Below are positions 1 through 64,000 of a stretch of 64,000 bases of DNA, one piece after another; position 1 is the stretch's first letter, and the number at the start of each line of letters is the position of its first letter. Made by a program: the position numbers and the translations under genes. Source of the DNA: Chloroflexota bacterium (GTDB lineage Bacteria; Chloroflexota; Anaerolineae; Anaerolineales; Villigracilaceae); NCBI GenBank assembly GCA_016219545.1, contig JACRMH010000039.1, positions 1 through 64,000 on the forward strand, in the 5' to 3' direction. Under the pieces are notes generated by a model that was not told the DNA's origin, made no database searches, and saw nothing but the letters and a program-made list of their open reading frames with translations.

Positions 1-1
1 C

Positions 2-79
2 AGGGGATTGAAGAAAGTGGAGACCGAATGGGGCATTCTTTCCATTGCTCACAATCTACGAAAACTGGCAGCCCAATGA
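2..79 (+). CDS. 3' end of a transposase (partial; ..RGLKKVETEWGILSIAHNLRKLAAQ*)
   Basis: Frame 2 is open from the window edge to TGA at 77-79; the C-terminal motif W-G-I-L-x-I-A-H-N-L-R-K-L resembles IS1182/IS4-type transposase C-termini. Confidence 0.6.
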   Translation, partial: RGLKKVETEWGILSIAHNLRKLAAQ

Positions 80-92
80 CTGCCAGTTTTTT
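61..92 (+). terminator. Rho-independent terminator after the transposase fragment
   Basis: AAAACTGGCAG / CTGCCAGTTTTTT hairpin and T-run. Confidence 0.6.
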
Positions 93-190
93 ACCTTTTT
101 TCTGTTTTGACTGCCTACACTTACCTTTTTAGACAGCCCCATCTTTTTGTTTTTCGCACCCGATGTCTCTGTGGCAGGAATATTTTCCTG

Positions 191-637
191 CTATGACCGG
201 AAGCCTGAACCCATGATGTAATTTTCCAGCCCGCGAATCTCGCTTTCTTTATTTTCCAATGCGGCGAACATCACATCCCGCATCGAGACCAGCCCGACCA
301 GATGTTCATTTTCAATTACCGGCAGGTGACGGATATTGTATTGCCTCATCAATGCGATACACTGCTCGGCCGTTGTTTCCTTTGTGACCGTGACCATCTT
401 CGAGATCATGACATCCTTGATGATCGTTTCTTTTGCCGAACGTCCTTCGATCTCGCCCTTGTAAAGATAATCGCGCTCGGTGTAAATGCCGACGATCTTT
501 CCGCCTTCGGTAACCAGCACCGCGCCGATGTGGGCGTCTGCCATCACCTTGATGGCTTGCAGGACGGTATCTGTTGCCGCTACGGAGAAATTGGTTTCAC
601 TTGATTTTGATTCGAGTAGTTTGCGGACAGTTGTCAT
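191..637 (-). CDS. CBS-domain pair protein
   Basis: Two CBS repeats (ATDTVLQAIKVMADAHIGAVLV.., TAEQCIALMRQYNIRHLPVIENEHLVGLVSMRDV). Confidence 0.9.
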   Translation of the reverse strand: MTTVRKLLESKSSETNFSVAATDTVLQAIKVMADAHIGAVLVTEGGKIVGIYTERDYLYKGEIEGRSAKETIIKDVMISKMVTVTKETTAEQCIALMRQYNIRHLPVIENEHLVGLVSMRDVMFAALENKESEIRGLENYIMGSGFRS

Positions 638-690
638 GGCTAAAATCTCCTTTGATAAAATGGAAACGGTTTCACTCAGTATAACAAAAA

Positions 691-1167
691 TTACCCCTTC
701 AATGTTTTTTTCATATTTATATTTGTGACCTTATATCCTGTTTTTTTATAAAGTTCCTGCGCAATGAGATTGTCGCCAAAAACGTGCAACCCAACAGACT
801 CGACGTTCATGGATAAAAGCTTTTCATCCAATGCCGTGAGCGCCTGTCTGCCAAAACCTTTTCCGCGGAACTGTTCTTCAATTACAAAGTCATAAATAAA
901 TGCGGTGGGAGGGACTGTGTCCGATTTTACTTCCACCCACAACGCCCCGAGTTTATGTCCGCTGGATTCTTCGATGATCGAGTAAATGAATTGATCTTTT
1001 GTCTGCACTCCATCAGGCAGCGAATCCTGGAATTCCTTGCGCGAACGTTCCACTGCTTCTTCAGCAGTCCAATTCCCGTTGCGGACCTTGTCTTGGGCGT
1101 AGTCAATGATCTCCTGCTCAAGAAAGACCTCAAAATCTTTTTGTTCCATCGGAATAAGTTGTATCAT
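691..1167 (-). CDS. GNAT family N-acetyltransferase
   Basis: IYDFVIEEQFRGKGFGRQALTALDEK..GLHVFGDNLIAQELYKKTGYKV. Confidence 0.9.
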   Translation of the reverse strand: MIQLIPMEQKDFEVFLEQEIIDYAQDKVRNGNWTAEEAVERSRKEFQDSLPDGVQTKDQFIYSIIEESSGHKLGALWVEVKSDTVPPTAFIYDFVIEEQFRGKGFGRQALTALDEKLLSMNVESVGLHVFGDNLIAQELYKKTGYKVTNINMKKTLKG

Positions 1168-1187
1168 GGCATTGTCCTTGTTTGTAC

Positions 1188-1397
1188 TTAATAACTCACT
1201 TTGCGCAAAAATTCATTATTTGCCGTCAGCGCTCATTCTCACCAGCCCCGCCCCGACGTAAACGTCAGGGCTACTCTTACGAAGCCGCCTTCGGCGGCTC
1301 AGCCTGCGAAGCAGGCTTCGTAAGAGTAGCACGGGGGTTTATCCCCGTGCGGGCAATGCGGCGCGAAGTTCGGCGTTGCGTAAGGTGAGTTAATAAC
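1188..1397. repeat. MITE-like element A with TTAATAACTCAC..TGCGTAAGGTGAGTTAATAA ends
   Basis: Inverted ends; shares its right end with element B; internal inverted repeats (GCTACTCTTACGAAGCC..GGCTTCGTAAGAGTAGC). Confidence 0.6.
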
Positions 1398-1534
1398 TCA
1401 CTTTGCGCAGTGTCGTTCTGAGCGGAGCGACACTTGCGTTGCACGCCAGTGCAATGAGAACCACTACGATTGTCCCAGAGACCCTTCGCTAACGCTCAGG
1501 GAGTCACGGTTAGGTGCGTAAGGGGAGTTAATAA
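1390..1534. repeat. MITE-like element B, same ends; homologous to 34400-34562 and 55123-55292
   Basis: TTAATAACTCACTTTGCGCA..TGCGTAAGGGGAGTTAATAA; the reverse complement aligns along its length with the other two copies. Confidence 0.75.
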
Positions 1535-1590
1535 ATAAGAGACGAGCAGGATTACTCTCTCGTCTCTTATTATATTTCCAGTTGCTTGTT

Positions 1591-4446
1591 TTACACTAAT
1601 TCAACTTTTACGGCACTGATCTTATATTCTGGTATCTTCGCCACCGGGTCGAGCGAGGCGTGGGTCAACTCGTTGGCGGAGGCGTTGGGGAAGTGGAAAT
1701 TCGCATACACCATGCCGGGCGGCACACGGTCCGTTACCCAGGCTTGCGCTTCGATCATCCCGCGCCGTGAAGTGACGCGCACCATGTTCTTTCCATTCAA
1801 GCCCAACTTCTCCGCATCGTTCGGGTTCATCTCGATCAACGCCTCGCCGTAAACTTCCATCAATCCTTTTGCGCGGCGCGTCATCTGTCCGCCATGCCAG
1901 TGATACAACACGCGGCCGGTGCTGAGGAGCATCGGGTAATCATCATCGGGTCTTTCAGCGGGCGGGACGTGATCTATCGGTGCGAACTTTCCCCTGCCGC
2001 GCGTGAATTGTTTCGTGTGCAAGATCGGCGTGCCGGGATGATCTGCCGTTGGGCACGGCCATTGCAGACGTTCACCTGCTTCGAGACGTTTATGCGTGAT
2101 ACCGCCATAGGACGGGGTCAACGCATTGATCTCGGACATGATCGCGGACTGGTCGGCATAGTCCCAGCTGGAATAAGGCGCTTCGGTCTGGACCCGTTCA
2201 CTGGTCCCGGCCAAGATGCGTTTTGCAATCTGAGAGATGATCCACCAATCGTCCCGAGCATCTCCTTGAGTTGGGATGGCTTTGCGTACCATTTGCACGC
2301 GCCGCTCTGTGTTCGTGAATGTGCCAGTCTTCTCCGCAAAGGTCACACCCGGCAACAGCACATCCGCATAGACTGATGTTTCAGATGGGAAGATTTCCTG
2401 CAACAAAAGAAAATCAATTTGTTCGAGGCAGTGACGAATATGTTTCGTATCCGGGTCAGACATAACCGGGTCTTCGCCGAGAATATAAAGCGAGTGAGTT
2501 CTGCCATAAAGGATACCCGGCATCATTTCGGTGACAGTTAAACCGACGGTGGACGACAGACCGCGGACCGTTTTACCGTCCACCGTCCTCGGTCCACTGT
2601 CCAATCCCCACGCCTTTGAAAATTTCTCGATCACCTCGGGGTTCGTAACAGACTGATACGCCGTGAACACATTTGGCAGTCCGCCCATGTCACATGCGCC
2701 TTGGACGTTATTCTGTCCGCGTAATGGGTTTACGCCGCCGCCGGGTTTGCCCATGTTGCCGAGCAGCATTTGCAAATTGCCGAGGTCCATTACATTGCGT
2801 ACACCAACGATGTGCTGTGTAATTCCCATCGCCCACATGACGGCAGTGGGTTTGTTCACGCCGATGATCTCTGCGGCTTCATAAAGCTGTTCAACCGGAA
2901 TGCCCGTTGTTTCAGAGACCTTGTCAGGCGGATATTGCATGACAGTGGCTTTGAATTCATCGAAGCCTTCTGTGCGTTCGTCAATAAAGGCTTGATCCTG
3001 CCATCCTTTTTCAAGGATGATGTACATCAAACCGTTAATGAGGGCAATATCCGTGCCGGGGCGCTGACGTAGATGCAGGGTCGCAAAATCGGTGATGTCA
3101 ATTCTGCGCGGGTCAGCCACGACAAGTTTTGCGCCGCGGAATTTCACAGCGCGGCGAAGCATCGTCCCAAAGACGGGATGCTGTTCGGTGGTATTCGAAC
3201 CGATGATAAAGAATGCTTTTGCATATTTGGCGACATCGTCCATTGAATTGGACATGGCACCCGAACCGAAGGAGGCGGCCAGACCGGCCACCGTGCTGGA
3301 GTGTCAGAGACGGGCGCAGTGGTCAATGTTGTTCGTGCCAACGACCTGCCGCGCCAGTTTGTTCATCAAATAATTTTCTTCGTTCGTGCATTTTGCCGAG
3401 GTGAGAAAGCCCATGCTGTCCGCGCCGAAATCATTGCGGATCTGGGCGAACTTCTTTGCAGTGATTTCCAGAGCTACATCCCATTCAGTCTCGACCCAAT
3501 CCCATAGACCGTTGACCGTAGACGATTGACCATTGTCCATCGTCCATTGTCCATCGTCTCGCGGTTTTTTCTTTCCTTCCAACAAATATCTTCTAACTTT
3601 CGGCTTCTTCAACCTCTCAGGATGATGGATGTAATCATATCCATAGCGTCCCTTTACACATAACGCCATGCCATTGACCGGTGCATTCGGGTTCGATTGC
3701 ACGCCAATGACTTTTTCATTCTTCACCAATAGGTCAAATTGACAACCCACGCCGCAATACGAGCATGTAGTGGTGACTTTAGTCATCTGATGTGCGCGCG
3801 CCTTTCCATAATTCATCTTGTTTGATAACGCGCCGGTCGGGCAGTATGCCACGCATTGTCCGCAGGATTCACAGCGTGCTTCGAGCATGGTCGTGCCTGC
3901 ACCCGGAACGATGACTTCATCAAATCCGCGTTTTGCCACGCCCCACACATCGCGGACTTGGATTTCAGCGCATGCCGAAACACAGCGGCGGCAGAGGATA
4001 CAACGATTCATATCCACGCGGATGAAGGGATTCGGGTCGCTGTCCACGGGATAGCGTGTGCCTTTGCTTCCCCACGCTGGGGCAGCTGCCTTATATTCAT
4101 AAGCCAGGTCTTGCAATTCGCATTCGCCGCTCACATCACAGGTGATGCAATCCTGCGGATGGTTGGCGAGCATGAGTTCCAAAGTCAACTTGCGGTCTTT
4201 GGTCACCTTCTCGCTCTGCGTTTGGATCTCCATGCCCTCCCAAATGGGGGTGACGCACGCGGCTGATAAAAATCTTCCGCCTTTCACTTCCACCACGCAC
4301 ATGCGGCAATTGCCGGTTGGATTCAAATCCTTGTGATAGCAAAGAGTAGGCACATGAATGCCGTGCTCCTTCGTCACCTGCAAAATGGTCTTGCCGGGTT
4401 CGGCTTGAATGGGTTGTCCGTTAATTTTTAGATTTATCATAATCAC
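1591..4446 (-). CDS. fdhA: Formate dehydrogenase catalytic subunit with selenocysteine (UGA at 3306-3304), N-terminal 2Fe-2S/NuoG-like and ferredoxin regions
   Basis: Track ORFs 3304..4446 and 1591..3291 are in the same frame; reading through TGA gives ..[27 protein letters not shown].., the Fdh active-site motif; SECIS-like hairpin directly 3'. Confidence 0.93.
3274..3306 (-). promoter_or_regulatory. Bacterial SECIS element
   Basis: TGA-N11-GGTGGCC-GGTCT-GGCCGCC: 7-bp stem (one G-U) with GGUCU apical loop. Confidence 0.85.
3507..3562. repeat. Heptamer array (GACCNTT/GTCCATY, about 8 units) inside fdhA
   Basis: gaccgtt gaccgta gacgatt gaccatt gtccatc gtccatt gtccatc gtctcgc. Confidence 0.85.
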
Positions 4447-4455
4447 CTCGTTGTC

Positions 4456-4542
4456 ATGTCGTTGCGAGGGCGCTAGCCCGAAGCAATCTCCACATTAACT
4501 GGGGGATTGCTTCGCCGCAAAGAACGTGGCTCGCAACGACAT
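4456..4542. repeat. MITE-like element with 13-bp perfect terminal inverted repeats between the two fdh genes
   Basis: ATGTCGTTGCGAG..CTCGCAACGACAT; internal inverted GAAGCAATC/GATTGCTTC. Confidence 0.75.
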
Positions 4543-6276
4543 CTAATTCTCCGCCTTCTTGAACTCTGCTTCAAAATGTGTAAGTACAGATTTCATCGGT
4601 ATCGGCACGCTTTGACCTAATCCGCAGAAGGAAGAGTCGTGCATCAGTGACGCAAGAGTCGTTAGCTCTTCCACATCGCCTTGTTGACCCTTTCCACTTG
4701 CCATGCGGTTCAAGATTTCGAGCGAGCGCCAGGTCCCAACTCGGCAGGGTGTACATTTTCCGCAGGATTCCACCGCGAAGAAGTGCAATAGCTCACGCAG
4801 GAATGCCACGGGTGAAACGCTTTCATCGCAAACGAGGAATGAACCTGCGCCCAGCGAAATTCCTTTTTGGGAGGATGCAAAGTCAATGGGAATATCCAAA
4901 AGCTTTTCATCCACGATGGTCCCGGCTGCGCCACCGCATAAGGCGAATTTGAATTTTGAACCTTTGATCATGCCGCCGCCAAAGTCATCAATGATCTGGC
5001 GCAGGGTGAGTCCAAATGGCGCTTCAAAAAGCCCGGGGTGATTGACATGCCCAAGCACCATATACATCTTTGTCCCCGGCACTGAATAAGTGGAAATGGA
5101 TTTCCACCACTCTGCTCCATTCTTCAAGATATGCGGCACCGCGCAAAATGACTCCACGTTGTTGACAGCGGTCGGTTGTCCACGGAAGCCAGAGGTGGGT
5201 GGGTAGGGCGGACGTAATCTCGGTTCGCCGCGTTTTCCTTCAAGGGATTCAAGGAGCGCAGTTTCTTCACCGCAGATGTAAGCTCCCGCACCGCGATGAA
5301 CGTGGATGTCGAAAGAGAAGCCACTTCCTAAAATATTTTTGCCAAGTAAATTTTTTGCCTTTGCCTGGTCAATGGCGCGTTCCAAACGGCGCGCTTGATG
5401 TTCATATTCCCCGCGGATATAGATCCATGCTTCCGATGCGCCGCACGCATAACCTGCAATGACTATGCCTTCCAATAATTGATGCGGATTGGTTTCCATT
5501 AACACGCGGTCTTTGAAGATCAGCGGCTCGGACTCATCCGCGTTGCAGACGATATAGCGCGGAGTCCTTTTTTCGCTGGCTACGAAACGCCACTTGCGCC
5601 CAACCGGGAAGCCCGCTCCGCCACGTCCTTGCAGGCCGGAGCTTTCCACTTCCGCCAGAACAGTCGTCGGGTCAGATTGAAGCGCTTTCTTGAGTCCATC
5701 GTACAGACCATGCTCGAGCGCTGAGTCGATCTCGTCGGGATCCACTTTCCCGATCAAGGACGTCATCACGCGGACTTCGCCTTTGCGCGGTTTTGAATAT
5801 TCAGTAGGCACGCCGCGCCAGCCTTCGCAGACCTTCTTCGCATCTTTAGGTGAGACTGGTCCCGCCTGTTCATCTTCGACTAGTACCGCGGGCGCGCGGT
5901 CACATAAGCCAAGACAAGACGAGCGTTCCACAGACCATTGACCGTTGACCATGGACGACCATTCATCAACGACGGTCTGTCGTCCACCGTCCGCTGTTGC
6001 TCTTTTCAACCAGCATACCGGCCCGTCACACACGCGCAAAACTTTTTTGCGTTCTTCGAGCGAGAGCATGGAATAAAAAGTGGCCATGCCGTAGGCTTCG
6101 TGAGCAGGGATGTGCAGCGCGCGTGCCGCTTCGGTGATGGTGACGGGATTTAACTTGTTTTTCGCGCCGAGGTCTTTGAGCACTTCGAGCGTGGCTTCCT
6201 GCGTGCCGCCGTGATGATGCGCAAGCTCTGCGATCTCATGGTCAACGGGTTTATAAACGATCTTTTTATTTGTCAT
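4543..6276 (-). CDS. NuoE-NuoF fusion subunit of NAD(P)-dependent formate dehydrogenase
   Basis: N-terminal NuoE-like domain (..AYGMATFYSMLSLEERKKVLRVCDGPVC.., CLGLCDRAPAV) joined to NuoF (GRGGAGFPVGRKWRF, GAGAYICGEETALLESLEGKRGEPRLRPPYP, ESCGKCTPCRVG). Confidence 0.93.
   Translation of the reverse strand: MTNKKIVYKPVDHEIAELAHHHGGTQEATLEVLKDLGAKNKLNPVTITEAARALHIPAHEAYGMATFYSMLSLEERKKVLRVCDGPVCWLKRATADGGRQTVVDEWSSMVNGQWSVERSSCLGLCDRAPAVLVEDEQAGPVSPKDAKKVCEGWRGVPTEYSKPRKGEVRVMTSLIGKVDPDEIDSALEHGLYDGLKKALQSDPTTVLAEVESSGLQGRGGAGFPVGRKWRFVASEKRTPRYIVCNADESEPLIFKDRVLMETNPHQLLEGIVIAGYACGASEAWIYIRGEYEHQARRLERAIDQAKAKNLLGKNILGSGFSFDIHVHRGAGAYICGEETALLESLEGKRGEPRLRPPYPPTSGFRGQPTAVNNVESFCAVPHILKNGAEWWKSISTYSVPGTKMYMVLGHVNHPGLFEAPFGLTLRQIIDDFGGGMIKGSKFKFALCGGAAGTIVDEKLLDIPIDFASSQKGISLGAGSFLVCDESVSPVAFLRELLHFFAVESCGKCTPCRVGTWRSLEILNRMASGKGQQGDVEELTTLASLMHDSSFCGLGQSVPIPMKSVLTHFEAEFKKAEN
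5933..5999. repeat. Degenerate heptamer array inside the NuoE-NuoF fusion gene
   Basis: gaccatt gaccgtt gaccatg gac..gtc gtccacc gtccgct; encodes the insert RATADGGRQTVVDEWSSMVNGQWSVE. Confidence 0.7.
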
Positions 6277-6411
6277 AGCGCCTCATGGAAAATCCGAGAG
6301 TTCAGGATGATTATCGCTTATCTGACTTTTATGCGTTAGTTGCATTGTTCATACTTCGCAGGGATGTTCATCCTTGCTTATCGTGCGGAAATTCACAATC
6401 AATTGTAGCAG

Positions 6412-6437
6412 AAAAAAGCCACCTCGAAGGGTGGCTT
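6412..6437 (-). terminator. Terminator of the 6443..6841 gene
   Basis: AAAAAAGCCACCTCGAAGGGTGGCTT. Confidence 0.6.
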
Positions 6438-6442
6438 GAGAA

Positions 6443-6841
6443 TCACTTGTAATCTTTACGATGCTTTGGGAGTTTCTTTTTGTGGACAGGTTCTTCTTGT
6501 TGTTTTTTACTTTTTTTGTAATTGATATACTGTTGGATCGGCATGGTTATTATTTTCAAACCTACAAAAGCGAAGAACCCAAGAATAATAATGCCCAATA
6601 GAGCTTTCCAATCTCTTGTTTCAATAAACGCATCAATTGCCATGGTTATTATCCAGACTATGGGTATAAAAAACACCAGTCCTACACCGATATACACAAC
6701 TGAGGTTAATAAGTTGGGCGGAAGTTGATCTTCATGAAGATACTTCCAATTGGGTTTATTGACCGGTCTGGGTATCCATGTACGCCTTCCAAATTTGATG
6801 TCAAATTGAATTGGGTCACCATTATCATCTTTTTTTGCCAT
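6443..6841 (-). CDS. Small two-TM membrane protein of unknown function
   Basis: ORF with two hydrophobic segments and a basic tail (KKSKKQQEEPVHKKKLPKHRKDYK). Confidence 0.6.
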   Translation of the reverse strand: MAKKDDNGDPIQFDIKFGRRTWIPRPVNKPNWKYLHEDQLPPNLLTSVVYIGVGLVFFIPIVWIITMAIDAFIETRDWKALLGIIILGFFAFVGLKIITMPIQQYINYKKSKKQQEEPVHKKKLPKHRKDYK

Positions 6842-6853
6842 TTTATCTTTTTC

Positions 6854-7627
6854 CTACAGTCCAACTCTTTGAGGATTCGAATACACATTGAACCTGTGCT
6901 TGCGTGCATATCCGATCAAGGTGATTCCATATCGCTGCGCCATCTCAATGGACAGTGACGATGGGGAGGTGCGTGAGATCAAAATGGGGGTGTTCATGCG
7001 CGCGGCTTTTTGAAGCATCTCCGAGCTGATGCGCCCGGTCGTGATCAATATCCTTTTCTCGGGCCAGATATTCTTCATCAAACATAATCCGGCGATCTTA
7101 TCCAGCGTATTGTGCCTGCCAATATCTTCAGCGGACAACAAAACTTTTTCCCCATCGCTTAAAGCGGATGTGTGGACTCCGCCGGTCTCTTTGTAAAGGG
7201 ATTGCGACTCGAAAAGCATTTCCACCAGAACACCAATCGCTTCAGGCTTCACCTTGAACTGGTCGCTGTCAAAATTGACATTTGGCTTCGCAAGAAGGTC
7301 CACTGCCGTCACGCCGCCTGTGCATCCCGAAGTCCTGCGCCATGACGTGGGCTGCTTCGCTTCGTGGTTCAACCAGACATCCACGTTATCGCCATGCTCG
7401 CAGACGTGCACGTCGCTGACCTCGTCCATGGTTTCGATGATGCCTTCGTTATAAAGGAATCCCACCGCCAGCGCTTCCAGGTTGACAGGTGTACACATGA
7501 ATGTGATCCACACTTCACCGTTGACCGTTAACGACACCGGCGTTTCAACGATGGTTTCTGCATCGAAGGATTTCCATTTTTTGAATTCGTACTGCTCATA
7601 ATGAATTGACTTTTGCGGCGTGATCAT
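6854..7627 (-). CDS. fdhD: Formate dehydrogenase accessory sulfurtransferase FdhD
   Basis: TSGCTGGVT, GGVHTSALSDGEKVLLSAEDIGRHNTLDKIAG, TTGRISSEMLQKAARM. Confidence 0.95.
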   Translation of the reverse strand: MITPQKSIHYEQYEFKKWKSFDAETIVETPVSLTVNGEVWITFMCTPVNLEALAVGFLYNEGIIETMDEVSDVHVCEHGDNVDVWLNHEAKQPTSWRRTSGCTGGVTAVDLLAKPNVNFDSDQFKVKPEAIGVLVEMLFESQSLYKETGGVHTSALSDGEKVLLSAEDIGRHNTLDKIAGLCLMKNIWPEKRILITTGRISSEMLQKAARMNTPILISRTSPSSLSIEMAQRYGITLIGYARKHRFNVYSNPQRVGL

Positions 7628-7646
7628 ATTTTCTCCAACCGATAAA

Positions 7647-8288
7647 TTAAACTTCGTTCCAATTCTCAGGTAACTTTGGCGCTGACCAGTTTGGGTCGGG
7701 CCGCCAATTCAGCCATTTTCCATCAATCGGGTATTTTTGTTTTTTAATTCTTTCGAAAACATCGGGCTTCGCCATTTCTATTCCATCTGTCCATTGTTTC
7801 AAAAGAATGCCGCTATCGATCCCTTTTTGATAATCTTCTTCATCCTTCCAATGCCATTTACGCTTAGGGTCGATGACAATATCCAATTCCAGATCAAGTG
7901 TATCAAACCCGCATTCGCTCCGCCAAAAAGGGAGTTGAAAGTTGATGTAGTAACAAAGGAATTGGTTTGTGTTCTCCTGCCAGAAATAAATCGTTGCATA
8001 ATAGTTCTGTGGTTCCATCAAAACCAACAGGCGATTTGTATGCCATGTGAATTTTTGCATGTCTGGGTTGTTCTTTTTGTAATCTCCCCAGCGATCCCAT
8101 TCTCGCCGTTCTCCATGCTTTCCATTGATATACCCTTCGGGCATCATACAATCCGCTCCGGGTATTATCGCTAGCGCAACTTCGCCATCAGTGTCATGAA
8201 CAACAATTGCCGATTGTACGATCCATGCACACTGGTTGTAAATTCCTCTTAAAGCAACGGTATCGCCCGGTTTCCATATTTTTGCCAT
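7647..8288 (-). CDS. DUF402 domain protein
   Basis: KRKWHWKDEEDYQKGIDSGIL and the preceding Asp-rich motif typical of DUF402. Confidence 0.75.
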   Translation of the reverse strand: MAKIWKPGDTVALRGIYNQCAWIVQSAIVVHDTDGEVALAIIPGADCMMPEGYINGKHGERREWDRWGDYKKNNPDMQKFTWHTNRLLVLMEPQNYYATIYFWQENTNQFLCYYINFQLPFWRSECGFDTLDLELDIVIDPKRKWHWKDEEDYQKGIDSGILLKQWTDGIEMAKPDVFERIKKQKYPIDGKWLNWRPDPNWSAPKLPENWNEV

Positions 8289-8294
8289 TTGAAT

Positions 8295-8561
8295 TTAATA
8301 TACCTTCTTCTTTTCAGAATTTCTGTGCATCTTATAGAACAGATCAGGGTCGGCGAGAAATGCACCGAGACATGATTCTGTGCAGAGGTAGATGATCCGT
8401 CCGCGGTACTCTGCACGCGGAAAGTATTGCGGGTCTGTATCGTTATAAATGCGTCCGCAAAGAGTGACGAATTTTTTGAATTTTTCCGATTCTTTTTCGG
8501 TGGCAAATTTTATTTTCGTTTCAGGCATGGACTGATTGTAATTCTCCAATATACACTTCAA
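8295..8561 (-). CDS. YHS-like small protein
   Basis: LCGRIYNDTDPQYFPRAEYRGRIIYLCTESCLGAFLADPDLFYKMHR resembles YHS domains; start probably within MPETKIKF. Confidence 0.6.
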   Translation of the reverse strand: MKCILENYNQSMPETKIKFATEKESEKFKKFVTLCGRIYNDTDPQYFPRAEYRGRIIYLCTESCLGAFLADPDLFYKMHRNSEKKKVY

Positions 8562-10299
8562 ACGGACTGAGTCTGACTTCTTTTATTTCTTGATCCTTGG
8601 GCGAAATTTCGGCGCTGGTGAATAAAGAATGAAGTTTGTGAGCTTTACATTCCTTAATGTCGGAGAAGTTCAGGTGATACGGTCTGTTCGAGAAGTTGAG
8701 GATCACCAAAACCTTTTGTTCTTCACTCACACGCAGGAAAGCGAAATAGTCTGCGGCAGTTTCGTGTACGCGGATGTATTCCCCATGAATCAAGGCTGGT
8801 GAATTTTTGCGTACCTTAAGCAGACGTTTGTAATAGTTTAGCAGGGAGTATGGGCTTTCTGTTTGGTCTTTGACGTTGACCCCATCCTGATAATTGGGAT
8901 TCACCGGCAGCCAGGGGGAAACTCCGGCGGGGGAGAAGCCTGCATTCGGGTTGTTCGACCAGTGCATGGGTGTGCGATTCTTGTCGCGGGTCATTTCAGC
9001 GGTGCGCGCCATAGCCTCGCGCGGGTCAACTTTCAGGTCATTCACGAGGGCATGGTAATACCATGTACCCATGGTGTCCTTGACTTGTGAGATGTCAGTC
9101 AGCATATAGTCGGTCATGCCGATCTCTTCGCCGTTATATAGAAAAGGCGTGCCTCTCAAGGTCAATATCAATGCGGTGTGCAGGCGTGCTAATTCGGCAT
9201 CGTGTAACTTGTCGCCAAAGCGCGTGTGGATGCGTGAGTTGTCATGGTTGCCAAGCGTATTGCACGGCCATCCCGCTTCAGCAGAAAGTTCGGATAATCT
9301 TTTTAGTCTTTCCGCTTGATTCTTGCGGATATGTTCAGGCGTGATGCCTCCTGTTTTCATGAGGGCAAAATTGAAGACAAGGTGCAACTCATCCTTGCCA
9401 TCTCCCATGTAATCAATATTCTCATCTTCGCCCACCAACATGCGGTCGCCTTCATATTCATCCATGATGGTGCGCAGTTCTTTCATCAACTCATGCAGAC
9501 CACCCTGTGCCCACTGGTTCTTGAACATGTCATGCCAGTATTGATCCCTGAGTTTTATTTCCTCAGGGGTTTTGGCAAGGTCTGAGAAGTGACGAAGTTC
9601 AGCCAAATTCATTGGGACAGTATGCGGAGTGAGATTCGGGTCTTCGAAGATGGTGCCGAGTGCGTCCAGCCGGTAGCCGTCCACGCCGAGGTCCAGCCAG
9701 AAGCGGATCGCCTGCCACATCGCTTCTTTGACTTCGGGACTGTGCCAGTTCAGATCCGGCTGCTGCTTCATGAAGTAGTGATAATAGTATTGATTCCTTT
9801 CTGGAGCGTAAGTCCACGCATCGCCGTCGAAACAGGATTGCCAATTGTTCGGGGGAGTATCTGCCCAGACGTACCAGTCCACTTTGGGATTATCGCGGCT
9901 CGATCTTGACTCTACGAACCACTCATGCTCATCGGAGGTGTGATTCAGCACGAGGTCCAGAATGACGCGCATGTTTCGCTTGTGAGATTCATCCAGAAAA
10001 GTTTTGAAGTCATTCAGTGTGCCATATTCAGGCGCGGCATCGCAGTAATCAGAAATGTCGTAGCCGCAATCCCAATTGGGCGAGGGGAAATGCGGGGAGA
10101 GCCAGAGCGCATCCACGCCGAGGTTGGCAAGATAATCCAGCTTTTCAGTGATGCCTTTGAAATCACCGATACCATCGCCATTGCCGTCGGCAAATGAGCG
10201 CGGATAAATTTGATAAAAGACGGCGGTCTGCCACCATTTGAGAGGGGTCATGGATTTTAAAATTCCTGAGTATAAGTTTGAAGGTTTACAGGTTGGCAC
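8521..10299 (-). CDS. GH13 alpha-glucosidase / oligo-1,6-glucosidase family
   Basis: WWQTAVFYQIYPRSFADGNGDGIGDFKGITEKLDYLANLGVDALWLSPHFPSPNWDCGYDISDY, DGYRLDALGTI, GNHDNSR. Confidence 0.95.
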   Translation of the reverse strand: MPTCKPSNLYSGILKSMTPLKWWQTAVFYQIYPRSFADGNGDGIGDFKGITEKLDYLANLGVDALWLSPHFPSPNWDCGYDISDYCDAAPEYGTLNDFKTFLDESHKRNMRVILDLVLNHTSDEHEWFVESRSSRDNPKVDWYVWADTPPNNWQSCFDGDAWTYAPERNQYYYHYFMKQQPDLNWHSPEVKEAMWQAIRFWLDLGVDGYRLDALGTIFEDPNLTPHTVPMNLAELRHFSDLAKTPEEIKLRDQYWHDMFKNQWAQGGLHELMKELRTIMDEYEGDRMLVGEDENIDYMGDGKDELHLVFNFALMKTGGITPEHIRKNQAERLKRLSELSAEAGWPCNTLGNHDNSRIHTRFGDKLHDAELARLHTALILTLRGTPFLYNGEEIGMTDYMLTDISQVKDTMGTWYYHALVNDLKVDPREAMARTAEMTRDKNRTPMHWSNNPNAGFSPAGVSPWLPVNPNYQDGVNVKDQTESPYSLLNYYKRLLKVRKNSPALIHGEYIRVHETAADYFAFLRVSEEQKVLVILNFSNRPYHLNFSDIKECKAHKLHSLFTSAEISPKDQEIKEVRLSPFEVYIGELQSVHA

Positions 10300-10317
10300 G
10301 TCGAAACGTTCAAACTT

Positions 10318-10569
10318 TTAACTTGCCAACTTTCCAACGATCTTAATGCAATCATGTTTGAAGACTTCCTCTTTATGCGGAGCATCCGGAAGTTCACTGG
10401 TCAGGTCTTGACCGGGGAAATGCAAAAATTCATGCATGCCGAGCCGCCACTTTGGACAATCGGTGACATCATATACGACGCCTTTATAGGCGACGAATTT
10501 ACGTGTGCCGCGTTCGCCCGTGTTGCGTTTGAGTTCCGCTTCTGAAATGACTCTGTCTGGGATTATCAT
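10318..10569 (-). CDS. Cytochrome b5-like heme/steroid-binding domain protein
   Basis: FVAYKGVVYDVTDCPKWRLGMHEFLHFPGQDLTSELPDAPHKEEVF; start taken at MIIPDRV. Confidence 0.8.
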   Translation of the reverse strand: MIIPDRVISEAELKRNTGERGTRKFVAYKGVVYDVTDCPKWRLGMHEFLHFPGQDLTSELPDAPHKEEVFKHDCIKIVGKLAS

Positions 10570-11015
10570 GAGGTGATCATATACCCGAAACGGTCTCTTC
10601 TCTGTGTTTGCCGTAATCGCGGATGAGCGAGTCGACACAGCGCGCTACGGTGGCAGGTCCGCCGCGATGCCGGGATTGTCCATAAATAGGGTACCAACGC
10701 ATCTTTGGTAATTTGTATTTGATTCAATAATATGTCGCGGTCTGTTGAATTGAAACGCGATAGAAAAGAGGCGTTGACCTTGCGGTAGTCGTTCGTGCCG
10801 TCATAAAAATAAAATGGTTCAATACCTTCACAAATCTCCGCGCACCCCGCCAGGGTGATGCGGTTCCAACCGATAAAGTGGGCGAGGATGTCGCGCGGAG
10901 TCCAATCGCCGAGCGGTTTCATCAGGGCTTCGGGAGAAAGTCCCTTGGCGGTTTGCATGAAGGCATCATACGCTAACTCTAAATCTGCAAGCTGTTCTTT
11001 ACGATTTTTAAACAT
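10566..11015 (-). pseudogene. DinB/DfsB-like protein with apparent C-terminal frameshift
   Basis: N-terminus LADLELAYDAFMQTAKGLSPEALMKPLGDWTPRDILAHFIGWN intact; expected C-terminus (..VARCVDSLIRDYGKHREETVSGI*, stop at 10577) is in another frame. Confidence 0.6.
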
Positions 11016-11135
11016 TTTTCGCCTTCCTTTTTGATTTTTTCAATTATAAGCCAGTTGATTGGCAGGGATGACTTCCTTTCTTGCTTGACCCTGACCCTGC
11101 TACAAGCTAAAATGCTGTTCCTACCTTTTAGTTCC

Positions 11136-11243
11136 CGTCCTTGCGAGGAGCCCAGAAGGGTGACGACACAATTCCATATTTTCGGAGATTGCTCACCGCA
11201 CTGGCGTGCGGCGCAAGTGTCGGGCTATCGCCCTCGCAACGAC
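11136..11243. repeat. Element with GTCCTTGCGAGG..CCTCGCAACGAC ends immediately upstream of ffh
   Basis: 11/12 terminal inverted repeat; core shares TCACCGCACTGGCGTGC with the TTAATAACTCAC family. Confidence 0.65.
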
Positions 11244-11254
11244 ATTGTGACCTT

Positions 11255-12586
11255 ATGTTTGAAACTCTCACTGGACGACTTAATCAAATTTTCGATCAAC
11301 TGCGCCGCCGCGGAAAACTCTCCGAAGCGGATGTAGATGCTGCCATGCGTGAAGTGCGCCTCGCCTTGCTGGAAGCGGACGTGCATTTCAGCGTGGTCAA
11401 AACCTTCATTGCCAAGGTCCGTGAACGCGCTGTCGGGGCGGAAGTATCGAAGGCGCTGAATCCCGGTCAACAGGTCATCAAGATCGTCAACGAAGAATTG
11501 ATCGCTTCGCTGGGTGAACCTGTCGGGTTGAATCTGACGGGCCCGAAACCGCGTGTCATCATGATGGTTGGTTTGCAGGGCGCTGGTAAAACGACTGCCT
11601 CTGGAAAACTGGCACGGTTGATGAAAGCAAAAGGGGAACGCGTTCTATTGGTGGCTGGTGACCCGTATCGTCCCGCCGCTGTGAAGCAATTGCAGCAACT
11701 CGGTGAACGTTTGGATGTTGAAGTCGAAACTGACCTGTCTCTCACGCCACCGCAGCTTGCCAAGCGCGCCGTGGATAAAGCTGAAAAGGGCGGCTTCGGA
11801 CTGGTCATCATTGACACAGCCGGTCGGTCACAGCTGGATGCGGACTTGATGAATGAGTTGAAGTCCATCTCCGCGAACGTCAACCCGGTTGATATTCTGC
11901 TGGTGGTCGACTCGATGATCGGTCAGGAAGCCTTGAACATTGCACAAGGTTTTCGCGATGCCATCCAGATCACCGGTTTGATCCTCACAAAAATGGATGG
12001 CGACTCACGCGGCGGCGCGGCCATTTCCATTCGTTCTGTAACCGGCATCCCCATTAAATTTATCGGTACTGGTGAAAAACTCGACGCACTTGAAACTTAT
12101 GATCCTTCGCGTTTGTCCTCGCGCATTTTGGGCATGGGCGATCTGATCGGTCTGATCGAAAAGGCCGAGGCCGCATATGACGGTCAGAACATGGAAGATC
12201 AAGCCAAGCAGGCTCAAAAGATGATGAAAGGTCAATTCTCGCTGGAGGATTGGCTTGACCAAATGAAGCAGATGAAGAAGATGGGTCCGCTCGCGCAGAT
12301 CATGGAAATGCTCCCCGGTCAAATGGGGCAGGCCGCGCGCGGCATTGACCCAACGGTTGTGGAAAAATCTTTCAAGCAGTCCGAAGCCATTATCAATTCG
12401 ATGACCCTCAAAGAACGGCGCGACCCTGACCTGCTGAATGCATCCCGCCGCAGACGCATCGCCGCGGGCTGCGGCATGGAAGTGCAGGATGTGAACAGAC
12501 TCATCAAACAATTCCGTGAGGCGCAGAAGATGATGAAGATGTTCCAAAAGACGGGCGGCAGGGGAATGCCGAAGATGTTTGGATAG
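11255..12586 (+). CDS. ffh: Signal recognition particle protein Ffh
   Basis: MFETLTGRLNQIFDQLRRRGKLSEADVDAAMREVRLALLEADV, GLQGAGKTTASGKLA, methionine-rich M domain; track ORF extends upstream through a repeat. Confidence 0.97.
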   Translation: MFETLTGRLNQIFDQLRRRGKLSEADVDAAMREVRLALLEADVHFSVVKTFIAKVRERAVGAEVSKALNPGQQVIKIVNEELIASLGEPVGLNLTGPKPRVIMMVGLQGAGKTTASGKLARLMKAKGERVLLVAGDPYRPAAVKQLQQLGERLDVEVETDLSLTPPQLAKRAVDKAEKGGFGLVIIDTAGRSQLDADLMNELKSISANVNPVDILLVVDSMIGQEALNIAQGFRDAIQITGLILTKMDGDSRGGAAISIRSVTGIPIKFIGTGEKLDALETYDPSRLSSRILGMGDLIGLIEKAEAAYDGQNMEDQAKQAQKMMKGQFSLEDWLDQMKQMKKMGPLAQIMEMLPGQMGQAARGIDPTVVEKSFKQSEAIINSMTLKERRDPDLLNASRRRRIAAGCGMEVQDVNRLIKQFREAQKMMKMFQKTGGRGMPKMFG

Positions 12587-12820
12587 GATTAGTTTGATAG
12601 TTGGTTAGTCGGCTGGTTTGCTAGTCAATCGGTTGGAAAGAGTGATCGGTTATCAGTATTGATGATGATGCTGAAGAACGTTGGGTCGGGAGAAAATGTG
12701 ATGCAATCCGAAACAACGATAAAGCGAAACTTTCCGCACCATGTAGTTGATGAAAAAATTGAAACCATCATTGAATATGAAGCAGGTTTTAGATATTAAA
12801 TGCCAAAAGGCAGGAAAACA

Positions 12821-12884
12821 TCGTCCCAAAATTCGGTAACATATAATTTTGGGACGAACTCTTTGCCTCATGCTTTTTGTTACC
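12821..12884 (+). other. Perfect 13-bp hairpin with potential loop-downstream pseudoknot
   Basis: TCGTCCCAAAATT-N11-AATTTTGGGACGA; loop GGTAAC complementary to GTTACC at 12879-12884. Confidence 0.5.
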
Positions 12885-12907
12885 TTCACCAATCCAGCCA
12901 TATAACT

Positions 12908-13105
12908 TTATTCTTTGTCGTTATGGAACAATTTGAACTTGGCGGAATTGGGACATTCATCTTTCAAATGTCCTGTACCTCCGCAAAACTCACAACGGAT
13001 TGGCTCCGGCGGTTTCTCTTTCTGTTTGGTTCTTGAAAAGATTTTCAAAATAGATGCAAAGAATTTATTCATGCGTTTCCCTTTCCTGACAATTCGACTA
13101 CTCAA
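12908..13105 (-). CDS. Small CCHC zinc-knuckle protein
   Basis: CEFCGGTGHLKDEC fits CX2CX4HX4C exactly; probable start MNKFFASILK. Confidence 0.6.
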   Translation of the reverse strand: MSSRIVRKGKRMNKFFASILKIFSRTKQKEKPPEPIRCEFCGGTGHLKDECPNSAKFKLFHNDKE

Positions 13106-13128
13106 CTAATTGACTACCTGACTAAGAA

Positions 13129-13398
13129 CTAAAACTTTTCTTTAGCGGATTGCTCTAAAATATAGAATCCCATCCCGGTCATTCGCATCAATTCGGACCT
13201 TTGAACGGGCCTGCCATTTTCGAGTTTATCCATCATCCTGAGCAGGGACCCGCGCACTCCGCTGGCGCGGTGCGCCCAGACTGAGTCAGCACTGATCCTT
13301 TCAAGGCGGGCAAGCAGCAAGCGGGTCAGGTCGAGATGCGGAAGTTCATCCATCATGTCATTTTTCATTGTGTTGATTATATTCTGAACTTCTTTCAT
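13129..13398 (-). CDS. Conserved-looking small hypothetical protein
   Basis: ORF with start MKEVQNII, SD-like context; non-overlapping. Confidence 0.5.
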   Translation of the reverse strand: MKEVQNIINTMKNDMMDELPHLDLTRLLLARLERISADSVWAHRASGVRGSLLRMMDKLENGRPVQRSELMRMTGMGFYILEQSAKEKF

Positions 13399-13469
13399 GA
13401 AGGTAATTCCTTTTGCTGAATACGCTATAATAATTTAATTGACTTTGAAATAATAAGAAAAGAGGTAAT

Positions 13470-13835
13470 ATGCCGGTAAAACATGCAACTGAAGTAGAAG
13501 CTAAAAATGTGGCTGCTGGAAAAGACACAAAGATACAAGTCTTGATCTCATCGCAGGAGGGACCCAACTTCGCCCTGCGGAAATTCTCGATGCTCCCCGG
13601 CGGTGGGATGCCGCGTCACACCAACACGGTGGAGCATGAGCAATACGTCCTGCACGGGCATGCAAAGATCGGACTAGGCGATGAGATCGTTGAAGTCAAA
13701 GCTGGTGATGTAGTCTTTATCCCCGAAGGCTTGGTGCATTTCTATGAAAACATCGGTGACGAGCCTTTTGAGTTTTTGTGTATCATTCCCAACAAGGAAG
13801 ATAAGATCACGATTGTTGATGAAGCCAGTTGTTAA
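13470..13835 (+). CDS. Cupin domain protein
   Basis: PGGGMPRHTNTVEHEQYVLHGHAKIGLGDEIVEVKAGDVVFIPEGLVHFYENIGDEPFEFLCIIP. Confidence 0.9.
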   Translation: MPVKHATEVEAKNVAAGKDTKIQVLISSQEGPNFALRKFSMLPGGGMPRHTNTVEHEQYVLHGHAKIGLGDEIVEVKAGDVVFIPEGLVHFYENIGDEPFEFLCIIPNKEDKITIVDEASC

Positions 13836-13838
13836 GAA

Positions 13839-13987
13839 GTGATCAGTCAACAGTGATCAGTGTTCAGTGAAGGAGATGCAATGAGTGGATAACAACATGC
13901 ACGGAGTTTCCGCAACTTGCTTGTCTATCAAAGAAATTGTTAATTGTAGAAACCGATGACTGATTACTGACAACTGAATACTGATTA
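13839..13987. repeat. Inverted pair of CTGATNA heptamer arrays (13839-13870 reverse, 13960-13987 forward)
   Basis: gtgatca gtcaaca gtgatca gtgttca ... ctgatta ctgacaa ctgaata ctgatta. Confidence 0.75.
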
Positions 13988-13993
13988 CTTCCC

Positions 13994-14704
13994 CTATAAC
14001 GGTGTCTTCGCCGGCATTCCCGCGTTACGTGGATATTTCGGTGGCGTGGCGGCGACCTTGTCTATCAACACAAGATAACGGTCATCGGCAACACCGGGCA
14101 GGTTAACGGGGATCAATTGCTTTAATTTTCCCCCCAGGATTTTCATCGCGTTTTCAGCGGACTGCGCTTCGGCGGGTCCGCTTTCGCCTTTTTGTGCGAG
14201 AACTGTCCCGCCGATCTTTACCAGCGGAAGAAGATACTCACTCAAGACATTCATATTTGCTACTGCGCGCGCCACTGCCCAATCATAAACTTCGCGGTGT
14301 TCGGACTTTTTCCCCAGATCCTCTGCGCGTGCTTGAATGACATTTACGCCTTCCAGCCCCAGCACGCGGACAATGTGTTGGCAGAACATGGCTTTCTTCC
14401 CAACAGACTCCACCAAGGTCAACTGCATGGCGGGATAAATTATCTTCAAGGGAATGCCCGGGAAACCGGCACCAGTCCCAATGTCAATGAGGCGGCGCGG
14501 GGGAATGGCCTTCCAGGCCAGCACGCAGGAAAATGAATCCAAAAAATGTTTGGTGCGGATCGACTCCACATCCCGAATGGCGGTGAGATTAAATTTCTGA
14601 TTCCAATCCAGCAGTTCGCGTTCGTAGGTAATAAGCGACATGACTTGCCGCCCCGTCATGTGAACGTTGAATTGTGAAAGCGCTTCGCGTGCCAGGTTTT
14701 CCAT
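13994..14704 (-). CDS. rsmG: 16S rRNA (guanine527-N7)-methyltransferase RsmG
   Basis: FLDSFSCVLAW..RLIDIGTGAGFPGIPLKIIYPAMQLTLVESVGKKAMFC..VARAVANMNVLSEYLLPLVKIGG. Confidence 0.95.
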   Translation of the reverse strand: MENLAREALSQFNVHMTGRQVMSLITYERELLDWNQKFNLTAIRDVESIRTKHFLDSFSCVLAWKAIPPRRLIDIGTGAGFPGIPLKIIYPAMQLTLVESVGKKAMFCQHIVRVLGLEGVNVIQARAEDLGKKSEHREVYDWAVARAVANMNVLSEYLLPLVKIGGTVLAQKGESGPAEAQSAENAMKILGGKLKQLIPVNLPGVADDRYLVLIDKVAATPPKYPRNAGMPAKTPL

Positions 14705-14774
14705 GGGGTGATTATACACATAAAAAAAGTAGAGACACAGCGCCGCTGTGTCTCTACGATTCACTTCTTACTTT

Positions 14775-15737
14775 TTACTTCTCAGTCTTTGCTTCCAACA
14801 CTTCTTCCTTCTTCACTTTCCTGCCGCGCATCTTTCGAAAAACCGCGCGTGCGCCGATGAAGACGAGATACAGCGGAATGAAGACGAGGATCAAAACCGG
14901 CAGGTTGTAGATCACAAAGCGGATGAGGAATTCCGTGAAGCCTTTCAGGAAATCGATCAGATCCTGCACTGCCTCAAGCGCTACACCTTTGGGTTCCCAT
15001 TTGCCGATCACAAGGGGCTGAATGGTCGCCTCGGCGATGATTCGCACACTGATCCCTGAAAGCGCGGCAGCTTCATCGTAATATTTGATCTGTCCCTTTA
15101 CCAGTTCGATCTGCTCGCGGTAATAGGTGAGTTGATTGAAGATGTTGACTACATCGGTGGTGTCTGTGGCTTTTTGAAGGATCTCATTCAACTGGGCTTC
15201 AGCGGCTTCATAATTCTTCAGGCGTGATTGCAGGTCAACATATTCAGAGGTGACATCCTGACCTGTTATGTTTTCAGTCCGGACTTCGACCGTATCTTTC
15301 TTGATCTTGTCCAGCGCTTCCTCCAATTTTTCAGAGGGGACGCGGATCACGATCGTCGCTTCGGGTACTTGAACATAATTGTTGGTGTAGCTTTGATGCA
15401 TATTGGATGAGACGACAAATCCGCCCATTTGCTCTGCCATGACCTGAATGTTCTTCATGCGTCCGTTAACATCTGCAACCACAATGGCAAGGTCGGCATT
15501 TTTGATGACGATACGTTCCACCGCTGAAGGAGAGACACCGGAGCCGCTGTTTGCTGTGGATTGGTCAGTAGCAGATCTGGCACTCGGTTCGCTGGCAGGT
15601 AATTCCTGTGGTGCACCTCCGCTCATTTCAGGGGAGACACTATAGTAATCATTTGTGGATGCAGGCTTTGCGCCACCGCAGGCGGCGAGGATTAAACTTG
15701 CGATCAATACGAGACTAAATGGCAATAATCGTTTCAT
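14775..15737 (-). CDS. DUF4349 lipoprotein
   Basis: Lipobox LILAACGG; IVIKNADLAIVVADV..GGFVVSSN..RVPSEKLEEALDKIKK..VTSEYVDLQSRLKNYEAAEAQLNEIL. Confidence 0.88.
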   Translation of the reverse strand: MKRLLPFSLVLIASLILAACGGAKPASTNDYYSVSPEMSGGAPQELPASEPSARSATDQSTANSGSGVSPSAVERIVIKNADLAIVVADVNGRMKNIQVMAEQMGGFVVSSNMHQSYTNNYVQVPEATIVIRVPSEKLEEALDKIKKDTVEVRTENITGQDVTSEYVDLQSRLKNYEAAEAQLNEILQKATDTTDVVNIFNQLTYYREQIELVKGQIKYYDEAAALSGISVRIIAEATIQPLVIGKWEPKGVALEAVQDLIDFLKGFTEFLIRFVIYNLPVLILVFIPLYLVFIGARAVFRKMRGRKVKKEEVLEAKTEK

Positions 15738-15800
15738 GACTTCTTCTCCTTTTTGATTTCTCTGCCAAAAAGACGAACGTGAAAGAGAATTAGTTCCGCT

Positions 15801-16532
15801 TTACCAGCCTTCGCCAATACGCACCGCATGTTTTTCAGGCAAACCTGCCTCGCGGATATGTTTCTGCACCTCGGCAATGTTATACATCACGCGGCGCGGA
15901 GTCCAGGTTTGTTCTTCTGTATCGTAAATAGCATAGGCGGATCGCGGGTCGCGGTCTCTTGGCTGGCCGACCGAGCCTGGGTTCAGGATCATCTTTGGGT
16001 GGAGTTTGATCACGCTATCAGGTTTAGGTTGTTCGATCGTAATGCGGTCCTTCTTTTCATCCAAGACGAACATGCTTTGAATATGGGTGTGCCCAACAAA
16101 ACACCATGGCGTTGTGAAATGATCAAAGTTGATCCGCGCCGAGGGTAAGTTCAAAATATATTCCCATAACGGTTCACGCGGACTTCCATGCGCCAGCGTA
16201 ACATCACCGCATACTTTTGCGGTGGAAGGTAATGTGCGCAGAAAATCCATGTTACTCGCAGTCAAAACTTTTTCATGATAGATCAAGGCTCGACGCGCAT
16301 CGCCATTGTAAGTCTCGAAAGCCATCTTACCGGTCACTGCCGCATCATGGTTTCCAAGCATACAAGTCAGGTTCGGGATGTCGCGTATTTCTTCAACCAC
16401 TGCGTTCGGGTCGGGTCCGTACCCAACGAGGTCGCCAAGACACCAGGTCTCATCCACCTGACCTGCATCTTTCAGTACAGCCATGAGGGCTGTGTAATTT
16501 GCATGAATATCCGACATAACCAAAACGCGCAT
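15801..16532 (-). CDS. YfcE-type metallophosphoesterase
   Basis: MRVLVMSDIHANYTALMAVL..CLGDLVGYGPDPNAVV..MLGNHDAAV..VGHTHIQ..LNPGSVGQPRDRDP. Confidence 0.93.
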   Translation of the reverse strand: MRVLVMSDIHANYTALMAVLKDAGQVDETWCLGDLVGYGPDPNAVVEEIRDIPNLTCMLGNHDAAVTGKMAFETYNGDARRALIYHEKVLTASNMDFLRTLPSTAKVCGDVTLAHGSPREPLWEYILNLPSARINFDHFTTPWCFVGHTHIQSMFVLDEKKDRITIEQPKPDSVIKLHPKMILNPGSVGQPRDRDPRSAYAIYDTEEQTWTPRRVMYNIAEVQKHIREAGLPEKHAVRIGEGW

Positions 16533-16534
16533 AA

Positions 16535-17740
16535 TTACTCCAACAGCTTTGATGTGTGTTCAATGATCTTTTCGGCCGCTTCCATCTTGCTCATTAACGG
16601 CAAAACTTCTTTGGTTCCATTTGCGAATAAGAGGGTCACGCGATTGGTCTCCACTGCAAAACCAGAATCGTTTGCAGAAATATCGTTCGCAACAATGAGG
16701 TCCAATTTTTTTGATTTCAACTTTTCGGAGGCATTTGCCAGCAGGTTTTGACTCTCCGCTGCAAACCCCACCACGACCTTAAAACGCTTCGGACTTAACT
16801 GTGAGCTGGCTACTGTTTTAAGAATATCAGGCGCCGCTGTGAGTTCCACCTGCGGAATGCCGTCGCGCTTCTTCAATTTATTTTTCGCAGCCAGCGTCGG
16901 GCGGAAATCTGCGGCGGCCGCCGCCATGATGAGCGCATCTGCTGATTCGCTCATGACGGCATCCAGCATTTCCTGCGCACTGGTGACTTTGATGACGCGC
17001 GCTCCCACAGGTGCAGACAATGCTGTCGGCGCAGTGACCAAACAAACGTCTGCGCCGGAATCGAGAGCGGCTTGGGCGAGTGCATATCCCTGTTTACCCG
17101 AAGAATGATTCGTGATGACTCGTACCGGGTCGAGCGCTTCCTGAGTCCCGCCCGCGGTGACAAGGACTTTTTTGCCCGCGAGTTTTCCTTTCCTGCCAAG
17201 CACCATCCGAATGTGACCAAAGATTTCCGCAGGCTCGACCATGCGTCCCTTGCCGGTTAATCCCGAGGCAAGGTGTCCCTCGGCGGGACCAACGATAATT
17301 TCGCCGCGTTCTTTTAGTTTTGCGAGATTCTCCTGCGTGGCGGAATGATCGAACATGCCGCCGTCCATTGCCGGCGCGATCACCAGCGGACATTGCGCTG
17401 CCAGCGCAGTGACTGTCAGTAAATTATCTGCAATGCCATGCGCAAGTTTGGCGATCGTGTTTGCGGTGCACGGCGCGATAACGAGCAAATCTGCTGTTTT
17501 ACCAAAGCTGAGGTGCAGGACATGCGCTTCATTGCCCCATAGATCGGCATCTGTATACGCGCGCCGCCCAGTGACCGATTGGAAGGTGAGCGGTGTAATG
17601 AATTTTTCACTTGAACTGGTAAGAAGAACATCCACTAGTGCGCCAGCCTGCGCGAGTTTGGAAGCAAGGTCGGCGGCTTTATACCCGGCAATGGAACCCG
17701 TCACGCCGAGGAGAATATGTTTACCGGACAATACAGACAT
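16535..17740 (-). CDS. coaBC: Bifunctional phosphopantothenoylcysteine decarboxylase/phosphopantothenate-cysteine ligase
   Basis: GVTGSIAGYKAADLASKL, APAMDGGMF, VTAGGTQEALDPVRVITNHSSGKQGYALA. Confidence 0.96.
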   Translation of the reverse strand: MSVLSGKHILLGVTGSIAGYKAADLASKLAQAGALVDVLLTSSSEKFITPLTFQSVTGRRAYTDADLWGNEAHVLHLSFGKTADLLVIAPCTANTIAKLAHGIADNLLTVTALAAQCPLVIAPAMDGGMFDHSATQENLAKLKERGEIIVGPAEGHLASGLTGKGRMVEPAEIFGHIRMVLGRKGKLAGKKVLVTAGGTQEALDPVRVITNHSSGKQGYALAQAALDSGADVCLVTAPTALSAPVGARVIKVTSAQEMLDAVMSESADALIMAAAAADFRPTLAAKNKLKKRDGIPQVELTAAPDILKTVASSQLSPKRFKVVVGFAAESQNLLANASEKLKSKKLDLIVANDISANDSGFAVETNRVTLLFANGTKEVLPLMSKMEAAEKIIEHTSKLLE

Positions 17741-17843
17741 AAGACGATTATACTGCCAACATATACAAAATCTCTTTTTACAATCATTGCACCATTATTG
17801 ACTTGACATTCATCCGGCGCGGTCATATACTCACGAACATAAT

Positions 17844-17932
17844 TGAACGGGGAGCCTGCGTAGACAGGCTGAGAGGAGCTGCTTGCTCGACCCGCATTAC
17901 CTGATCTGGTTAATACCAGCGGAGGGACTCTT
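17844..17932 (+). ncRNA. TPP riboswitch (THI element)
   Basis: ACGGGGAGCC..GGCTGAGAGGAGC..GACCCGCATTACCTGATCTGGTTAATACCAGCGGAGGGA. Confidence 0.96.
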
Positions 17933-17945
17933 GATTCAGTCACAG

Positions 17946-17970
17946 CCATCCTCCGCCGGGGATGGTTTTT
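17946..17970 (+). terminator. Attenuator hairpin after the TPP riboswitch
   Basis: CCATCC-tccgccg-GGGATGG followed by TTTTT. Confidence 0.75.
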
Positions 17971-17980
17971 GTTTAAGGAG

Positions 17981-18628
17981 ATGAACATGCCGCGTATGGT
18001 TATTTTTGCAAATGGACTTATCCCAAGCTTGGACTCTGTCCGCAGTTTATTGCGCCCGGATGATTTTTTGATCGGCGCAGACGGCGGGGCGCGTCACATC
18101 ATGGGACTTGGTTTGATGCCTCATCTTGTGATCGGAGACCTCGATTCATTGACAGAGGATGAGTTGTACGAATTGAGCAGTGCCGATGTCAAGATCGAAC
18201 AATATCCTGAAGACAAGAATGAGACCGACCTCGAACTCGCCATTGAGTACGCTCTTGAACAGCGTGCGAGTTCGATCATCATCGTTGCCGCATTGGGTGG
18301 GCGCATGGATCAGTCCTTTGGGAATATCGCCCTGCTTTCTGATCCGCTCATCTCAAGGACTGATATTCGACTCGATGATGGGGCGGAGGAAATTTCCTTT
18401 TGCCGGGGTCAGGCTCAGGTCAACGGAAGAAGCGGTGACATCGTCTCGCTCATTCCATGGGGCGGGGATGTTAGCGGCGTCACCACAACTGGTTTGAAAT
18501 GGACATTGATCAGCGAGATTCTTTACTCCCACAAAACGCGCGGCATCAGCAATGAGATGACTGGCGACACGGCAACCGTTCAAATCAAATCCGGTTCGTT
18601 GCTTATTGTCCATCGCCGCATTGACTGA
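17981..18628 (+). CDS. Thiamine pyrophosphokinase
   Basis: DFLIGADGGARHIMGLGLMPHLVIGDLDSL..YPEDKNETDLELAIEYA..LGGRMDQSFGNIALL. Confidence 0.93.
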   Translation: MNMPRMVIFANGLIPSLDSVRSLLRPDDFLIGADGGARHIMGLGLMPHLVIGDLDSLTEDELYELSSADVKIEQYPEDKNETDLELAIEYALEQRASSIIIVAALGGRMDQSFGNIALLSDPLISRTDIRLDDGAEEISFCRGQAQVNGRSGDIVSLIPWGGDVSGVTTTGLKWTLISEILYSHKTRGISNEMTGDTATVQIKSGSLLIVHRRID

Positions 18629-18652
18629 TTACTGACCACTGATAACTGATTT
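18625..18652. repeat. CTGATNA heptamer array overlapping the stop codon of thiamine pyrophosphokinase
   Basis: ctgatta ctgacca ctgataa ctgattt. Confidence 0.75.
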
Positions 18653-18672
18653 CTAAATAACTGGAGACAAAA

Positions 18673-19722
18673 ATGAAACGCATAACTTTTTACTTTTTAC
18701 TTTTTACTTTACTTCTCACTTCCTGCGCGCCAACATCAACGCCAACTCCCGTAGAACCTCAAACCATTACCATTCTGACACATGACTCTTTTGCCATCGG
18801 TGAAGATGTCATCAAAGCCTTTGAAGCGGACAATAACGCAAAAGTTACTTTCCTCCAAAGTGGTGACGCGGGTGCGGTGCTCAACCAGGCAGTCCTCACC
18901 AAAAACGCCCCGCTCGCGGACATCCTCTTCGGTGTGGACAACACCTTCCTCTCCCGCGCGTTGGATGCTGATATTTTCGAAGTCTATCAATCACCCGCGT
19001 TGACCGATATCGCCGATGAATTCAAACTTGACCCGTCCAACCGCGCTCTGCCCGTGGACTATGGCGATGTCTGCATCAATTACGATAAAAATTATTTCAC
19101 TGAAAAGAATTTACCCGTCCCACAATCCTTTGAAGATTTGGCAAAGCCAGAATACAAAGACTTATTGGTTATGGAAAACCCCGCCACATCCTCGCCCGGA
19201 CTTGCCTTCCTACTCGCCACGCGCGCTTATTTCGGTGACGATTATCTTGACTACTGGAAGAGTCTGAAAGCCAATGGAACTATCGTTGTAGATGGCTGGG
19301 AAACTGCATACTACACCAACTTCTCCGCATCCTCTGGCAAGGGACCACAGCCAATGGTCGTCTCCTACGCATCCAGCCCAGCCGCGGAAGTGTTCTTCGC
19401 CTCTCCCGCCCCGACAGAATCTCCCACCGCATCCATTGTTGCCTCGGGCATGTGCTTCCGTCAAATCGAATTTGTCGGAATTTTGAAGAACACACCCAAT
19501 CAAACGCTCGCTCAAAAATTTGTAGACTTCATGTTAAGCCAGCAATTTCAGGAAGACATGCCGCTGAATATGTTTGTTTATCCTGTAAATAAAAATGCAC
19601 CACTGCCAGAAGTCTTTAAGAACTTTGCTCAGGTTGCAAAGAATCCCGCCGCCCTCTCCGCCGCCGAGATCGCATCCAACCGCGACACATGGATCGAAGC
19701 CTGGACAGCGGCGATGAAGTAG
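18673..19722 (+). CDS. Thiamine ABC transporter substrate-binding protein (ThiB-like)
   Basis: Lipoprotein; FAIGEDVIKAFEADNNAKVTFLQSGDAGAVLNQAVLTKNAPLADILFGVDNTFLSRAL..VDYGDVCINYDK. Confidence 0.9.
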   Translation: MKRITFYFLLFTLLLTSCAPTSTPTPVEPQTITILTHDSFAIGEDVIKAFEADNNAKVTFLQSGDAGAVLNQAVLTKNAPLADILFGVDNTFLSRALDADIFEVYQSPALTDIADEFKLDPSNRALPVDYGDVCINYDKNYFTEKNLPVPQSFEDLAKPEYKDLLVMENPATSSPGLAFLLATRAYFGDDYLDYWKSLKANGTIVVDGWETAYYTNFSASSGKGPQPMVVSYASSPAAEVFFASPAPTESPTASIVASGMCFRQIEFVGILKNTPNQTLAQKFVDFMLSQQFQEDMPLNMFVYPVNKNAPLPEVFKNFAQVAKNPAALSAAEIASNRDTWIEAWTAAMK

Positions 19723-19731
19723 CCCGCAGGG

Positions 19732-19909
19732 CTTTGTAGGTGTAGCACGGGGATTAATCCCCGTGCTACACCAAACGCGTTTACCCAATGCCTATCGAAA
19801 CAGATAACTCCCGCCACGTCCCGGCCCGCCCAAATAGAATCTTGTCCGATGGGCGGAATCCACGCCTTAGCCCCGCACTGACGTTAATGTCAGTGCTATT
19901 CCTACAAAG
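19732..19909. repeat. REPIN-like element with CTTTGTAGG..CCTACAAAG ends
   Basis: 9-bp terminal inverted repeat; contains a perfect 34-bp palindrome GGTGTAGCACGGGGATTAATCCCCGTGCTACACC at 19739-19772. Confidence 0.75.
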
Positions 19910-19930
19910 GTCTTTGACCTATGATTTACA

Positions 19931-21646
19931 ATGCAAAATAAAAATTTGAACCACGGAGACGCTGAGACACTGAGTAAAAAAATTCTCCGTGCCTTCGTGT
20001 CTCCGTGGTTTTATCGCCTTACCCTCTGGCTCGTGCCTCTTCTCTTTCTGCTTATCTTTTTCTTCCAGCCGCTTGCGCGGATCATTACGCTTGCTTTCAA
20101 CACGTCTGCATTTACCAAAGCAAATTTTCAATTAATTCTATCCACATTAAGTTTTACTTTTTATCAAGCGACCGTCTCCACCATTCTCACCTTCATCCTC
20201 GGCATTCCCTCCGCAATCTTATTTTCACGTTTCAATTTTCACGGCAAGCCTCTTCTCCGCGCACTGACCGCTGTTCCTTTCATGCTTCCTACCGTTGTCG
20301 TTGCCTCAAGTTTCAACGCACTATTTGGCAATCATGGCTTATTTTCATTTCTCTTTCCCCTTTCCCCCGAATTTACAACTTCCAAAGCTTTTTACTTTTT
20401 ACTGATCTTACTAGCTCACATTTTTTACAACACTACCATCGTAATCCGCATCGTGGGCAACGCCCTCTCCCGACTGGATACAAAACTGGAAGGCGCCGCC
20501 CGCTCCCTCGGCGCGGATACCTTCCATGTGTGGAAAGATATTACCCTGCCATTGCTTCGCCCGTCCCTGCTTGCCGCCGCCTTGCTTGTCTTCATGTTCG
20601 ACTTCACCAGCTTCGGCGTCATCCTTTTATTGGGCGGCTCGAACTTCTCTACCCTCGAAGTGGAAATTTACCTGCGCGTGCTCAAACTTCCAAACCTGCC
20701 GCTCGCCGCGTTGCTTTCCATTGTTCAACTTATCTTTACGCTGATCTTTTCCATTCTCTACACCCGCACTATCAACCAGGTCACAACTCAAACAGCGCCG
20801 CGTTTCTCAGCCTCGCGTCCTCCCAAAACCATCCGTGAACGAATCTTCGTTTTTACTTTTTACTTATTACTCATTACTTTTTTTGCTCTTCCACTACTCT
20901 CCCTCCCCATCCGCTCCCTCACCCGCCTCGAAGCGGACCGTGGTCAACGCGGCGAAGTTCAATATGGATTCACAACTGACTATTACAAAGAACTTTTCAT
21001 CAATCGCCGCGGATCGTTATTTTACGTCCCGCCTATTCAAGCCGCGCGAAATTCTCTCGGATATGCCAGCCTGACAGTTTTACTTTCGCTCGCGCTTGGG
21101 TATCCCGCCGCGTACGCGCTCGCCAAGCCAACCCGCCTCGAAAAATTTCTCGACCCGCTCATCATGCTTCCGCTTGGAGCATCGGCGGTGATGCTTGGGC
21201 TGGGCTTCATCATTTCATTTGGACGTTCGCTCGCTTCGCCGTGGTTCGTTCCCATCGCGCATACGCTTGTTGCGTTGCCGTTTGTGATTCGCACACTGCA
21301 ACCTGCGCTGGCTTCAATCCCTGAAAGATTACGCCAAGCCGCGTCCACGTTGGGCGCGTCACCGTTTCGCGTTTGGCAGACGGTTGATTTTCCTATCCTC
21401 TCGCGCGCCACGCTGAGCGCCGCAACTTTTGCTTTCACGGTTTCCCTCGGCGAGTTTGGCGCAACCCTTCTGCTAACCCGCCCCGATTACCCAACCATCC
21501 CAATTGCCATTCAGCGCTTTCTTTCCCAGCCTGGCGGTCTCAACTTTGGTCAGGCGATGGCGATGGCGACTCTGTTGATGCTTCTCACTACGCTTGCGAT
21601 TTTGATTATCGAAAAATTACGCCTTTCCGACTCTGGAGAATTTTAA
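19931..21646 (+). CDS. ABC transporter permease, ThiP-like (two fused permease domains)
   Basis: Two sets of binding-protein-dependent permease motifs (EGAARSLGADTFHVWKDITLPLLRPSLLAA; RQAASTLGASPFRVWQTVDFPILSRATLSA). Confidence 0.9.
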   Translation: MQNKNLNHGDAETLSKKILRAFVSPWFYRLTLWLVPLLFLLIFFFQPLARIITLAFNTSAFTKANFQLILSTLSFTFYQATVSTILTFILGIPSAILFSRFNFHGKPLLRALTAVPFMLPTVVVASSFNALFGNHGLFSFLFPLSPEFTTSKAFYFLLILLAHIFYNTTIVIRIVGNALSRLDTKLEGAARSLGADTFHVWKDITLPLLRPSLLAAALLVFMFDFTSFGVILLLGGSNFSTLEVEIYLRVLKLPNLPLAALLSIVQLIFTLIFSILYTRTINQVTTQTAPRFSASRPPKTIRERIFVFTFYLLLITFFALPLLSLPIRSLTRLEADRGQRGEVQYGFTTDYYKELFINRRGSLFYVPPIQAARNSLGYASLTVLLSLALGYPAAYALAKPTRLEKFLDPLIMLPLGASAVMLGLGFIISFGRSLASPWFVPIAHTLVALPFVIRTLQPALASIPERLRQAASTLGASPFRVWQTVDFPILSRATLSAATFAFTVSLGEFGATLLLTRPDYPTIPIAIQRFLSQPGGLNFGQAMAMATLLMLLTTLAILIIEKLRLSDSGEF

Positions 21647-21647
21647 A

Positions 21648-22637
21648 ATGCTCGAAGTTCGCAACATCTTCAAAACCTACGACAACAAACCACTCCTGCG
21701 CGGCATTTCATTTTCCGTTTCACAAGGCGAAACCATTTGTTTGCTGGGCGCATCGGGCAGTGGAAAATCAACCCTTTTGCGGATGATTGCTGGTCTGGAG
21801 TCTCCTGAAAGTGGACATTTCCTGTTTAACCAGATTGACCTCGACCAAACACCGCCTCACCTCCGCGACTTTGGCTTGGTCTTTCAAGACTATGGGCTTT
21901 TTCCTCACCTGAATATTTTCGATAACGTGGCATTCGGGTTGAAGATGAGAAACGTTCCCACTGAAAAAATAAATTCGAGAGTTGTTGAAATGCTGGACTT
22001 GGTCAATTTACAGGGATTCGAAAAACGAAAAGTGACCGACCTCTCAGGCGGCGAACAGCAACGCGTTGCTCTCGCCCGTGCCCTCGCGCCGAGTCCGTGC
22101 CTGTTGATGTTCGATGAACCCCTTGGCGCACTGGATAAATCTTTAAAGGAAGATTTGCTGAATCAAATACGTGCAATTTTGCATAAAACGAAAATCCCAG
22201 CCATCTATGTCACACACGACCAGGACGAAGCCTTCACCATCGCAGACCGAATTTTGTTCCTGCACGAGGGCGAAATCATCCGCGACGGTACGCCCAATGA
22301 AGCCTGGACGAATCCCAAATCCGCATGGACAGCGCGGATGTTGGGCATGGGCAATGTCATTGAAGGCGTAATTATTTCGGCGAATAAAGTCAAAACTGAA
22401 GTTGGCATATTTACTTTGAATTGCAAACACAAATATTCAAAGGGCGAGAGAATTTCATTGTTATTGAAACAGTCAGAGCGGGGGATGGATGAGATAAAAC
22501 TCAAAGTGGAGGATGTGCTATTTAAGCAGGATCGATTTCAGGTTAAATTAAGAGGCGGGCTTGTCATCCACTTGAAAGATGAGCCGAAGATCGGTCAAAT
22601 CATTCGCGTGAAAGTTCAGGTGGAATGTCTATCATAA
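21648..22637 (+). CDS. ABC transporter ATP-binding protein (ThiQ/PotA-like)
   Basis: Walker A LLGASGSGKSTLLRMIAG, LSGGEQQRVALARALAPSPCLLMFDEPLGALD, TOBE-like C-terminus. Confidence 0.93.
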   Translation: MLEVRNIFKTYDNKPLLRGISFSVSQGETICLLGASGSGKSTLLRMIAGLESPESGHFLFNQIDLDQTPPHLRDFGLVFQDYGLFPHLNIFDNVAFGLKMRNVPTEKINSRVVEMLDLVNLQGFEKRKVTDLSGGEQQRVALARALAPSPCLLMFDEPLGALDKSLKEDLLNQIRAILHKTKIPAIYVTHDQDEAFTIADRILFLHEGEIIRDGTPNEAWTNPKSAWTARMLGMGNVIEGVIISANKVKTEVGIFTLNCKHKYSKGERISLLLKQSERGMDEIKLKVEDVLFKQDRFQVKLRGGLVIHLKDEPKIGQIIRVKVQVECLS

Positions 22638-22671
22638 AAAAAGTCCGCTGAATTTTCAGCGGACTTTTTTT
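22636..22671. terminator. Bidirectional terminator between the ThiQ-like gene and pfkA
   Basis: AAAAAAAGTCCGCTGAATTTTCAGCGGACTTTTTTT. Confidence 0.9.
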
Positions 22672-23647
22672 ATCGAGCCAGTACCTTGGCCATGTGATAG
22701 TACTCCATGTTGACCTTGCGCTTGTTGCTGATGACATCCAAAAGCGGAATGAAATCCACGCCTTTGCCTTTGAGACCGGTCATCACGCCATGATGACCCT
22801 CGATCAAGGCTTCGACAGCCTTCACACCCATGCGTGACGCGAGCAGACGGTCGTAGGCGGTGGGGGAGCCGCCGCGCTGAATATGACCAAGGATGGTCAT
22901 GCGGGTTTTGAAGCCAACATCCATGTTGTCAATCGTTTCGGCGAGATCGGTCGTGCGGACGCCGGAGCCTTCTGCGTTGATAATGATGGCATGAGTCTTG
23001 CCGCGTTTGTAGGCTTCTTCGACTGACAAGGCGACTTCATCGGCAGTGATCGGCACTTCGGGGATGAGTGCCACTTCTGCACCGCAGACAATGGCCGCCA
23101 TCACCGCTAGATAGCCGCTGTTGCGTCCCATCGTTTCGATGAGGAATGCGCGTTGATGGGATGAGGCCGTATCGCGCAATTTATCCACGGCTTCCATAAT
23201 GGTGTTCATAGCCGTATCCGTGCCGATTGCAATATTCGTGCCCCAGATGTCATTATCAATACTACCGGGAATGCCGATGACCTTGACGCCTTTTTGCGAA
23301 AGCGCATACGCGCCATTCATCGAACCTTCGCCGCCGATGACGATCAGCGCATCCATGCCCGCTTCATTCATCTTGCGGATCGCATCACGTTGACCGGAGG
23401 GTTCCATAAAGCGTTTGCTTCTGCTGGTGAGCAGGATCGTTCCGCCGCGCTGCAGGATTCCGCCCACGTCACGCGGACCCATCGCATTAAACTCGCCGCT
23501 GATCAACCCTTCATAGCCATGCTTGATGCCAATCACATCCATGTTATTTGTCAATGAAGTGCGTACTACTGCGCGAATTGCCGCGTTCATTCCGGGGGCA
23601 TCGCCGCCGGAAGTTAATACCCCAACTGTAAACTTTTTATCTGCCAT
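22670..23647 (-). CDS. pfkA: ATP-dependent 6-phosphofructokinase
   Basis: VGVLTSGGDAPGMNAAIRAVVR, IGGEGSMNGA, GIPGSIDNDIWGTNIAIGTDTAMNTI, GHIQRGGSPTAYDRLLA. Confidence 0.95.
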   Translation of the reverse strand: MADKKFTVGVLTSGGDAPGMNAAIRAVVRTSLTNNMDVIGIKHGYEGLISGEFNAMGPRDVGGILQRGGTILLTSRSKRFMEPSGQRDAIRKMNEAGMDALIVIGGEGSMNGAYALSQKGVKVIGIPGSIDNDIWGTNIAIGTDTAMNTIMEAVDKLRDTASSHQRAFLIETMGRNSGYLAVMAAIVCGAEVALIPEVPITADEVALSVEEAYKRGKTHAIIINAEGSGVRTTDLAETIDNMDVGFKTRMTILGHIQRGGSPTAYDRLLASRMGVKAVEALIEGHHGVMTGLKGKGVDFIPLLDVISNKRKVNMEYYHMAKVLAR

Positions 23648-23648
23648 C

Positions 23649-24569
23649 TTAAATTTCTCTCTTGATTTGATATGTGTCAAAATCACGCGCGACTACCACG
23701 TTCGGGAAAATGGATTGCGCTTCGGCAATCACATCCTTTTCGCGATAGCGGCGTGAAATATGAGTCAGAATAAGCTTCTTAACCCCCGCCTTTGTGGCGA
23801 GTTCCGCGCCCATGCGCGCGGTGAGATGCGAGAACTGCTTGGCCATATCGGCTTCTTCATCCAGATATGTGGACTCAATGACCAGTCCATCCGCATCTTT
23901 GCAGTACTCGATCAGGTTGTCAACTCTTCCGGCATCTCCCACCACGACGAATTTACTGCCCTTTTCCCAGTCACCCAGCACATCGTCTGGCCTGATGCGG
24001 TGACCGTCAGCCAGTGTGATCTCGTTGCCGGCCACCAGTTGTCCGCGTTCGGGGCCGAACGGCACTCCGAGTTCATCCGCTTTTTGTGAGAGGAAGGGTC
24101 GGCGGGACTTCTCTTCGAAGACATAGCCCAGGCAATCAGGTCCGCGATGCGTAACCGGAATTGCAGTGACTGTGAAATCGTCCGCTTCAAAGACGATGCC
24201 GGGTTTGATCTCGGTCAACTTCAACGGCATGGGGGGCTGGTTGCCGCGCAAGACCACATCATAAAGAAGGGTGCGGACACGTTCCAGCGTACTTCGCCCG
24301 CCAAAGATTTCCAATTCGTCAATGGATTCCCAACGCAGGAGGGTGGAAAGCAATCCGCCCAATCCCAGAATATGGTCGAGATGACCGTGCGTCAATAACA
24401 CGCGCGTTAAGCGTTTGAAGCCGATGCCCGATTGAAGGATCTGTCTTTGTGTGCCTTCGCCGCAATCAATAAGGAAGCGATATTCGTTATGAGAAACGAT
24501 CTGCCCCGAAAGCCCGCGGTGCGCAGAGGGTGCAGAAGCGGATGTGCCAAGAAAAAGTATTTCGAACAA
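23649..24569 (-). CDS. rnz: Ribonuclease Z
   Basis: FLGTSASAPSAHRGLSG..LIDCGEGTQRQ..LLTHGHLDHILGLGGLLST..ESTYLDEEADMAKQFSHLTARMGAELA. Confidence 0.94.
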   Translation of the reverse strand: MFEILFLGTSASAPSAHRGLSGQIVSHNEYRFLIDCGEGTQRQILQSGIGFKRLTRVLLTHGHLDHILGLGGLLSTLLRWESIDELEIFGGRSTLERVRTLLYDVVLRGNQPPMPLKLTEIKPGIVFEADDFTVTAIPVTHRGPDCLGYVFEEKSRRPFLSQKADELGVPFGPERGQLVAGNEITLADGHRIRPDDVLGDWEKGSKFVVVGDAGRVDNLIEYCKDADGLVIESTYLDEEADMAKQFSHLTARMGAELATKAGVKKLILTHISRRYREKDVIAEAQSIFPNVVVARDFDTYQIKREI

Positions 24570-24775
24570 TGGTTGAGTCCTTGCTAAAATTAACGATTAG
24601 CCACAGAGAGCGCAGAGACTTTTGAGAAAACCTCTTAAAACTCATTTTTCTCTGTGAACTCTGTGGCAAAAGCTACATTGAAAATCACTATAACTATGCA
24701 ATTGTACCTTAAAGAAAATAGACCATCAGTGCTATAATCTTTTTTGAAAATAAAAATCGTAAATTGTAAATCGAA

Positions 24776-27085
24776 ATGCCCATTCAGAAACCCTCCACTC
24801 CCCCCAAGAAAACTACATCATTAATGGGAAAGATACTCTCTCCCAAAAAGGGAGCCGCGCCGCGCGGCAAGTCCTCGCCAAAAGGGAAACAGCCGGAGCC
24901 GACGCTTCCTGCTTTCTCATGGTGGGAGAACCTTTCTGCCGAGCGTAAACTGGATGTGGTCGGCATCATCCTCGCCTTTGTTGGCATTTTGATATTTCTG
25001 GGATTGATCACTACAAACCGTTCTGTTCCCATAGAATATGTGATCTTAAAGCTCAAACAATTATTTGGCTGGGGGATATACCTGCTTCCCATTGGGCTAC
25101 TCGTTTTTGGACTCTGGCTCGTTTTTCGCAAGATCGAGCGTATTCCTCCGCTTTCTGCTGAACGTGCAGTTGGCAGTGGCTTCCTTTTCTTCTGGCTTCT
25201 CACTATTTTTCATCTAATTAGCGGTGCGACTGTTGAAACTGCAAATACTATCGGTATCGCAGGTCATGGTGGCGGTGTAATTGGCGGGTATTTTCAATTT
25301 TATTTTTGGGATTGGTTTGGCGGCGGTGGCGCGGTCATAGCCTTGATCGCCTGGTTCATTATCGGCATCGCTGTATTTTTGGATAAGCCTGTCCAGGACC
25401 TCTTCTTCTGGATCGGACCGTTGATGGATTGGATTCGAAAATGGTTGAACAAACCCCTCGCATCCAAACCTAACCTTGAGTCTGCTTCTGTCTCGATGGA
25501 AGAATTCACCCCAATAGATTCCTCCGCAATCCCGGAAGTAACCCAGGTTGCAGAAACGATTCAGCCGACCCGCAAAATCAGCGTCCCCAATGCAATTCAA
25601 TGGAAGCTCCCGAATGTTGCTGACATTCTGGATGCCGGCAATGCGCCCGCCATCAATGAGGATTTTATTCAACAACGTGCACGATTAATTGAAGAGACAC
25701 TCGCGTCCTTCGGCGCGCCGGCTCAAGTAGTTGCGATCAGCCGCGGACCTTCGATCACACAATTCGGAGTAGAGCCGCTCTTTCTTGAGTCCAGAGGCGG
25801 GGTAAAGACAAAAGTCCGCGTGAGTAAGATCGCATCCCTTTCCGATGATCTTGCCCTCGCATTGGCCGCGCCGCGCATCCGCATTCAAGCGCCAGTGCCC
25901 GGTCATAGTTACGTGGGTATCGAAGTGCCGAACGAAGAAATGGCGATGGTGGCCCTTCGCGATATTTTGGAAAGCGATATTTATAAGCGCAACACCAAGC
26001 CGTTAAATTTTGGTCTCGGCCGCGACGTGGCTGGACTTCCCATCATTGCCAGCCTCGAAGGGATGCCGCACATGTTGATCGCAGGCACGACCGGCTCCGG
26101 TAAATCTGTCTGCGTCAATTCCATCCTGACTTGTTTATTATTATTCAACACACCCGACGATCTGCGCATTGTTTTGGTTGACCCCAAGCGTGTGGAGTTG
26201 ACCGGTTATAACGGCATCCCGCATTTGCTTGGTCCGGTAGTGGTTGAAATGGATCGTGTCATTGGTGCATTGCAGTGGATGACGCGCGAAATGGACAAGC
26301 GTTATCACATGTTCGCGCAGGCCGGTTCGCGCAATATCACCGATTACAACGCAAAGATGAAATTGCAGGGACAGAAAAAATTGCCCTATCTGGTCATCAT
26401 CATTGACGAGTTGGCCGACCTGATGATGATCGCGCCGGATGAAACCGAAAAGACCATCACCCGCCTCGCTCAATTGGCACGTGCCACCGGCATTCACATG
26501 GTACTCGCCACGCAGCGTCCATCGGTGGATGTTGTGACGGGGCTCATCAAGGCGAACTTCCCCGCGCGCATTGCCTTTGCTGTTGCATCCAATACAGACA
26601 GCCGCGTTATTCTCGACCAACCCGGCGCGGAGAGATTGCTTGGCCGCGGTGATATGCTCTATCAAGCGCCGGATGCTCCATCCGCGGCGCGCTTGCAGGG
26701 CGTGTTTGTGTCAGATCATGAGATCCAGACTCTGGTTGAATACTGGCGCAATCAAGCTGGCGGTGCAAGTCCGTATGCAGTGGCTGGCACTCCCGCAGAT
26801 TCAGTCCCGACCGGCGTTCCGCTCAAGCAGACTCAACTATGGGACGAAGGCGCAAAATCAGATCACGATCCGCTCTACGACGAGTCGGTTGAAATCGTCC
26901 GCAAGGAAGGACGCGCATCGGTTTCCATGCTGCAAAGAAGATTACGCATCGGCTACACCCGCGCCTCGCGCATCGTGGATATGATGGAAGACAAAAAAAT
27001 CGTCGGCCCGCCTGAAGGCGGTACACAAATGCGCCCGGTCCTGGATTATGGTCAGACCGCCCCGCCGAAAGATGATGGGATATAA
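24776..27085 (+). CDS. ftsK: FtsK/SpoIIIE DNA translocase
   Basis: 4-TM N-terminus, MPHMLIAGTTGSGKSVCVNSIL, LVDPKRVELTGYNGIPHLL, C-terminal gamma winged helix. Confidence 0.95.
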   Translation: MPIQKPSTPPKKTTSLMGKILSPKKGAAPRGKSSPKGKQPEPTLPAFSWWENLSAERKLDVVGIILAFVGILIFLGLITTNRSVPIEYVILKLKQLFGWGIYLLPIGLLVFGLWLVFRKIERIPPLSAERAVGSGFLFFWLLTIFHLISGATVETANTIGIAGHGGGVIGGYFQFYFWDWFGGGGAVIALIAWFIIGIAVFLDKPVQDLFFWIGPLMDWIRKWLNKPLASKPNLESASVSMEEFTPIDSSAIPEVTQVAETIQPTRKISVPNAIQWKLPNVADILDAGNAPAINEDFIQQRARLIEETLASFGAPAQVVAISRGPSITQFGVEPLFLESRGGVKTKVRVSKIASLSDDLALALAAPRIRIQAPVPGHSYVGIEVPNEEMAMVALRDILESDIYKRNTKPLNFGLGRDVAGLPIIASLEGMPHMLIAGTTGSGKSVCVNSILTCLLLFNTPDDLRIVLVDPKRVELTGYNGIPHLLGPVVVEMDRVIGALQWMTREMDKRYHMFAQAGSRNITDYNAKMKLQGQKKLPYLVIIIDELADLMMIAPDETEKTITRLAQLARATGIHMVLATQRPSVDVVTGLIKANFPARIAFAVASNTDSRVILDQPGAERLLGRGDMLYQAPDAPSAARLQGVFVSDHEIQTLVEYWRNQAGGASPYAVAGTPADSVPTGVPLKQTQLWDEGAKSDHDPLYDESVEIVRKEGRASVSMLQRRLRIGYTRASRIVDMMEDKKIVGPPEGGTQMRPVLDYGQTAPPKDDGI

Positions 27086-27087
27086 AC

Positions 27088-27134
27088 GTAGGTCACGCTT
27101 TCAGCGTGGCAGTCACGTTACAAACGTGACCTAC
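27088..27134. repeat. REPIN-like palindrome GTAGGTCACG..CGTGACCTAC
   Basis: Two GTAG-hairpins in inverted orientation. Confidence 0.75.
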
Positions 27135-27244
27135 TGGGAGTCGTTATAAATATTTTTCTTCTGTTTGCAATCTTATTTGCCGCGCTTGAGTCATTAGCTC
27201 TGTGGAAGCAGTGGCTAAAGCTGGAGTACATCGCCAAGCCTGCT

Positions 27245-27814
27245 GTGATGCTCATGCTCTTTCTTTGGCTATGGACATCGCTAGGATTAAGCGGTGCATC
27301 ATTGTGGTTCGGGATGGGGATTCTCTTCTCACTGGCAGGGGATGTTTTCCTGATGCTCTCCCTCGACCGCTTCTTCATCTTTGGGCTGGTTGCTTTTCTA
27401 TTGGCACACATCGCCTATGTTATTGGGTTCAACATCCCGTTACCTGATGCTTCACTCTGGGGAATTGCCTTTGCTGTTATTGTCAGCCTTGGCGGGGCAC
27501 GCATCATCCGCCGTATCCTAGATGCTCTTGTTTCCAAAGGACAGGTACGCCTGCGGATGCCGATCATCGTTTACAGCATGGTCATTTCGATCATGCTGTT
27601 ATCTGCCATGCTGAAATTGATGGACCTCACCTGGACTGCCAACTCAGCCATCTTGGTCAGCTTGGGGGCCTTCTTCTTCTATATCTCAGATATTATCCTT
27701 GCTTGGAATAAATTCGTTTCCCCCATTCAAAACGGACGCATTTATAACATCGCCGCGTATCACCTCGGTCAGATCATGTTGATCGCGGGAGTTATCATGC
27801 ATTTCGGAAAATAG
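27245..27814 (+). CDS. YhhN family (lysoplasmalogenase-like) membrane protein
   Basis: GMGILFSLAGDVFLMLSLDRFFIFGLVAFLLAHIAYVIGF; the frame continues upstream (..WLKLEYIAKPAV) so the real start is probably near 27134-27146. Confidence 0.8.
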   Translation: MMLMLFLWLWTSLGLSGASLWFGMGILFSLAGDVFLMLSLDRFFIFGLVAFLLAHIAYVIGFNIPLPDASLWGIAFAVIVSLGGARIIRRILDALVSKGQVRLRMPIIVYSMVISIMLLSAMLKLMDLTWTANSAILVSLGAFFFYISDIILAWNKFVSPIQNGRIYNIAAYHLGQIMLIAGVIMHFGK

Positions 27815-27838
27815 AGGAGTCCTTTAAGGGAAGCCTTT

Positions 27839-27868
27839 CACGGCTGGGAACTTTTCCAGCCGTGTTTT
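27839..27868 (+). terminator. Rho-independent terminator
   Basis: CACGGCTGGGAACTTTTCCAGCCGTGTTTT. Confidence 0.75.
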
Positions 27869-27940
27869 CGTTAACCACCATGCGACTTGATTTTTGAAAG
27901 CATGATAGAATTTTTCCACTTCCTTATTTAGGGAAAAAAC

Positions 27941-28699
27941 ATGACAGAATTAAATCCTCCCCAATCAACTAGTAAATTTAACTTTGGGCGCATTCTCGCG
28001 GTCTTATTTCAGCCGCGGCGCACCTTTGCCGAGATCGCGGGCGAAACGGGTTCATCCTGGCTCACTCCCATGTTGGCATTAAGCCTCTCCGGTCTGCTCG
28101 GCGTGATCGTCAGCGGGTATCTAAAGGCCCGTGCAGCAATGATGGGCGAAATCACCCTGCCTCCAGACTGGCAATACTGGACCCCGGAAATGCAAAATAA
28201 TTTCATGCAGGGACAGCAGTCCATGCAGGGACCAGTCTTCGTTTACGTCATTCCCTTTGTGTTTGCCATGATTGGATTGTGGCTCGGCTGGTTGATCTTT
28301 AGTGGTTTACTGCACCTTGGTTCAACCCTGCTTGGCGGACGCGGCTCCATGTCTGGCGCGCTGAATGTTGTCGGTTGGGCGTACCTGCCGTTCGTGGCGC
28401 GGGACCTCTTGCGGGTTGTTTATATGCTCCTTGCGCAGCATCCAATTGTCAGCGCGGGATTATCCGGTTTTGCATCCAATGCAGTGTTTTGGGCGCAGAT
28501 CCTTTCGCGGGTGGATATCTTCTTTATATGGAGCGCCATCCTGCTGATGATCGGTTTTAGCGCTTCTGATGGACTCTCAAAAGGAAAATCCATCACGGGG
28601 GTGGTTATTGTTTTACTTATTTTGCTTTTGGCGCAGGCCGGTTTGGGAGCGTTAACCTCAAGCATTGGCGGACTGGCTACTTCAAACCCGATCTTTTAG
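27941..28699 (+). CDS. Yip1-family membrane protein
   Basis: LFQPRRTFAEIAGETGSSWLTPMLALSLSGLLGVIVSGY plus five hydrophobic segments. Confidence 0.8.
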   Translation: MTELNPPQSTSKFNFGRILAVLFQPRRTFAEIAGETGSSWLTPMLALSLSGLLGVIVSGYLKARAAMMGEITLPPDWQYWTPEMQNNFMQGQQSMQGPVFVYVIPFVFAMIGLWLGWLIFSGLLHLGSTLLGGRGSMSGALNVVGWAYLPFVARDLLRVVYMLLAQHPIVSAGLSGFASNAVFWAQILSRVDIFFIWSAILLMIGFSASDGLSKGKSITGVVIVLLILLLAQAGLGALTSSIGGLATSNPIF

Positions 28700-28702
28700 G
28701 TT

Positions 28703-29431
28703 ATGACCTCACCCTTAATTCGTATTCGCGGTTTGACAAAACACTACCAAATGGGTGGGACGGTTGTCCGCGCGTTGGATGGTGTTGACTTGGATATAGA
28801 GGCGCATACTTTCACGGTCGTTATGGGACCTTCGGGGTCGGGCAAAAGTAGTTTGCTTTATCTGCTCGGAGGGTTGGACCGTTCCACGTCCGGCGAGATT
28901 TCCATCAACGGTGAGCGCCTCGATCAAATGGATGAAAATGCGCTGGCGCTTTTCCGCCGCCGTACCATGGGATTTATTTTTCAATCCTATAATTTGATCA
29001 CCAGCATGGACGCTTTGGAGAATGTGGCTTTCCCCATGCAATTTTCCGGTATTTCAGTTGCTGAGCGAAAAGAAAAATCAGGCAAATTATTGGAGCAGGT
29101 CGGGCTTTCTGACCGAAGTCATCATCGCCCATCCGAACTCTCGGGCGGACAGCAGCAGCGCGTCGCAGTTGCCCGCGCTTTGGTCAACAACCCAAGCCTG
29201 ATCCTCGCTGATGAACCGACCGGCAACCTCGATACCCTCAGCGGTGTGGCGGTCATGCAATTGCTTTCCGACCTGCATCGCTCCGGGCGGACAGTGTTGG
29301 TGGTGACCCATGACCCGCGCATGACGCGTTTTGCCACACATAAAATTTTCCTGCTCGACTGTCATGTAGTCAGTGAAGATGAATATAAGTCCGCCACAAT
29401 GGAAATGGCGCTAACTGGTAATGAATCGTAG
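28703..29431 (+). CDS. ABC transporter ATP-binding protein (LolD/MacB type)
   Basis: VVMGPSGSGKSSLLYLLGGLDRSTSGEI, LSGGQQQRVAVARALVNNPSLILADEPTGNLDT. Confidence 0.95.
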   Translation: MTSPLIRIRGLTKHYQMGGTVVRALDGVDLDIEAHTFTVVMGPSGSGKSSLLYLLGGLDRSTSGEISINGERLDQMDENALALFRRRTMGFIFQSYNLITSMDALENVAFPMQFSGISVAERKEKSGKLLEQVGLSDRSHHRPSELSGGQQQRVAVARALVNNPSLILADEPTGNLDTLSGVAVMQLLSDLHRSGRTVLVVTHDPRMTRFATHKIFLLDCHVVSEDEYKSATMEMALTGNES

Positions 29432-29494
29432 GGCGGGTTTTCAACCCGCCAATTCCTGTGATTTCAAAGGCGTCAGGCTGAAAGCCTGACCTAC
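29428..29494. repeat. REPIN-like element with two different GTAG-hairpins
   Basis: GTAGGGCGGGTTTTCAACCCGCC..GTCAGGCTGAAAGCCTGACCTAC. Confidence 0.75.
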
Positions 29495-29510
29495 GTCGTG
29501 AGGTTTAGTA

Positions 29511-31229
29511 ATGGGAGATCGTATGAAATTTCAAAATAAATATTTTGTTTCAGCAATTCTTGTATTCACCCTGCTGGCTGGCTGGGTTACGCCTGCTTAT
29601 GCGGCTACTGTTATTTCGATCACGCCAACCTCGATCTTAAATGATATAGATAGAACTATTACAGTGACTGGAACCGACCTTACTGGCACGGCAGTTGTTT
29701 TATTAGATGGCACACCATTAGTCACCGTGCCCCAAGATCCCCAAACGCTCACTGCAACTGTTCCAGCCAAAACCGATATAGGTCCTCACATAATAACTGT
29801 CACTTTGGATGGTGTTCCGCTTTCTCCCTCTTTTAGTTTATATATCACTAATGAAGTCGTTGTTCCTCCAACATTGACTCCCACTCCCGCACCCTTTGGC
29901 CGCCCTCAGATGGTGATCAAATCTTACAAAGCCAACACTGCGGCAGTTGAAGGACAGGAATTCAGATTAAACATCGGCTTTGACAATTCCGGCAAGGCTG
30001 ATGCCTATAACACGCAGGCCGCATTTGCATCACCGGACCTCGTGCCAACCAAGACAGGCGGCGTGGTATCGCTGGGTTCTGTTTCAGCAAGTGGGCACAA
30101 AGACATCGAGCAGAGATTCCTTGCTTTGGACTCCGTTAGTGGAAAGTCTGTTGTTGTCATAGATGTAACCCTCACTTATTACGATGATAAAGGCACGCCA
30201 TACTCCGATAAATTCACGCTCAGTGTTCCTGCCCAAGGTTACACAGGCGGCGGTGTGGCTTATGCCACGGCAACTCCCACAGGTGTGAATAGCGCCCAAT
30301 TGGTCATCGTCTCCTATACGTCCACGGTTGATCCGCTCCAACCCGGTGACCAATTTCAACTCGGGTTGACAGTTCAAAACACAGGCAATACCAATGCGAA
30401 GCGAGTCACTATGATCGTTGGCGGCGGCTCGACCGGTTCAGGCGGTGGAACGCCCCAAGCTGGAGGCATCTCTGGCGGCAGCGGCGAGTTCACGACCTTT
30501 GCGCCGGTTGATAGTTCCAATGTCCAGTCATTGGGCGATCTTGGCGCGGGCGAGGCGATGCAAGTGACACAAAAATTGATCGTCAATGTGTCCGCTGTGC
30601 CGGGTGTATATCCCATGAAAATTTCTTTTTCATACGTTGCCCCTAACGGTGATGTAGTTAACGATGACCAGGTCATCACCTTTTTGATCTACAGCCTGCC
30701 GAACGTGGATATTAGTTTCTATCGTGTGCCCGATCCATTTTTCGCAGGACAGCCCGGTTCACTGCCGATACAGATCGTCAACCTCGGCAAGCGGAATTCC
30801 GTATTGGGAAGCATGAAAGTTGAAGCGGCAGGCGGGACTGTCGATCCTTCCTCAACTTTGGTTGGGTCGCTCGACCCGGGTGGATACTTCACCTTTGACT
30901 CGACCCTCTTCCCCGATGCAGCCGGTCCGATGCAATTGACATTTACCATTGATTACACGGATGATTTTAATCAACCACATGTCATCACAAAGACCCTGGA
31001 CATCACTGTCGAAGAAATGATGATTGATCCTTTAATTGACCCATCTCAAGGCGGCGGGGGCGGTGGTGAAGTTGTGGTGGATGAAACTTTCCTCCATAAA
31101 GTTTGGCGATTTATCAAAGGACTGTTTGGTTTGGATTCCGCAGCGCCGTCTAATGGAGTCGCTCCCGGTATCGAGCCGGGCGTCCCAGATCAACAATTCA
31201 TTCCGGTGCCGTCAGGCGGCAAAGGATAG
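29511..31229 (+). CDS. Exported protein with IPT/CARDB-like Ig-fold repeats
   Basis: Signal peptide; repeated QLVIVSYTSTVDPLQPGDQFQLGLTVQNTGNTNAKRV-type modules; C-terminal VWRFIKGLFGLDS. Confidence 0.8.
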   Translation: MGDRMKFQNKYFVSAILVFTLLAGWVTPAYAATVISITPTSILNDIDRTITVTGTDLTGTAVVLLDGTPLVTVPQDPQTLTATVPAKTDIGPHIITVTLDGVPLSPSFSLYITNEVVVPPTLTPTPAPFGRPQMVIKSYKANTAAVEGQEFRLNIGFDNSGKADAYNTQAAFASPDLVPTKTGGVVSLGSVSASGHKDIEQRFLALDSVSGKSVVVIDVTLTYYDDKGTPYSDKFTLSVPAQGYTGGGVAYATATPTGVNSAQLVIVSYTSTVDPLQPGDQFQLGLTVQNTGNTNAKRVTMIVGGGSTGSGGGTPQAGGISGGSGEFTTFAPVDSSNVQSLGDLGAGEAMQVTQKLIVNVSAVPGVYPMKISFSYVAPNGDVVNDDQVITFLIYSLPNVDISFYRVPDPFFAGQPGSLPIQIVNLGKRNSVLGSMKVEAAGGTVDPSSTLVGSLDPGGYFTFDSTLFPDAAGPMQLTFTIDYTDDFNQPHVITKTLDITVEEMMIDPLIDPSQGGGGGGEVVVDETFLHKVWRFIKGLFGLDSAAPSNGVAPGIEPGVPDQQFIPVPSGGKG

Positions 31230-31272
31230 ATTCTGTTGCGCGACATTAATGTCGCGGCACGAGAACTTTATT

Positions 31273-32616
31273 ATGAAATTTCTTGATCTGTTCCGCCTCA
31301 TCTTTGGAAACCTTAGCCGCCGTAAAGCGCGCGTGGCGTTGACCGCCATTGGTGTGGTCATCGGCACTGCGGCTGTGGTGATCCTTGTCTCGCTGGCAAT
31401 CGGCTTGCAGAAGAGCGCCACCGATCAACTCTATGGCATCGGCGACTTGACCCAAATCGATGTCATGCCGACTTATGGCGGCGGATTTGGCGGAGGCGGC
31501 GGTCCGATGATGGCTGTCGCTATTGGACCGGGTGGGGATAAAACCCAACTTGACCAGCCTGTCCTGCTGACGAATTCAGCGCTTAAGCAGTTGCGCGATA
31601 TTCCCGGCGTGAAGGTGGTTATTCCGCGTGATTATTTGAACGCAAATGTCATGGTCCGCTATCAGCGTTTGGAAGGCGGGATGAATTTTATCGGCATTGC
31701 CACGGATGATCTTTCAAATCTCGGCTTGGAAGCAAGCCAGGGTGTAACCACACTGTCAAAGGCTTCCATTGTGATCGGCTCGATGGCATCCAATAATTTT
31801 TATGACCCCCACCTTCGTCCCGGACAGGAACCGCCCCCTCCGCCCGACCTCATGGATCAACAGATCCAACTGGTCGTTATCAAATGGGATCAGAACGGGA
31901 ACGAGACTCGCAAGACCTTAAGTTTGCGGGTTGCTGGAATCTTAAAGGAAACCGGCGGCGAACCGGATTATTCGGTCTACCTGCCCCTCGAGTTGACCAA
32001 GTCTCTGAATGAGTGGGCAAACGGGATACGTATCAATTACAACAAGGATGGCTATAGTCAGGTCATCGTAAAAGTTGAGGATGCAAATCAGGCGCTCGAT
32101 ATTGCAGACCAGATCACTGCGATGGGATTTCAAGCCATCACTCCGCAATCTTATCTACAAGGCATCAATAGTTTCTTTGTAGTCTTACAAGTGATCTTTG
32201 GAGGTGTGGGCGCGATTGCATTATTGGTGGCCGCCATTGGGATCGCCAACACCATGGCCATGTCCATTCTTGAACGCACGCGTGAGATCGGTTTGATGAA
32301 AGCGGTCGGCGCGACCAACCGTGACGTGCTGTCCATTTTTCTTGGGGAAGCCGCCGGCATTGGATTCATCGGTGGGCTGGGAGGGATCGTGATCGGCTGG
32401 CTGGCCGCGCAGGGGATGAATGTGCTTGCCATCGTTTATCTGGCTGGGCAGGCCAGTCAGCAGGGCGGACCACCCCCGAGCGTGGCTGTGTACACACCGA
32501 TCTGGCTGCCGGTCTTTGCATTGATATTCTCTACCTTGATCGGGATGCTCTCAGGGCTGTATCCCGCCTTGCGCGCGGCGACGATGATCCCTGTGAACGC
32601 GTTGAAATATGAGTAA
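31273..32616 (+). CDS. MacB/FtsX-type ABC transporter permease
   Basis: MKFLDLFRLIFGNLSRRKARVALTAIGVVIGTAAVVIL..ILERTREIGLMKAVGATNRDVLSIFLGEA; track ORF is N-terminally over-extended. Confidence 0.93.
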   Translation: MKFLDLFRLIFGNLSRRKARVALTAIGVVIGTAAVVILVSLAIGLQKSATDQLYGIGDLTQIDVMPTYGGGFGGGGGPMMAVAIGPGGDKTQLDQPVLLTNSALKQLRDIPGVKVVIPRDYLNANVMVRYQRLEGGMNFIGIATDDLSNLGLEASQGVTTLSKASIVIGSMASNNFYDPHLRPGQEPPPPPDLMDQQIQLVVIKWDQNGNETRKTLSLRVAGILKETGGEPDYSVYLPLELTKSLNEWANGIRINYNKDGYSQVIVKVEDANQALDIADQITAMGFQAITPQSYLQGINSFFVVLQVIFGGVGAIALLVAAIGIANTMAMSILERTREIGLMKAVGATNRDVLSIFLGEAAGIGFIGGLGGIVIGWLAAQGMNVLAIVYLAGQASQQGGPPPSVAVYTPIWLPVFALIFSTLIGMLSGLYPALRAATMIPVNALKYE

Positions 32617-32637
32617 GGGCGACCCATTGGGTCGCCC

Positions 32638-33780
32638 CTACGTTTTGCGGGGAATACCAATCACAATGGCCAGCGGTCCCAGCAACAAAAGCCAGATGGC
32701 GATTCCCAATCCAAATTGATCCGCAAGCAAGCCAATAAAAAATGGAAATAGTTTTGCCAGCGGCGCAGTGACCGATTCAATGGCCATGATGCTGGCGCTC
32801 TGACCGGGCAGGGTGGAATACAAACGTCCTTTCAAAATAGGATACCAGCCGGTATTACAAATATTGACAAAGACAATCGCAACAAGTTTGGGGATGAAGC
32901 CGGGCACCAGTAGAAATATAGAAAAAGCAAATACCTCGAGCAGAGCAGTAGTCCGCATGAACTTCATGCTGTCGGGCTGACGGTCGATGAATGGGATGAA
33001 GAGAAAATCTGTCAACATGCCGAGAGCCAGCCAGATAGTGACGGCGATCCCTGCCTGTTGGGGAGTGGCGAGGACGACATCTACAAAGTAAAGCGCCAGG
33101 AAGCTTAAAAGGACATCCATCATCAAGTCGGAGAATTCGAGCAGGAGAAGCCAACGCCAAACTTCACCACGTTTGAGCGCGGAAAAGGCGGAGCGAAAAC
33201 CGTCAAAGACAGAATCAAAACTTGGGAAGTGCGAAGCGGAAACTCCATCGGGGGGTAGATGCCGAAGCGCGGCCAGCAGGCAAAAGGTCGAGAAGGATGC
33301 GAGCAGGGCGTAAGTCCCACGCCATCCGAGTCCGAGGTATACAAAAGCTCCAAGTAAAAGCGGACCGAGGACATTTCCCAGCGACCCGGCCGAAGTCCAG
33401 CGCGCCATGTTTTGTTCGTGGCGTTCAGGGTCAGAGTCCATCAACGAGGCTTGCGAGAGGCTGACAAATGCGCCTGAGGCTGGAAAGAAAATGATGAACG
33501 AGATCAGCAACGGTAAAAAAGATCCTGAAACTGCGGTGAGCACGAGCGAGAAAGTAAAAAATATCCCGCCGCCAACGGTGAGAAGGCGGCGTTTCCATAC
33601 GTCACCCAGGATGCCGAGGAAGGGTTCGATGAATGCGGCAATGATGCCCGGCACGCTGAGCAGGAGACCGATCTGGGTATAGTTTAGATGCAGGTCGGTG
33701 CGGATGAGCGGCCAGGCGGTTTCGCCAACGCCGAAGACAAGTTCATCGAGGAATTCAATGAGGAGGTAAATGAAGGTCAC
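32638..33780 (-). CDS. Major facilitator superfamily transporter
   Basis: About 12 hydrophobic segments; YTQIGLLLSVPGIIAAFIEPFLGILGDVWKRR. Confidence 0.88.
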   Translation of the reverse strand: MTFIYLLIEFLDELVFGVGETAWPLIRTDLHLNYTQIGLLLSVPGIIAAFIEPFLGILGDVWKRRLLTVGGGIFFTFSLVLTAVSGSFLPLLISFIIFFPASGAFVSLSQASLMDSDPERHEQNMARWTSAGSLGNVLGPLLLGAFVYLGLGWRGTYALLASFSTFCLLAALRHLPPDGVSASHFPSFDSVFDGFRSAFSALKRGEVWRWLLLLEFSDLMMDVLLSFLALYFVDVVLATPQQAGIAVTIWLALGMLTDFLFIPFIDRQPDSMKFMRTTALLEVFAFSIFLLVPGFIPKLVAIVFVNICNTGWYPILKGRLYSTLPGQSASIMAIESVTAPLAKLFPFFIGLLADQFGLGIAIWLLLLGPLAIVIGIPRKT

Positions 33781-33940
33781 GGTTATGTTGCGCCTTTGGT
33801 TGGGATTTTATCATTTGATATTTCCTGAGGGTTGACTAAGGACTGATGAGTTTTAAAAGGTGTTTGTAAGGATTTTGCCCTTAACTGTCGGCTATACTGC
33901 CAGAAGTAATTCCAACAAAAAAACATTATTGGAGGACATT

Positions 33941-34336
33941 ATGTTTGAATGGAATAGTGCAATGACAACAGGCGTTTCAGACATAGATGACCAGCACCGG
34001 GAACTCATCGGTAAATTCAATGAACTTGTCGAGGCTCAAGCAGGCGGGGCCGACAGGAAAAAGGTCGGCGAAATCCTGGACTTCCTTCAATATTACGCGG
34101 AATGGCATTTCAACAATGAAGAAGAGATCATGGAAAAATACCATTGCCATGTTTTGGAAGAGAACAAAAAAGCCCACGACGAGTATCGTGTCAAATTTGG
34201 GGAGCTATATGGTCAATGGAAGGACATGACCGATTCGGATTCGAAAGTTTTGCACAACACTGTTGTGGAACTTGCGCGCTGGATCGTGCATCACACCCTT
34301 ACCGTGGATAATCAACTCCATGAGTACGTAAAATAA
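33941..34336 (+). CDS. Bacteriohemerythrin
   Basis: FEWNSAMTTGVSDIDDQHRELIGKFNEL..HFNNEEEIMEKYHCHVLEENKKAHDEY..WIVHHTLTVDNQL. Confidence 0.95.
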   Translation: MFEWNSAMTTGVSDIDDQHRELIGKFNELVEAQAGGADRKKVGEILDFLQYYAEWHFNNEEEIMEKYHCHVLEENKKAHDEYRVKFGELYGQWKDMTDSDSKVLHNTVVELARWIVHHTLTVDNQLHEYVK

Positions 34337-34362
34337 AGAGCAGGGACAGGCCCAATATGGAT

Positions 34363-34397
34363 TAAGCGCAGGTCTCAGACCCGCGCTTATTTTTTTG
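34363..34397 (+). terminator. Terminator after bacteriohemerythrin
   Basis: AAGCGC..GCGCTT hairpin followed by ATTTTTTT. Confidence 0.7.
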
Positions 34398-34399
34398 GT

Positions 34400-34562
34400 A
34401 ATTCACCTTACGCACCTAATCGTGATTCCCTGAGCGGCAGCGAAGGGTCTCTGAGATGATCGTAGAGATTCTCACCACACTGGCGCGTGGCGCACACTTG
34501 CCCTGGCGGCAGTGTCAGGGAGTGTCGCTTCGCTCAGAACGACACTGCGTAAGGTGAGTTTG
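34400..34562. repeat. MITE-like element, TTAATAACTCAC family copy C
   Basis: ATTCACCTTACGCACC..TGCGTAAGGTGAGTTT; aligns with 1390-1534 (reverse) and 55123-55292. Confidence 0.8.
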
Positions 34563-34608
34563 TAAATTAAGGCCGGATAATAAATTCCAAAATTGCTCCT
34601 GCAAAAGA

Positions 34609-34636
34609 TTGACATCCCGCCATAACATAGTATAAA
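34609..34636 (+). promoter_or_regulatory. Sigma70-type promoter for the spe operon
   Basis: TTGACA-N16-TATAAA. Confidence 0.7.
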
Positions 34637-34653
34637 TGCCCTCAATAGAGTCT

Positions 34654-34731
34654 ATCTGGGAACGCTTCGTTCGTTACACACGGCAAACATCGTGTGGATC
34701 GGGCTGAAGTAAAAAGGTTTTGTTCACAGAT
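34654..34731 (+). ncRNA. Structured 5' leader of speD (candidate cis-regulatory RNA)
   Basis: Closing stem AUCUG-G-GAAC / GUUC-A-CAGAU; internal hairpin CACACG-N8-CGUGUG (34677-34696); possible CUUC/GAAG stem. Confidence 0.55.
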
Positions 34732-34765
34732 GGGTTCTTTATCTTTTTAACCCCCGGAGGTGTGA

Positions 34766-35122
34766 GTGAACGTGACTTTGAAATTGGGAGAGCATTATAT
34801 TTTTGATCTCTCCGACTGCAACCATGAGATTCTCATGGATAGCGAGCGAGCTTATTCGCTGTTTGCGCAAGTGGATGAGGGCTTTTACAAGTTTAGCCCA
34901 CACGGCTTTACCTGTTTTTTGCTGCTCTCAGAGTCGCATGCGAGTTTACATGCGTGGCCTGAGTACGGGTATTGTGCAATTGACCTGTTTACCTGTGCTC
35001 TTGGTAAGGACCTTTTACCTTTGATTCAAAATATAAAAAATGCGCTGGGTGCAGATAACTTTTCCCTGCGCAAGCTGGATCGTGAAGCCGAGATCGAAAC
35101 TAAAATGGCGATCGCTGTATAG
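34766..35122 (+). CDS. speD: S-adenosylmethionine decarboxylase proenzyme
   Basis: LLSESHASLHAWPEYGYCAIDLFTC, with the ES cleavage site; GTG start with GGAGG upstream. Confidence 0.93.
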   Translation: MNVTLKLGEHYIFDLSDCNHEILMDSERAYSLFAQVDEGFYKFSPHGFTCFLLLSESHASLHAWPEYGYCAIDLFTCALGKDLLPLIQNIKNALGADNFSLRKLDREAEIETKMAIAV

Positions 35123-35130
35123 GAATTTGA

Positions 35131-35958
35131 ATGAGCATTTGGTTTACTGAAGAATTACATTCCTATTATCGAAAAGGCATTCACGTTAAACGTGTGCTGG
35201 CAGATGAGCAAACACAGTATCAGCATATCCAGGTTGTTGAAACAGAATTCTTTGGCAACGCGCTGATCATCGATGGCATCATCCAGCTAACCGAACGCGA
35301 CAACATCGGTTATCACGAAATGATCGTGCACGTGCCGATGCTGGCTGTCGGCAAGCCCAAAAGGGTGCTGATCGTTGGCGGCGGTGACGGCGGGTCATTG
35401 CAGCAGGTTTTGAGATATCCCTCCATCGAAGAGGCCGTCGTCTGTGAGTTGGATCAGCGTGTCGTGGATCTCTCACGCGAACACTTCGCTGCTTTCGGCG
35501 ACCCGTGGGCTGATCCTCGTGCCAGACTGCTTGTGCGTGATGCCTTTGGTTTTCTCGAAGAAAACCCCGGTCAATTCGATGTCATCATCTCAGACACCAC
35601 TGACCCGATCGGCATGGCAGAGCGCTTGTTCTCAGACGAGTTTTACAAGTTGATGGTGCGCGCACTCGTCCCCGGCGGGGCGGCGGCCACTCAATGCGAA
35701 CAGCCTTTCTTTGACACTGAGTTGATCAAGCAGATTTATATCTCCGCCAAAGCGCTGACCAAGAATCCCGCTTACTACTACGCCAACATTCCCACCTACC
35801 CGGGCGGCGGTATCGGCTTCATGTATGTCTCGGATACGCCTTGGGAAAATGGTTTGAGAATGCCGTTTCCGCCCGGCGTGAATAATTACATCAACCCTGA
35901 AATCCACAAAGCGGCATTTGCCTTGCCGGAATTTTTCAGGAAAGAGCTTTATGGATAA
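35131..35958 (+). CDS. speE: Spermidine synthase
   Basis: ERDNIGYHEMIVHVPMLAVGKPKRVLIVGGGDGGSLQQVLRYPSIEEAVVCELDQRVV..DVIISDTTDPIG. Confidence 0.96.
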   Translation: MSIWFTEELHSYYRKGIHVKRVLADEQTQYQHIQVVETEFFGNALIIDGIIQLTERDNIGYHEMIVHVPMLAVGKPKRVLIVGGGDGGSLQQVLRYPSIEEAVVCELDQRVVDLSREHFAAFGDPWADPRARLLVRDAFGFLEENPGQFDVIISDTTDPIGMAERLFSDEFYKLMVRALVPGGAAATQCEQPFFDTELIKQIYISAKALTKNPAYYYANIPTYPGGGIGFMYVSDTPWENGLRMPFPPGVNNYINPEIHKAAFALPEFFRKELYG

Positions 35959-36343
35959 GTTATTTGTAAAGGATAGAATGGAAGAAAAAATTGAATACTG
36001 GGGAGTGTCATCCAATATTGATCTGTACGAATGCGATTTGGCGCTCATGCAAAACGCAGATGCCATCCGTGAGTTCGTGAAAATCCTCTGTGACCGCATC
36101 AAAATGCGCCGCTATGGAGAAACACAGGTGGTCTTCTTTGGGGATGAACCTCGCGTGCAGGGATTTAGCATGACCCAGCTTATCGAAACATCCCTCATCT
36201 CCGCTCACTTTGCAGATGCCAGCCGCGCGATCTATCTTGATGTTTTCAGTTGCGCCCCCTACGATTCCCAGGATGCGGCTAAATTTGCAGCGGACTATTT
36301 CAAGGCCGCCCACTATAACGTCAATGTAGTGAATCGCCGCTAA
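35951..36343 (+). CDS. SpeD-family paralogue lacking the canonical ESH processing motif
   Basis: GFSMTQLIETSLISAHFADASRAIYLDVFSCAPYDSQDAAKFAADYF; start overlaps the speE stop (ATGGATAA). Confidence 0.8.
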   Translation: MDKLFVKDRMEEKIEYWGVSSNIDLYECDLALMQNADAIREFVKILCDRIKMRRYGETQVVFFGDEPRVQGFSMTQLIETSLISAHFADASRAIYLDVFSCAPYDSQDAAKFAADYFKAAHYNVNVVNRR

Positions 36344-36378
36344 AATAGTTTCAAATTACGTTTTGTTTTAGGCTTGAT

Positions 36379-36409
36379 AAAATCCGAAGCAGCAATGCTT
36401 CGGATTTTT
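36379..36409 (+). terminator. Terminator of the spe operon
   Basis: AAATCCGAAGC-agcaat-GCTTCGGATTTTT. Confidence 0.75.
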
Positions 36410-36429
36410 AGTTTCTATAGTTTTTGACA

Positions 36430-36485
36430 ATTGCCCCTCGCATTGATAAAATCCTTCAAACAAAGCGGGACAGCAATGGTGTCGA
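36430..36485 (-). pseudogene. Remnant of the 3' end of an APH-family gene (duplicate of the 43092..44081 gene end)
   Basis: ATTGATAAAATCCTTCAAACAAAGCGGGACAGCAATGG matches GTTGATAAAATCCTTCAAATAAGACGGGACAGCAATCG at 43105-43142. Confidence 0.7.
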
Positions 36486-36589
36486 GAAGTATAGAAGGAT
36501 CCCGGTTCAGCGTGCTAGATAATAAAATACTATGGCTAAGGTTTATCCATTTAACCTAGGACAAGAGTGCATAAGAAATATAACCAACT

Positions 36590-37849
36590 ATGGAGGAAAA
36601 TATGGTCAAGCAAAAATTATTCATGATCGTTCTTTTTCTGGTTCTTCTGTCAGGATGCTTACCGCCGGTGACCAGACAACCAAATCCCTCCACGCCAACC
36701 GCCGAGGAGCCAAGCCCGACAAACACCTTGATGATACCAACGCCCTTGCTGCAGCCAACTGAAATGGCTACACTTCCACCACAGGATGATCTCATTATAC
36801 AAAACTGTGTGAATGTACTTCCAAATGTACCTGCTGGCTTCATAACGACGGGCATTGTTCCTTTGGAGGATTTTCAGACATGGAGCACTGCTTTTCTTGA
36901 ACTCTCAACGAATGATAAAAGCCGAATTCCAAATATTAACGGACCAATAGCGGATTATGCAATCTCGCCTGATCGAAAGACTCTGGCGTACAAAACGCAT
37001 CTACCTTCGCAGTTCAATCTGACGCTCACCGATGCGCTTAATGTCCATAAACAGATCATCTTTTCTCGGCAATTAGATTATGCTTTGTATTATTGGCTGA
37101 ATAATGAAGAATTGTTGCTAGGGAAGAATAATCAGTGGGTCGTCTTTAATCCTTATACTAAGCAAGAAAGAGGATATTCGCTTGAGGATTTTCCTGATTA
37201 TGATACTTATAATCAATTCAACGTATGGGTGGGGCTCGACCCTCAAGAAACGCTGGCAATTTACAAAAACGAGAACAACAATACATCTCTTCTGAACATA
37301 GTTGACAAACAACTTCTGGCCGAAATACCCGATAATATTCAACGTCCCCCCATTGCATCCTGGACGCTTGATGGAAAAGAAGCGGCGATTGTTGGAGCGA
37401 CACAAGTAGGTCAGTATTGGTCAGAGGCAGGAGACAATATTTTTGGAGTCGGGCGGGATGGACAGGTGACTCAATTGACCAATTTAGCAGAGCATTATGG
37501 GGAGGGTTTTAACATCTATTCGTTGAGCTGGTCGCCAGATTCTCGTTATATCTCTTTTTGGATGTGGTATCCGGGAGTGAGTTCAAACGACTGGGTATTG
37601 GGCGTACTGGATACGTCAACTAAGAGAGTCACAGATTACTGTATTTCAACCGATCCTTATGCAACAAATGATGGGCGATCTCTTCCTGGTTTGTCTGCTC
37701 CAATTTGGTCGCCAGACGGGAAACAAATCATTGTTGAACATCGTACCAACGATTCCAAATATGTTGTCTTGTTGGACATTGCTCAAAATGTTGCTTTCCA
37801 AATTGCGCAAAACTCCGTTCCTCTTGGTTGGATGCTGAGTGAGCCTTAG
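36590..37849 (+). CDS. Lipoprotein with TolB/PD40-like beta-propeller
   Basis: Lipobox LLSGCL; LSWSPDSRYISFWMW, IWSPDGKQIIV. Confidence 0.8.
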   Translation: MEENMVKQKLFMIVLFLVLLSGCLPPVTRQPNPSTPTAEEPSPTNTLMIPTPLLQPTEMATLPPQDDLIIQNCVNVLPNVPAGFITTGIVPLEDFQTWSTAFLELSTNDKSRIPNINGPIADYAISPDRKTLAYKTHLPSQFNLTLTDALNVHKQIIFSRQLDYALYYWLNNEELLLGKNNQWVVFNPYTKQERGYSLEDFPDYDTYNQFNVWVGLDPQETLAIYKNENNNTSLLNIVDKQLLAEIPDNIQRPPIASWTLDGKEAAIVGATQVGQYWSEAGDNIFGVGRDGQVTQLTNLAEHYGEGFNIYSLSWSPDSRYISFWMWYPGVSSNDWVLGVLDTSTKRVTDYCISTDPYATNDGRSLPGLSAPIWSPDGKQIIVEHRTNDSKYVVLLDIAQNVAFQIAQNSVPLGWMLSEP

Positions 37850-37867
37850 AAAAAAGGAGTTTTATTT

Positions 37868-37912
37868 GTCGGCTCACACTATAACGTCAATGTAGCGAAA
37901 CGCCGCTAAAAA
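37868..37912 (+). pseudogene. Remnant of the 3' end of the SpeD-paralogue gene
   Basis: CACTATAACGTCAATGTAGCGAAACGCCGCTAAAAA nearly identical to CACTATAACGTCAATGTAGTGAATCGCCGCTAAAAT at 36311-36346. Confidence 0.75.
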
Positions 37913-37957
37913 ATTTTGAATCGCACTAATTAGAATGCACTAATTGGAGAAAAAAGA

Positions 37958-39280
37958 ATGACAGCAAAAAGTAATGTTTTTATTTTTGCAATAATATTGA
38001 TGCTTGTTGCTGGGTGTACACAGGCCCCAACTTCACCTTCAAGCACTCAACAAGTGATTAAGACACCTTTCGGTACGCCTACTATATCCGTGAACACGCC
38101 TGTTCCGACAGAAACGAACACCATTGTTTCGCCAATAACAAACTCCCCGTTTGATAAGTGTTTGTCTGTTGAATCGAACTATCGGTCCGATTTAGCTTTC
38201 ACAGGATCGTTAATTCTAACGGGCACAGTGGACATAGGAAATGATTTAGTCAGATACACAGACTATAAGATAGACATGGAAACTGTTGAGAAAATTGAGC
38301 TTTCCAAGCCGGGGGAAAATATTTTTAATGTTTCCATCTCTCCAGACGGAAATTGGATGGCGTACGAAAAATATGTACTCGAAAGCGAGAGCGATGATTT
38401 AATCATTTCCGATATTGAGGGAAAACACCAGAAGGTTATATCGTGGAAAAACGAATGGACATATATTGCATCGTGGCTGGATTCCAAGAGGCTGATGATA
38501 GGCATCGATGGGGCATCAAATAGCGACGGCAGTGTCTCGGTCCCGTCTTTTCTGGTTTTTAATCCTTTTACTGGTGAGCATCAAACTTTAAAGCCTGATC
38601 TTTCGGACGTTTTTGAGACAGTGGACTTTTCGGGACTAACAGGAAGGTCTTACAACCCTGAATTAGATCGAATTGTATACTTGGAGGGCGACATGGGGTT
38701 TATTAAACCTCCACATTACATTCTGTGGGATATAACTCAACAGCAAAGTCTTGCAAGTTTTGAGATGATTATCCAGCCAACCGCTTTACCTGCATGGTCG
38801 CCGGATGGAAAGAGTTTTGGGCTTGCGGCCAGCATTAAGGAGGATATTTTTCAGACTTGGCCCGCATATGAACTGTATCGTGTTGGGCGGGATGGACAGA
38901 CCACCCAATTAACTCATCTGACGGATTATTACCCCTGGGTTTATATTGAAGATTACAGTTGGTCGCCGGATGGTAAATACATTGCGTTCTGGTTTTCGTG
39001 GTGGTCAGGGGAAAATCCTGGATGGGATTTGTTCGCTAGGCGTTATCTTGCCCTTGTAGATACAGAAAACGGCCAAGTTACGAATTATTGTATTGAAGGC
39101 AAACCTGCTAATAGTGGGAGGATGCCACTGCCTGTGTGGTCACCTGGGGGTGGCCAATTGGCGATGGAAAGCCCTATATCTGAAGGCGGCAGCCAGGTGG
39201 TAATAATTGACATGGAGAGCCGGCATGCTTTTCAGGTAGGTGAGAACATGACCCCAGTCGGCTGGATGGTTGCGCCGTAG
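37958..39280 (+). CDS. Lipoprotein with TolB/PD40-like beta-propeller
   Basis: Lipobox LVAGCT; VSISPDGNWMAYEKY, AWSPDGKSFGL, YSWSPDGKYIAFWFSW. Confidence 0.85.
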   Translation: MTAKSNVFIFAIILMLVAGCTQAPTSPSSTQQVIKTPFGTPTISVNTPVPTETNTIVSPITNSPFDKCLSVESNYRSDLAFTGSLILTGTVDIGNDLVRYTDYKIDMETVEKIELSKPGENIFNVSISPDGNWMAYEKYVLESESDDLIISDIEGKHQKVISWKNEWTYIASWLDSKRLMIGIDGASNSDGSVSVPSFLVFNPFTGEHQTLKPDLSDVFETVDFSGLTGRSYNPELDRIVYLEGDMGFIKPPHYILWDITQQQSLASFEMIIQPTALPAWSPDGKSFGLAASIKEDIFQTWPAYELYRVGRDGQTTQLTHLTDYYPWVYIEDYSWSPDGKYIAFWFSWWSGENPGWDLFARRYLALVDTENGQVTNYCIEGKPANSGRMPLPVWSPGGGQLAMESPISEGGSQVVIIDMESRHAFQVGENMTPVGWMVAP

Positions 39281-39336
39281 CAGAAGCGGTCAATTTGCCT
39301 CATGTCAACAAGAGTGCATAAGAAATAGAGCCAACT

Positions 39337-40308
39337 ATGGAAGAAAATATGCTCAAGCAAAAATTATTAATGATCGCCCTGTTTCTGGCTTTTCTATCAG
39401 GTTGCTCAATTGTTAGGCAACATATACTCGGAACTAGTACCTCAACTCCAATAGATATAGAATTTACGTCAATTCCAACCTTTGCGCCTCCGTCTATTAC
39501 CCCAGTATTTACTCCAGTGCCTGCCCAGCCTGCATCAGCGCAGACACCTTTTCCAACCCTTACTTCTAATGAAGCAAAAACAAAATTATTCAATTTACTG
39601 GTCAATAACGGTGGTTGCAATCTACCATGCCTAATAGGATATTCACCAAGGATATCAACTCGCCAAGATCTGCAAGGTTTCTTCAACCAGTTTAGAGTTG
39701 CAGATACACCTGATTTATCAGTCACTAGGTCAGTAGCAACTGATGGAAGTTCGATTGGTTTTTTTATTCGTTACACTAACAATTATCTTAACATGGGCAT
39801 TTCGACCTATGAAAATAAGAACCAAATAGAAGCGCTCGGAATGGGTACCTTCTCCCAACCTAATTGGGATACCTATTATGCAGAAACAATGAAATACTAT
39901 ATGCTTCCCCAAATATTAACCAATTATGGAGAACCTTCGCAGGTTTTGATTTTGACATATCGCAATGATAGACAACGTCCTGATGTTACAACATTTCCAT
40001 TCTTCCTAGTACTTCTTTACCCTGAACGGGGATTTTACGTAAAATACGAGATGGATCGAATATCAACAGGAGCTAAATTCTTAGGATGTCCATCAAAGTC
40101 CTTTGTTGATATTGTGGTTTGGTCTCCAGGTGATGAAGAAGTCTTTGAAAAGACAGTAAAACCAACAATCAACGGCGAATATTTCGGTGATTACAAATCT
40201 CTTGACAAGGCTACCATAATGACGGTTGAAGAGTTTTACAAAGTATTTTCAGATCCAGAAAGCATGGAGTGTATAGAAACTTCCATTGAAACGTGGCCAA
40301 ACCCATAG
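39337..40308 (+). CDS. Lipoprotein of unknown function sharing its 5' region and signal peptide with 36590..37849
   Basis: MEENMLKQKLLMIALFLAFLSGCS lipobox; mature region unrelated to the propeller proteins. Confidence 0.7.
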   Translation: MEENMLKQKLLMIALFLAFLSGCSIVRQHILGTSTSTPIDIEFTSIPTFAPPSITPVFTPVPAQPASAQTPFPTLTSNEAKTKLFNLLVNNGGCNLPCLIGYSPRISTRQDLQGFFNQFRVADTPDLSVTRSVATDGSSIGFFIRYTNNYLNMGISTYENKNQIEALGMGTFSQPNWDTYYAETMKYYMLPQILTNYGEPSQVLILTYRNDRQRPDVTTFPFFLVLLYPERGFYVKYEMDRISTGAKFLGCPSKSFVDIVVWSPGDEEVFEKTVKPTINGEYFGDYKSLDKATIMTVEEFYKVFSDPESMECIETSIETWPNP

Positions 40309-40371
40309 CTTTTGAGATGAGCCATAATAATAGTAATACCACCTGTAATGTAAGCGACAATTCAACAACTC

Positions 40372-41539
40372 ATGACCAAACCTTCAAAATACTATTTTGC
40401 AGGGACAACTCGTATCGCCATGCGGAAATACTCCATCCCCCAGCCGATGACCGTGGAATACTTCCTCTCTGACCACCTTGGTTCCACTTCCCTAACCACT
40501 GATTCAGCAGGGACAAAGGTCTCAGAGATCAAATATAAGCCGTGGGGTGAACTGCGCTCGGCGTGGAAGAGTTCTGACCCTCAATTAATACCTTCCACCT
40601 ATGCATTAACCAATTACACCTTCACGGGACAATACTCCTACATGGACGATCCCACCACCAGTGGAACTACCGAAGGCTTCGGACTTATGTTCTACAATGC
40701 CCGCTGGTATGACCCATCTCTGGGACGCTTTGCGCAGGCAGATGCAATTGTCCCAGGGGGAGTGCAAGGTTTAGATCGGTATGCATATGTCAATAACTCA
40801 CCGCTAGTTTACACGGATCCGAATGGACATTGGGCGCATTGTAATATCTTTGGTTGGTGTTGGGACTCGCAAGGTGGGAATTTCAGTATGACTCTAACGG
40901 CGGATGTGCAAAGCATTTCCGCAAATCTGTATGAAGATGGGCATAGGGAACGTTCTCAATTCATTAATGGAAAAAAATAATTTATGCGGTGCTGTTGTCT
41001 TTGCTGCGTTGTTCCATACACAAAACCCATCTTTTACAGGAAACCAAATCATTGAAATGCTAAATAATGCCAATATTCCAACTGACTTGACTGGTCATGG
41101 AGATATCGAAAAAATGGCAAGTTATTTTGGGTGGAAGGCAAAAGGAACAGATGCTGCTGGACTTGCACTTACACTGAAGGGAAATTCTGAGAAAAGATTT
41201 AATGCGTTGCTTGGGTATGTAAACCAAGGTTGGATTCCCGTAATAGGAATGAAAACTAATGGTGGAAAAATTGAGCTGACGGGGAGTACCCAGCATTGGG
41301 TGGCCGTAGTCGGAATTGGAGAATCGGATGATGGGCGGTTCATAGATATTTTTAATCCGTATGATGACAGCGTTACACGGTATTTATGGGATATCTTTTA
41401 TGAAAGTCTTAGTATAAATTGGTATGCGAAGGGTGATAATCATACTTATGATTACAATGCATTAGTTCTTCTGGGACTACCATCACAAACTATTGAGCCC
41501 AGGCCAGCACCAAAGAATAATCAACCCGTTCCATACTAG
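40372..41539 (+). pseudogene. Orphan Rhs C-terminal tip plus C39-like peptidase domain, split by an apparent frameshift at a 7-A run
   Basis: Rhs: LSDHLGSTSLTTDSAG..FGLMFYNARWYDPSLGRFAQADAIVPGGVQGLDRYAYVNNSPLVYTDPNGH (40372..40980); C39-like: NLCGAVVFAALF..TQHWVAVVGIGESDDGRFIDIFNPYDD (40904..41539); six A's would join them as FINGKNNLCGAV. Confidence 0.75.
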
Positions 41540-41549
41540 GAGAATCCAA

Positions 41550-42887
41550 ATGAGCACAAAGTTCCCTGTTTCAGAGCGCCATTCATGCTCAAAAAGATGG
41601 AGACAATTTCCATTTCTGTTTAATTTGTTATTTTTGTTGATAAGTTGTACTCCCGTAAATAATACACATGCAACCTCCGTACCAACAGAAGTATTGAATC
41701 CAGCGCTAGCTTCAAATACTCCCACAATGCTAGAGCTCACTCCAACGGCTACTCTCACTCCCGCCCCGGTGTTTGCAGATTTTCGGCAAGAACTCCTGCC
41801 GGGTACCTATATGACCTATTGGAGCCAGGGTATGTGGCATGCCAAGGACCCCACTACTACGGATACTTCAGTCCTTATATCAGGCGTTAAAGTGGACCAA
41901 CTAAATACAGATATTAAGTTCTCACCTGACTACAACCTAATTGTTTTCTCAAATTTGCCAAACACGCTGGAAATCTACGACCTACGTACCGGCAGGATTT
42001 CATCTTACCTTCATCCCCACGCGAACGATACCCTCTATTTTCTTTATAACTTCCAATGGGCGCTGGACGGTAAAACGCTTTTATATCTCGCCACACCCGC
42101 AGAGTATTCGATTCCAGATGGGATTGCCGGGGTCTATAGTTTTTCGTTGACAACCGGAGAGGTCACCATGTTAATTGATCCAAAGGATAATAGGTTTGAA
42201 TATGGATTGAAAGGACTCGCTTTATCGAATAATGGCTATTGGCTGGCTTTTTATGCCCCCCGTCGGTCTGAAGTGATGACTCCAGATCCCCAGTATGCGA
42301 TCTACGTTATGGATACGGCCTGTCTGGAGAATTTAGGAACATGTGCTGAATCCGTTCGTTTGGTTGTTGATGGGAGGGGACCTGTCTGGTCGTCAGACGG
42401 AAGGTTGGGTTGGATCTGTTCGGACGGAGCACTATCGGCGTTATGTATTATGGATATTGAAAAATCTCAGCGGTCTCAAACGCTATTAACAACACATGAC
42501 CTAAAATTACCGGCAGATGCAGAGTTCTCCAGATTTTATTGGTCGCCTGATGGGAATTACATTGCGCTAAATGTGAGAAAACATCAACCAACCGGGTTGA
42601 ATGATATAGTCGAAGAAATCTTTCTAATACCATTGGATGGAGGGGATGCCATCCAAGTGACCGCTTCAACGGATCGAAACGAATACTGGGAAGGTTGGTC
42701 GCCTGATGGCAAATATTTGGTTTATTCCCGTGCCTTTGGATATACCGAGCCTTACGGAGAATATGAAATAAGGATGCCAAAAACAGAACTTTTTCTATAC
42801 GACATTCAGTCTGGAATGCACATTGATCTTCTGAGTGGAGAAGCTGACGGTATAGAGGTGTTTGGCTCTTTTATAATCATAAAATAA
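41550..42887 (+). CDS. Lipoprotein with TolB/PD40-like beta-propeller
   Basis: Lipobox LLISCT; YWSPDGNYIALNV, GWSPDGKYLVYSRA. Confidence 0.85.
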   Translation: MSTKFPVSERHSCSKRWRQFPFLFNLLFLLISCTPVNNTHATSVPTEVLNPALASNTPTMLELTPTATLTPAPVFADFRQELLPGTYMTYWSQGMWHAKDPTTTDTSVLISGVKVDQLNTDIKFSPDYNLIVFSNLPNTLEIYDLRTGRISSYLHPHANDTLYFLYNFQWALDGKTLLYLATPAEYSIPDGIAGVYSFSLTTGEVTMLIDPKDNRFEYGLKGLALSNNGYWLAFYAPRRSEVMTPDPQYAIYVMDTACLENLGTCAESVRLVVDGRGPVWSSDGRLGWICSDGALSALCIMDIEKSQRSQTLLTTHDLKLPADAEFSRFYWSPDGNYIALNVRKHQPTGLNDIVEEIFLIPLDGGDAIQVTASTDRNEYWEGWSPDGKYLVYSRAFGYTEPYGEYEIRMPKTELFLYDIQSGMHIDLLSGEADGIEVFGSFIIIK

Positions 42888-42975
42888 AGACACTTATCAG
42901 GGAGATGAGCACTTATATCATGGTGCTTTGGATCACTTGATGAGTTGGATGCCAAATGGCGGTAGAAATTTACAG

Positions 42976-43018
42976 TTAGGCACAGCGACCATCTCGGCTC
43001 CACTTCCCTCATTTAGTT
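42976..43018 (+). pseudogene. Rhs-core remnant (..HSDHLGSTSLI*)
   Basis: GCGACCATCTCGGCTCCACTTCCCTC, a near match to GACCACCTTGGTTCCACTTCCCTA at 40474. Confidence 0.5.
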
Positions 43019-43091
43019 GACCCACATACCTGTGACCGCGACCTCGGAGGTTTCTAAACTTCCGAGGCCTTGGCTTTGCCTTGCATGAAGC

Positions 43092-44081
43092 CTAACTCTC
43101 GGCGTTGATAAAATCCTTCAAATAAGACGGGACAGCAATCGCATACTCCGGCTTCATGGTCTCAGGTAATTGCTCGATGACCATTTTCCACGTCAGGGCG
43201 CGGTTGACGTACCCAATGCGTTGTGCCAGTTTTAGAACAGACTGTAATTGATCGAGCGGCGCATAGGATGTCCAGTTCTGGAGATACATGTCGCGCACTT
43301 GTTCAGCTTCGGGGGAGAAGTCCACGCCCATGGAGTTGTCCACGCTCCGCATGATGACCACCAAAGTAAAGAATGGGTGGGTTATGGCGCTCTCGCCCCA
43401 GTCTGTAAAAATGATCTGCTCATCGCGGATAAAGATATTCGCATCATGAAAATCATCGTGATGGATCGTTTCAGGGATTCCGAATGAAGCCAGCCGTTCA
43501 CACATCTTTGAAAATTCATTGACAGATTCCTTCACGCGGGCATATTCCTCGGTGGTGAGGCTGTCTTCCGTATCAAGGAGCATGGACTCTTTATCAGCGA
43601 TCAGAGACTCGAAAAGAGCAGGTAATTTCGACAGACGGCGATCCATCATGCCGAGGGACAGCAATTCATCCACGTGCGGAGTTAAGTCCTTTTGCAAGTC
43701 CGCGTAAAGCGGCAGGACTTTCTCCCAAAGCGCAATGGATTTCTCGGCGCGGATGAATTGGCGAATGGGCAAGCCTGCATCCCGCATTAACATCCAATGA
43801 CGATTCAAATCCACTGCAATTAATTCAGGGAAGATCTCCGGGCGGAATTTGGCGAGGAAATCGGTCAGCGCTGTTTCGTGGGCAAAGATGTCTGCGGAGG
43901 CCTTGAAATAAAACATCCCTTTATCAGTGGGAATAGTCATCACCGTTGACCAGGGACGGATGTGCGGCTGCTCGATCTCGGCAGTCAGGCGCATGTCGTT
44001 TTTGCGAAGGATGGATCGAATCCACTCATGGGCTTCGGCCTGCCAGCCGGGTTGTTCCCACAAGAGAAAATTGTCAGCCAT
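43092..44081 (-). CDS. Aminoglycoside phosphotransferase (APH)-family protein
   Basis: PETIHHDDFHDANIFIRDEQIIFTDWGESAITHPFFTL. Confidence 0.85.
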   Translation of the reverse strand: MADNFLLWEQPGWQAEAHEWIRSILRKNDMRLTAEIEQPHIRPWSTVMTIPTDKGMFYFKASADIFAHETALTDFLAKFRPEIFPELIAVDLNRHWMLMRDAGLPIRQFIRAEKSIALWEKVLPLYADLQKDLTPHVDELLSLGMMDRRLSKLPALFESLIADKESMLLDTEDSLTTEEYARVKESVNEFSKMCERLASFGIPETIHHDDFHDANIFIRDEQIIFTDWGESAITHPFFTLVVIMRSVDNSMGVDFSPEAEQVRDMYLQNWTSYAPLDQLQSVLKLAQRIGYVNRALTWKMVIEQLPETMKPEYAIAVPSYLKDFINAES

Positions 44082-44710
44082 TATTTCCCGCAGGTGAATC
44101 GCGCCAGCATTTCTTCAAAGAGCGGACTCGCAGTTTCGGCTTGCGGCGCATAAACCTTCCACGCAAAGACGCGGTCACCGCAAGTCCATGCGCCTGCGCC
44201 GCCGAAGGGCAATACCGGTGTGGCAGTGGAAGTGATGGCAGTGTACATCACGTTCATGTTATGAATAAGTTTTACATCCAGGTTTCCCTGACGGGTATCC
44301 ACTTGTGAGTCCACGATGAGTTTGAGCAGGAATTCCGGGTCAGCGACATTCGGTGCGGACTGCCACATGACCTGAATAAATAGATTTGCATTAAGCGCCG
44401 CGATCACTCCCTGCCCGTAACTGCTCGGTGCTGCAGGGTTTTGTTGCGCGCTGACGTCGAAGAAGGCCATGTCAATGGGATGCCCGATGCAGAATTGATA
44501 TTCACAGAACAAGCCGGCAAGTTCAAATGGCGTTGGCGATGGATAAGGCGTGGATGCGGGAGGAACTGTAGCTTTTGGTAGTGCAGCGAGAGTAGCGGCC
44601 ACCGCCTGTTGGATCTGTGCGTTGGGGTCGGGAGTCGCTTTGGGGGAGCAGGATGCCAATAGAAACAGGATCAAGCCAACCGTTAAGAATTGAAGCGCAT
44701 TTTTTTTCAT
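44081..44710 (-). CDS. Lipoprotein of unknown function
   Basis: MKKNALQFLTVGLILFLLASCSPK lipobox; start downstream of the track start. Confidence 0.7.
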   Translation of the reverse strand: MKKNALQFLTVGLILFLLASCSPKATPDPNAQIQQAVAATLAALPKATVPPASTPYPSPTPFELAGLFCEYQFCIGHPIDMAFFDVSAQQNPAAPSSYGQGVIAALNANLFIQVMWQSAPNVADPEFLLKLIVDSQVDTRQGNLDVKLIHNMNVMYTAITSTATPVLPFGGAGAWTCGDRVFAWKVYAPQAETASPLFEEMLARFTCGK

Positions 44711-44771
44711 CCTAAAATTATAAACGCAATCGCTTGTAGGAGCGGGGTCATCCCGCCCCCACGTTGGATGA

Positions 44772-46577
44772 TTAATGTCCGCTTCCGGGCATGGGCGTCC
44801 CGTTGAATATTTCAGGAGCGTCTGGTCCTTCAACGATTAGGTATCCTGCCAACCCGCGTTGCAGGCGCGAGAGAGCATGGTCCACAAGGATATAGCGGCC
44901 GGGCACCTCGAGTTTGAACTCAACCATGGTCGCGCCGCCGGGCGGGACAAGCGTGGTCTGCACATCCGTAAGTGGATTGGAGGTCAGTGAAGCCTGGTCA
45001 AAGACGCGGTCGAAGATTTCGCCGATCACGTGGAAGGAGGATGTGAAATTGGGTCCGCCTACGCCGAAGAAAATTCTCACGGTTTCGCCAACGTTAGCCT
45101 TGAGCGGTTTTTGTGTGGTGAGTGAACCTACGGCTCCATTGAAGACAAAGTATTCAGGATTTTCGCCAAGCAGTTTATCCATATCGGTGGCTTGATGGCC
45201 TTGCACGCCGAATTTTCCTGCCGTATAGATCTCGCCTTGCATCACATAGAACTCGCGGTCTACAGGAGGAAGCCCGCCTTCGGGTTCAACGAGGATGAGC
45301 CCGTACATGCCGTTGGAAATATGATTGGCGACCATAGGTGTTGCGCAATGGTAGACAAACAGACCGGGGTTGATGGCTTTGGCTGTGAACATGGTCTCTT
45401 CGCCGGGCTTGGTCTGGGTCATGGTCGCGCCTCCGCCGGGACCGGTGACTGCGTGGAAATCAACGGAGTGATTCATCACACTGCCGGTTTTATTCTTCAT
45501 GTGGACTTCAAGGGTATCTCCCACGCGCACGCGGAAGAATGGCCCCGGGACCACTTCGTTGAATGTCCAATAAGTGTAGGTGGTCCCATCTGCAAGCTGA
45601 CCTTCCACCTCGACAGCTTCAAGGTTAATCACAACCGTGGTCGGCTCGCGGACGCCGATCGGAGCAGGCAGGTCAGCTGGGTCACGCACAATATCTGCGC
45701 CAGTGGCAGGAGCAGGCGTTGCGACAACTTCAGGCGCGGCAGTTGAACCACTTGCACTCGAATCAGAGAATGCGCCGGCCGGCAAACTATTGAGATATTG
45801 CACGATTGAGTTGAGCTCGTCAGGATTCAAAGTTTGCGATAATGTCGCGGGCATAACTCCAGCGGTACATGGTCCGGTGGGGCAGGTTGGCGCGAGGAAT
45901 ACATCGGGTTTCGTGATCGACTCGAGAATATATTCTTCAGCCGTCTTGGCGCTTCCTGAATATTTTCCGCTGTTGAAATGGTCCTGCGCCGAAGCAGGGA
46001 CATTCGTCAGGTCAGGGCCGACCGCGCCTTTTGCGTTTGGAATGCCCGAAATGGCGTGACAAGTCCCGCACATTCCTTTATCAAAGGCGGCGATCACGGG
46101 AGCCTGGCTCGGGTCGGTGTTGGTTGTGCTTTGAACATCGGCGGCAATGGGTTCGTCTGCACTGATGGATATAATTCCCTTCATACCCAGCTCGGCATGG
46201 TTCGAAACGCTATCATAGTATTCAAGTTCGCCGGCTGTAACGGGCACGGTGAATGTGACCGAGGTCTCTTCACCTTTTTCTTTTACCATCTCGGTGGCTG
46301 CATTGATACCTGTGAAAGTAATGTCATGCTGTCCCATGCCGCCATTAATGAGTGTAACTGTGATCACCTCGCCGGGCTTGGCGCTTAAAGTGGGATTTGC
46401 CTGCCCATTGATCTCATCACTGACACCCAGAAAGACCAGATTACCGTCTTTCATTTCCGTGGTCAACACATATTCCCTGCTTGCTATTTTGGCATTCGTG
46501 CCTGCGCAAGCAGCAACCAGTGCGGAAAAAAGAACGGACAACATCAGGAGTTTTACGAAAGATTTCATGTTATTCAC
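44772..46577 (-). CDS. nirK: Copper nitrite reductase NirK with N-terminal cupredoxin and central cytochrome c domains
   Basis: Cupredoxin-like N-terminus; CGTCHAISG heme motif; CuNIR ligands NHSVDFHA, FVYHCATPMVANHISNGMYG, LVDHAL. Confidence 0.9.
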   Translation of the reverse strand: MNNMKSFVKLLMLSVLFSALVAACAGTNAKIASREYVLTTEMKDGNLVFLGVSDEINGQANPTLSAKPGEVITVTLINGGMGQHDITFTGINAATEMVKEKGEETSVTFTVPVTAGELEYYDSVSNHAELGMKGIISISADEPIAADVQSTTNTDPSQAPVIAAFDKGMCGTCHAISGIPNAKGAVGPDLTNVPASAQDHFNSGKYSGSAKTAEEYILESITKPDVFLAPTCPTGPCTAGVMPATLSQTLNPDELNSIVQYLNSLPAGAFSDSSASGSTAAPEVVATPAPATGADIVRDPADLPAPIGVREPTTVVINLEAVEVEGQLADGTTYTYWTFNEVVPGPFFRVRVGDTLEVHMKNKTGSVMNHSVDFHAVTGPGGGATMTQTKPGEETMFTAKAINPGLFVYHCATPMVANHISNGMYGLILVEPEGGLPPVDREFYVMQGEIYTAGKFGVQGHQATDMDKLLGENPEYFVFNGAVGSLTTQKPLKANVGETVRIFFGVGGPNFTSSFHVIGEIFDRVFDQASLTSNPLTDVQTTLVPPGGATMVEFKLEVPGRYILVDHALSRLQRGLAGYLIVEGPDAPEIFNGTPMPGSGH

Positions 46578-46581
46578 CTCG

Positions 46582-46803
46582 TTAAGATTTTTGTATCGTT
46601 ATTCGGGAAAGTTCTGTAAGAAAAAGCTTTTCATCAAGGTTGTAAGAATTGATGACATCCCTCAGCGAGCAAAAGCGCGCCAGGCAGCAGCCCGCACAGA
46701 TCGTATGTTGGTCAATAAAAAATTTGACGGCCTTTGGGGTTAACTCCAAAAGGCTGGCAACGCTGGTCTCCATGAGCATTGAATTGTCATCTGTCATGGT
46801 CAT
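46582..46803 (-). CDS. DUF1858-like small protein
   Basis: VASLLELTPKAVKFFIDQHTICAGCCLARFCSLRDVINSYNLDEKLFLTEL; start MTMTDD. Confidence 0.7.
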   Translation of the reverse strand: MTMTDDNSMLMETSVASLLELTPKAVKFFIDQHTICAGCCLARFCSLRDVINSYNLDEKLFLTELSRITIQKS

Positions 46804-46830
46804 AGAATAGCCCTTTCCCCCGGTATTGTC

Positions 46831-46846
46831 TTTGCGCTGGCGCAAA
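46831..46846. promoter_or_regulatory. Candidate Crp/Fnr-family operator TTTGCGCTGGCGCAAA
   Basis: TTGCG-N4-CGCAA has the spacing of FNR-type boxes; lies between the crp/fnr gene and DUF1858-nirK. Confidence 0.55.
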
Positions 46847-46854
46847 TTATAAGC

Positions 46855-47553
46855 TTATTTTTCGAGTCCCTCCGCAATTCGAACGAGATCATGAGGCTTG
46901 AGCAGGCGGATCCGTTCTCGCCCGGTTTCAATGATGCCTTTCCGCTCCCAATCACTGAGCAGACGACTGACCGTGTAAAGGGTCGTGCCTGTCATTTCAG
47001 CCACATCCTGACGTGAGAAGGATAATTCAATGGCCGGTTCTTTTTCTGACCTGATGCCTGTCTGCCCGGCCAGGCGGATCAGCGCATTGGCCACTCGCTG
47101 TTCAACCCGTTCAGTTGCCAGCTCGCGATAACGCGCCTGCATCTCCTGAATATAGGATGTCATCAAGTTCATCAGGTCAAATGAAATATAAGGGCGGGTT
47201 TCAACGAACGAATGCAGGAAGCCGCTTTTAATGGCGAGCGCGGTGCAATTATCCAGGGCTTGGGCGCTTGCGGGGTAGGTTGCCTCTGCGCGGACAGCCC
47301 CCAGCGCGCCGAACATCTGCCATGAATAGATCGTCCGCAGGTTCACCTGTTGTCCGTTGGAATTCGACTGCATTAGCTTCACCTGTCCGTTGGTCAGCAC
47401 ATATAAATATTCCGCAGTGTCGCCTTGAAAGAAAAAATATCCGCCCTCTTCAATCGAACGCATAATGCTGTTTTGCAAAATGAGATCCAAGTCTGCTTCT
47501 GTTGCGTTTTGAAAGACGACAACCTGTTTCAAGTCCTTTGGCGAAATATCCAT
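46855..47553 (-). CDS. Crp/Fnr family transcriptional regulator
   Basis: cNMP-binding fold (YFFFQGDTAEYLYVLTNGQVKLMQ) plus HTH LSFSRQDVAEMTGTTLYTVSRLLSDWERKGII. Confidence 0.93.
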   Translation of the reverse strand: MDISPKDLKQVVVFQNATEADLDLILQNSIMRSIEEGGYFFFQGDTAEYLYVLTNGQVKLMQSNSNGQQVNLRTIYSWQMFGALGAVRAEATYPASAQALDNCTALAIKSGFLHSFVETRPYISFDLMNLMTSYIQEMQARYRELATERVEQRVANALIRLAGQTGIRSEKEPAIELSFSRQDVAEMTGTTLYTVSRLLSDWERKGIIETGRERIRLLKPHDLVRIAEGLEK

Positions 47554-47591
47554 GTTGTGATTTTACCCTTTTATCAAATGATAATATTCAC

Positions 47592-47653
47592 TTGACAAAA
47601 TTTGGAGACCGGCCTTATAGTAGGGCTGCCCACCCCCTATGGGGGGGGTAGCC
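47592..47653 (+). promoter_or_regulatory. csoR promoter and CsoR-type operator
   Basis: TTGACA (47592) and TATAGT (47616); GCCCACCCCCTATGGGGGGGGTAGC (47628-47652) G-tract dyad. Confidence 0.7.
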
Positions 47654-47675
47654 TGTTCTGAAAGTCGAGGTAACC

Positions 47676-47945
47676 ATGGAAAACGATAATACCCTTAGAA
47701 GATTGAAAACAGTTGAAGGCCACTTGCGCGGTGTGATCCGCATGGTTGAGGAGGATACTTATTGTATTGACGTGATCCGCCAGATACAGGCTATTGAAGG
47801 CGCACTCAATAAGGTCAGTTCGATTATCCTTGAAGACCACCTGAACTCGTGTGTGATCACAGCTATTCAAGGCAGCGATAAAAAAGAGCGCGAGCGCGTC
47901 TTGAAGGAAATTACCGAAGTATTTGAAATGTCTGCGAAAGTTTAA
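47676..47945 (+). CDS. csoR: CsoR/RcnR family copper-sensing repressor
   Basis: RLKTVEGHLRGVIRMVEEDTYCIDVIRQIQAIEGALNKVSSIILEDHLNSCV. Confidence 0.93.
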   Translation: MENDNTLRRLKTVEGHLRGVIRMVEEDTYCIDVIRQIQAIEGALNKVSSIILEDHLNSCVITAIQGSDKKERERVLKEITEVFEMSAKV

Positions 47946-47993
47946 CGTATGAAGTTAAACTTCAAAAAATATAACTTTAAGGAGAAATAAATC

Positions 47994-48212
47994 ATGACTA
48001 CAGTAACCTATTCCGTCCCCGCAATTTCCTGTGGACATTGCACTCATACGATCGAGACTGAAGTTAGCGATCTGCAGGGTGTCCAATCAGTAAAAGCAGA
48101 AATTGATTCCAAGAAGGTGACCATCACCTTTGCCGAACCCGCCAGTGAAGAGAAGATCAAGGCTTTGTTGACCGAGATCAATTACCCTGTTGAAAGCTTA
48201 ATCACTTTGTAA
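47994..48212 (+). CDS. CopZ-like HMA copper chaperone
   Basis: YSVPAISCGHCTHTIETEVSDLQGVQSVKAEIDSKKVTITF. Confidence 0.9.
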   Translation: MTTVTYSVPAISCGHCTHTIETEVSDLQGVQSVKAEIDSKKVTITFAEPASEEKIKALLTEINYPVESLITL

Positions 48213-48219
48213 GTGACGA

Positions 48220-48255
48220 GACCTGACAGGTCGCTTCGCGAAAACCTGTCAGGTC
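48220..48255. repeat. Perfect 12-bp inverted repeat GACCTGACAGGT..ACCTGTCAGGTC between copZ and copA
   Basis: 12-bp arms, 12-nt loop. Confidence 0.7.
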
Positions 48256-48272
48256 TATTGTAAGGATACGAT

Positions 48273-51200
48273 ATGCCAGAGACCAAACAATTAACCCTTC
48301 CCATTACAGGTATGACCTGCGCCAACTGTGTCGCCACGGTGGAGCGTAATCTTAAGAAGATGGATGGCGTCGAAAGCGCAGTGGTCAACCTCTCTTCAGA
48401 GCGCGCGACCGTAGATTTCAACTCCGCCAAACTTACGCTGACCGATGTCATTGCGCGAGTCAACCGCGCCGGCTATGGAGTCGCTACAGGTGAAGCCGAC
48501 CTTGTGATCAAACGCTTGTCGGATAACAATGATGCAACCCGCCTGGAAAAGGCACTCTCAAAACTTGAAGGCGTGCTCGAAGCAAAGGTGACTTTTACAA
48601 CCGAAAAGGCGCGTGTGAAGTATGTGCCGACCATCGTCACTCAGGCTGAGTTACGCCGTGCCGTGGTATCCGCCGGGTTTGAAGCCATGGAACTTGGCGG
48701 TCAGGCTGAGGATGCGGAAGCTGTTGCCCGCGAGCATGAGATCAATGAACAGCGTCATTTGCTCACCATTGGTTTGATCTTCACGGTTCCGCTTTTCCTG
48801 CTTTCGATGGGGAAGGACTTTGGTTTGCTGCCGGCCTTTTTCTATACAGGCGATACGATGGGTGGTATGCGAGAAGCACAGCCCTGGTTCGTCTGGCTGA
48901 TGCTTGCGCTTGCCCTCCCTGTTCAATTCTATGTTGGCTGGCAATATTATGTGGGTGCGTTCAAGGCGCTGCGCAATAAGTCCGCAAATATGGATGTGCT
49001 GATCGTAATGGGTTCATCGGCGGCTTTCTTCTATTCCCTGCCGATCACCTTTGGGCTGTTGGCGGGTCATGTCTATTATGAAACTGCCGCTGTCATTATT
49101 ACACTCATCAAACTTGGAAAGTATTTGGAGGCGCGTGCCAAGGGGCGTACTTCAGAAGCGATCAAAAAGTTGATGGGATTGCGTGCGAAGACTGCGCGTG
49201 TCATCCGGGATGGAATTGAAAGCGAAGTCCCTGCTGATGACGTTCGTGTAGGCGACGTAGTGATTGTCAAACCCGGTGAGACGATCCCCGTTGATGGAGT
49301 TGTCATGGAAGGAAGAAGTGCCATTGACGAGTCCATGCTGACGGGAGAATCCCTCCCTGTAGAAAAGAAGCCCGGCGATGCCGTAATCGGCGCGACTCTC
49401 AATAAACTGGGTATGCTCAAATTTGAAGCTACCAAAGTTGGCAAGGAAACCGCTCTGGCGCAGATCATCAAACTGGTGGAAGATGCGCAGGGCAGTAAGG
49501 CTCCCATTCAGAAACTCGCGGATCAGGTCTCGGCAATATTTGTTCCTTTTGTAATTGCGATTGCATCACTCACTTTTGCGGGCTGGTATTTCTTCGGACC
49601 CGCATTGCCAATTGATGCAAGTGTTGATAACTTTACACGCGCCTTGATCTACATGGTTGCGGTGCTGGTGATTGCCTGCCCCTGTGCGATGGGGCTTGCC
49701 ACTCCAACCGCCATTATGGTGGGCACTGGTAAAGGCGCAGAGATGGGTATCCTGTTCCGCACCAGTGAAGCATTGGAGCGCGCGGGACGAGTTAGTGTAG
49801 TTGTTTTGGATAAGACCGGGACGATCACGAAAGGTCAGCCCGCGGTTACGGATGTAGTAGTAAGTGGTAAATGGGAAGCGGAAGAAATATTAAGGCTGGC
49901 TGCTTCGGTCGAGAAGGGGAGTGAGCATCCATTGGGTGAGTCCATTTGGGCGGAGGCGACAACCCGCGGGTTGAAGTTAGTGGACCCCACCGGTTTTAAA
50001 GCAATGGCCGGGCATGGCGTGCAGGCCGAAGTCGAGGGAAGAAGCGTTATCGTTGGGAATATGAGAATGTTCCAGGCGCGCGGAATCCAATTAGGCGAAC
50101 TCGAATCCGCAGTGACACGTCTTCAGTCTGAAGCGAAGACAGCCATGCTGGTAGCAATTGATAACCAAGCCGCTGGGATTATTGCCGTAGCGGATACGAT
50201 CAAGGAAAGCTCGAAGGAAGCCATCGCGGACCTGCATCGCCTGGGTTTGAAAGTTGTGATGATCACAGGCGATAACCAGAAGACTGCCGAGGCTATCGCT
50301 AATCAGGTTGGGGTTGATGAAGTGTTAGCTGAAGTACTGCCTGAAGGTAAGTCATCTGAAGTAAAGAAATTGCAATCTGGAAAAAATGTGGTTGCCATGG
50401 TGGGGGATGGTGTGAACGATGCGCCTGCGCTTGCGCAGGCAGATGTGGGACTCGCGATCGGCACCGGTACGGATGTGGCCATGGCTGCTGCCCCCGTTAC
50501 ATTGATGAGCGGCGACCTGCGCGGTGTTGCGCGCACGATCTCTCTTTCGCGCGGAACGCTTGGTACGATCAGACAGAATTTATTTTGGGCGTTTTTCTAT
50601 AATATCGTGCTTATCCCTTTGGCCGCTCTCGGTTATCTTAACCCGATGCTTGCGGCCGGCGCGATGGCTTTTAGCAGTGTCCTTGTTGTTTCCAACAGCC
50701 TGCGCCTGCGAAATTATAAAATTGACACCATTGCTTTGCCAAAAACACCGGTGCGAAAAGCGCTTGAATTTGCGCCCATATTGGCGGGTGTGATCCTTAC
50801 ATTAATACTTTTTCTGAATTTCTCAAGAGGTTCTCTGGGACAGCAGCAAAATGGATTAGTGCCGTTTGCGATCTACCATGCCGTTCTTGATGAAAAACAA
50901 CCGATCATGTCTGGGATGCCAGTGACGCTTAATATTCAGATCCTTAATCAGTTTGGAAATCCGCTTACTGATTTTGCGCCTAATCAATTTGGCAGGATTG
51001 TGTATTATGCCTATGTCGCGGTTGTCCCCCGCGATTTGACTTCAATGCAAGCAGAACCGGTTGTGACGGATCCTTTTGCCATGGGAGTACTTGGCGGGAT
51101 GGGGGGGATGGGTTCATCGGCGGATGCTACCCCACAGCCAAAACCATCGGCGGCAGAGCAACAATCAACGCCTGTCTACATTCAGCCTGTAGTCACATTC

Positions 51201-51653
51201 CCGGAAGATGGGCAATATGTTGTGTTTGTGGATTTCCAACCTTCCGGCGGCAATAAAATGACCCTGGTTTTGCCTGTTGATGTGGGATCTGCCCAAACGA
51301 AACCCGCTGTCCTGCCTGCTGGAGAATCGCTAACTCAACCGAGCGGCGACCTGATGATGACATTGAAACATGATGGAATATTAAAGGCCGGTCAGCCCGC
51401 CATATTTACTTTTGATGCAATGGATGCTCAAGGGAATTTGATTTCGGGTGAGATCAATCTGTCATCGGGAAGCCATTTGACTTTGTATGCCATAGATGAA
51501 GGACTAACAACATTTTTGAGACCGGAACTCATTGACCCCAACAGTTTACAATTCTCAACCACCTTCCCAAACCCGGGCAAGTACAAGGTTTGGTTTGAGT
51601 ATCGGTATGCCAACAAATCACAGCAAGTTGCATTTGTTATTGATGTCAAGTAA
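48273..51653 (+). CDS. copA: Cu(+)-exporting P-type ATPase with about 300-residue C-terminal extension
   Basis: HMA GMTCANC, CPC motif [34 protein letters not shown]; extension begins near [10 protein letters not shown]. Confidence 0.95.
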
Positions 51654-51660
51654 AAAATAA

Positions 51661-51681
51661 GGTCAGGCAATTTGCCTGACC
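51661..51681. terminator. Bidirectional terminator between copA and the SCO1 gene
   Basis: GGTCAGGCAATTTGCCTGACC. Confidence 0.65.
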
Positions 51682-51735
51682 TTAAAAATACGATACAAAT
51701 TTTGCTATGAATGGTTGAAAAATTATGATGAGGGT

Positions 51736-52320
51736 TTATTTCTCTGCCAAAAGAACTGTTATATCCGAAGCAATATCGTCGGAGGTTGCTTCAGGTGAAA
51801 AGATTTCACGCAGATTGCCCTTCTTATCAATCACGTAGGTATAACTTGAGTGTGTTTCGCCGCCATCCATGATCGTAACGCCGTAATCCTGCCATACTTT
51901 TGTTAATTCATCGGATGTGCCCAGCAGCCCAAGAAAATCCGGATTGAAGTTTTCCATGAATTCCTTCATGGATTGAGGAGTGTCTCTAACAGGGTCAGTA
52001 CTGACCATAACAACCACTACATCTTTTGAAGTGGCACCAGCCGTTTCAAGGGCTTGTCTAATGAGCGCCAATGTTGCCGGACATTCATCAACGCAGTTTG
52101 AAAAGCCAAAGAAGACCAGTGCGACCTTTCCGCTGTATGCATTAAGCTGGAAAGGCTGTCCATTGTGGTCCGTCAAAATAATATCGGCGGCGGCAGTCGT
52201 TGGTGAGATGACCTCACCCTTGAGGGCGGGCGCTCCGCAGGATGCCATTAAGATCATTATGATTAATGCGAGTGTTGTAATTCTGAGTGAAAGCGTTTTG
52301 TTTTGCACTGGAAACTCCAA
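51736..52320 (-). CDS. SCO1/SenC/PrrC family copper-binding protein
   Basis: VALVFFGFSNCVDECPATLALI..VVVVMVSTDPVRDTPQSMKEFMENFNPDFLGL. Confidence 0.94.
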   Translation of the reverse strand: MEFPVQNKTLSLRITTLALIIMILMASCGAPALKGEVISPTTAAADIILTDHNGQPFQLNAYSGKVALVFFGFSNCVDECPATLALIRQALETAGATSKDVVVVMVSTDPVRDTPQSMKEFMENFNPDFLGLLGTSDELTKVWQDYGVTIMDGGETHSSYTYVIDKKGNLREIFSPEATSDDIASDITVLLAEK

Positions 52321-52360
52321 ATGATAGAATGGGTTGTGTAGATTTGAGAAGTGTAGATAA

Positions 52361-52392
52361 TATACGATAAATTTACCTAAATTTATCGTATA
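52361..52392. promoter_or_regulatory. Perfect 14-bp inverted repeat TATACGATAAATTT-ACCT-AAATTTATCGTATA
   Basis: Lies between divergent SCO1 and HTH-NosL-like genes, 6 bp before the ATG at 52399. Confidence 0.85.
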
Positions 52393-52398
52393 TGCTGA

Positions 52399-52959
52399 AT
52401 GGAGTCAAGCATGAAGAATTTGTCACCCCGTCAACAAGAAATTTTAAAGCTCATAAAACAAAAGGGAAATTTATCTGTGGAGGAAATTCAGAAAGCAATC
52501 GGTATCTCTCAAGCGACAGCTTATCGAGAGATTCAAGAGCTTTCCCGAATGGGGTTGGGGGCCAAGATCCCTGGTGGTATTAGCCAGATCGAAAACTCCC
52601 CTACCCGCTGTGTCCAATGCAGAGGCGAAACAAATGCAAGGACTCTGTTCATTATTGAACTAAAGGATGGTGAAAAATTATCCGCTTGCTGTTCACACTG
52701 CGGAATGATGGCGCTTGCGAACAATCCAAACGTCAGCACAGCCATGACCGTTGATTTTATCTATGGGAAAATGCTAAATGTAAGTCAGGCTTGGTATGTG
52801 TTGAATAGCAACGTAGTTCTTTGCTGCAGCCCGTCCATTCTGAGTTTCTCAAGCCGTGAGGATGCAATCCGTTTCACTCAGGGATTTGAAGGCGAAGTAA
52901 TGGATTTTCCAAATGCCCAAAAAAACCTTAATCAGATGATGACATTAATCCAGCTTTGA
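52399..52959 (+). CDS. DeoR-like HTH regulator fused to a Cys-rich NosL-like domain
   Basis: LSPRQQEILKLIKQKGNLSVEEIQKAIGISQATAYREIQEL; CVQC, CCSHCGMM, VDFIYGKMLNVSQAWYVLNSNVVLCCSPSILSFSSREDAIRFTQGFEGEVMDF. Confidence 0.75.
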   Translation: MESSMKNLSPRQQEILKLIKQKGNLSVEEIQKAIGISQATAYREIQELSRMGLGAKIPGGISQIENSPTRCVQCRGETNARTLFIIELKDGEKLSACCSHCGMMALANNPNVSTAMTVDFIYGKMLNVSQAWYVLNSNVVLCCSPSILSFSSREDAIRFTQGFEGEVMDFPNAQKNLNQMMTLIQL

Positions 52960-52997
52960 TCTAAAACGTATCAGTAAGAACCCTATACATGACAATA

Positions 52998-53038
52998 AAA
53001 AATCCACTTGAGATTTCAACCTCAAGCGGATTTTTTTT
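52998..53038. terminator. Bidirectional terminator
   Basis: AAAAAATCCACTTGAGATTTCAACCTCAAGCGGATTTTTTTT. Confidence 0.8.
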
Positions 53039-53051
53039 GCATCCAGAATGA

Positions 53052-53504
53052 TCATTCCATGCGTACTTCAACAGGGATCGTGATCGAACCTGATTTTTCG
53101 AAAACCAAAGTTAAGTCAATTGTTGCTCCGGGCTTGAATTGATCATCCTTCTTCATGATGCACATGATGTGCAAACCGCCGCTCTTCAACTCGACCTGTC
53201 CACTTGCCGGGACTTCAATAGGTTTATCCATCAAATTCATACCCATCGTGCCATCGCTCTTCATTACTGTCTCATGCAGTTCGATGGATCCACACGCCGG
53301 GCTTGAACCGGATACCAAATTGTCGGTTGCACTGCCGCTATTCTTGATGATCAGGAAAATTCCGCCCGCAGTGGGCATATCCATGGATGGACGCCCCCAC
53401 GCGCTTTCGACTGTTATGGATGGGACAGCCGCAGGCGCGCACCCCGCCATCATGGAAATCAACAGCAAACCCAGAACCAACCCGCGCAATAAACTTGATT
53501 TCAT
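53052..53504 (-). CDS. PCu(A)C-type periplasmic copper chaperone (lipoprotein)
   Basis: VESAWGRPSMDMPTAGGIFLIIKNSGSATDNLVSGSSPACGSIELHETVM..VELKSGGLHIM. Confidence 0.92.
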   Translation of the reverse strand: MKSSLLRGLVLGLLLISMMAGCAPAAVPSITVESAWGRPSMDMPTAGGIFLIIKNSGSATDNLVSGSSPACGSIELHETVMKSDGTMGMNLMDKPIEVPASGQVELKSGGLHIMCIMKKDDQFKPGATIDLTLVFEKSGSITIPVEVRME

Positions 53505-53798
53505 TTTAGCCTCCTAATTCAAATCTGATGAATTTTTATGATACATAACCAAACTAATCTGACTTGTTGTCTGTGCTTCCCTTTTTTTGAATCTCTCATG
53601 TATAATCAAGCCTGATAAAATCAGATAATTTTATACAAGTCTATCATTTTTTATTTGTTGCCGCAAGATAGGATTTTGTTTCTTCACAGAATTCGCCATA
53701 GAAAAGAATCTGATTTTGTTATATAAACTCATAAATTGCTGTCAAATTGATTGAGTACAAAAAACATCAAATTCAAAAAATGATCCTCGAGGAATCAC

Positions 53799-54839
53799 AT
53801 GGATTTAATCGTTGCCTTCATTACAGGTTTAACTACAGGCGGTTTGGGATGCCTGGCTGTGCAAGGCGGGCTATTGACCAGTACCCTTGCTCATCAGATC
53901 GAATTGGATCTGCAAGTCCACAATGGTGCCGGCGTAGTTCAAAAATTTAGACCGCACATTGCCCAACCCATTTTATTTTTCCTGATAGCCAAACTGATCG
54001 CCTACACAATCCTTGGCTATTTGCTGGGGTCTGTTGGCTCAGTCCTTCAACTTACACCGCTGATGAGCGCAATCCTGTATTTTGCAATTGGCATTTTCAT
54101 GATCGGAAATGGACTCCGCATGTTCAATGTTCATCCCATCTTCCGATATTTTGTCATTGAACCGCCTTCAGCGCTGACTCGCTATATTCGACGCACTTCG
54201 AAGAACGGCGCGTCATTCTTTACCCCCATCCTGCTCGGCACACTGACAATTTTCCTGCCCTGTGGCGTGACTCAAGCCATGATGGCCACCGCTCTCAGCA
54301 CAGGCTCACCGCTGCAAGGCGCAACCCTCATGTTCGCTTTCATCCTTGGCACTTCACCGCTGTTTTTCTCTGTCGCATATTTTGCCACCCGGTTAGGTTC
54401 AGCCATTGAAAAATACTTCACCCGTATCGTAGCTGTAACCATGCTCATCATAGGACTAATTCAAGTGGATACTGGCCTCAACTTGTCTGGGTCCGCTTTC
54501 TCCTTCTCTAGAACCATCAGCATCTTGGAAGCCTATGCTCTGCCGGCCCAAACAGGTTTATCCATTGAAGTGACAGAAAATGGGTACTCTCCGCAGACTC
54601 TGCATTTGCCTGCCAATCAGGATCTGACCATCGAGTGGGTGACACGCAACACACAAACCTGCGCCCGATCTGTGGTGATCCCGGATCTGTCCTATCAAAC
54701 GATCCTTCCCACTACAGGAAGGGTCAAATTTGACATTCCCGCCCAGGAAAAGGGTGCTATTATTCGCTACACCTGTTCCATGGGAATGTATCCCAGCCAA
54801 CTGGTATTTGACTTGGAATCAACGGAAACCGATCAATAA
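53799..54839 (+). CDS. TauE/SafE-like membrane protein with C-terminal cupredoxin-like domain
   Basis: FITGLTTGGLGCLAVQGGLL, TIFLPCGVTQAMMATAL; C-terminal CARSVVIPDLSY..GAIIRYTCSMGMYPSQLVF. Confidence 0.85.
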   Translation: MDLIVAFITGLTTGGLGCLAVQGGLLTSTLAHQIELDLQVHNGAGVVQKFRPHIAQPILFFLIAKLIAYTILGYLLGSVGSVLQLTPLMSAILYFAIGIFMIGNGLRMFNVHPIFRYFVIEPPSALTRYIRRTSKNGASFFTPILLGTLTIFLPCGVTQAMMATALSTGSPLQGATLMFAFILGTSPLFFSVAYFATRLGSAIEKYFTRIVAVTMLIIGLIQVDTGLNLSGSAFSFSRTISILEAYALPAQTGLSIEVTENGYSPQTLHLPANQDLTIEWVTRNTQTCARSVVIPDLSYQTILPTTGRVKFDIPAQEKGAIIRYTCSMGMYPSQLVFDLESTETDQ

Positions 54840-54855
54840 AATAGCGAGAGAAAAA

Positions 54856-55071
54856 ATGAAGAAAATTTTCAATGTCCCCGATATGACTTGCCCCAACTGT
54901 GCTATGCATTTGGAAGGATTGGAAGACGAAATCCCCGGCGTAAAGCGCATTACTGCCAGCTACAAGAGATTAAATATGGAAGTCGAGTTTGATGAAACCT
55001 TGCTCACTGTTGAACAGATCATTCTTGCAGCAAATAAGATTGGCTACCACCCTGAACCAATCCCTGCCTAG
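54856..55071 (+). CDS. HMA-domain metallochaperone
   Basis: KIFNVPDMTCPNCAMHLEGLEDEIPGVKRITASYKRLNMEVEFDE. Confidence 0.9.
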   Translation: MKKIFNVPDMTCPNCAMHLEGLEDEIPGVKRITASYKRLNMEVEFDETLLTVEQIILAANKIGYHPEPIPA

Positions 55072-55122
55072 CCTTTATCGCTTTTCCCCTAAAACAATAA
55101 GCCCATAAAAAGAAAGAATTAC

Positions 55123-55292
55123 TTAATTCATCATACGCACCCGACCCTATGATTCCCTGAGCGACAGCGAAGGATCTCTGAGACAATTAGGAGGTTCTCA
55201 CCGCACTGGCGTGCAACGCACACTTGTCCTGGCGGGCGGTGCCAGGAAGTGTCGCTCTGCTCAGAACGACACTGCGTATGGTAAGTTAATTA
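55123..55292. repeat. MITE-like element, TTAATAACTCAC family copy D
   Basis: TTAATTCATCATACGCACCC..TGCGTATGGTAAGTTAATTAA. Confidence 0.8.
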
Positions 55293-55400
55293 ACAGATGA
55301 GGCTGTGAGTATGAGCGGGCTCTCGCTGTGTTTTACCGCCACAAATTAAGGTATGGAAAATATCACTTGTCATAAATGCGGTTGATCATTCAATAAAAAA

Positions 55401-55865
55401 ATGGAGAATAGTATGAAAAAGATCTTGAAATATATGTTTGCGCTCATCTTTCTTATTTCAGCCTGTGGAAGATCCACTCCCGCGGGTATTCAAGATAGCA
55501 TTGAAATTTCAGTTCCCTATGCTCATGCGGCGGGCGCTGGTGAGACCACTGCGGTTTATATGGTCATCAAGAATAACGGCACACAAGCAGATCGCTTGAT
55601 CAGTGCATCTTGTGATGCCGCAATGATGACTCAGACCATGGAAAGCAGCATGGAAGGGGATGTAATGTCGATGGGGGATGTCCCAGTCATTGAATTGCCG
55701 GCCGGCGGGACTGTGGAATTAAAACCGGGCGGTTACCATATTATGCTCATGGATCTCATGAAGGAACTCAAGGCCGGCTCCACGATCCGCCTTACACTTG
55801 AATTTGAAAAAGCAGGCAAAATGACCCTGGAAGTACCCGTTTTAGTCATTGGGGCTGCACCGTAA
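55401..55865 (+). CDS. PCu(A)C-type copper chaperone (lipoprotein), second copy
   Basis: LISACG lipobox; AAGAGETTAVYMVIKNNGTQADRLISASCDAAMMTQTMES..VELKPGGYHIMLM. Confidence 0.88.
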   Translation: MENSMKKILKYMFALIFLISACGRSTPAGIQDSIEISVPYAHAAGAGETTAVYMVIKNNGTQADRLISASCDAAMMTQTMESSMEGDVMSMGDVPVIELPAGGTVELKPGGYHIMLMDLMKELKAGSTIRLTLEFEKAGKMTLEVPVLVIGAAP

Positions 55866-56019
55866 AAGACTGGCTTGATTTTGAAAAACATTATTTCTTG
55901 ATGAGAGTTGCTTAATTACCCTGATCCTTCCAAAATAACAACCCGATTTTGTAGTAGACTCGTCCTACCTTTAGTAAAATTTTCGCATTAGATTTCCTTT
56001 ACCAATATTGAGGTTGTGA

Positions 56020-57216
56020 ATGATTCCCAAAAAACAAAACCCTACGATTGACCCTGTTATTATTGTTGCGCTCGGCGTCGTATTGATGGCGGTGGCATTC
56101 GCCCTGATCGTGTTCAAACCGAATACGCAATCTCTGAATGGCAGTTCAGGCGTATGGAGTCAACTTATCGTTGCCTTTATCACTGGCATCACCACCGGCG
56201 GGTTAAGCTGCCTCGCGGTGCAGGGCGGACTGTTGGCCAGTTCTCTTGCGCACCAGATTGAGCAGGATTATGTTGGCCAAGCCGGGCAAACTAAAAAGTC
56301 AAAACAACAAACGCCAACTCGTACCAGCACAGCATTACCCATCCTTCTTTTTCTTTCTTCAAAATTAATTGCCTACACTTTGCTTGGCGCATTGCTGGGC
56401 TGGCTCGGTTCCTATCTCACGCTCAGCCCGATGACCCGCGCCATATTGATGATCACCATTGGCATCTTCATGATCGGCAATGCGCTCCGCATGTTCAATG
56501 TGCATCCCATCTTTCGTTACTTCTCCATTGAGCCGCCTAAATTCATCACGCGCTACATCCGCCGCACTGCCAAAGGGACAGACACTGCCACTCCGCTTTT
56601 TCTTGGCGCTCTCACAGTGTTCATTCCATGCGGCGTCACCCAAGCCATGATGGCGACAGCGCTTGGAACAGGCAGTGTCACAATGGGTGCAGCGCTCATG
56701 TTTGCCTTTGTCCTCGGCACCAGCCCAGTCTTCTTCATCATCGCTTATTTGACCACTGAACTTGGCGCACGGCTCGAAAAACTTTTCATGCGATTTGTTG
56801 CAGTCGTTCTTTTGATCCTGGGATTCGTAACCATGAATGGCGGACTTAATGTATTAGGTTCACCGCTTTCGTTTCAAAACCTGACGCGTGGTCTGCTTCC
56901 ATCCAATGGCGACTCTGCCACTGTAACAGGATCCTCTCAAAGTCCGGTTGGAGGCGAGATCGTCCTCAATGTTAAAAATGATGGCTACTTCCCAAGCAAA
57001 TTGAGCGCACCTGCTGATACGGCGCTTGTCTTGAATCTCATCACAAATCAGACCTATTCATGTGCGCGTGATTTTGTCATTCCGGCCTTGAATGTATATC
57101 GGCTCCTGCCCGATACAGGTACTGTGCAGGTGAATATCCCCGCTCAGGCGAAGGGAAGCAAATTATTTTTTACCTGTTCGATGGGCATGTATACCGGGCA
57201 GATCGTTTTTCAATAG
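56020..57216 (+). CDS. TauE/SafE-like membrane protein with C-terminal cupredoxin-like domain, second copy
   Basis: FITGITTGGLSCLAVQGGLLASSLAHQIEQD, FIPCGVTQAMMATALGTG; CARDFVIPALNVYRLLPDTGTVQVNIPAQ..FTCSMGMYTGQIVF. Confidence 0.87.
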   Translation: MIPKKQNPTIDPVIIVALGVVLMAVAFALIVFKPNTQSLNGSSGVWSQLIVAFITGITTGGLSCLAVQGGLLASSLAHQIEQDYVGQAGQTKKSKQQTPTRTSTALPILLFLSSKLIAYTLLGALLGWLGSYLTLSPMTRAILMITIGIFMIGNALRMFNVHPIFRYFSIEPPKFITRYIRRTAKGTDTATPLFLGALTVFIPCGVTQAMMATALGTGSVTMGAALMFAFVLGTSPVFFIIAYLTTELGARLEKLFMRFVAVVLLILGFVTMNGGLNVLGSPLSFQNLTRGLLPSNGDSATVTGSSQSPVGGEIVLNVKNDGYFPSKLSAPADTALVLNLITNQTYSCARDFVIPALNVYRLLPDTGTVQVNIPAQAKGSKLFFTCSMGMYTGQIVFQ

Positions 57217-57230
57217 ATGGTTGAAGCGGC

Positions 57231-57443
57231 ATGATAAAGAAAACTTTCAAAATCCCCGATATGACCTGCTCCAATTGCGCCATGAAACTCGAAAGCCTTG
57301 AAGATACTTTGGATGGCGTTAAAGAGATCAACGCCAGTTATCACAAACAAAATATGGTGATCGAATTCGATGATTCCAAACTCACTGAAGAGCAGATTAT
57401 CGCGGCGGTGAAGAAGAAGGGGTATCTCGCTATACCAGCCTGA
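57231..57443 (+). CDS. HMA-domain metallochaperone, second copy
   Basis: KTFKIPDMTCSNCAMKLESLEDTLDGVKEINASYHKQNMVIEFDD. Confidence 0.9.
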   Translation: MIKKTFKIPDMTCSNCAMKLESLEDTLDGVKEINASYHKQNMVIEFDDSKLTEEQIIAAVKKKGYLAIPA

Positions 57444-57510
57444 TTTGGTCAACAGGTTCAGGCGCAGGTCTGAATTTCAAGGTGGACCTGTTTCCGTGTA
57501 TACTCTCCCC

Positions 57511-57894
57511 ATGCCAAAATATTACACACCGCAGGAAGCCAACGAGGCGCTGAGCATCGTTGGACCAATTCTGATTGAATTAATGGAGATCAGCGGGAAG
57601 ATTCGTGCAAATCAACCGGAATATTGGACGGTTGTGCAGAAGTCTGCGGGAAACGGCGGAAGTCCTGCATTAAGCAAACTGCTTCCAGATTTTGACCGCC
57701 TTGACGCCCTGTTACACAAAATTCAAGATATGGGAATTGAAGTGAAAGATCTGACCATCGGATTAATAGACTTCGTTGCTTACCATGATGGGAGGGAAAT
57801 ATATCTGTGCTGGAAATTCGGCGAGGACAAAATTCAATTTTGGCACGAGATCAACGAGGGTTTTCAAGGACGTCAATTAATTAATTGGGAATAA
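57511..57894 (+). CDS. DUF2203 domain protein
   Basis: YYTPQEANEALSIVGPILIELMEI..DLTIGLIDFVAYHDGREIYLCWKFGEDKIQFWHEINEGFQGRQ. Confidence 0.9.
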   Translation: MPKYYTPQEANEALSIVGPILIELMEISGKIRANQPEYWTVVQKSAGNGGSPALSKLLPDFDRLDALLHKIQDMGIEVKDLTIGLIDFVAYHDGREIYLCWKFGEDKIQFWHEINEGFQGRQLINWE

Positions 57895-57969
57895 AATAAC
57901 ATAATATTGCTCAAGTTGTTCAACTATAAAACCACGATCCCATCCCAACACCAAACTTTTGGAGCTTTA

Positions 57970-58866
57970 ATGAATAAAGGAATACTGTACGGCATCGGCG
58001 CATATGTCTTTTGGGGATTCTTTCCAATTTACTGGAAACTGCTTCACCACGTCCCCGCGATCCAATTGATCGGACATCGCATCATCTGGTCGTTTTTGCT
58101 TCTATTCATCGTTATCCTCTTTACCCAACAATGGGCGGCTTTTCGTGCAACAGTCAACGCCAGGGTTTTACGAATTTATACAATTGCGGCCATCCTCATT
58201 GGCATTAACTGGCTGATGTATGTTTGGGCTGTCAATCATGAGTTTATCGTTGAAACCAGCCTAGGATATTTCATCAATCCGCTCCTCAGCGTCTTAATGG
58301 GTGTGATCTTCTTTAAGGAGCGTTTACGTCTTGCGCAATGGATTCCTGTCGTCTTGGCCGCGTTGGGCGTGACCTACCTGACTTTTGTGTATGGACGCCT
58401 GCCTTATATCGCTCTTAGTTTGGCGTTCTCTTTTGGTTTGTATGGCCTTGTAAAAAAGCTCTCCCCACTTGGTTCGCTGTATGGACTGACCATTGAAACG
58501 GGGATTCTCTTTGTCCCTGCTCTTGGTTATCTTATATTTACACAAATGAACAGCACCGCTGCTTTTCTTCACACCGGTGTAATGTCTGATCTGCTTATGG
58601 TTGGAGCGGGAGTTGTCACAACCATCCCTCTGCTCATGTTTGCATCTGCGGCGCGCTCCATTCCATTGTGGGTGGTTGGGTTGCTTCAATATATCGCACC
58701 TACACTTCAATTCATTATCGGTGTTTTTATTTATAAAGAAGCTTTCAGCTATCATCAACTGATCGGATTCGGCATCGTATGGACGGCGCTCATCGTATTC
58801 CTCGTGGAGAATTACCTCGCAAATCGTGTTCCCGTTGAACCGATTGCTGAAATGGGTGAGGGCTAA
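57970..58866 (+). CDS. rarD: RarD-type EamA-family transporter
   Basis: GAYVFWGFFPIYWKLLHHVPAIQLIGHRIIWSFLLL..INWLMYVWAVNHEFIVETSLGYFINPLLSVLMG. Confidence 0.93.
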   Translation: MNKGILYGIGAYVFWGFFPIYWKLLHHVPAIQLIGHRIIWSFLLLFIVILFTQQWAAFRATVNARVLRIYTIAAILIGINWLMYVWAVNHEFIVETSLGYFINPLLSVLMGVIFFKERLRLAQWIPVVLAALGVTYLTFVYGRLPYIALSLAFSFGLYGLVKKLSPLGSLYGLTIETGILFVPALGYLIFTQMNSTAAFLHTGVMSDLLMVGAGVVTTIPLLMFASAARSIPLWVVGLLQYIAPTLQFIIGVFIYKEAFSYHQLIGFGIVWTALIVFLVENYLANRVPVEPIAEMGEG

Positions 58867-58975
58867 TCTGAATTTCCATCCGTTTAAATTTTCTCTGTGA
58901 CCTTTGTGGATGAATCTTTAGAAAAGCCCGTAAGATTAGCACTCATTGAAATTATGACATGACCGAAAGACGTAG

Positions 58976-59977
<1,002 letters not shown>

Positions 59978-60049
59978 AACCTTTTTGAGGAGGATGCGAA
60001 TCCTCCACATATTTTGATGGTGTAAATTAAGAATTTTCCACCCGAATCT

Positions 60050-61012
60050 ATGAACCTATCCCTTATCATCCCGGTCTATAACGAACAAGACACCCTGCCG
60101 CATTTGTTCGATGCGATCTATCAAACTATGAATTCTCTCGATCAATCCTGGGAAGTGATATTGGTAGATGACGGTAGTCGTGATGATAGTTTGGTCATCC
60201 TTAAGGAATTTGCCCAAAAAGATACCCAGCATATCAGGGTGATTTCCTTCCGCAGAAATTTTGGGCAAACTGCCGCCATTGCCGCTGGGTTGGATTATGC
60301 CCAGGGAGAGATCATCATTTTGTTGGATGCTGACATGCAAAATGATCCGGCTGATATCCCTTTGATGCTTGCCAAACTTGACGAAGGCTATGATCTGGTG
60401 AGCGGCTGGCGCAAATTCCGCAAGGACAATGCCATCACCCGCAACTTCCCTTCGATGATCGCAAACTGGCTCATCTCGCGTGTTACAGGTGTCCATTTGC
60501 ATGATTACGGCTGCACACTCAAAGCTTACCGACGGGATGTTCTCGAAGGATTTCGTTTATATGGAGAGATGCATCGTTTCATTCCAGTGTTTGCCCATTC
60601 AGTTGGAGCAAAAATCACCGAGATGCCTGTCCGGCATCATGCACGGAAATATGGAAAGACCAAATACGGACTCGAACGAACACTTAAAGTTGTCCTTGAC
60701 CTCTTTACCGTAAAATTTCTTGTTTCCTATTCATCAAAGCCGATTTATCTTTTTGGCGGGACAGGCGCGATCCTGATGATCTTTAGTTCAATCGCCATGC
60801 TGTACCTGCTCATACGCCGCCTCTTCTTTTCCATTGGAGTGGTCGGTTCGCCATTATTTCAAATGAGCGGCATGTTCTTCATTCTGGGTTTTCAGTCCAT
60901 GTTGATGGGATTGATCGCAGAACTGCTTGTACGCACTTATCACGAATCACAAAGCAAAATGACCTATACCATTCGCACGACGGTCAATCTGGAGCATGAA
61001 ACTCGTGATTAG
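60050..61012 (+). CDS. Family 2 glycosyltransferase (dolichol-phosphate-mannosyltransferase/ArnC-like)
   Basis: LSLIIPVYNEQDTLPHLFDAIYQ..VDDGSRDDS..ILLDADMQNDPADIPLMLAKLDEGYDLVSGWRK plus two C-terminal TMs. Confidence 0.94.
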   Translation: MNLSLIIPVYNEQDTLPHLFDAIYQTMNSLDQSWEVILVDDGSRDDSLVILKEFAQKDTQHIRVISFRRNFGQTAAIAAGLDYAQGEIIILLDADMQNDPADIPLMLAKLDEGYDLVSGWRKFRKDNAITRNFPSMIANWLISRVTGVHLHDYGCTLKAYRRDVLEGFRLYGEMHRFIPVFAHSVGAKITEMPVRHHARKYGKTKYGLERTLKVVLDLFTVKFLVSYSSKPIYLFGGTGAILMIFSSIAMLYLLIRRLFFSIGVVGSPLFQMSGMFFILGFQSMLMGLIAELLVRTYHESQSKMTYTIRTTVNLEHETRD

Positions 61013-61910
61013 ATGGTTCAATAAAAACCGTCAACTCATTGCGAGATCAGTGGGGAGCCTTTTTGCCATTATCCTTCTGGTTATCCTGGTCAAAGAAGAA
61101 AGCGGTGACGGGATCGCATCTGCCTTAAAGCGCATTTCGCTCTGGTATTTTCTCGCTGGGATTTTGTCCCTGTTCATTTCAAGGTTGTTTATTGTTGGGC
61201 GTTGGCATGTCCTTTTACGTTCGGCCGGGATGAAAATTACCTTTTGGAACACAGCCATGCTCACTTTCACAGGGCTTTTCGGAAATAATTTTTTACCGAC
61301 CACCATTGGCGGAGACGTGGTCAGACTGGCAGGTGCGATGCAGCTTGGCTATGACCAGGCCATCTGCCTTGCCTCGCTCATCGCAGACCGTTTGGTGGGC
61401 ATCATCGGGATGAGCATTGCTTTACCCTTTGGGCTGGTTCCGGTTCTATCCCTCAACAAAACAGTTTCACAAGCCATTACCATCCCTGCAATATTTTACA
61501 AGGGAATGGATTTTATAAAACGCACGTTTGGCACATTTGTGATCTGGTTAAAACAACCCGTTGCCTTATCCCTGTCCTTTATTTTTACATTCTGCAATAT
61601 GGCCTTTATATTTTGGACTGTATATCTTCTTATATGCGGAATGGGACATTCCATCTCTTATTGGCTGGTGGCAGGTTTGTGGAGCCTCACCTATTTTGTC
61701 ACACTGGTCCCCATCTCGGTGAATGGATATGGTGTTCAGGAACTTTCACTTACCTTTTTACTATCAAAATTTGGCGGACTAAGCCACTCCGAAAGCCTTG
61801 CCATTGCCGTGCTCATCCGTGCCATCTTTATTACCACCAGCCTGCCCGGTGCGTTCTTTTTGCCCTCCATTCTCGCCGCAATGAATAATAAAAGAATCCT
61901 ATCGGAATAG
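60996..61910 (+). CDS. Lysylphosphatidylglycerol synthase TM-region (UPF0104) family protein
   Basis: GLFGNNFLPTTIGGDVVRLAGAMQLGYDQAICLASLIADRLVGI. Confidence 0.88.
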   Translation: MKLVIRWFNKNRQLIARSVGSLFAIILLVILVKEESGDGIASALKRISLWYFLAGILSLFISRLFIVGRWHVLLRSAGMKITFWNTAMLTFTGLFGNNFLPTTIGGDVVRLAGAMQLGYDQAICLASLIADRLVGIIGMSIALPFGLVPVLSLNKTVSQAITIPAIFYKGMDFIKRTFGTFVIWLKQPVALSLSFIFTFCNMAFIFWTVYLLICGMGHSISYWLVAGLWSLTYFVTLVPISVNGYGVQELSLTFLLSKFGGLSHSESLAIAVLIRAIFITTSLPGAFFLPSILAAMNNKRILSE

Positions 61911-61950
61911 ATTCTGTAAATTACATCAAATACTCCACGGAAATGTTTTT

Positions 61951-63918
61951 ATGAACAAAGCAGACGAAACCTCGAGATCATCCCCCGGAAAATTTTGGCG
62001 AACATTTATCCTGCTTTCAGTTGCTGTCAGTATTGCCGCCATCTATCAGACTGAGCAGCAAACCCAGGCCCTTTTAAAGATCCGGTCAAAACTTAAGTGG
62101 GTTTTCATAATAGGCATTTTCGCAGCCAACCTGGGAGTGGGTCTTTATCTGCTTCTGCGTAAGGATAAAAATGATTCGCTCTGGCAATCCCTGGAACACC
62201 CCGGCGCTGGTATCATTTCAAAAATTTTGGGTATTAGCTTTCTCGTCGTTGCATTTCCTGTTCTTTGGTACATAAAGTTCAATGCATTTACTTACATAGA
62301 TCCTCCCTTCATGCTTTTATTTTGGGTATGGCTATGGTTAACTCTTGTGCAAGCCGCCGGAGTGAAGATCCTGACACGAACTTCATGGGCTTTGTCTTTT
62401 GCATTGGTCGTATTATTTAATGGAATTATTTATCAGTTGTATTTCTTTCTCCAGCCGGTCACGGATTACCCGTTTTCGGTCGGCTGGTCGGAAGCCAGCC
62501 GCTTTTATTACGGTTCGCTCCCTTTCAGCAAATCCATTTATGGGGTTCAGTTGCCGCTGTCGGTTTGGCATGGATCGCGCTATTTCCTTTTGTCGCTTTC
62601 ATTCCTATTCAATAAGTCATCATTATTTGGGGCTCGTCTCTGGCAGGCAGTTCTCTGGTTTTCTACAAATGGGCTGGTGGTGTTCCTGTTGCTACGCCGA
62701 CTTAAATGGAATGGATTGCTAACCAAACTCCTTTTGGGAGGTTGGTTCTTTTTGTTTTTATTTCAGGGCGCGGTTTATTATCACTTGCTGATCTGTGTGA
62801 TCATTATTTTGGCGGGTGTTTCTCCGCGCCATTTTTGGAGATCATTGATCGCCGTGATACTTGCCTCCTTCTGGGCTGGTATGAGCCGTGTCAATTGGTT
62901 TCCGGTTCCGGCCATGCTGGCGATCATGCTTTACATCCTTGAAGAGCCTTTTTCAAAAAATAATGATTTTTGGAAATATATCCAAAAACCGATTTTATGG
63001 GGTGTGCTTGGAATTGTTTTTGCATTTGCGGGCCAATTCTTTTATATCGCCATATCTGGCAACTCAGATCTAAGCGAATTTGGTTCCAGCTTCACTTCAG
63101 CTTTATTGTGGTATCGCTGGTGGCCGAGTGACACGAATCCACTTGGCGTGATTCCCGGCGTGATCCTGATTTCGCTTCCACCTTTGGTGCTTCTCACACA
63201 AATTTTGCGCGGGGGTTGGAATTCCTTCCACCCTCTGCGCTGGCTTGGCATATCTGCCATGTTGGTCATTCTGCTGGTCGGTGGGCTGATCGTCAGCACA
63301 AAGATCGGCGGCGGCGGCGACCTCCACAATTTGGATGCTTATATCGTTCTGCTGGGGGTGTTGACCATGTACTTCATGAACGGACGTGTCGAAGCCGAGT
63401 CCACTCCCCTTCCTCCATTGAAATTGGACCTGCCTTATGTGATGGGGCTTTTCCTGATCATCCCGGTGGCTTTATCATTTTCACGGGTGGTTCCGCCTGT
63501 TCAATACAACCATCAAAAAGCTGCAGATGATCTGCAAAAGTTGCGGATGACTGTGCAGGCATACAGCCAAAAAGGCGAAGTCCTTTTCATCAATGAGCGC
63601 CACTTACTGACCTTTGATCTGATCCCCGGAGTTCCCATTGTTTCAGAATATGAAGTTGTGTCGTTAATGGAAATGGCTATTTCCGGGAACCAGCCCTACC
63701 TCGATAAATTTCATCAAGACTTACAAAGCCACCGCTTCGCTGCAATTGTCGCGCGTCAGCAAAGACTGCGTGTCCAGGCCGGTGATTTTGCAGAAGAAGC
63801 CATTGCTTGGAATCAACAGGTGGGATATCAATTATTGTGTGAATACGAGCCGATTCTTACACTCACATCTGCGGATATTCAAGTACTTATACCAAGAGAA
63901 AAAACTAAATGTCCTTAA
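61951..63918 (+). CDS. Large multispanning membrane protein of the glycan cluster
   Basis: About 12 hydrophobic segments; location between GT genes. Confidence 0.65.
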   Translation: MNKADETSRSSPGKFWRTFILLSVAVSIAAIYQTEQQTQALLKIRSKLKWVFIIGIFAANLGVGLYLLLRKDKNDSLWQSLEHPGAGIISKILGISFLVVAFPVLWYIKFNAFTYIDPPFMLLFWVWLWLTLVQAAGVKILTRTSWALSFALVVLFNGIIYQLYFFLQPVTDYPFSVGWSEASRFYYGSLPFSKSIYGVQLPLSVWHGSRYFLLSLSFLFNKSSLFGARLWQAVLWFSTNGLVVFLLLRRLKWNGLLTKLLLGGWFFLFLFQGAVYYHLLICVIIILAGVSPRHFWRSLIAVILASFWAGMSRVNWFPVPAMLAIMLYILEEPFSKNNDFWKYIQKPILWGVLGIVFAFAGQFFYIAISGNSDLSEFGSSFTSALLWYRWWPSDTNPLGVIPGVILISLPPLVLLTQILRGGWNSFHPLRWLGISAMLVILLVGGLIVSTKIGGGGDLHNLDAYIVLLGVLTMYFMNGRVEAESTPLPPLKLDLPYVMGLFLIIPVALSFSRVVPPVQYNHQKAADDLQKLRMTVQAYSQKGEVLFINERHLLTFDLIPGVPIVSEYEVVSLMEMAISGNQPYLDKFHQDLQSHRFAAIVARQQRLRVQAGDFAEEAIAWNQQVGYQLLCEYEPILTLTSADIQVLIPREKTKCP

Positions 63919-64000
63919 CTCTGGCACGAGTTATCAAGATTCTAATTATCAATAGTGAATATCCACCCATTGGCGGGGGGGCGGGAAATGCCAGTGCCAA
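63909..64000 (+). CDS. Glycosyltransferase family 4-like, N-terminus (partial, runs off window)
   Basis: MSLTLARVIKILIINSEYPPIGGGAGNASA; start overlaps the previous stop. Confidence 0.75.
   Translation, partial: MSLTLARVIKILIINSEYPPIGGGAGNASA

Follow-up and report, generated by a model that had tools for sequence, protein, structure and literature searches.

Very few RNA regulators are known for the genes of polyamine biosynthesis. In translational riboswitches of the adenine (add) type the 3' strand of helix P1 also helps to hide the Shine-Dalgarno (SD) sequence. One spermidine riboswitch was validated in 2023, and its authors expect further classes (PMC10853860). This RNA, a four-stem variant of SAM-I, is found in Gram-positive genera and acts through transcription termination (Salvail et al. 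2023, PMC10853860). The odc1 motif (uORF-25-1; PMC8632094) of the Alphaproteobacteria carries its RBS inside the right shoulder of P1, and possesses a pseudoknot and a conserved 11-amino acid uORF.

We describe here a structured element in the speD leader of the window, by which we mean the whole 64,000-nucleotide stretch of Chloroflexota DNA that was analyzed. It resembles the spermidine riboswitch (PMC10853860) in being a structured leader 5' of polyamine biosynthesis genes, including speD and speE, and in its narrow distribution, but it is unbranched, belongs to the Chloroflexota, and has neither an Rfam match nor a supported terminator. With the odc1 motif (PMC8632094) it shares the extended hairpin in the leader of a polyamine gene (ornithine decarboxylase in the case of odc1) and a proposed control at the level of translation, but the RBS within P1, the pseudoknot and the conserved uORF are not seen in it. 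Its likeness to the add-type riboswitches lies in the proposed logic of a putative switch, in which formation of P1 would free the SD sequence, while the fold is different and there is no junction. We regard the element as a candidate for a new lineage-restricted family of cis-regulatory RNAs of the speD-speE-speD2 operon, which probably controls the spermidine-making genes and is possibly a riboswitch. As a clade-wide leader which is supported by covariation and found only before speD, it offers a testable candidate from a phylum in which few cases of RNA regulation are known.

Organization of the locus

The operon, in the order speD, speE and a gene for a second AdoMet_dc protein, and its leader are laid out as follows:

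34609 to 34636 (+), sigma-70 type promoter predicted from the sequence (TTGACA 34609-34614, 16 nt, TATAAA 34631-34636)
34646 to 34741 (+), conserved structured leader element, the whole covariance-model match, with the support of the model scores and of folding stability (z = -5.12)
34739 to 34755 (+), U-rich tract, then AACCC(CC); the AACCC at 34749-34753 could pair, with weak support, with GGGUU 34732-34736
34756 to 34760 (+), Shine-Dalgarno sequence GGAGG of speD, from the sequence
34766 to 35122 (+), speD, S-adenosylmethionine decarboxylase proenzyme (start GUG; 118 aa; PF02675, E 2e-23)
35131 to 35958 (+), speE, spermidine synthase (PF01564 and PF17284)
35969 to 36343 (+), speD2, second AdoMet_dc-family protein (PF02675, E 2.7e-21)

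The element is a long irregular hairpin which follows directly upon the promoter. The latter is strongly conserved: in each of the 48 leaders whose upstream sequence is long enough, the -35 and -10 hexamers are the same and stand exactly 16 nt apart. Transcription is predicted to start a few nucleotides 5' of P1, and the SD sequence lies 18 nt 3' of the end of P1. The window speD is 27 nt (9 codons, AVRDSGLTV-like) shorter than that of relatives (L076; 127 aa), which reflects either a deletion that keeps the reading frame or a mistake in the assembly.

At most of the loci that carry the element speE stands close behind speD, at some a divergent second aminopropyltransferase homolog intervenes, and several of the loci have a second AdoMet_dc gene. 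The SpeD2 encoded by a cluster of this kind in Anaerolinea thermophila functions as a pyruvoyl ornithine decarboxylase (PMC10407285). The product of 35969-36343 is a candidate for the same activity (SpeDC-like), and the window operon may, with this predicted activity for its third gene, make spermidine from ornithine and SAM.

Structure of the leader

The hairpin was found by RNAalifold on the speD leaders of same-genus loci, which SpeD searches in relatives had yielded and which could be aligned by eye. From its base it consists of P1, P2, a helix of two pairs (CG/CG), a 3x3 internal loop (UUA/GAU) and P3, the loop of which ends in ACA-UC. On the 3' side P2 and P1 are separated by an A-rich bulge (J2/1), which measures about 10 or about 22 nt. 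The parts in the window are:

34647 to 34663 (+), P1 5' strand, of a 17-position helix with a nearly invariant basal AGAGUCU
34665 to 34668 (+), P2 5' strand CUUC, pairing with 34706-34709; both-side changes in three of the four pairs
34672 to 34673 (+), 5' side (CG) of the two-pair helix, partner CG at 34700-34701; the first pair shows C-G/U-A exchange
34674 to 34676 (+), conserved 5' side (UUA) of the internal loop; 0-1 parsimony changes per column in 46 sequences
34677 to 34696 (+), P3 hairpin, 34677-34683 with 34690-34696; both-side changes in four of the seven pairs
34697 to 34699 (+), conserved 3' side (GAU) of the internal loop, with few changes per column in the alignment
34706 to 34709 (+), P2 3' strand GAAG, pairing with CUUC
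34710 to 34721 (+), J2/1, A-rich single-stranded bulge, with short and long forms across species in the alignment
34722 to 34738 (+), P1 3' strand, including the near-invariant GGGUUCU

A sequence-only reading of the window had picked out the promoter and the SD sequence, both of which stand, together with three pairings which all find their place in the fold: AUCUG-G-GAAC/GUUC-A-CAGAU is the middle of P1, CACACG/CGUGUG is P3, and CUUC/GAAG is P2. It had taken them for a multi-stem junction, but there are no branch points in the covariance model, and the element is instead a single, irregular, unbranched hairpin.

Folded alone (34644-34741) the element reaches -35.8 kcal/mol as compared with -19.8 ± 3.1 kcal/mol for shuffled sequences (z = -5.12; none of 200 shuffles was as good), and five homologs, which with the window element make six species, give z values of -4.7 to -6.4. 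The longer 151-nt stretch has a z of only -1.49.

Covariation and sequence conservation

The sequence-only reading had named two outcomes that would refute it, a match to a known Rfam family and a lack of conservation or covariation of the stems in related speD leaders. Neither was observed, and the stems keep their pairing in these leaders through strong compensatory change. Across 46 distinct sequences 96.9% of the pair cells are standard and both-side changes occur at 16 of the 30 pairs; P1 alone has 97.7% of its cells paired and both-side changes in eight pairs. The double-change cells number 112; shuffles give 28, and sliding the partners gives no more than 23. Since relatedness can mimic compensatory change, a tree-aware null was constructed on an independent tree from the speD coding sequence, the columns being simulated independently with an equal number of changes. 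On this tree 64 compensatory double-change events were counted against 10.0 ± 2.9 in the null (maximum 19; none of 500 simulations reached 64), and 97.0% of the cells were paired against 88.5 ± 2.1%. In the stricter per-pair APC-G test with the tree-aware null no pair fell below E = 0.05, the best having E = 0.067, so that the claim of covariation rests on the aggregate test. The support is good for the structure in its entirety but does not extend to individual pairs.

The changes are unevenly spread, the columns of the UUA and ACAUC loops having 0-1 each and those of P1 up to about 10. The loop-side ACAUC of P3 (34687-34691) is identical in 46 of 46 sequences. Almost no variation is seen at the base of P1 (AGAGUCU/GGGUUCU), which includes a G.U pair (46/46) and two U.G pairs (44/46 and 41/46). 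These wobble pairs exist only in the RNA of the plus strand, which speaks in favor of an RNA rather than a DNA palindrome; an operator at the DNA level is disfavored, as the invariant G.U and U.G would be mismatches on the other strand.

Distribution

Covariance models were built from 21 leaders (R1) and from 46 (R2), and whole genomes were searched with both; in its own genome the window element scores 77.9 bits with R1 and 92.1 bits with R2. Among 152 genomes of the family, 67 have a speD match and 51, in six genera, carry the element. All but one of the 53 matches lie immediately 5' of speD and on its strand, the remaining one being at a contig end, and the element-bearing family genomes have no copies away from speD. 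In 48 of these 52 the distance to speD is 22-30 nt; the other four carry insertions, in one instance within the element, and lie 111-183 nt away.

There are 16 speD-bearing family genomes without the element. In three of them the speD match is fragmentary, twelve come from five other genera (g33, g37, g38, g113 and g115), and the last, G001, is a member of the window's own genus. No element was found outside the family in 301 genomes of the order, 396 of the class and 400 of the phylum (overlapping samples, strict filters). The element is clade-restricted, all six carrier genera falling within one family of the Anaerolineales.

The natural variants provide ready-made controls. Upstream of speD in G001 (L003/L081) a perfect 10-bp hairpin, GGTGACAGTC-N11-GACTGTCACC, replaces the element; a TTGACA promoter lies 5' of it, the GGAGGTGTGAGTGAACGC is the same, and promoter, SD sequence and start are retained. 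Inserts some 40 to 180 nt long interrupt other leaders at a small number of sites, within the element in L086, L110 and L060, and between the U tract and the SD sequence in L109, L123 and L100, which suggests insertion hot spots that the element tolerates. In L109 and L123 the insert, of about 100 nt or longer, separates the U tract from AACCC-SD and leaves the element intact, and in L100 it spares the near-SD sequence ACACC-SD.

Proposed mechanism

The reading that we prefer, with a probability of about 0.4, is that the element is a cis-regulatory RNA which controls translation by a competition between P1 and a hairpin that hides the SD sequence. Situated at the 5' end of the speD-speE-speD2 transcript, it would act in cis upon the expression of the spermidine pathway. 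The inner domain, which comprises P2, the UUA/GAU loop, P3 with its ACAUC loop, and the A-rich J2/1, would serve for recognition and P1 would be the switch helix, its wobble-rich base (GAGUCU/GGGUUC) competing with the alternative hairpin. In the latter GGGUU would pair with AAYCC and the pyrimidine-rich 3' strand of P1 would cover the SD sequence; with P1 formed the ribosome site would be free, and with P1 open it would be hidden.

In many species the freed 3' strand of P1 can indeed pair with AAYCC and the SD sequence, which would explain the frozen GGGUU and its wobble partners; in the window itself this strand pairs poorly with the SD sequence. Measured against permuted controls the sequestering hairpin is no better than expected (median percentile 0.28 for a permuted spacer and 0.49 for a permuted P1 strand), and the P1/SD switch, which can be drawn in most sequences, is possible but without statistical support. 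That result counts against such a switch, as do the best per-pair E of 0.067, the unbranched fold, the narrow phylogenetic range, and the exchange of the element for a plain perfect hairpin in G001. In its favor are the pairing kept by compensatory change, the near-frozen loops, the position only before speD, and the best P1-free structures, which are on average only 7.7 kcal/mol weaker. The speD leaders share no ORF and no conserved leader peptide, and the inserts of L109, L123 and L100 all spare the sequence next to the SD.

The molecule recognized would be a metabolite of the pathway, that is SAM, decarboxylated SAM (dcSAM), ornithine/putrescine or spermidine, and with the P1/SD platform a ligand that stabilizes P1 would turn expression on. 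We hold as tentative the reading of the element as a new riboswitch class with a fold unrelated to the SAM riboswitches, in which an unbranched hairpin senses SAM, decarboxylated SAM or a polyamine and controls the complete ornithine-to-spermidine operon of these Chloroflexota. Like a riboswitch, it forms a structured domain that is conserved in the 5' leaders of related metabolic genes. Because the platform is without statistical support and ligand binding is putative, we have filed the element as a "structured cis-regulatory leader" and not as a riboswitch. The sequence-only reading, which had offered a riboswitch or a sensor of SAM or polyamines, is upheld as regards a structured speD-speE leader of a new family but not as regards the sensor, the hairpin being unbranched and its platform lacking that support.

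Two further pairings were considered and rejected. The ACAUC loop is complementary in most species to GGUGU just after the SD sequence, but this pseudoknot suffers uncompensated breaks in L106, L119, L056 and L070, and its SD-side sequence is kept in the element-free G001. Pairing of the A-rich J2/1 with the U tract is of low complexity, and the connecting segment looks too short to bridge a 17-bp P1.

Alternative explanations

The hairpin might be a binding site for a protein, either an RNA-binding regulator dedicated to it or one of the operon's own products, which would contact ACAUC and UUA/GAU without any sensing of a small molecule. We consider this somewhat unlikely but a serious rival. 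An unbranched hairpin with frozen loops and a stem that varies in sequence but not in length is in keeping with it, and restriction to one lineage fits a protein-RNA pair. The protein partner is putative, and large inserts within the element are tolerated in L086, L110 and L060.

That the structure is a 5'-terminal hairpin which mainly stabilizes the mRNA or insulates the ribosome site, and carries no signal, is unlikely, though it too is a serious rival. P1 does begin within a few nucleotides of the predicted transcript start in every species, and the simple hairpin of G001, with promoter, SD sequence and start kept, would suit such a role. It leaves unexplained, however, the near-invariance of the internal and hairpin loops in 46 species and the invariant basal wobbles.

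A transcription attenuator, in which P1 and the U tract would form a terminator governed by the inner domain as product feedback by spermidine, is improbable. A U-rich tract follows directly after P1 in nearly all species (on average 8.2 of its first 12 nt are U), and in L123, L109 and L100 it stays with the element and not with the SD sequence; yet element-free speD leaders are likewise U/A-rich before the SD. The terminator scores (d'Aubenton-Carafa type) have a mean of -18.4 with two of 49 positive, as compared with +37.8 for the trp control; three strongly negative values derive from a mislocated tail, which leaves the picture unchanged. A pattern scan for terminators found none.

Last, the element might belong, as a divergent member, to one of the known classes of SAM or spermidine riboswitches (a SAM-I variant or others). 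This would fit the gene context (PMC10853860) but is highly improbable, as three diverse members gave no match to the SAM families at E up to 10 and the four-stem SAM-I junction architecture is absent from a model without branch points. In Rfam 15, at E up to 10, no family other than chance-level matches was found at the window element or at two diverse homologs. Literature searches outside subscription journals and preprints returned no description of the element.

Other leader RNAs

The speD leaders of the Thermoflexales type (L134, L135, L139 and L141) have a different conserved structured leader about 60-100 nt 5' of the start, with TGCCAGATGAAGCC...GGCTTCGCCACCTCTGGCAG..., then a hairpin and GGAGGTG, CCACCUC being complementary to the SD sequence. 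It has no Rfam match in L134, and its folding gives z = -2.37; we consider it a candidate for a second speD leader RNA. Elsewhere in the window, the Rfam scan at gathering thresholds gave as its sole match a TPP riboswitch (RF00059, 17838-17944 (+), 66.8 bits), away from the element. A match to the c-di-GMP-II-GAG riboswitch (RF03169, 47 bits) was seen at 10926-11027 of L137, from Bellilinea caldifistulae.
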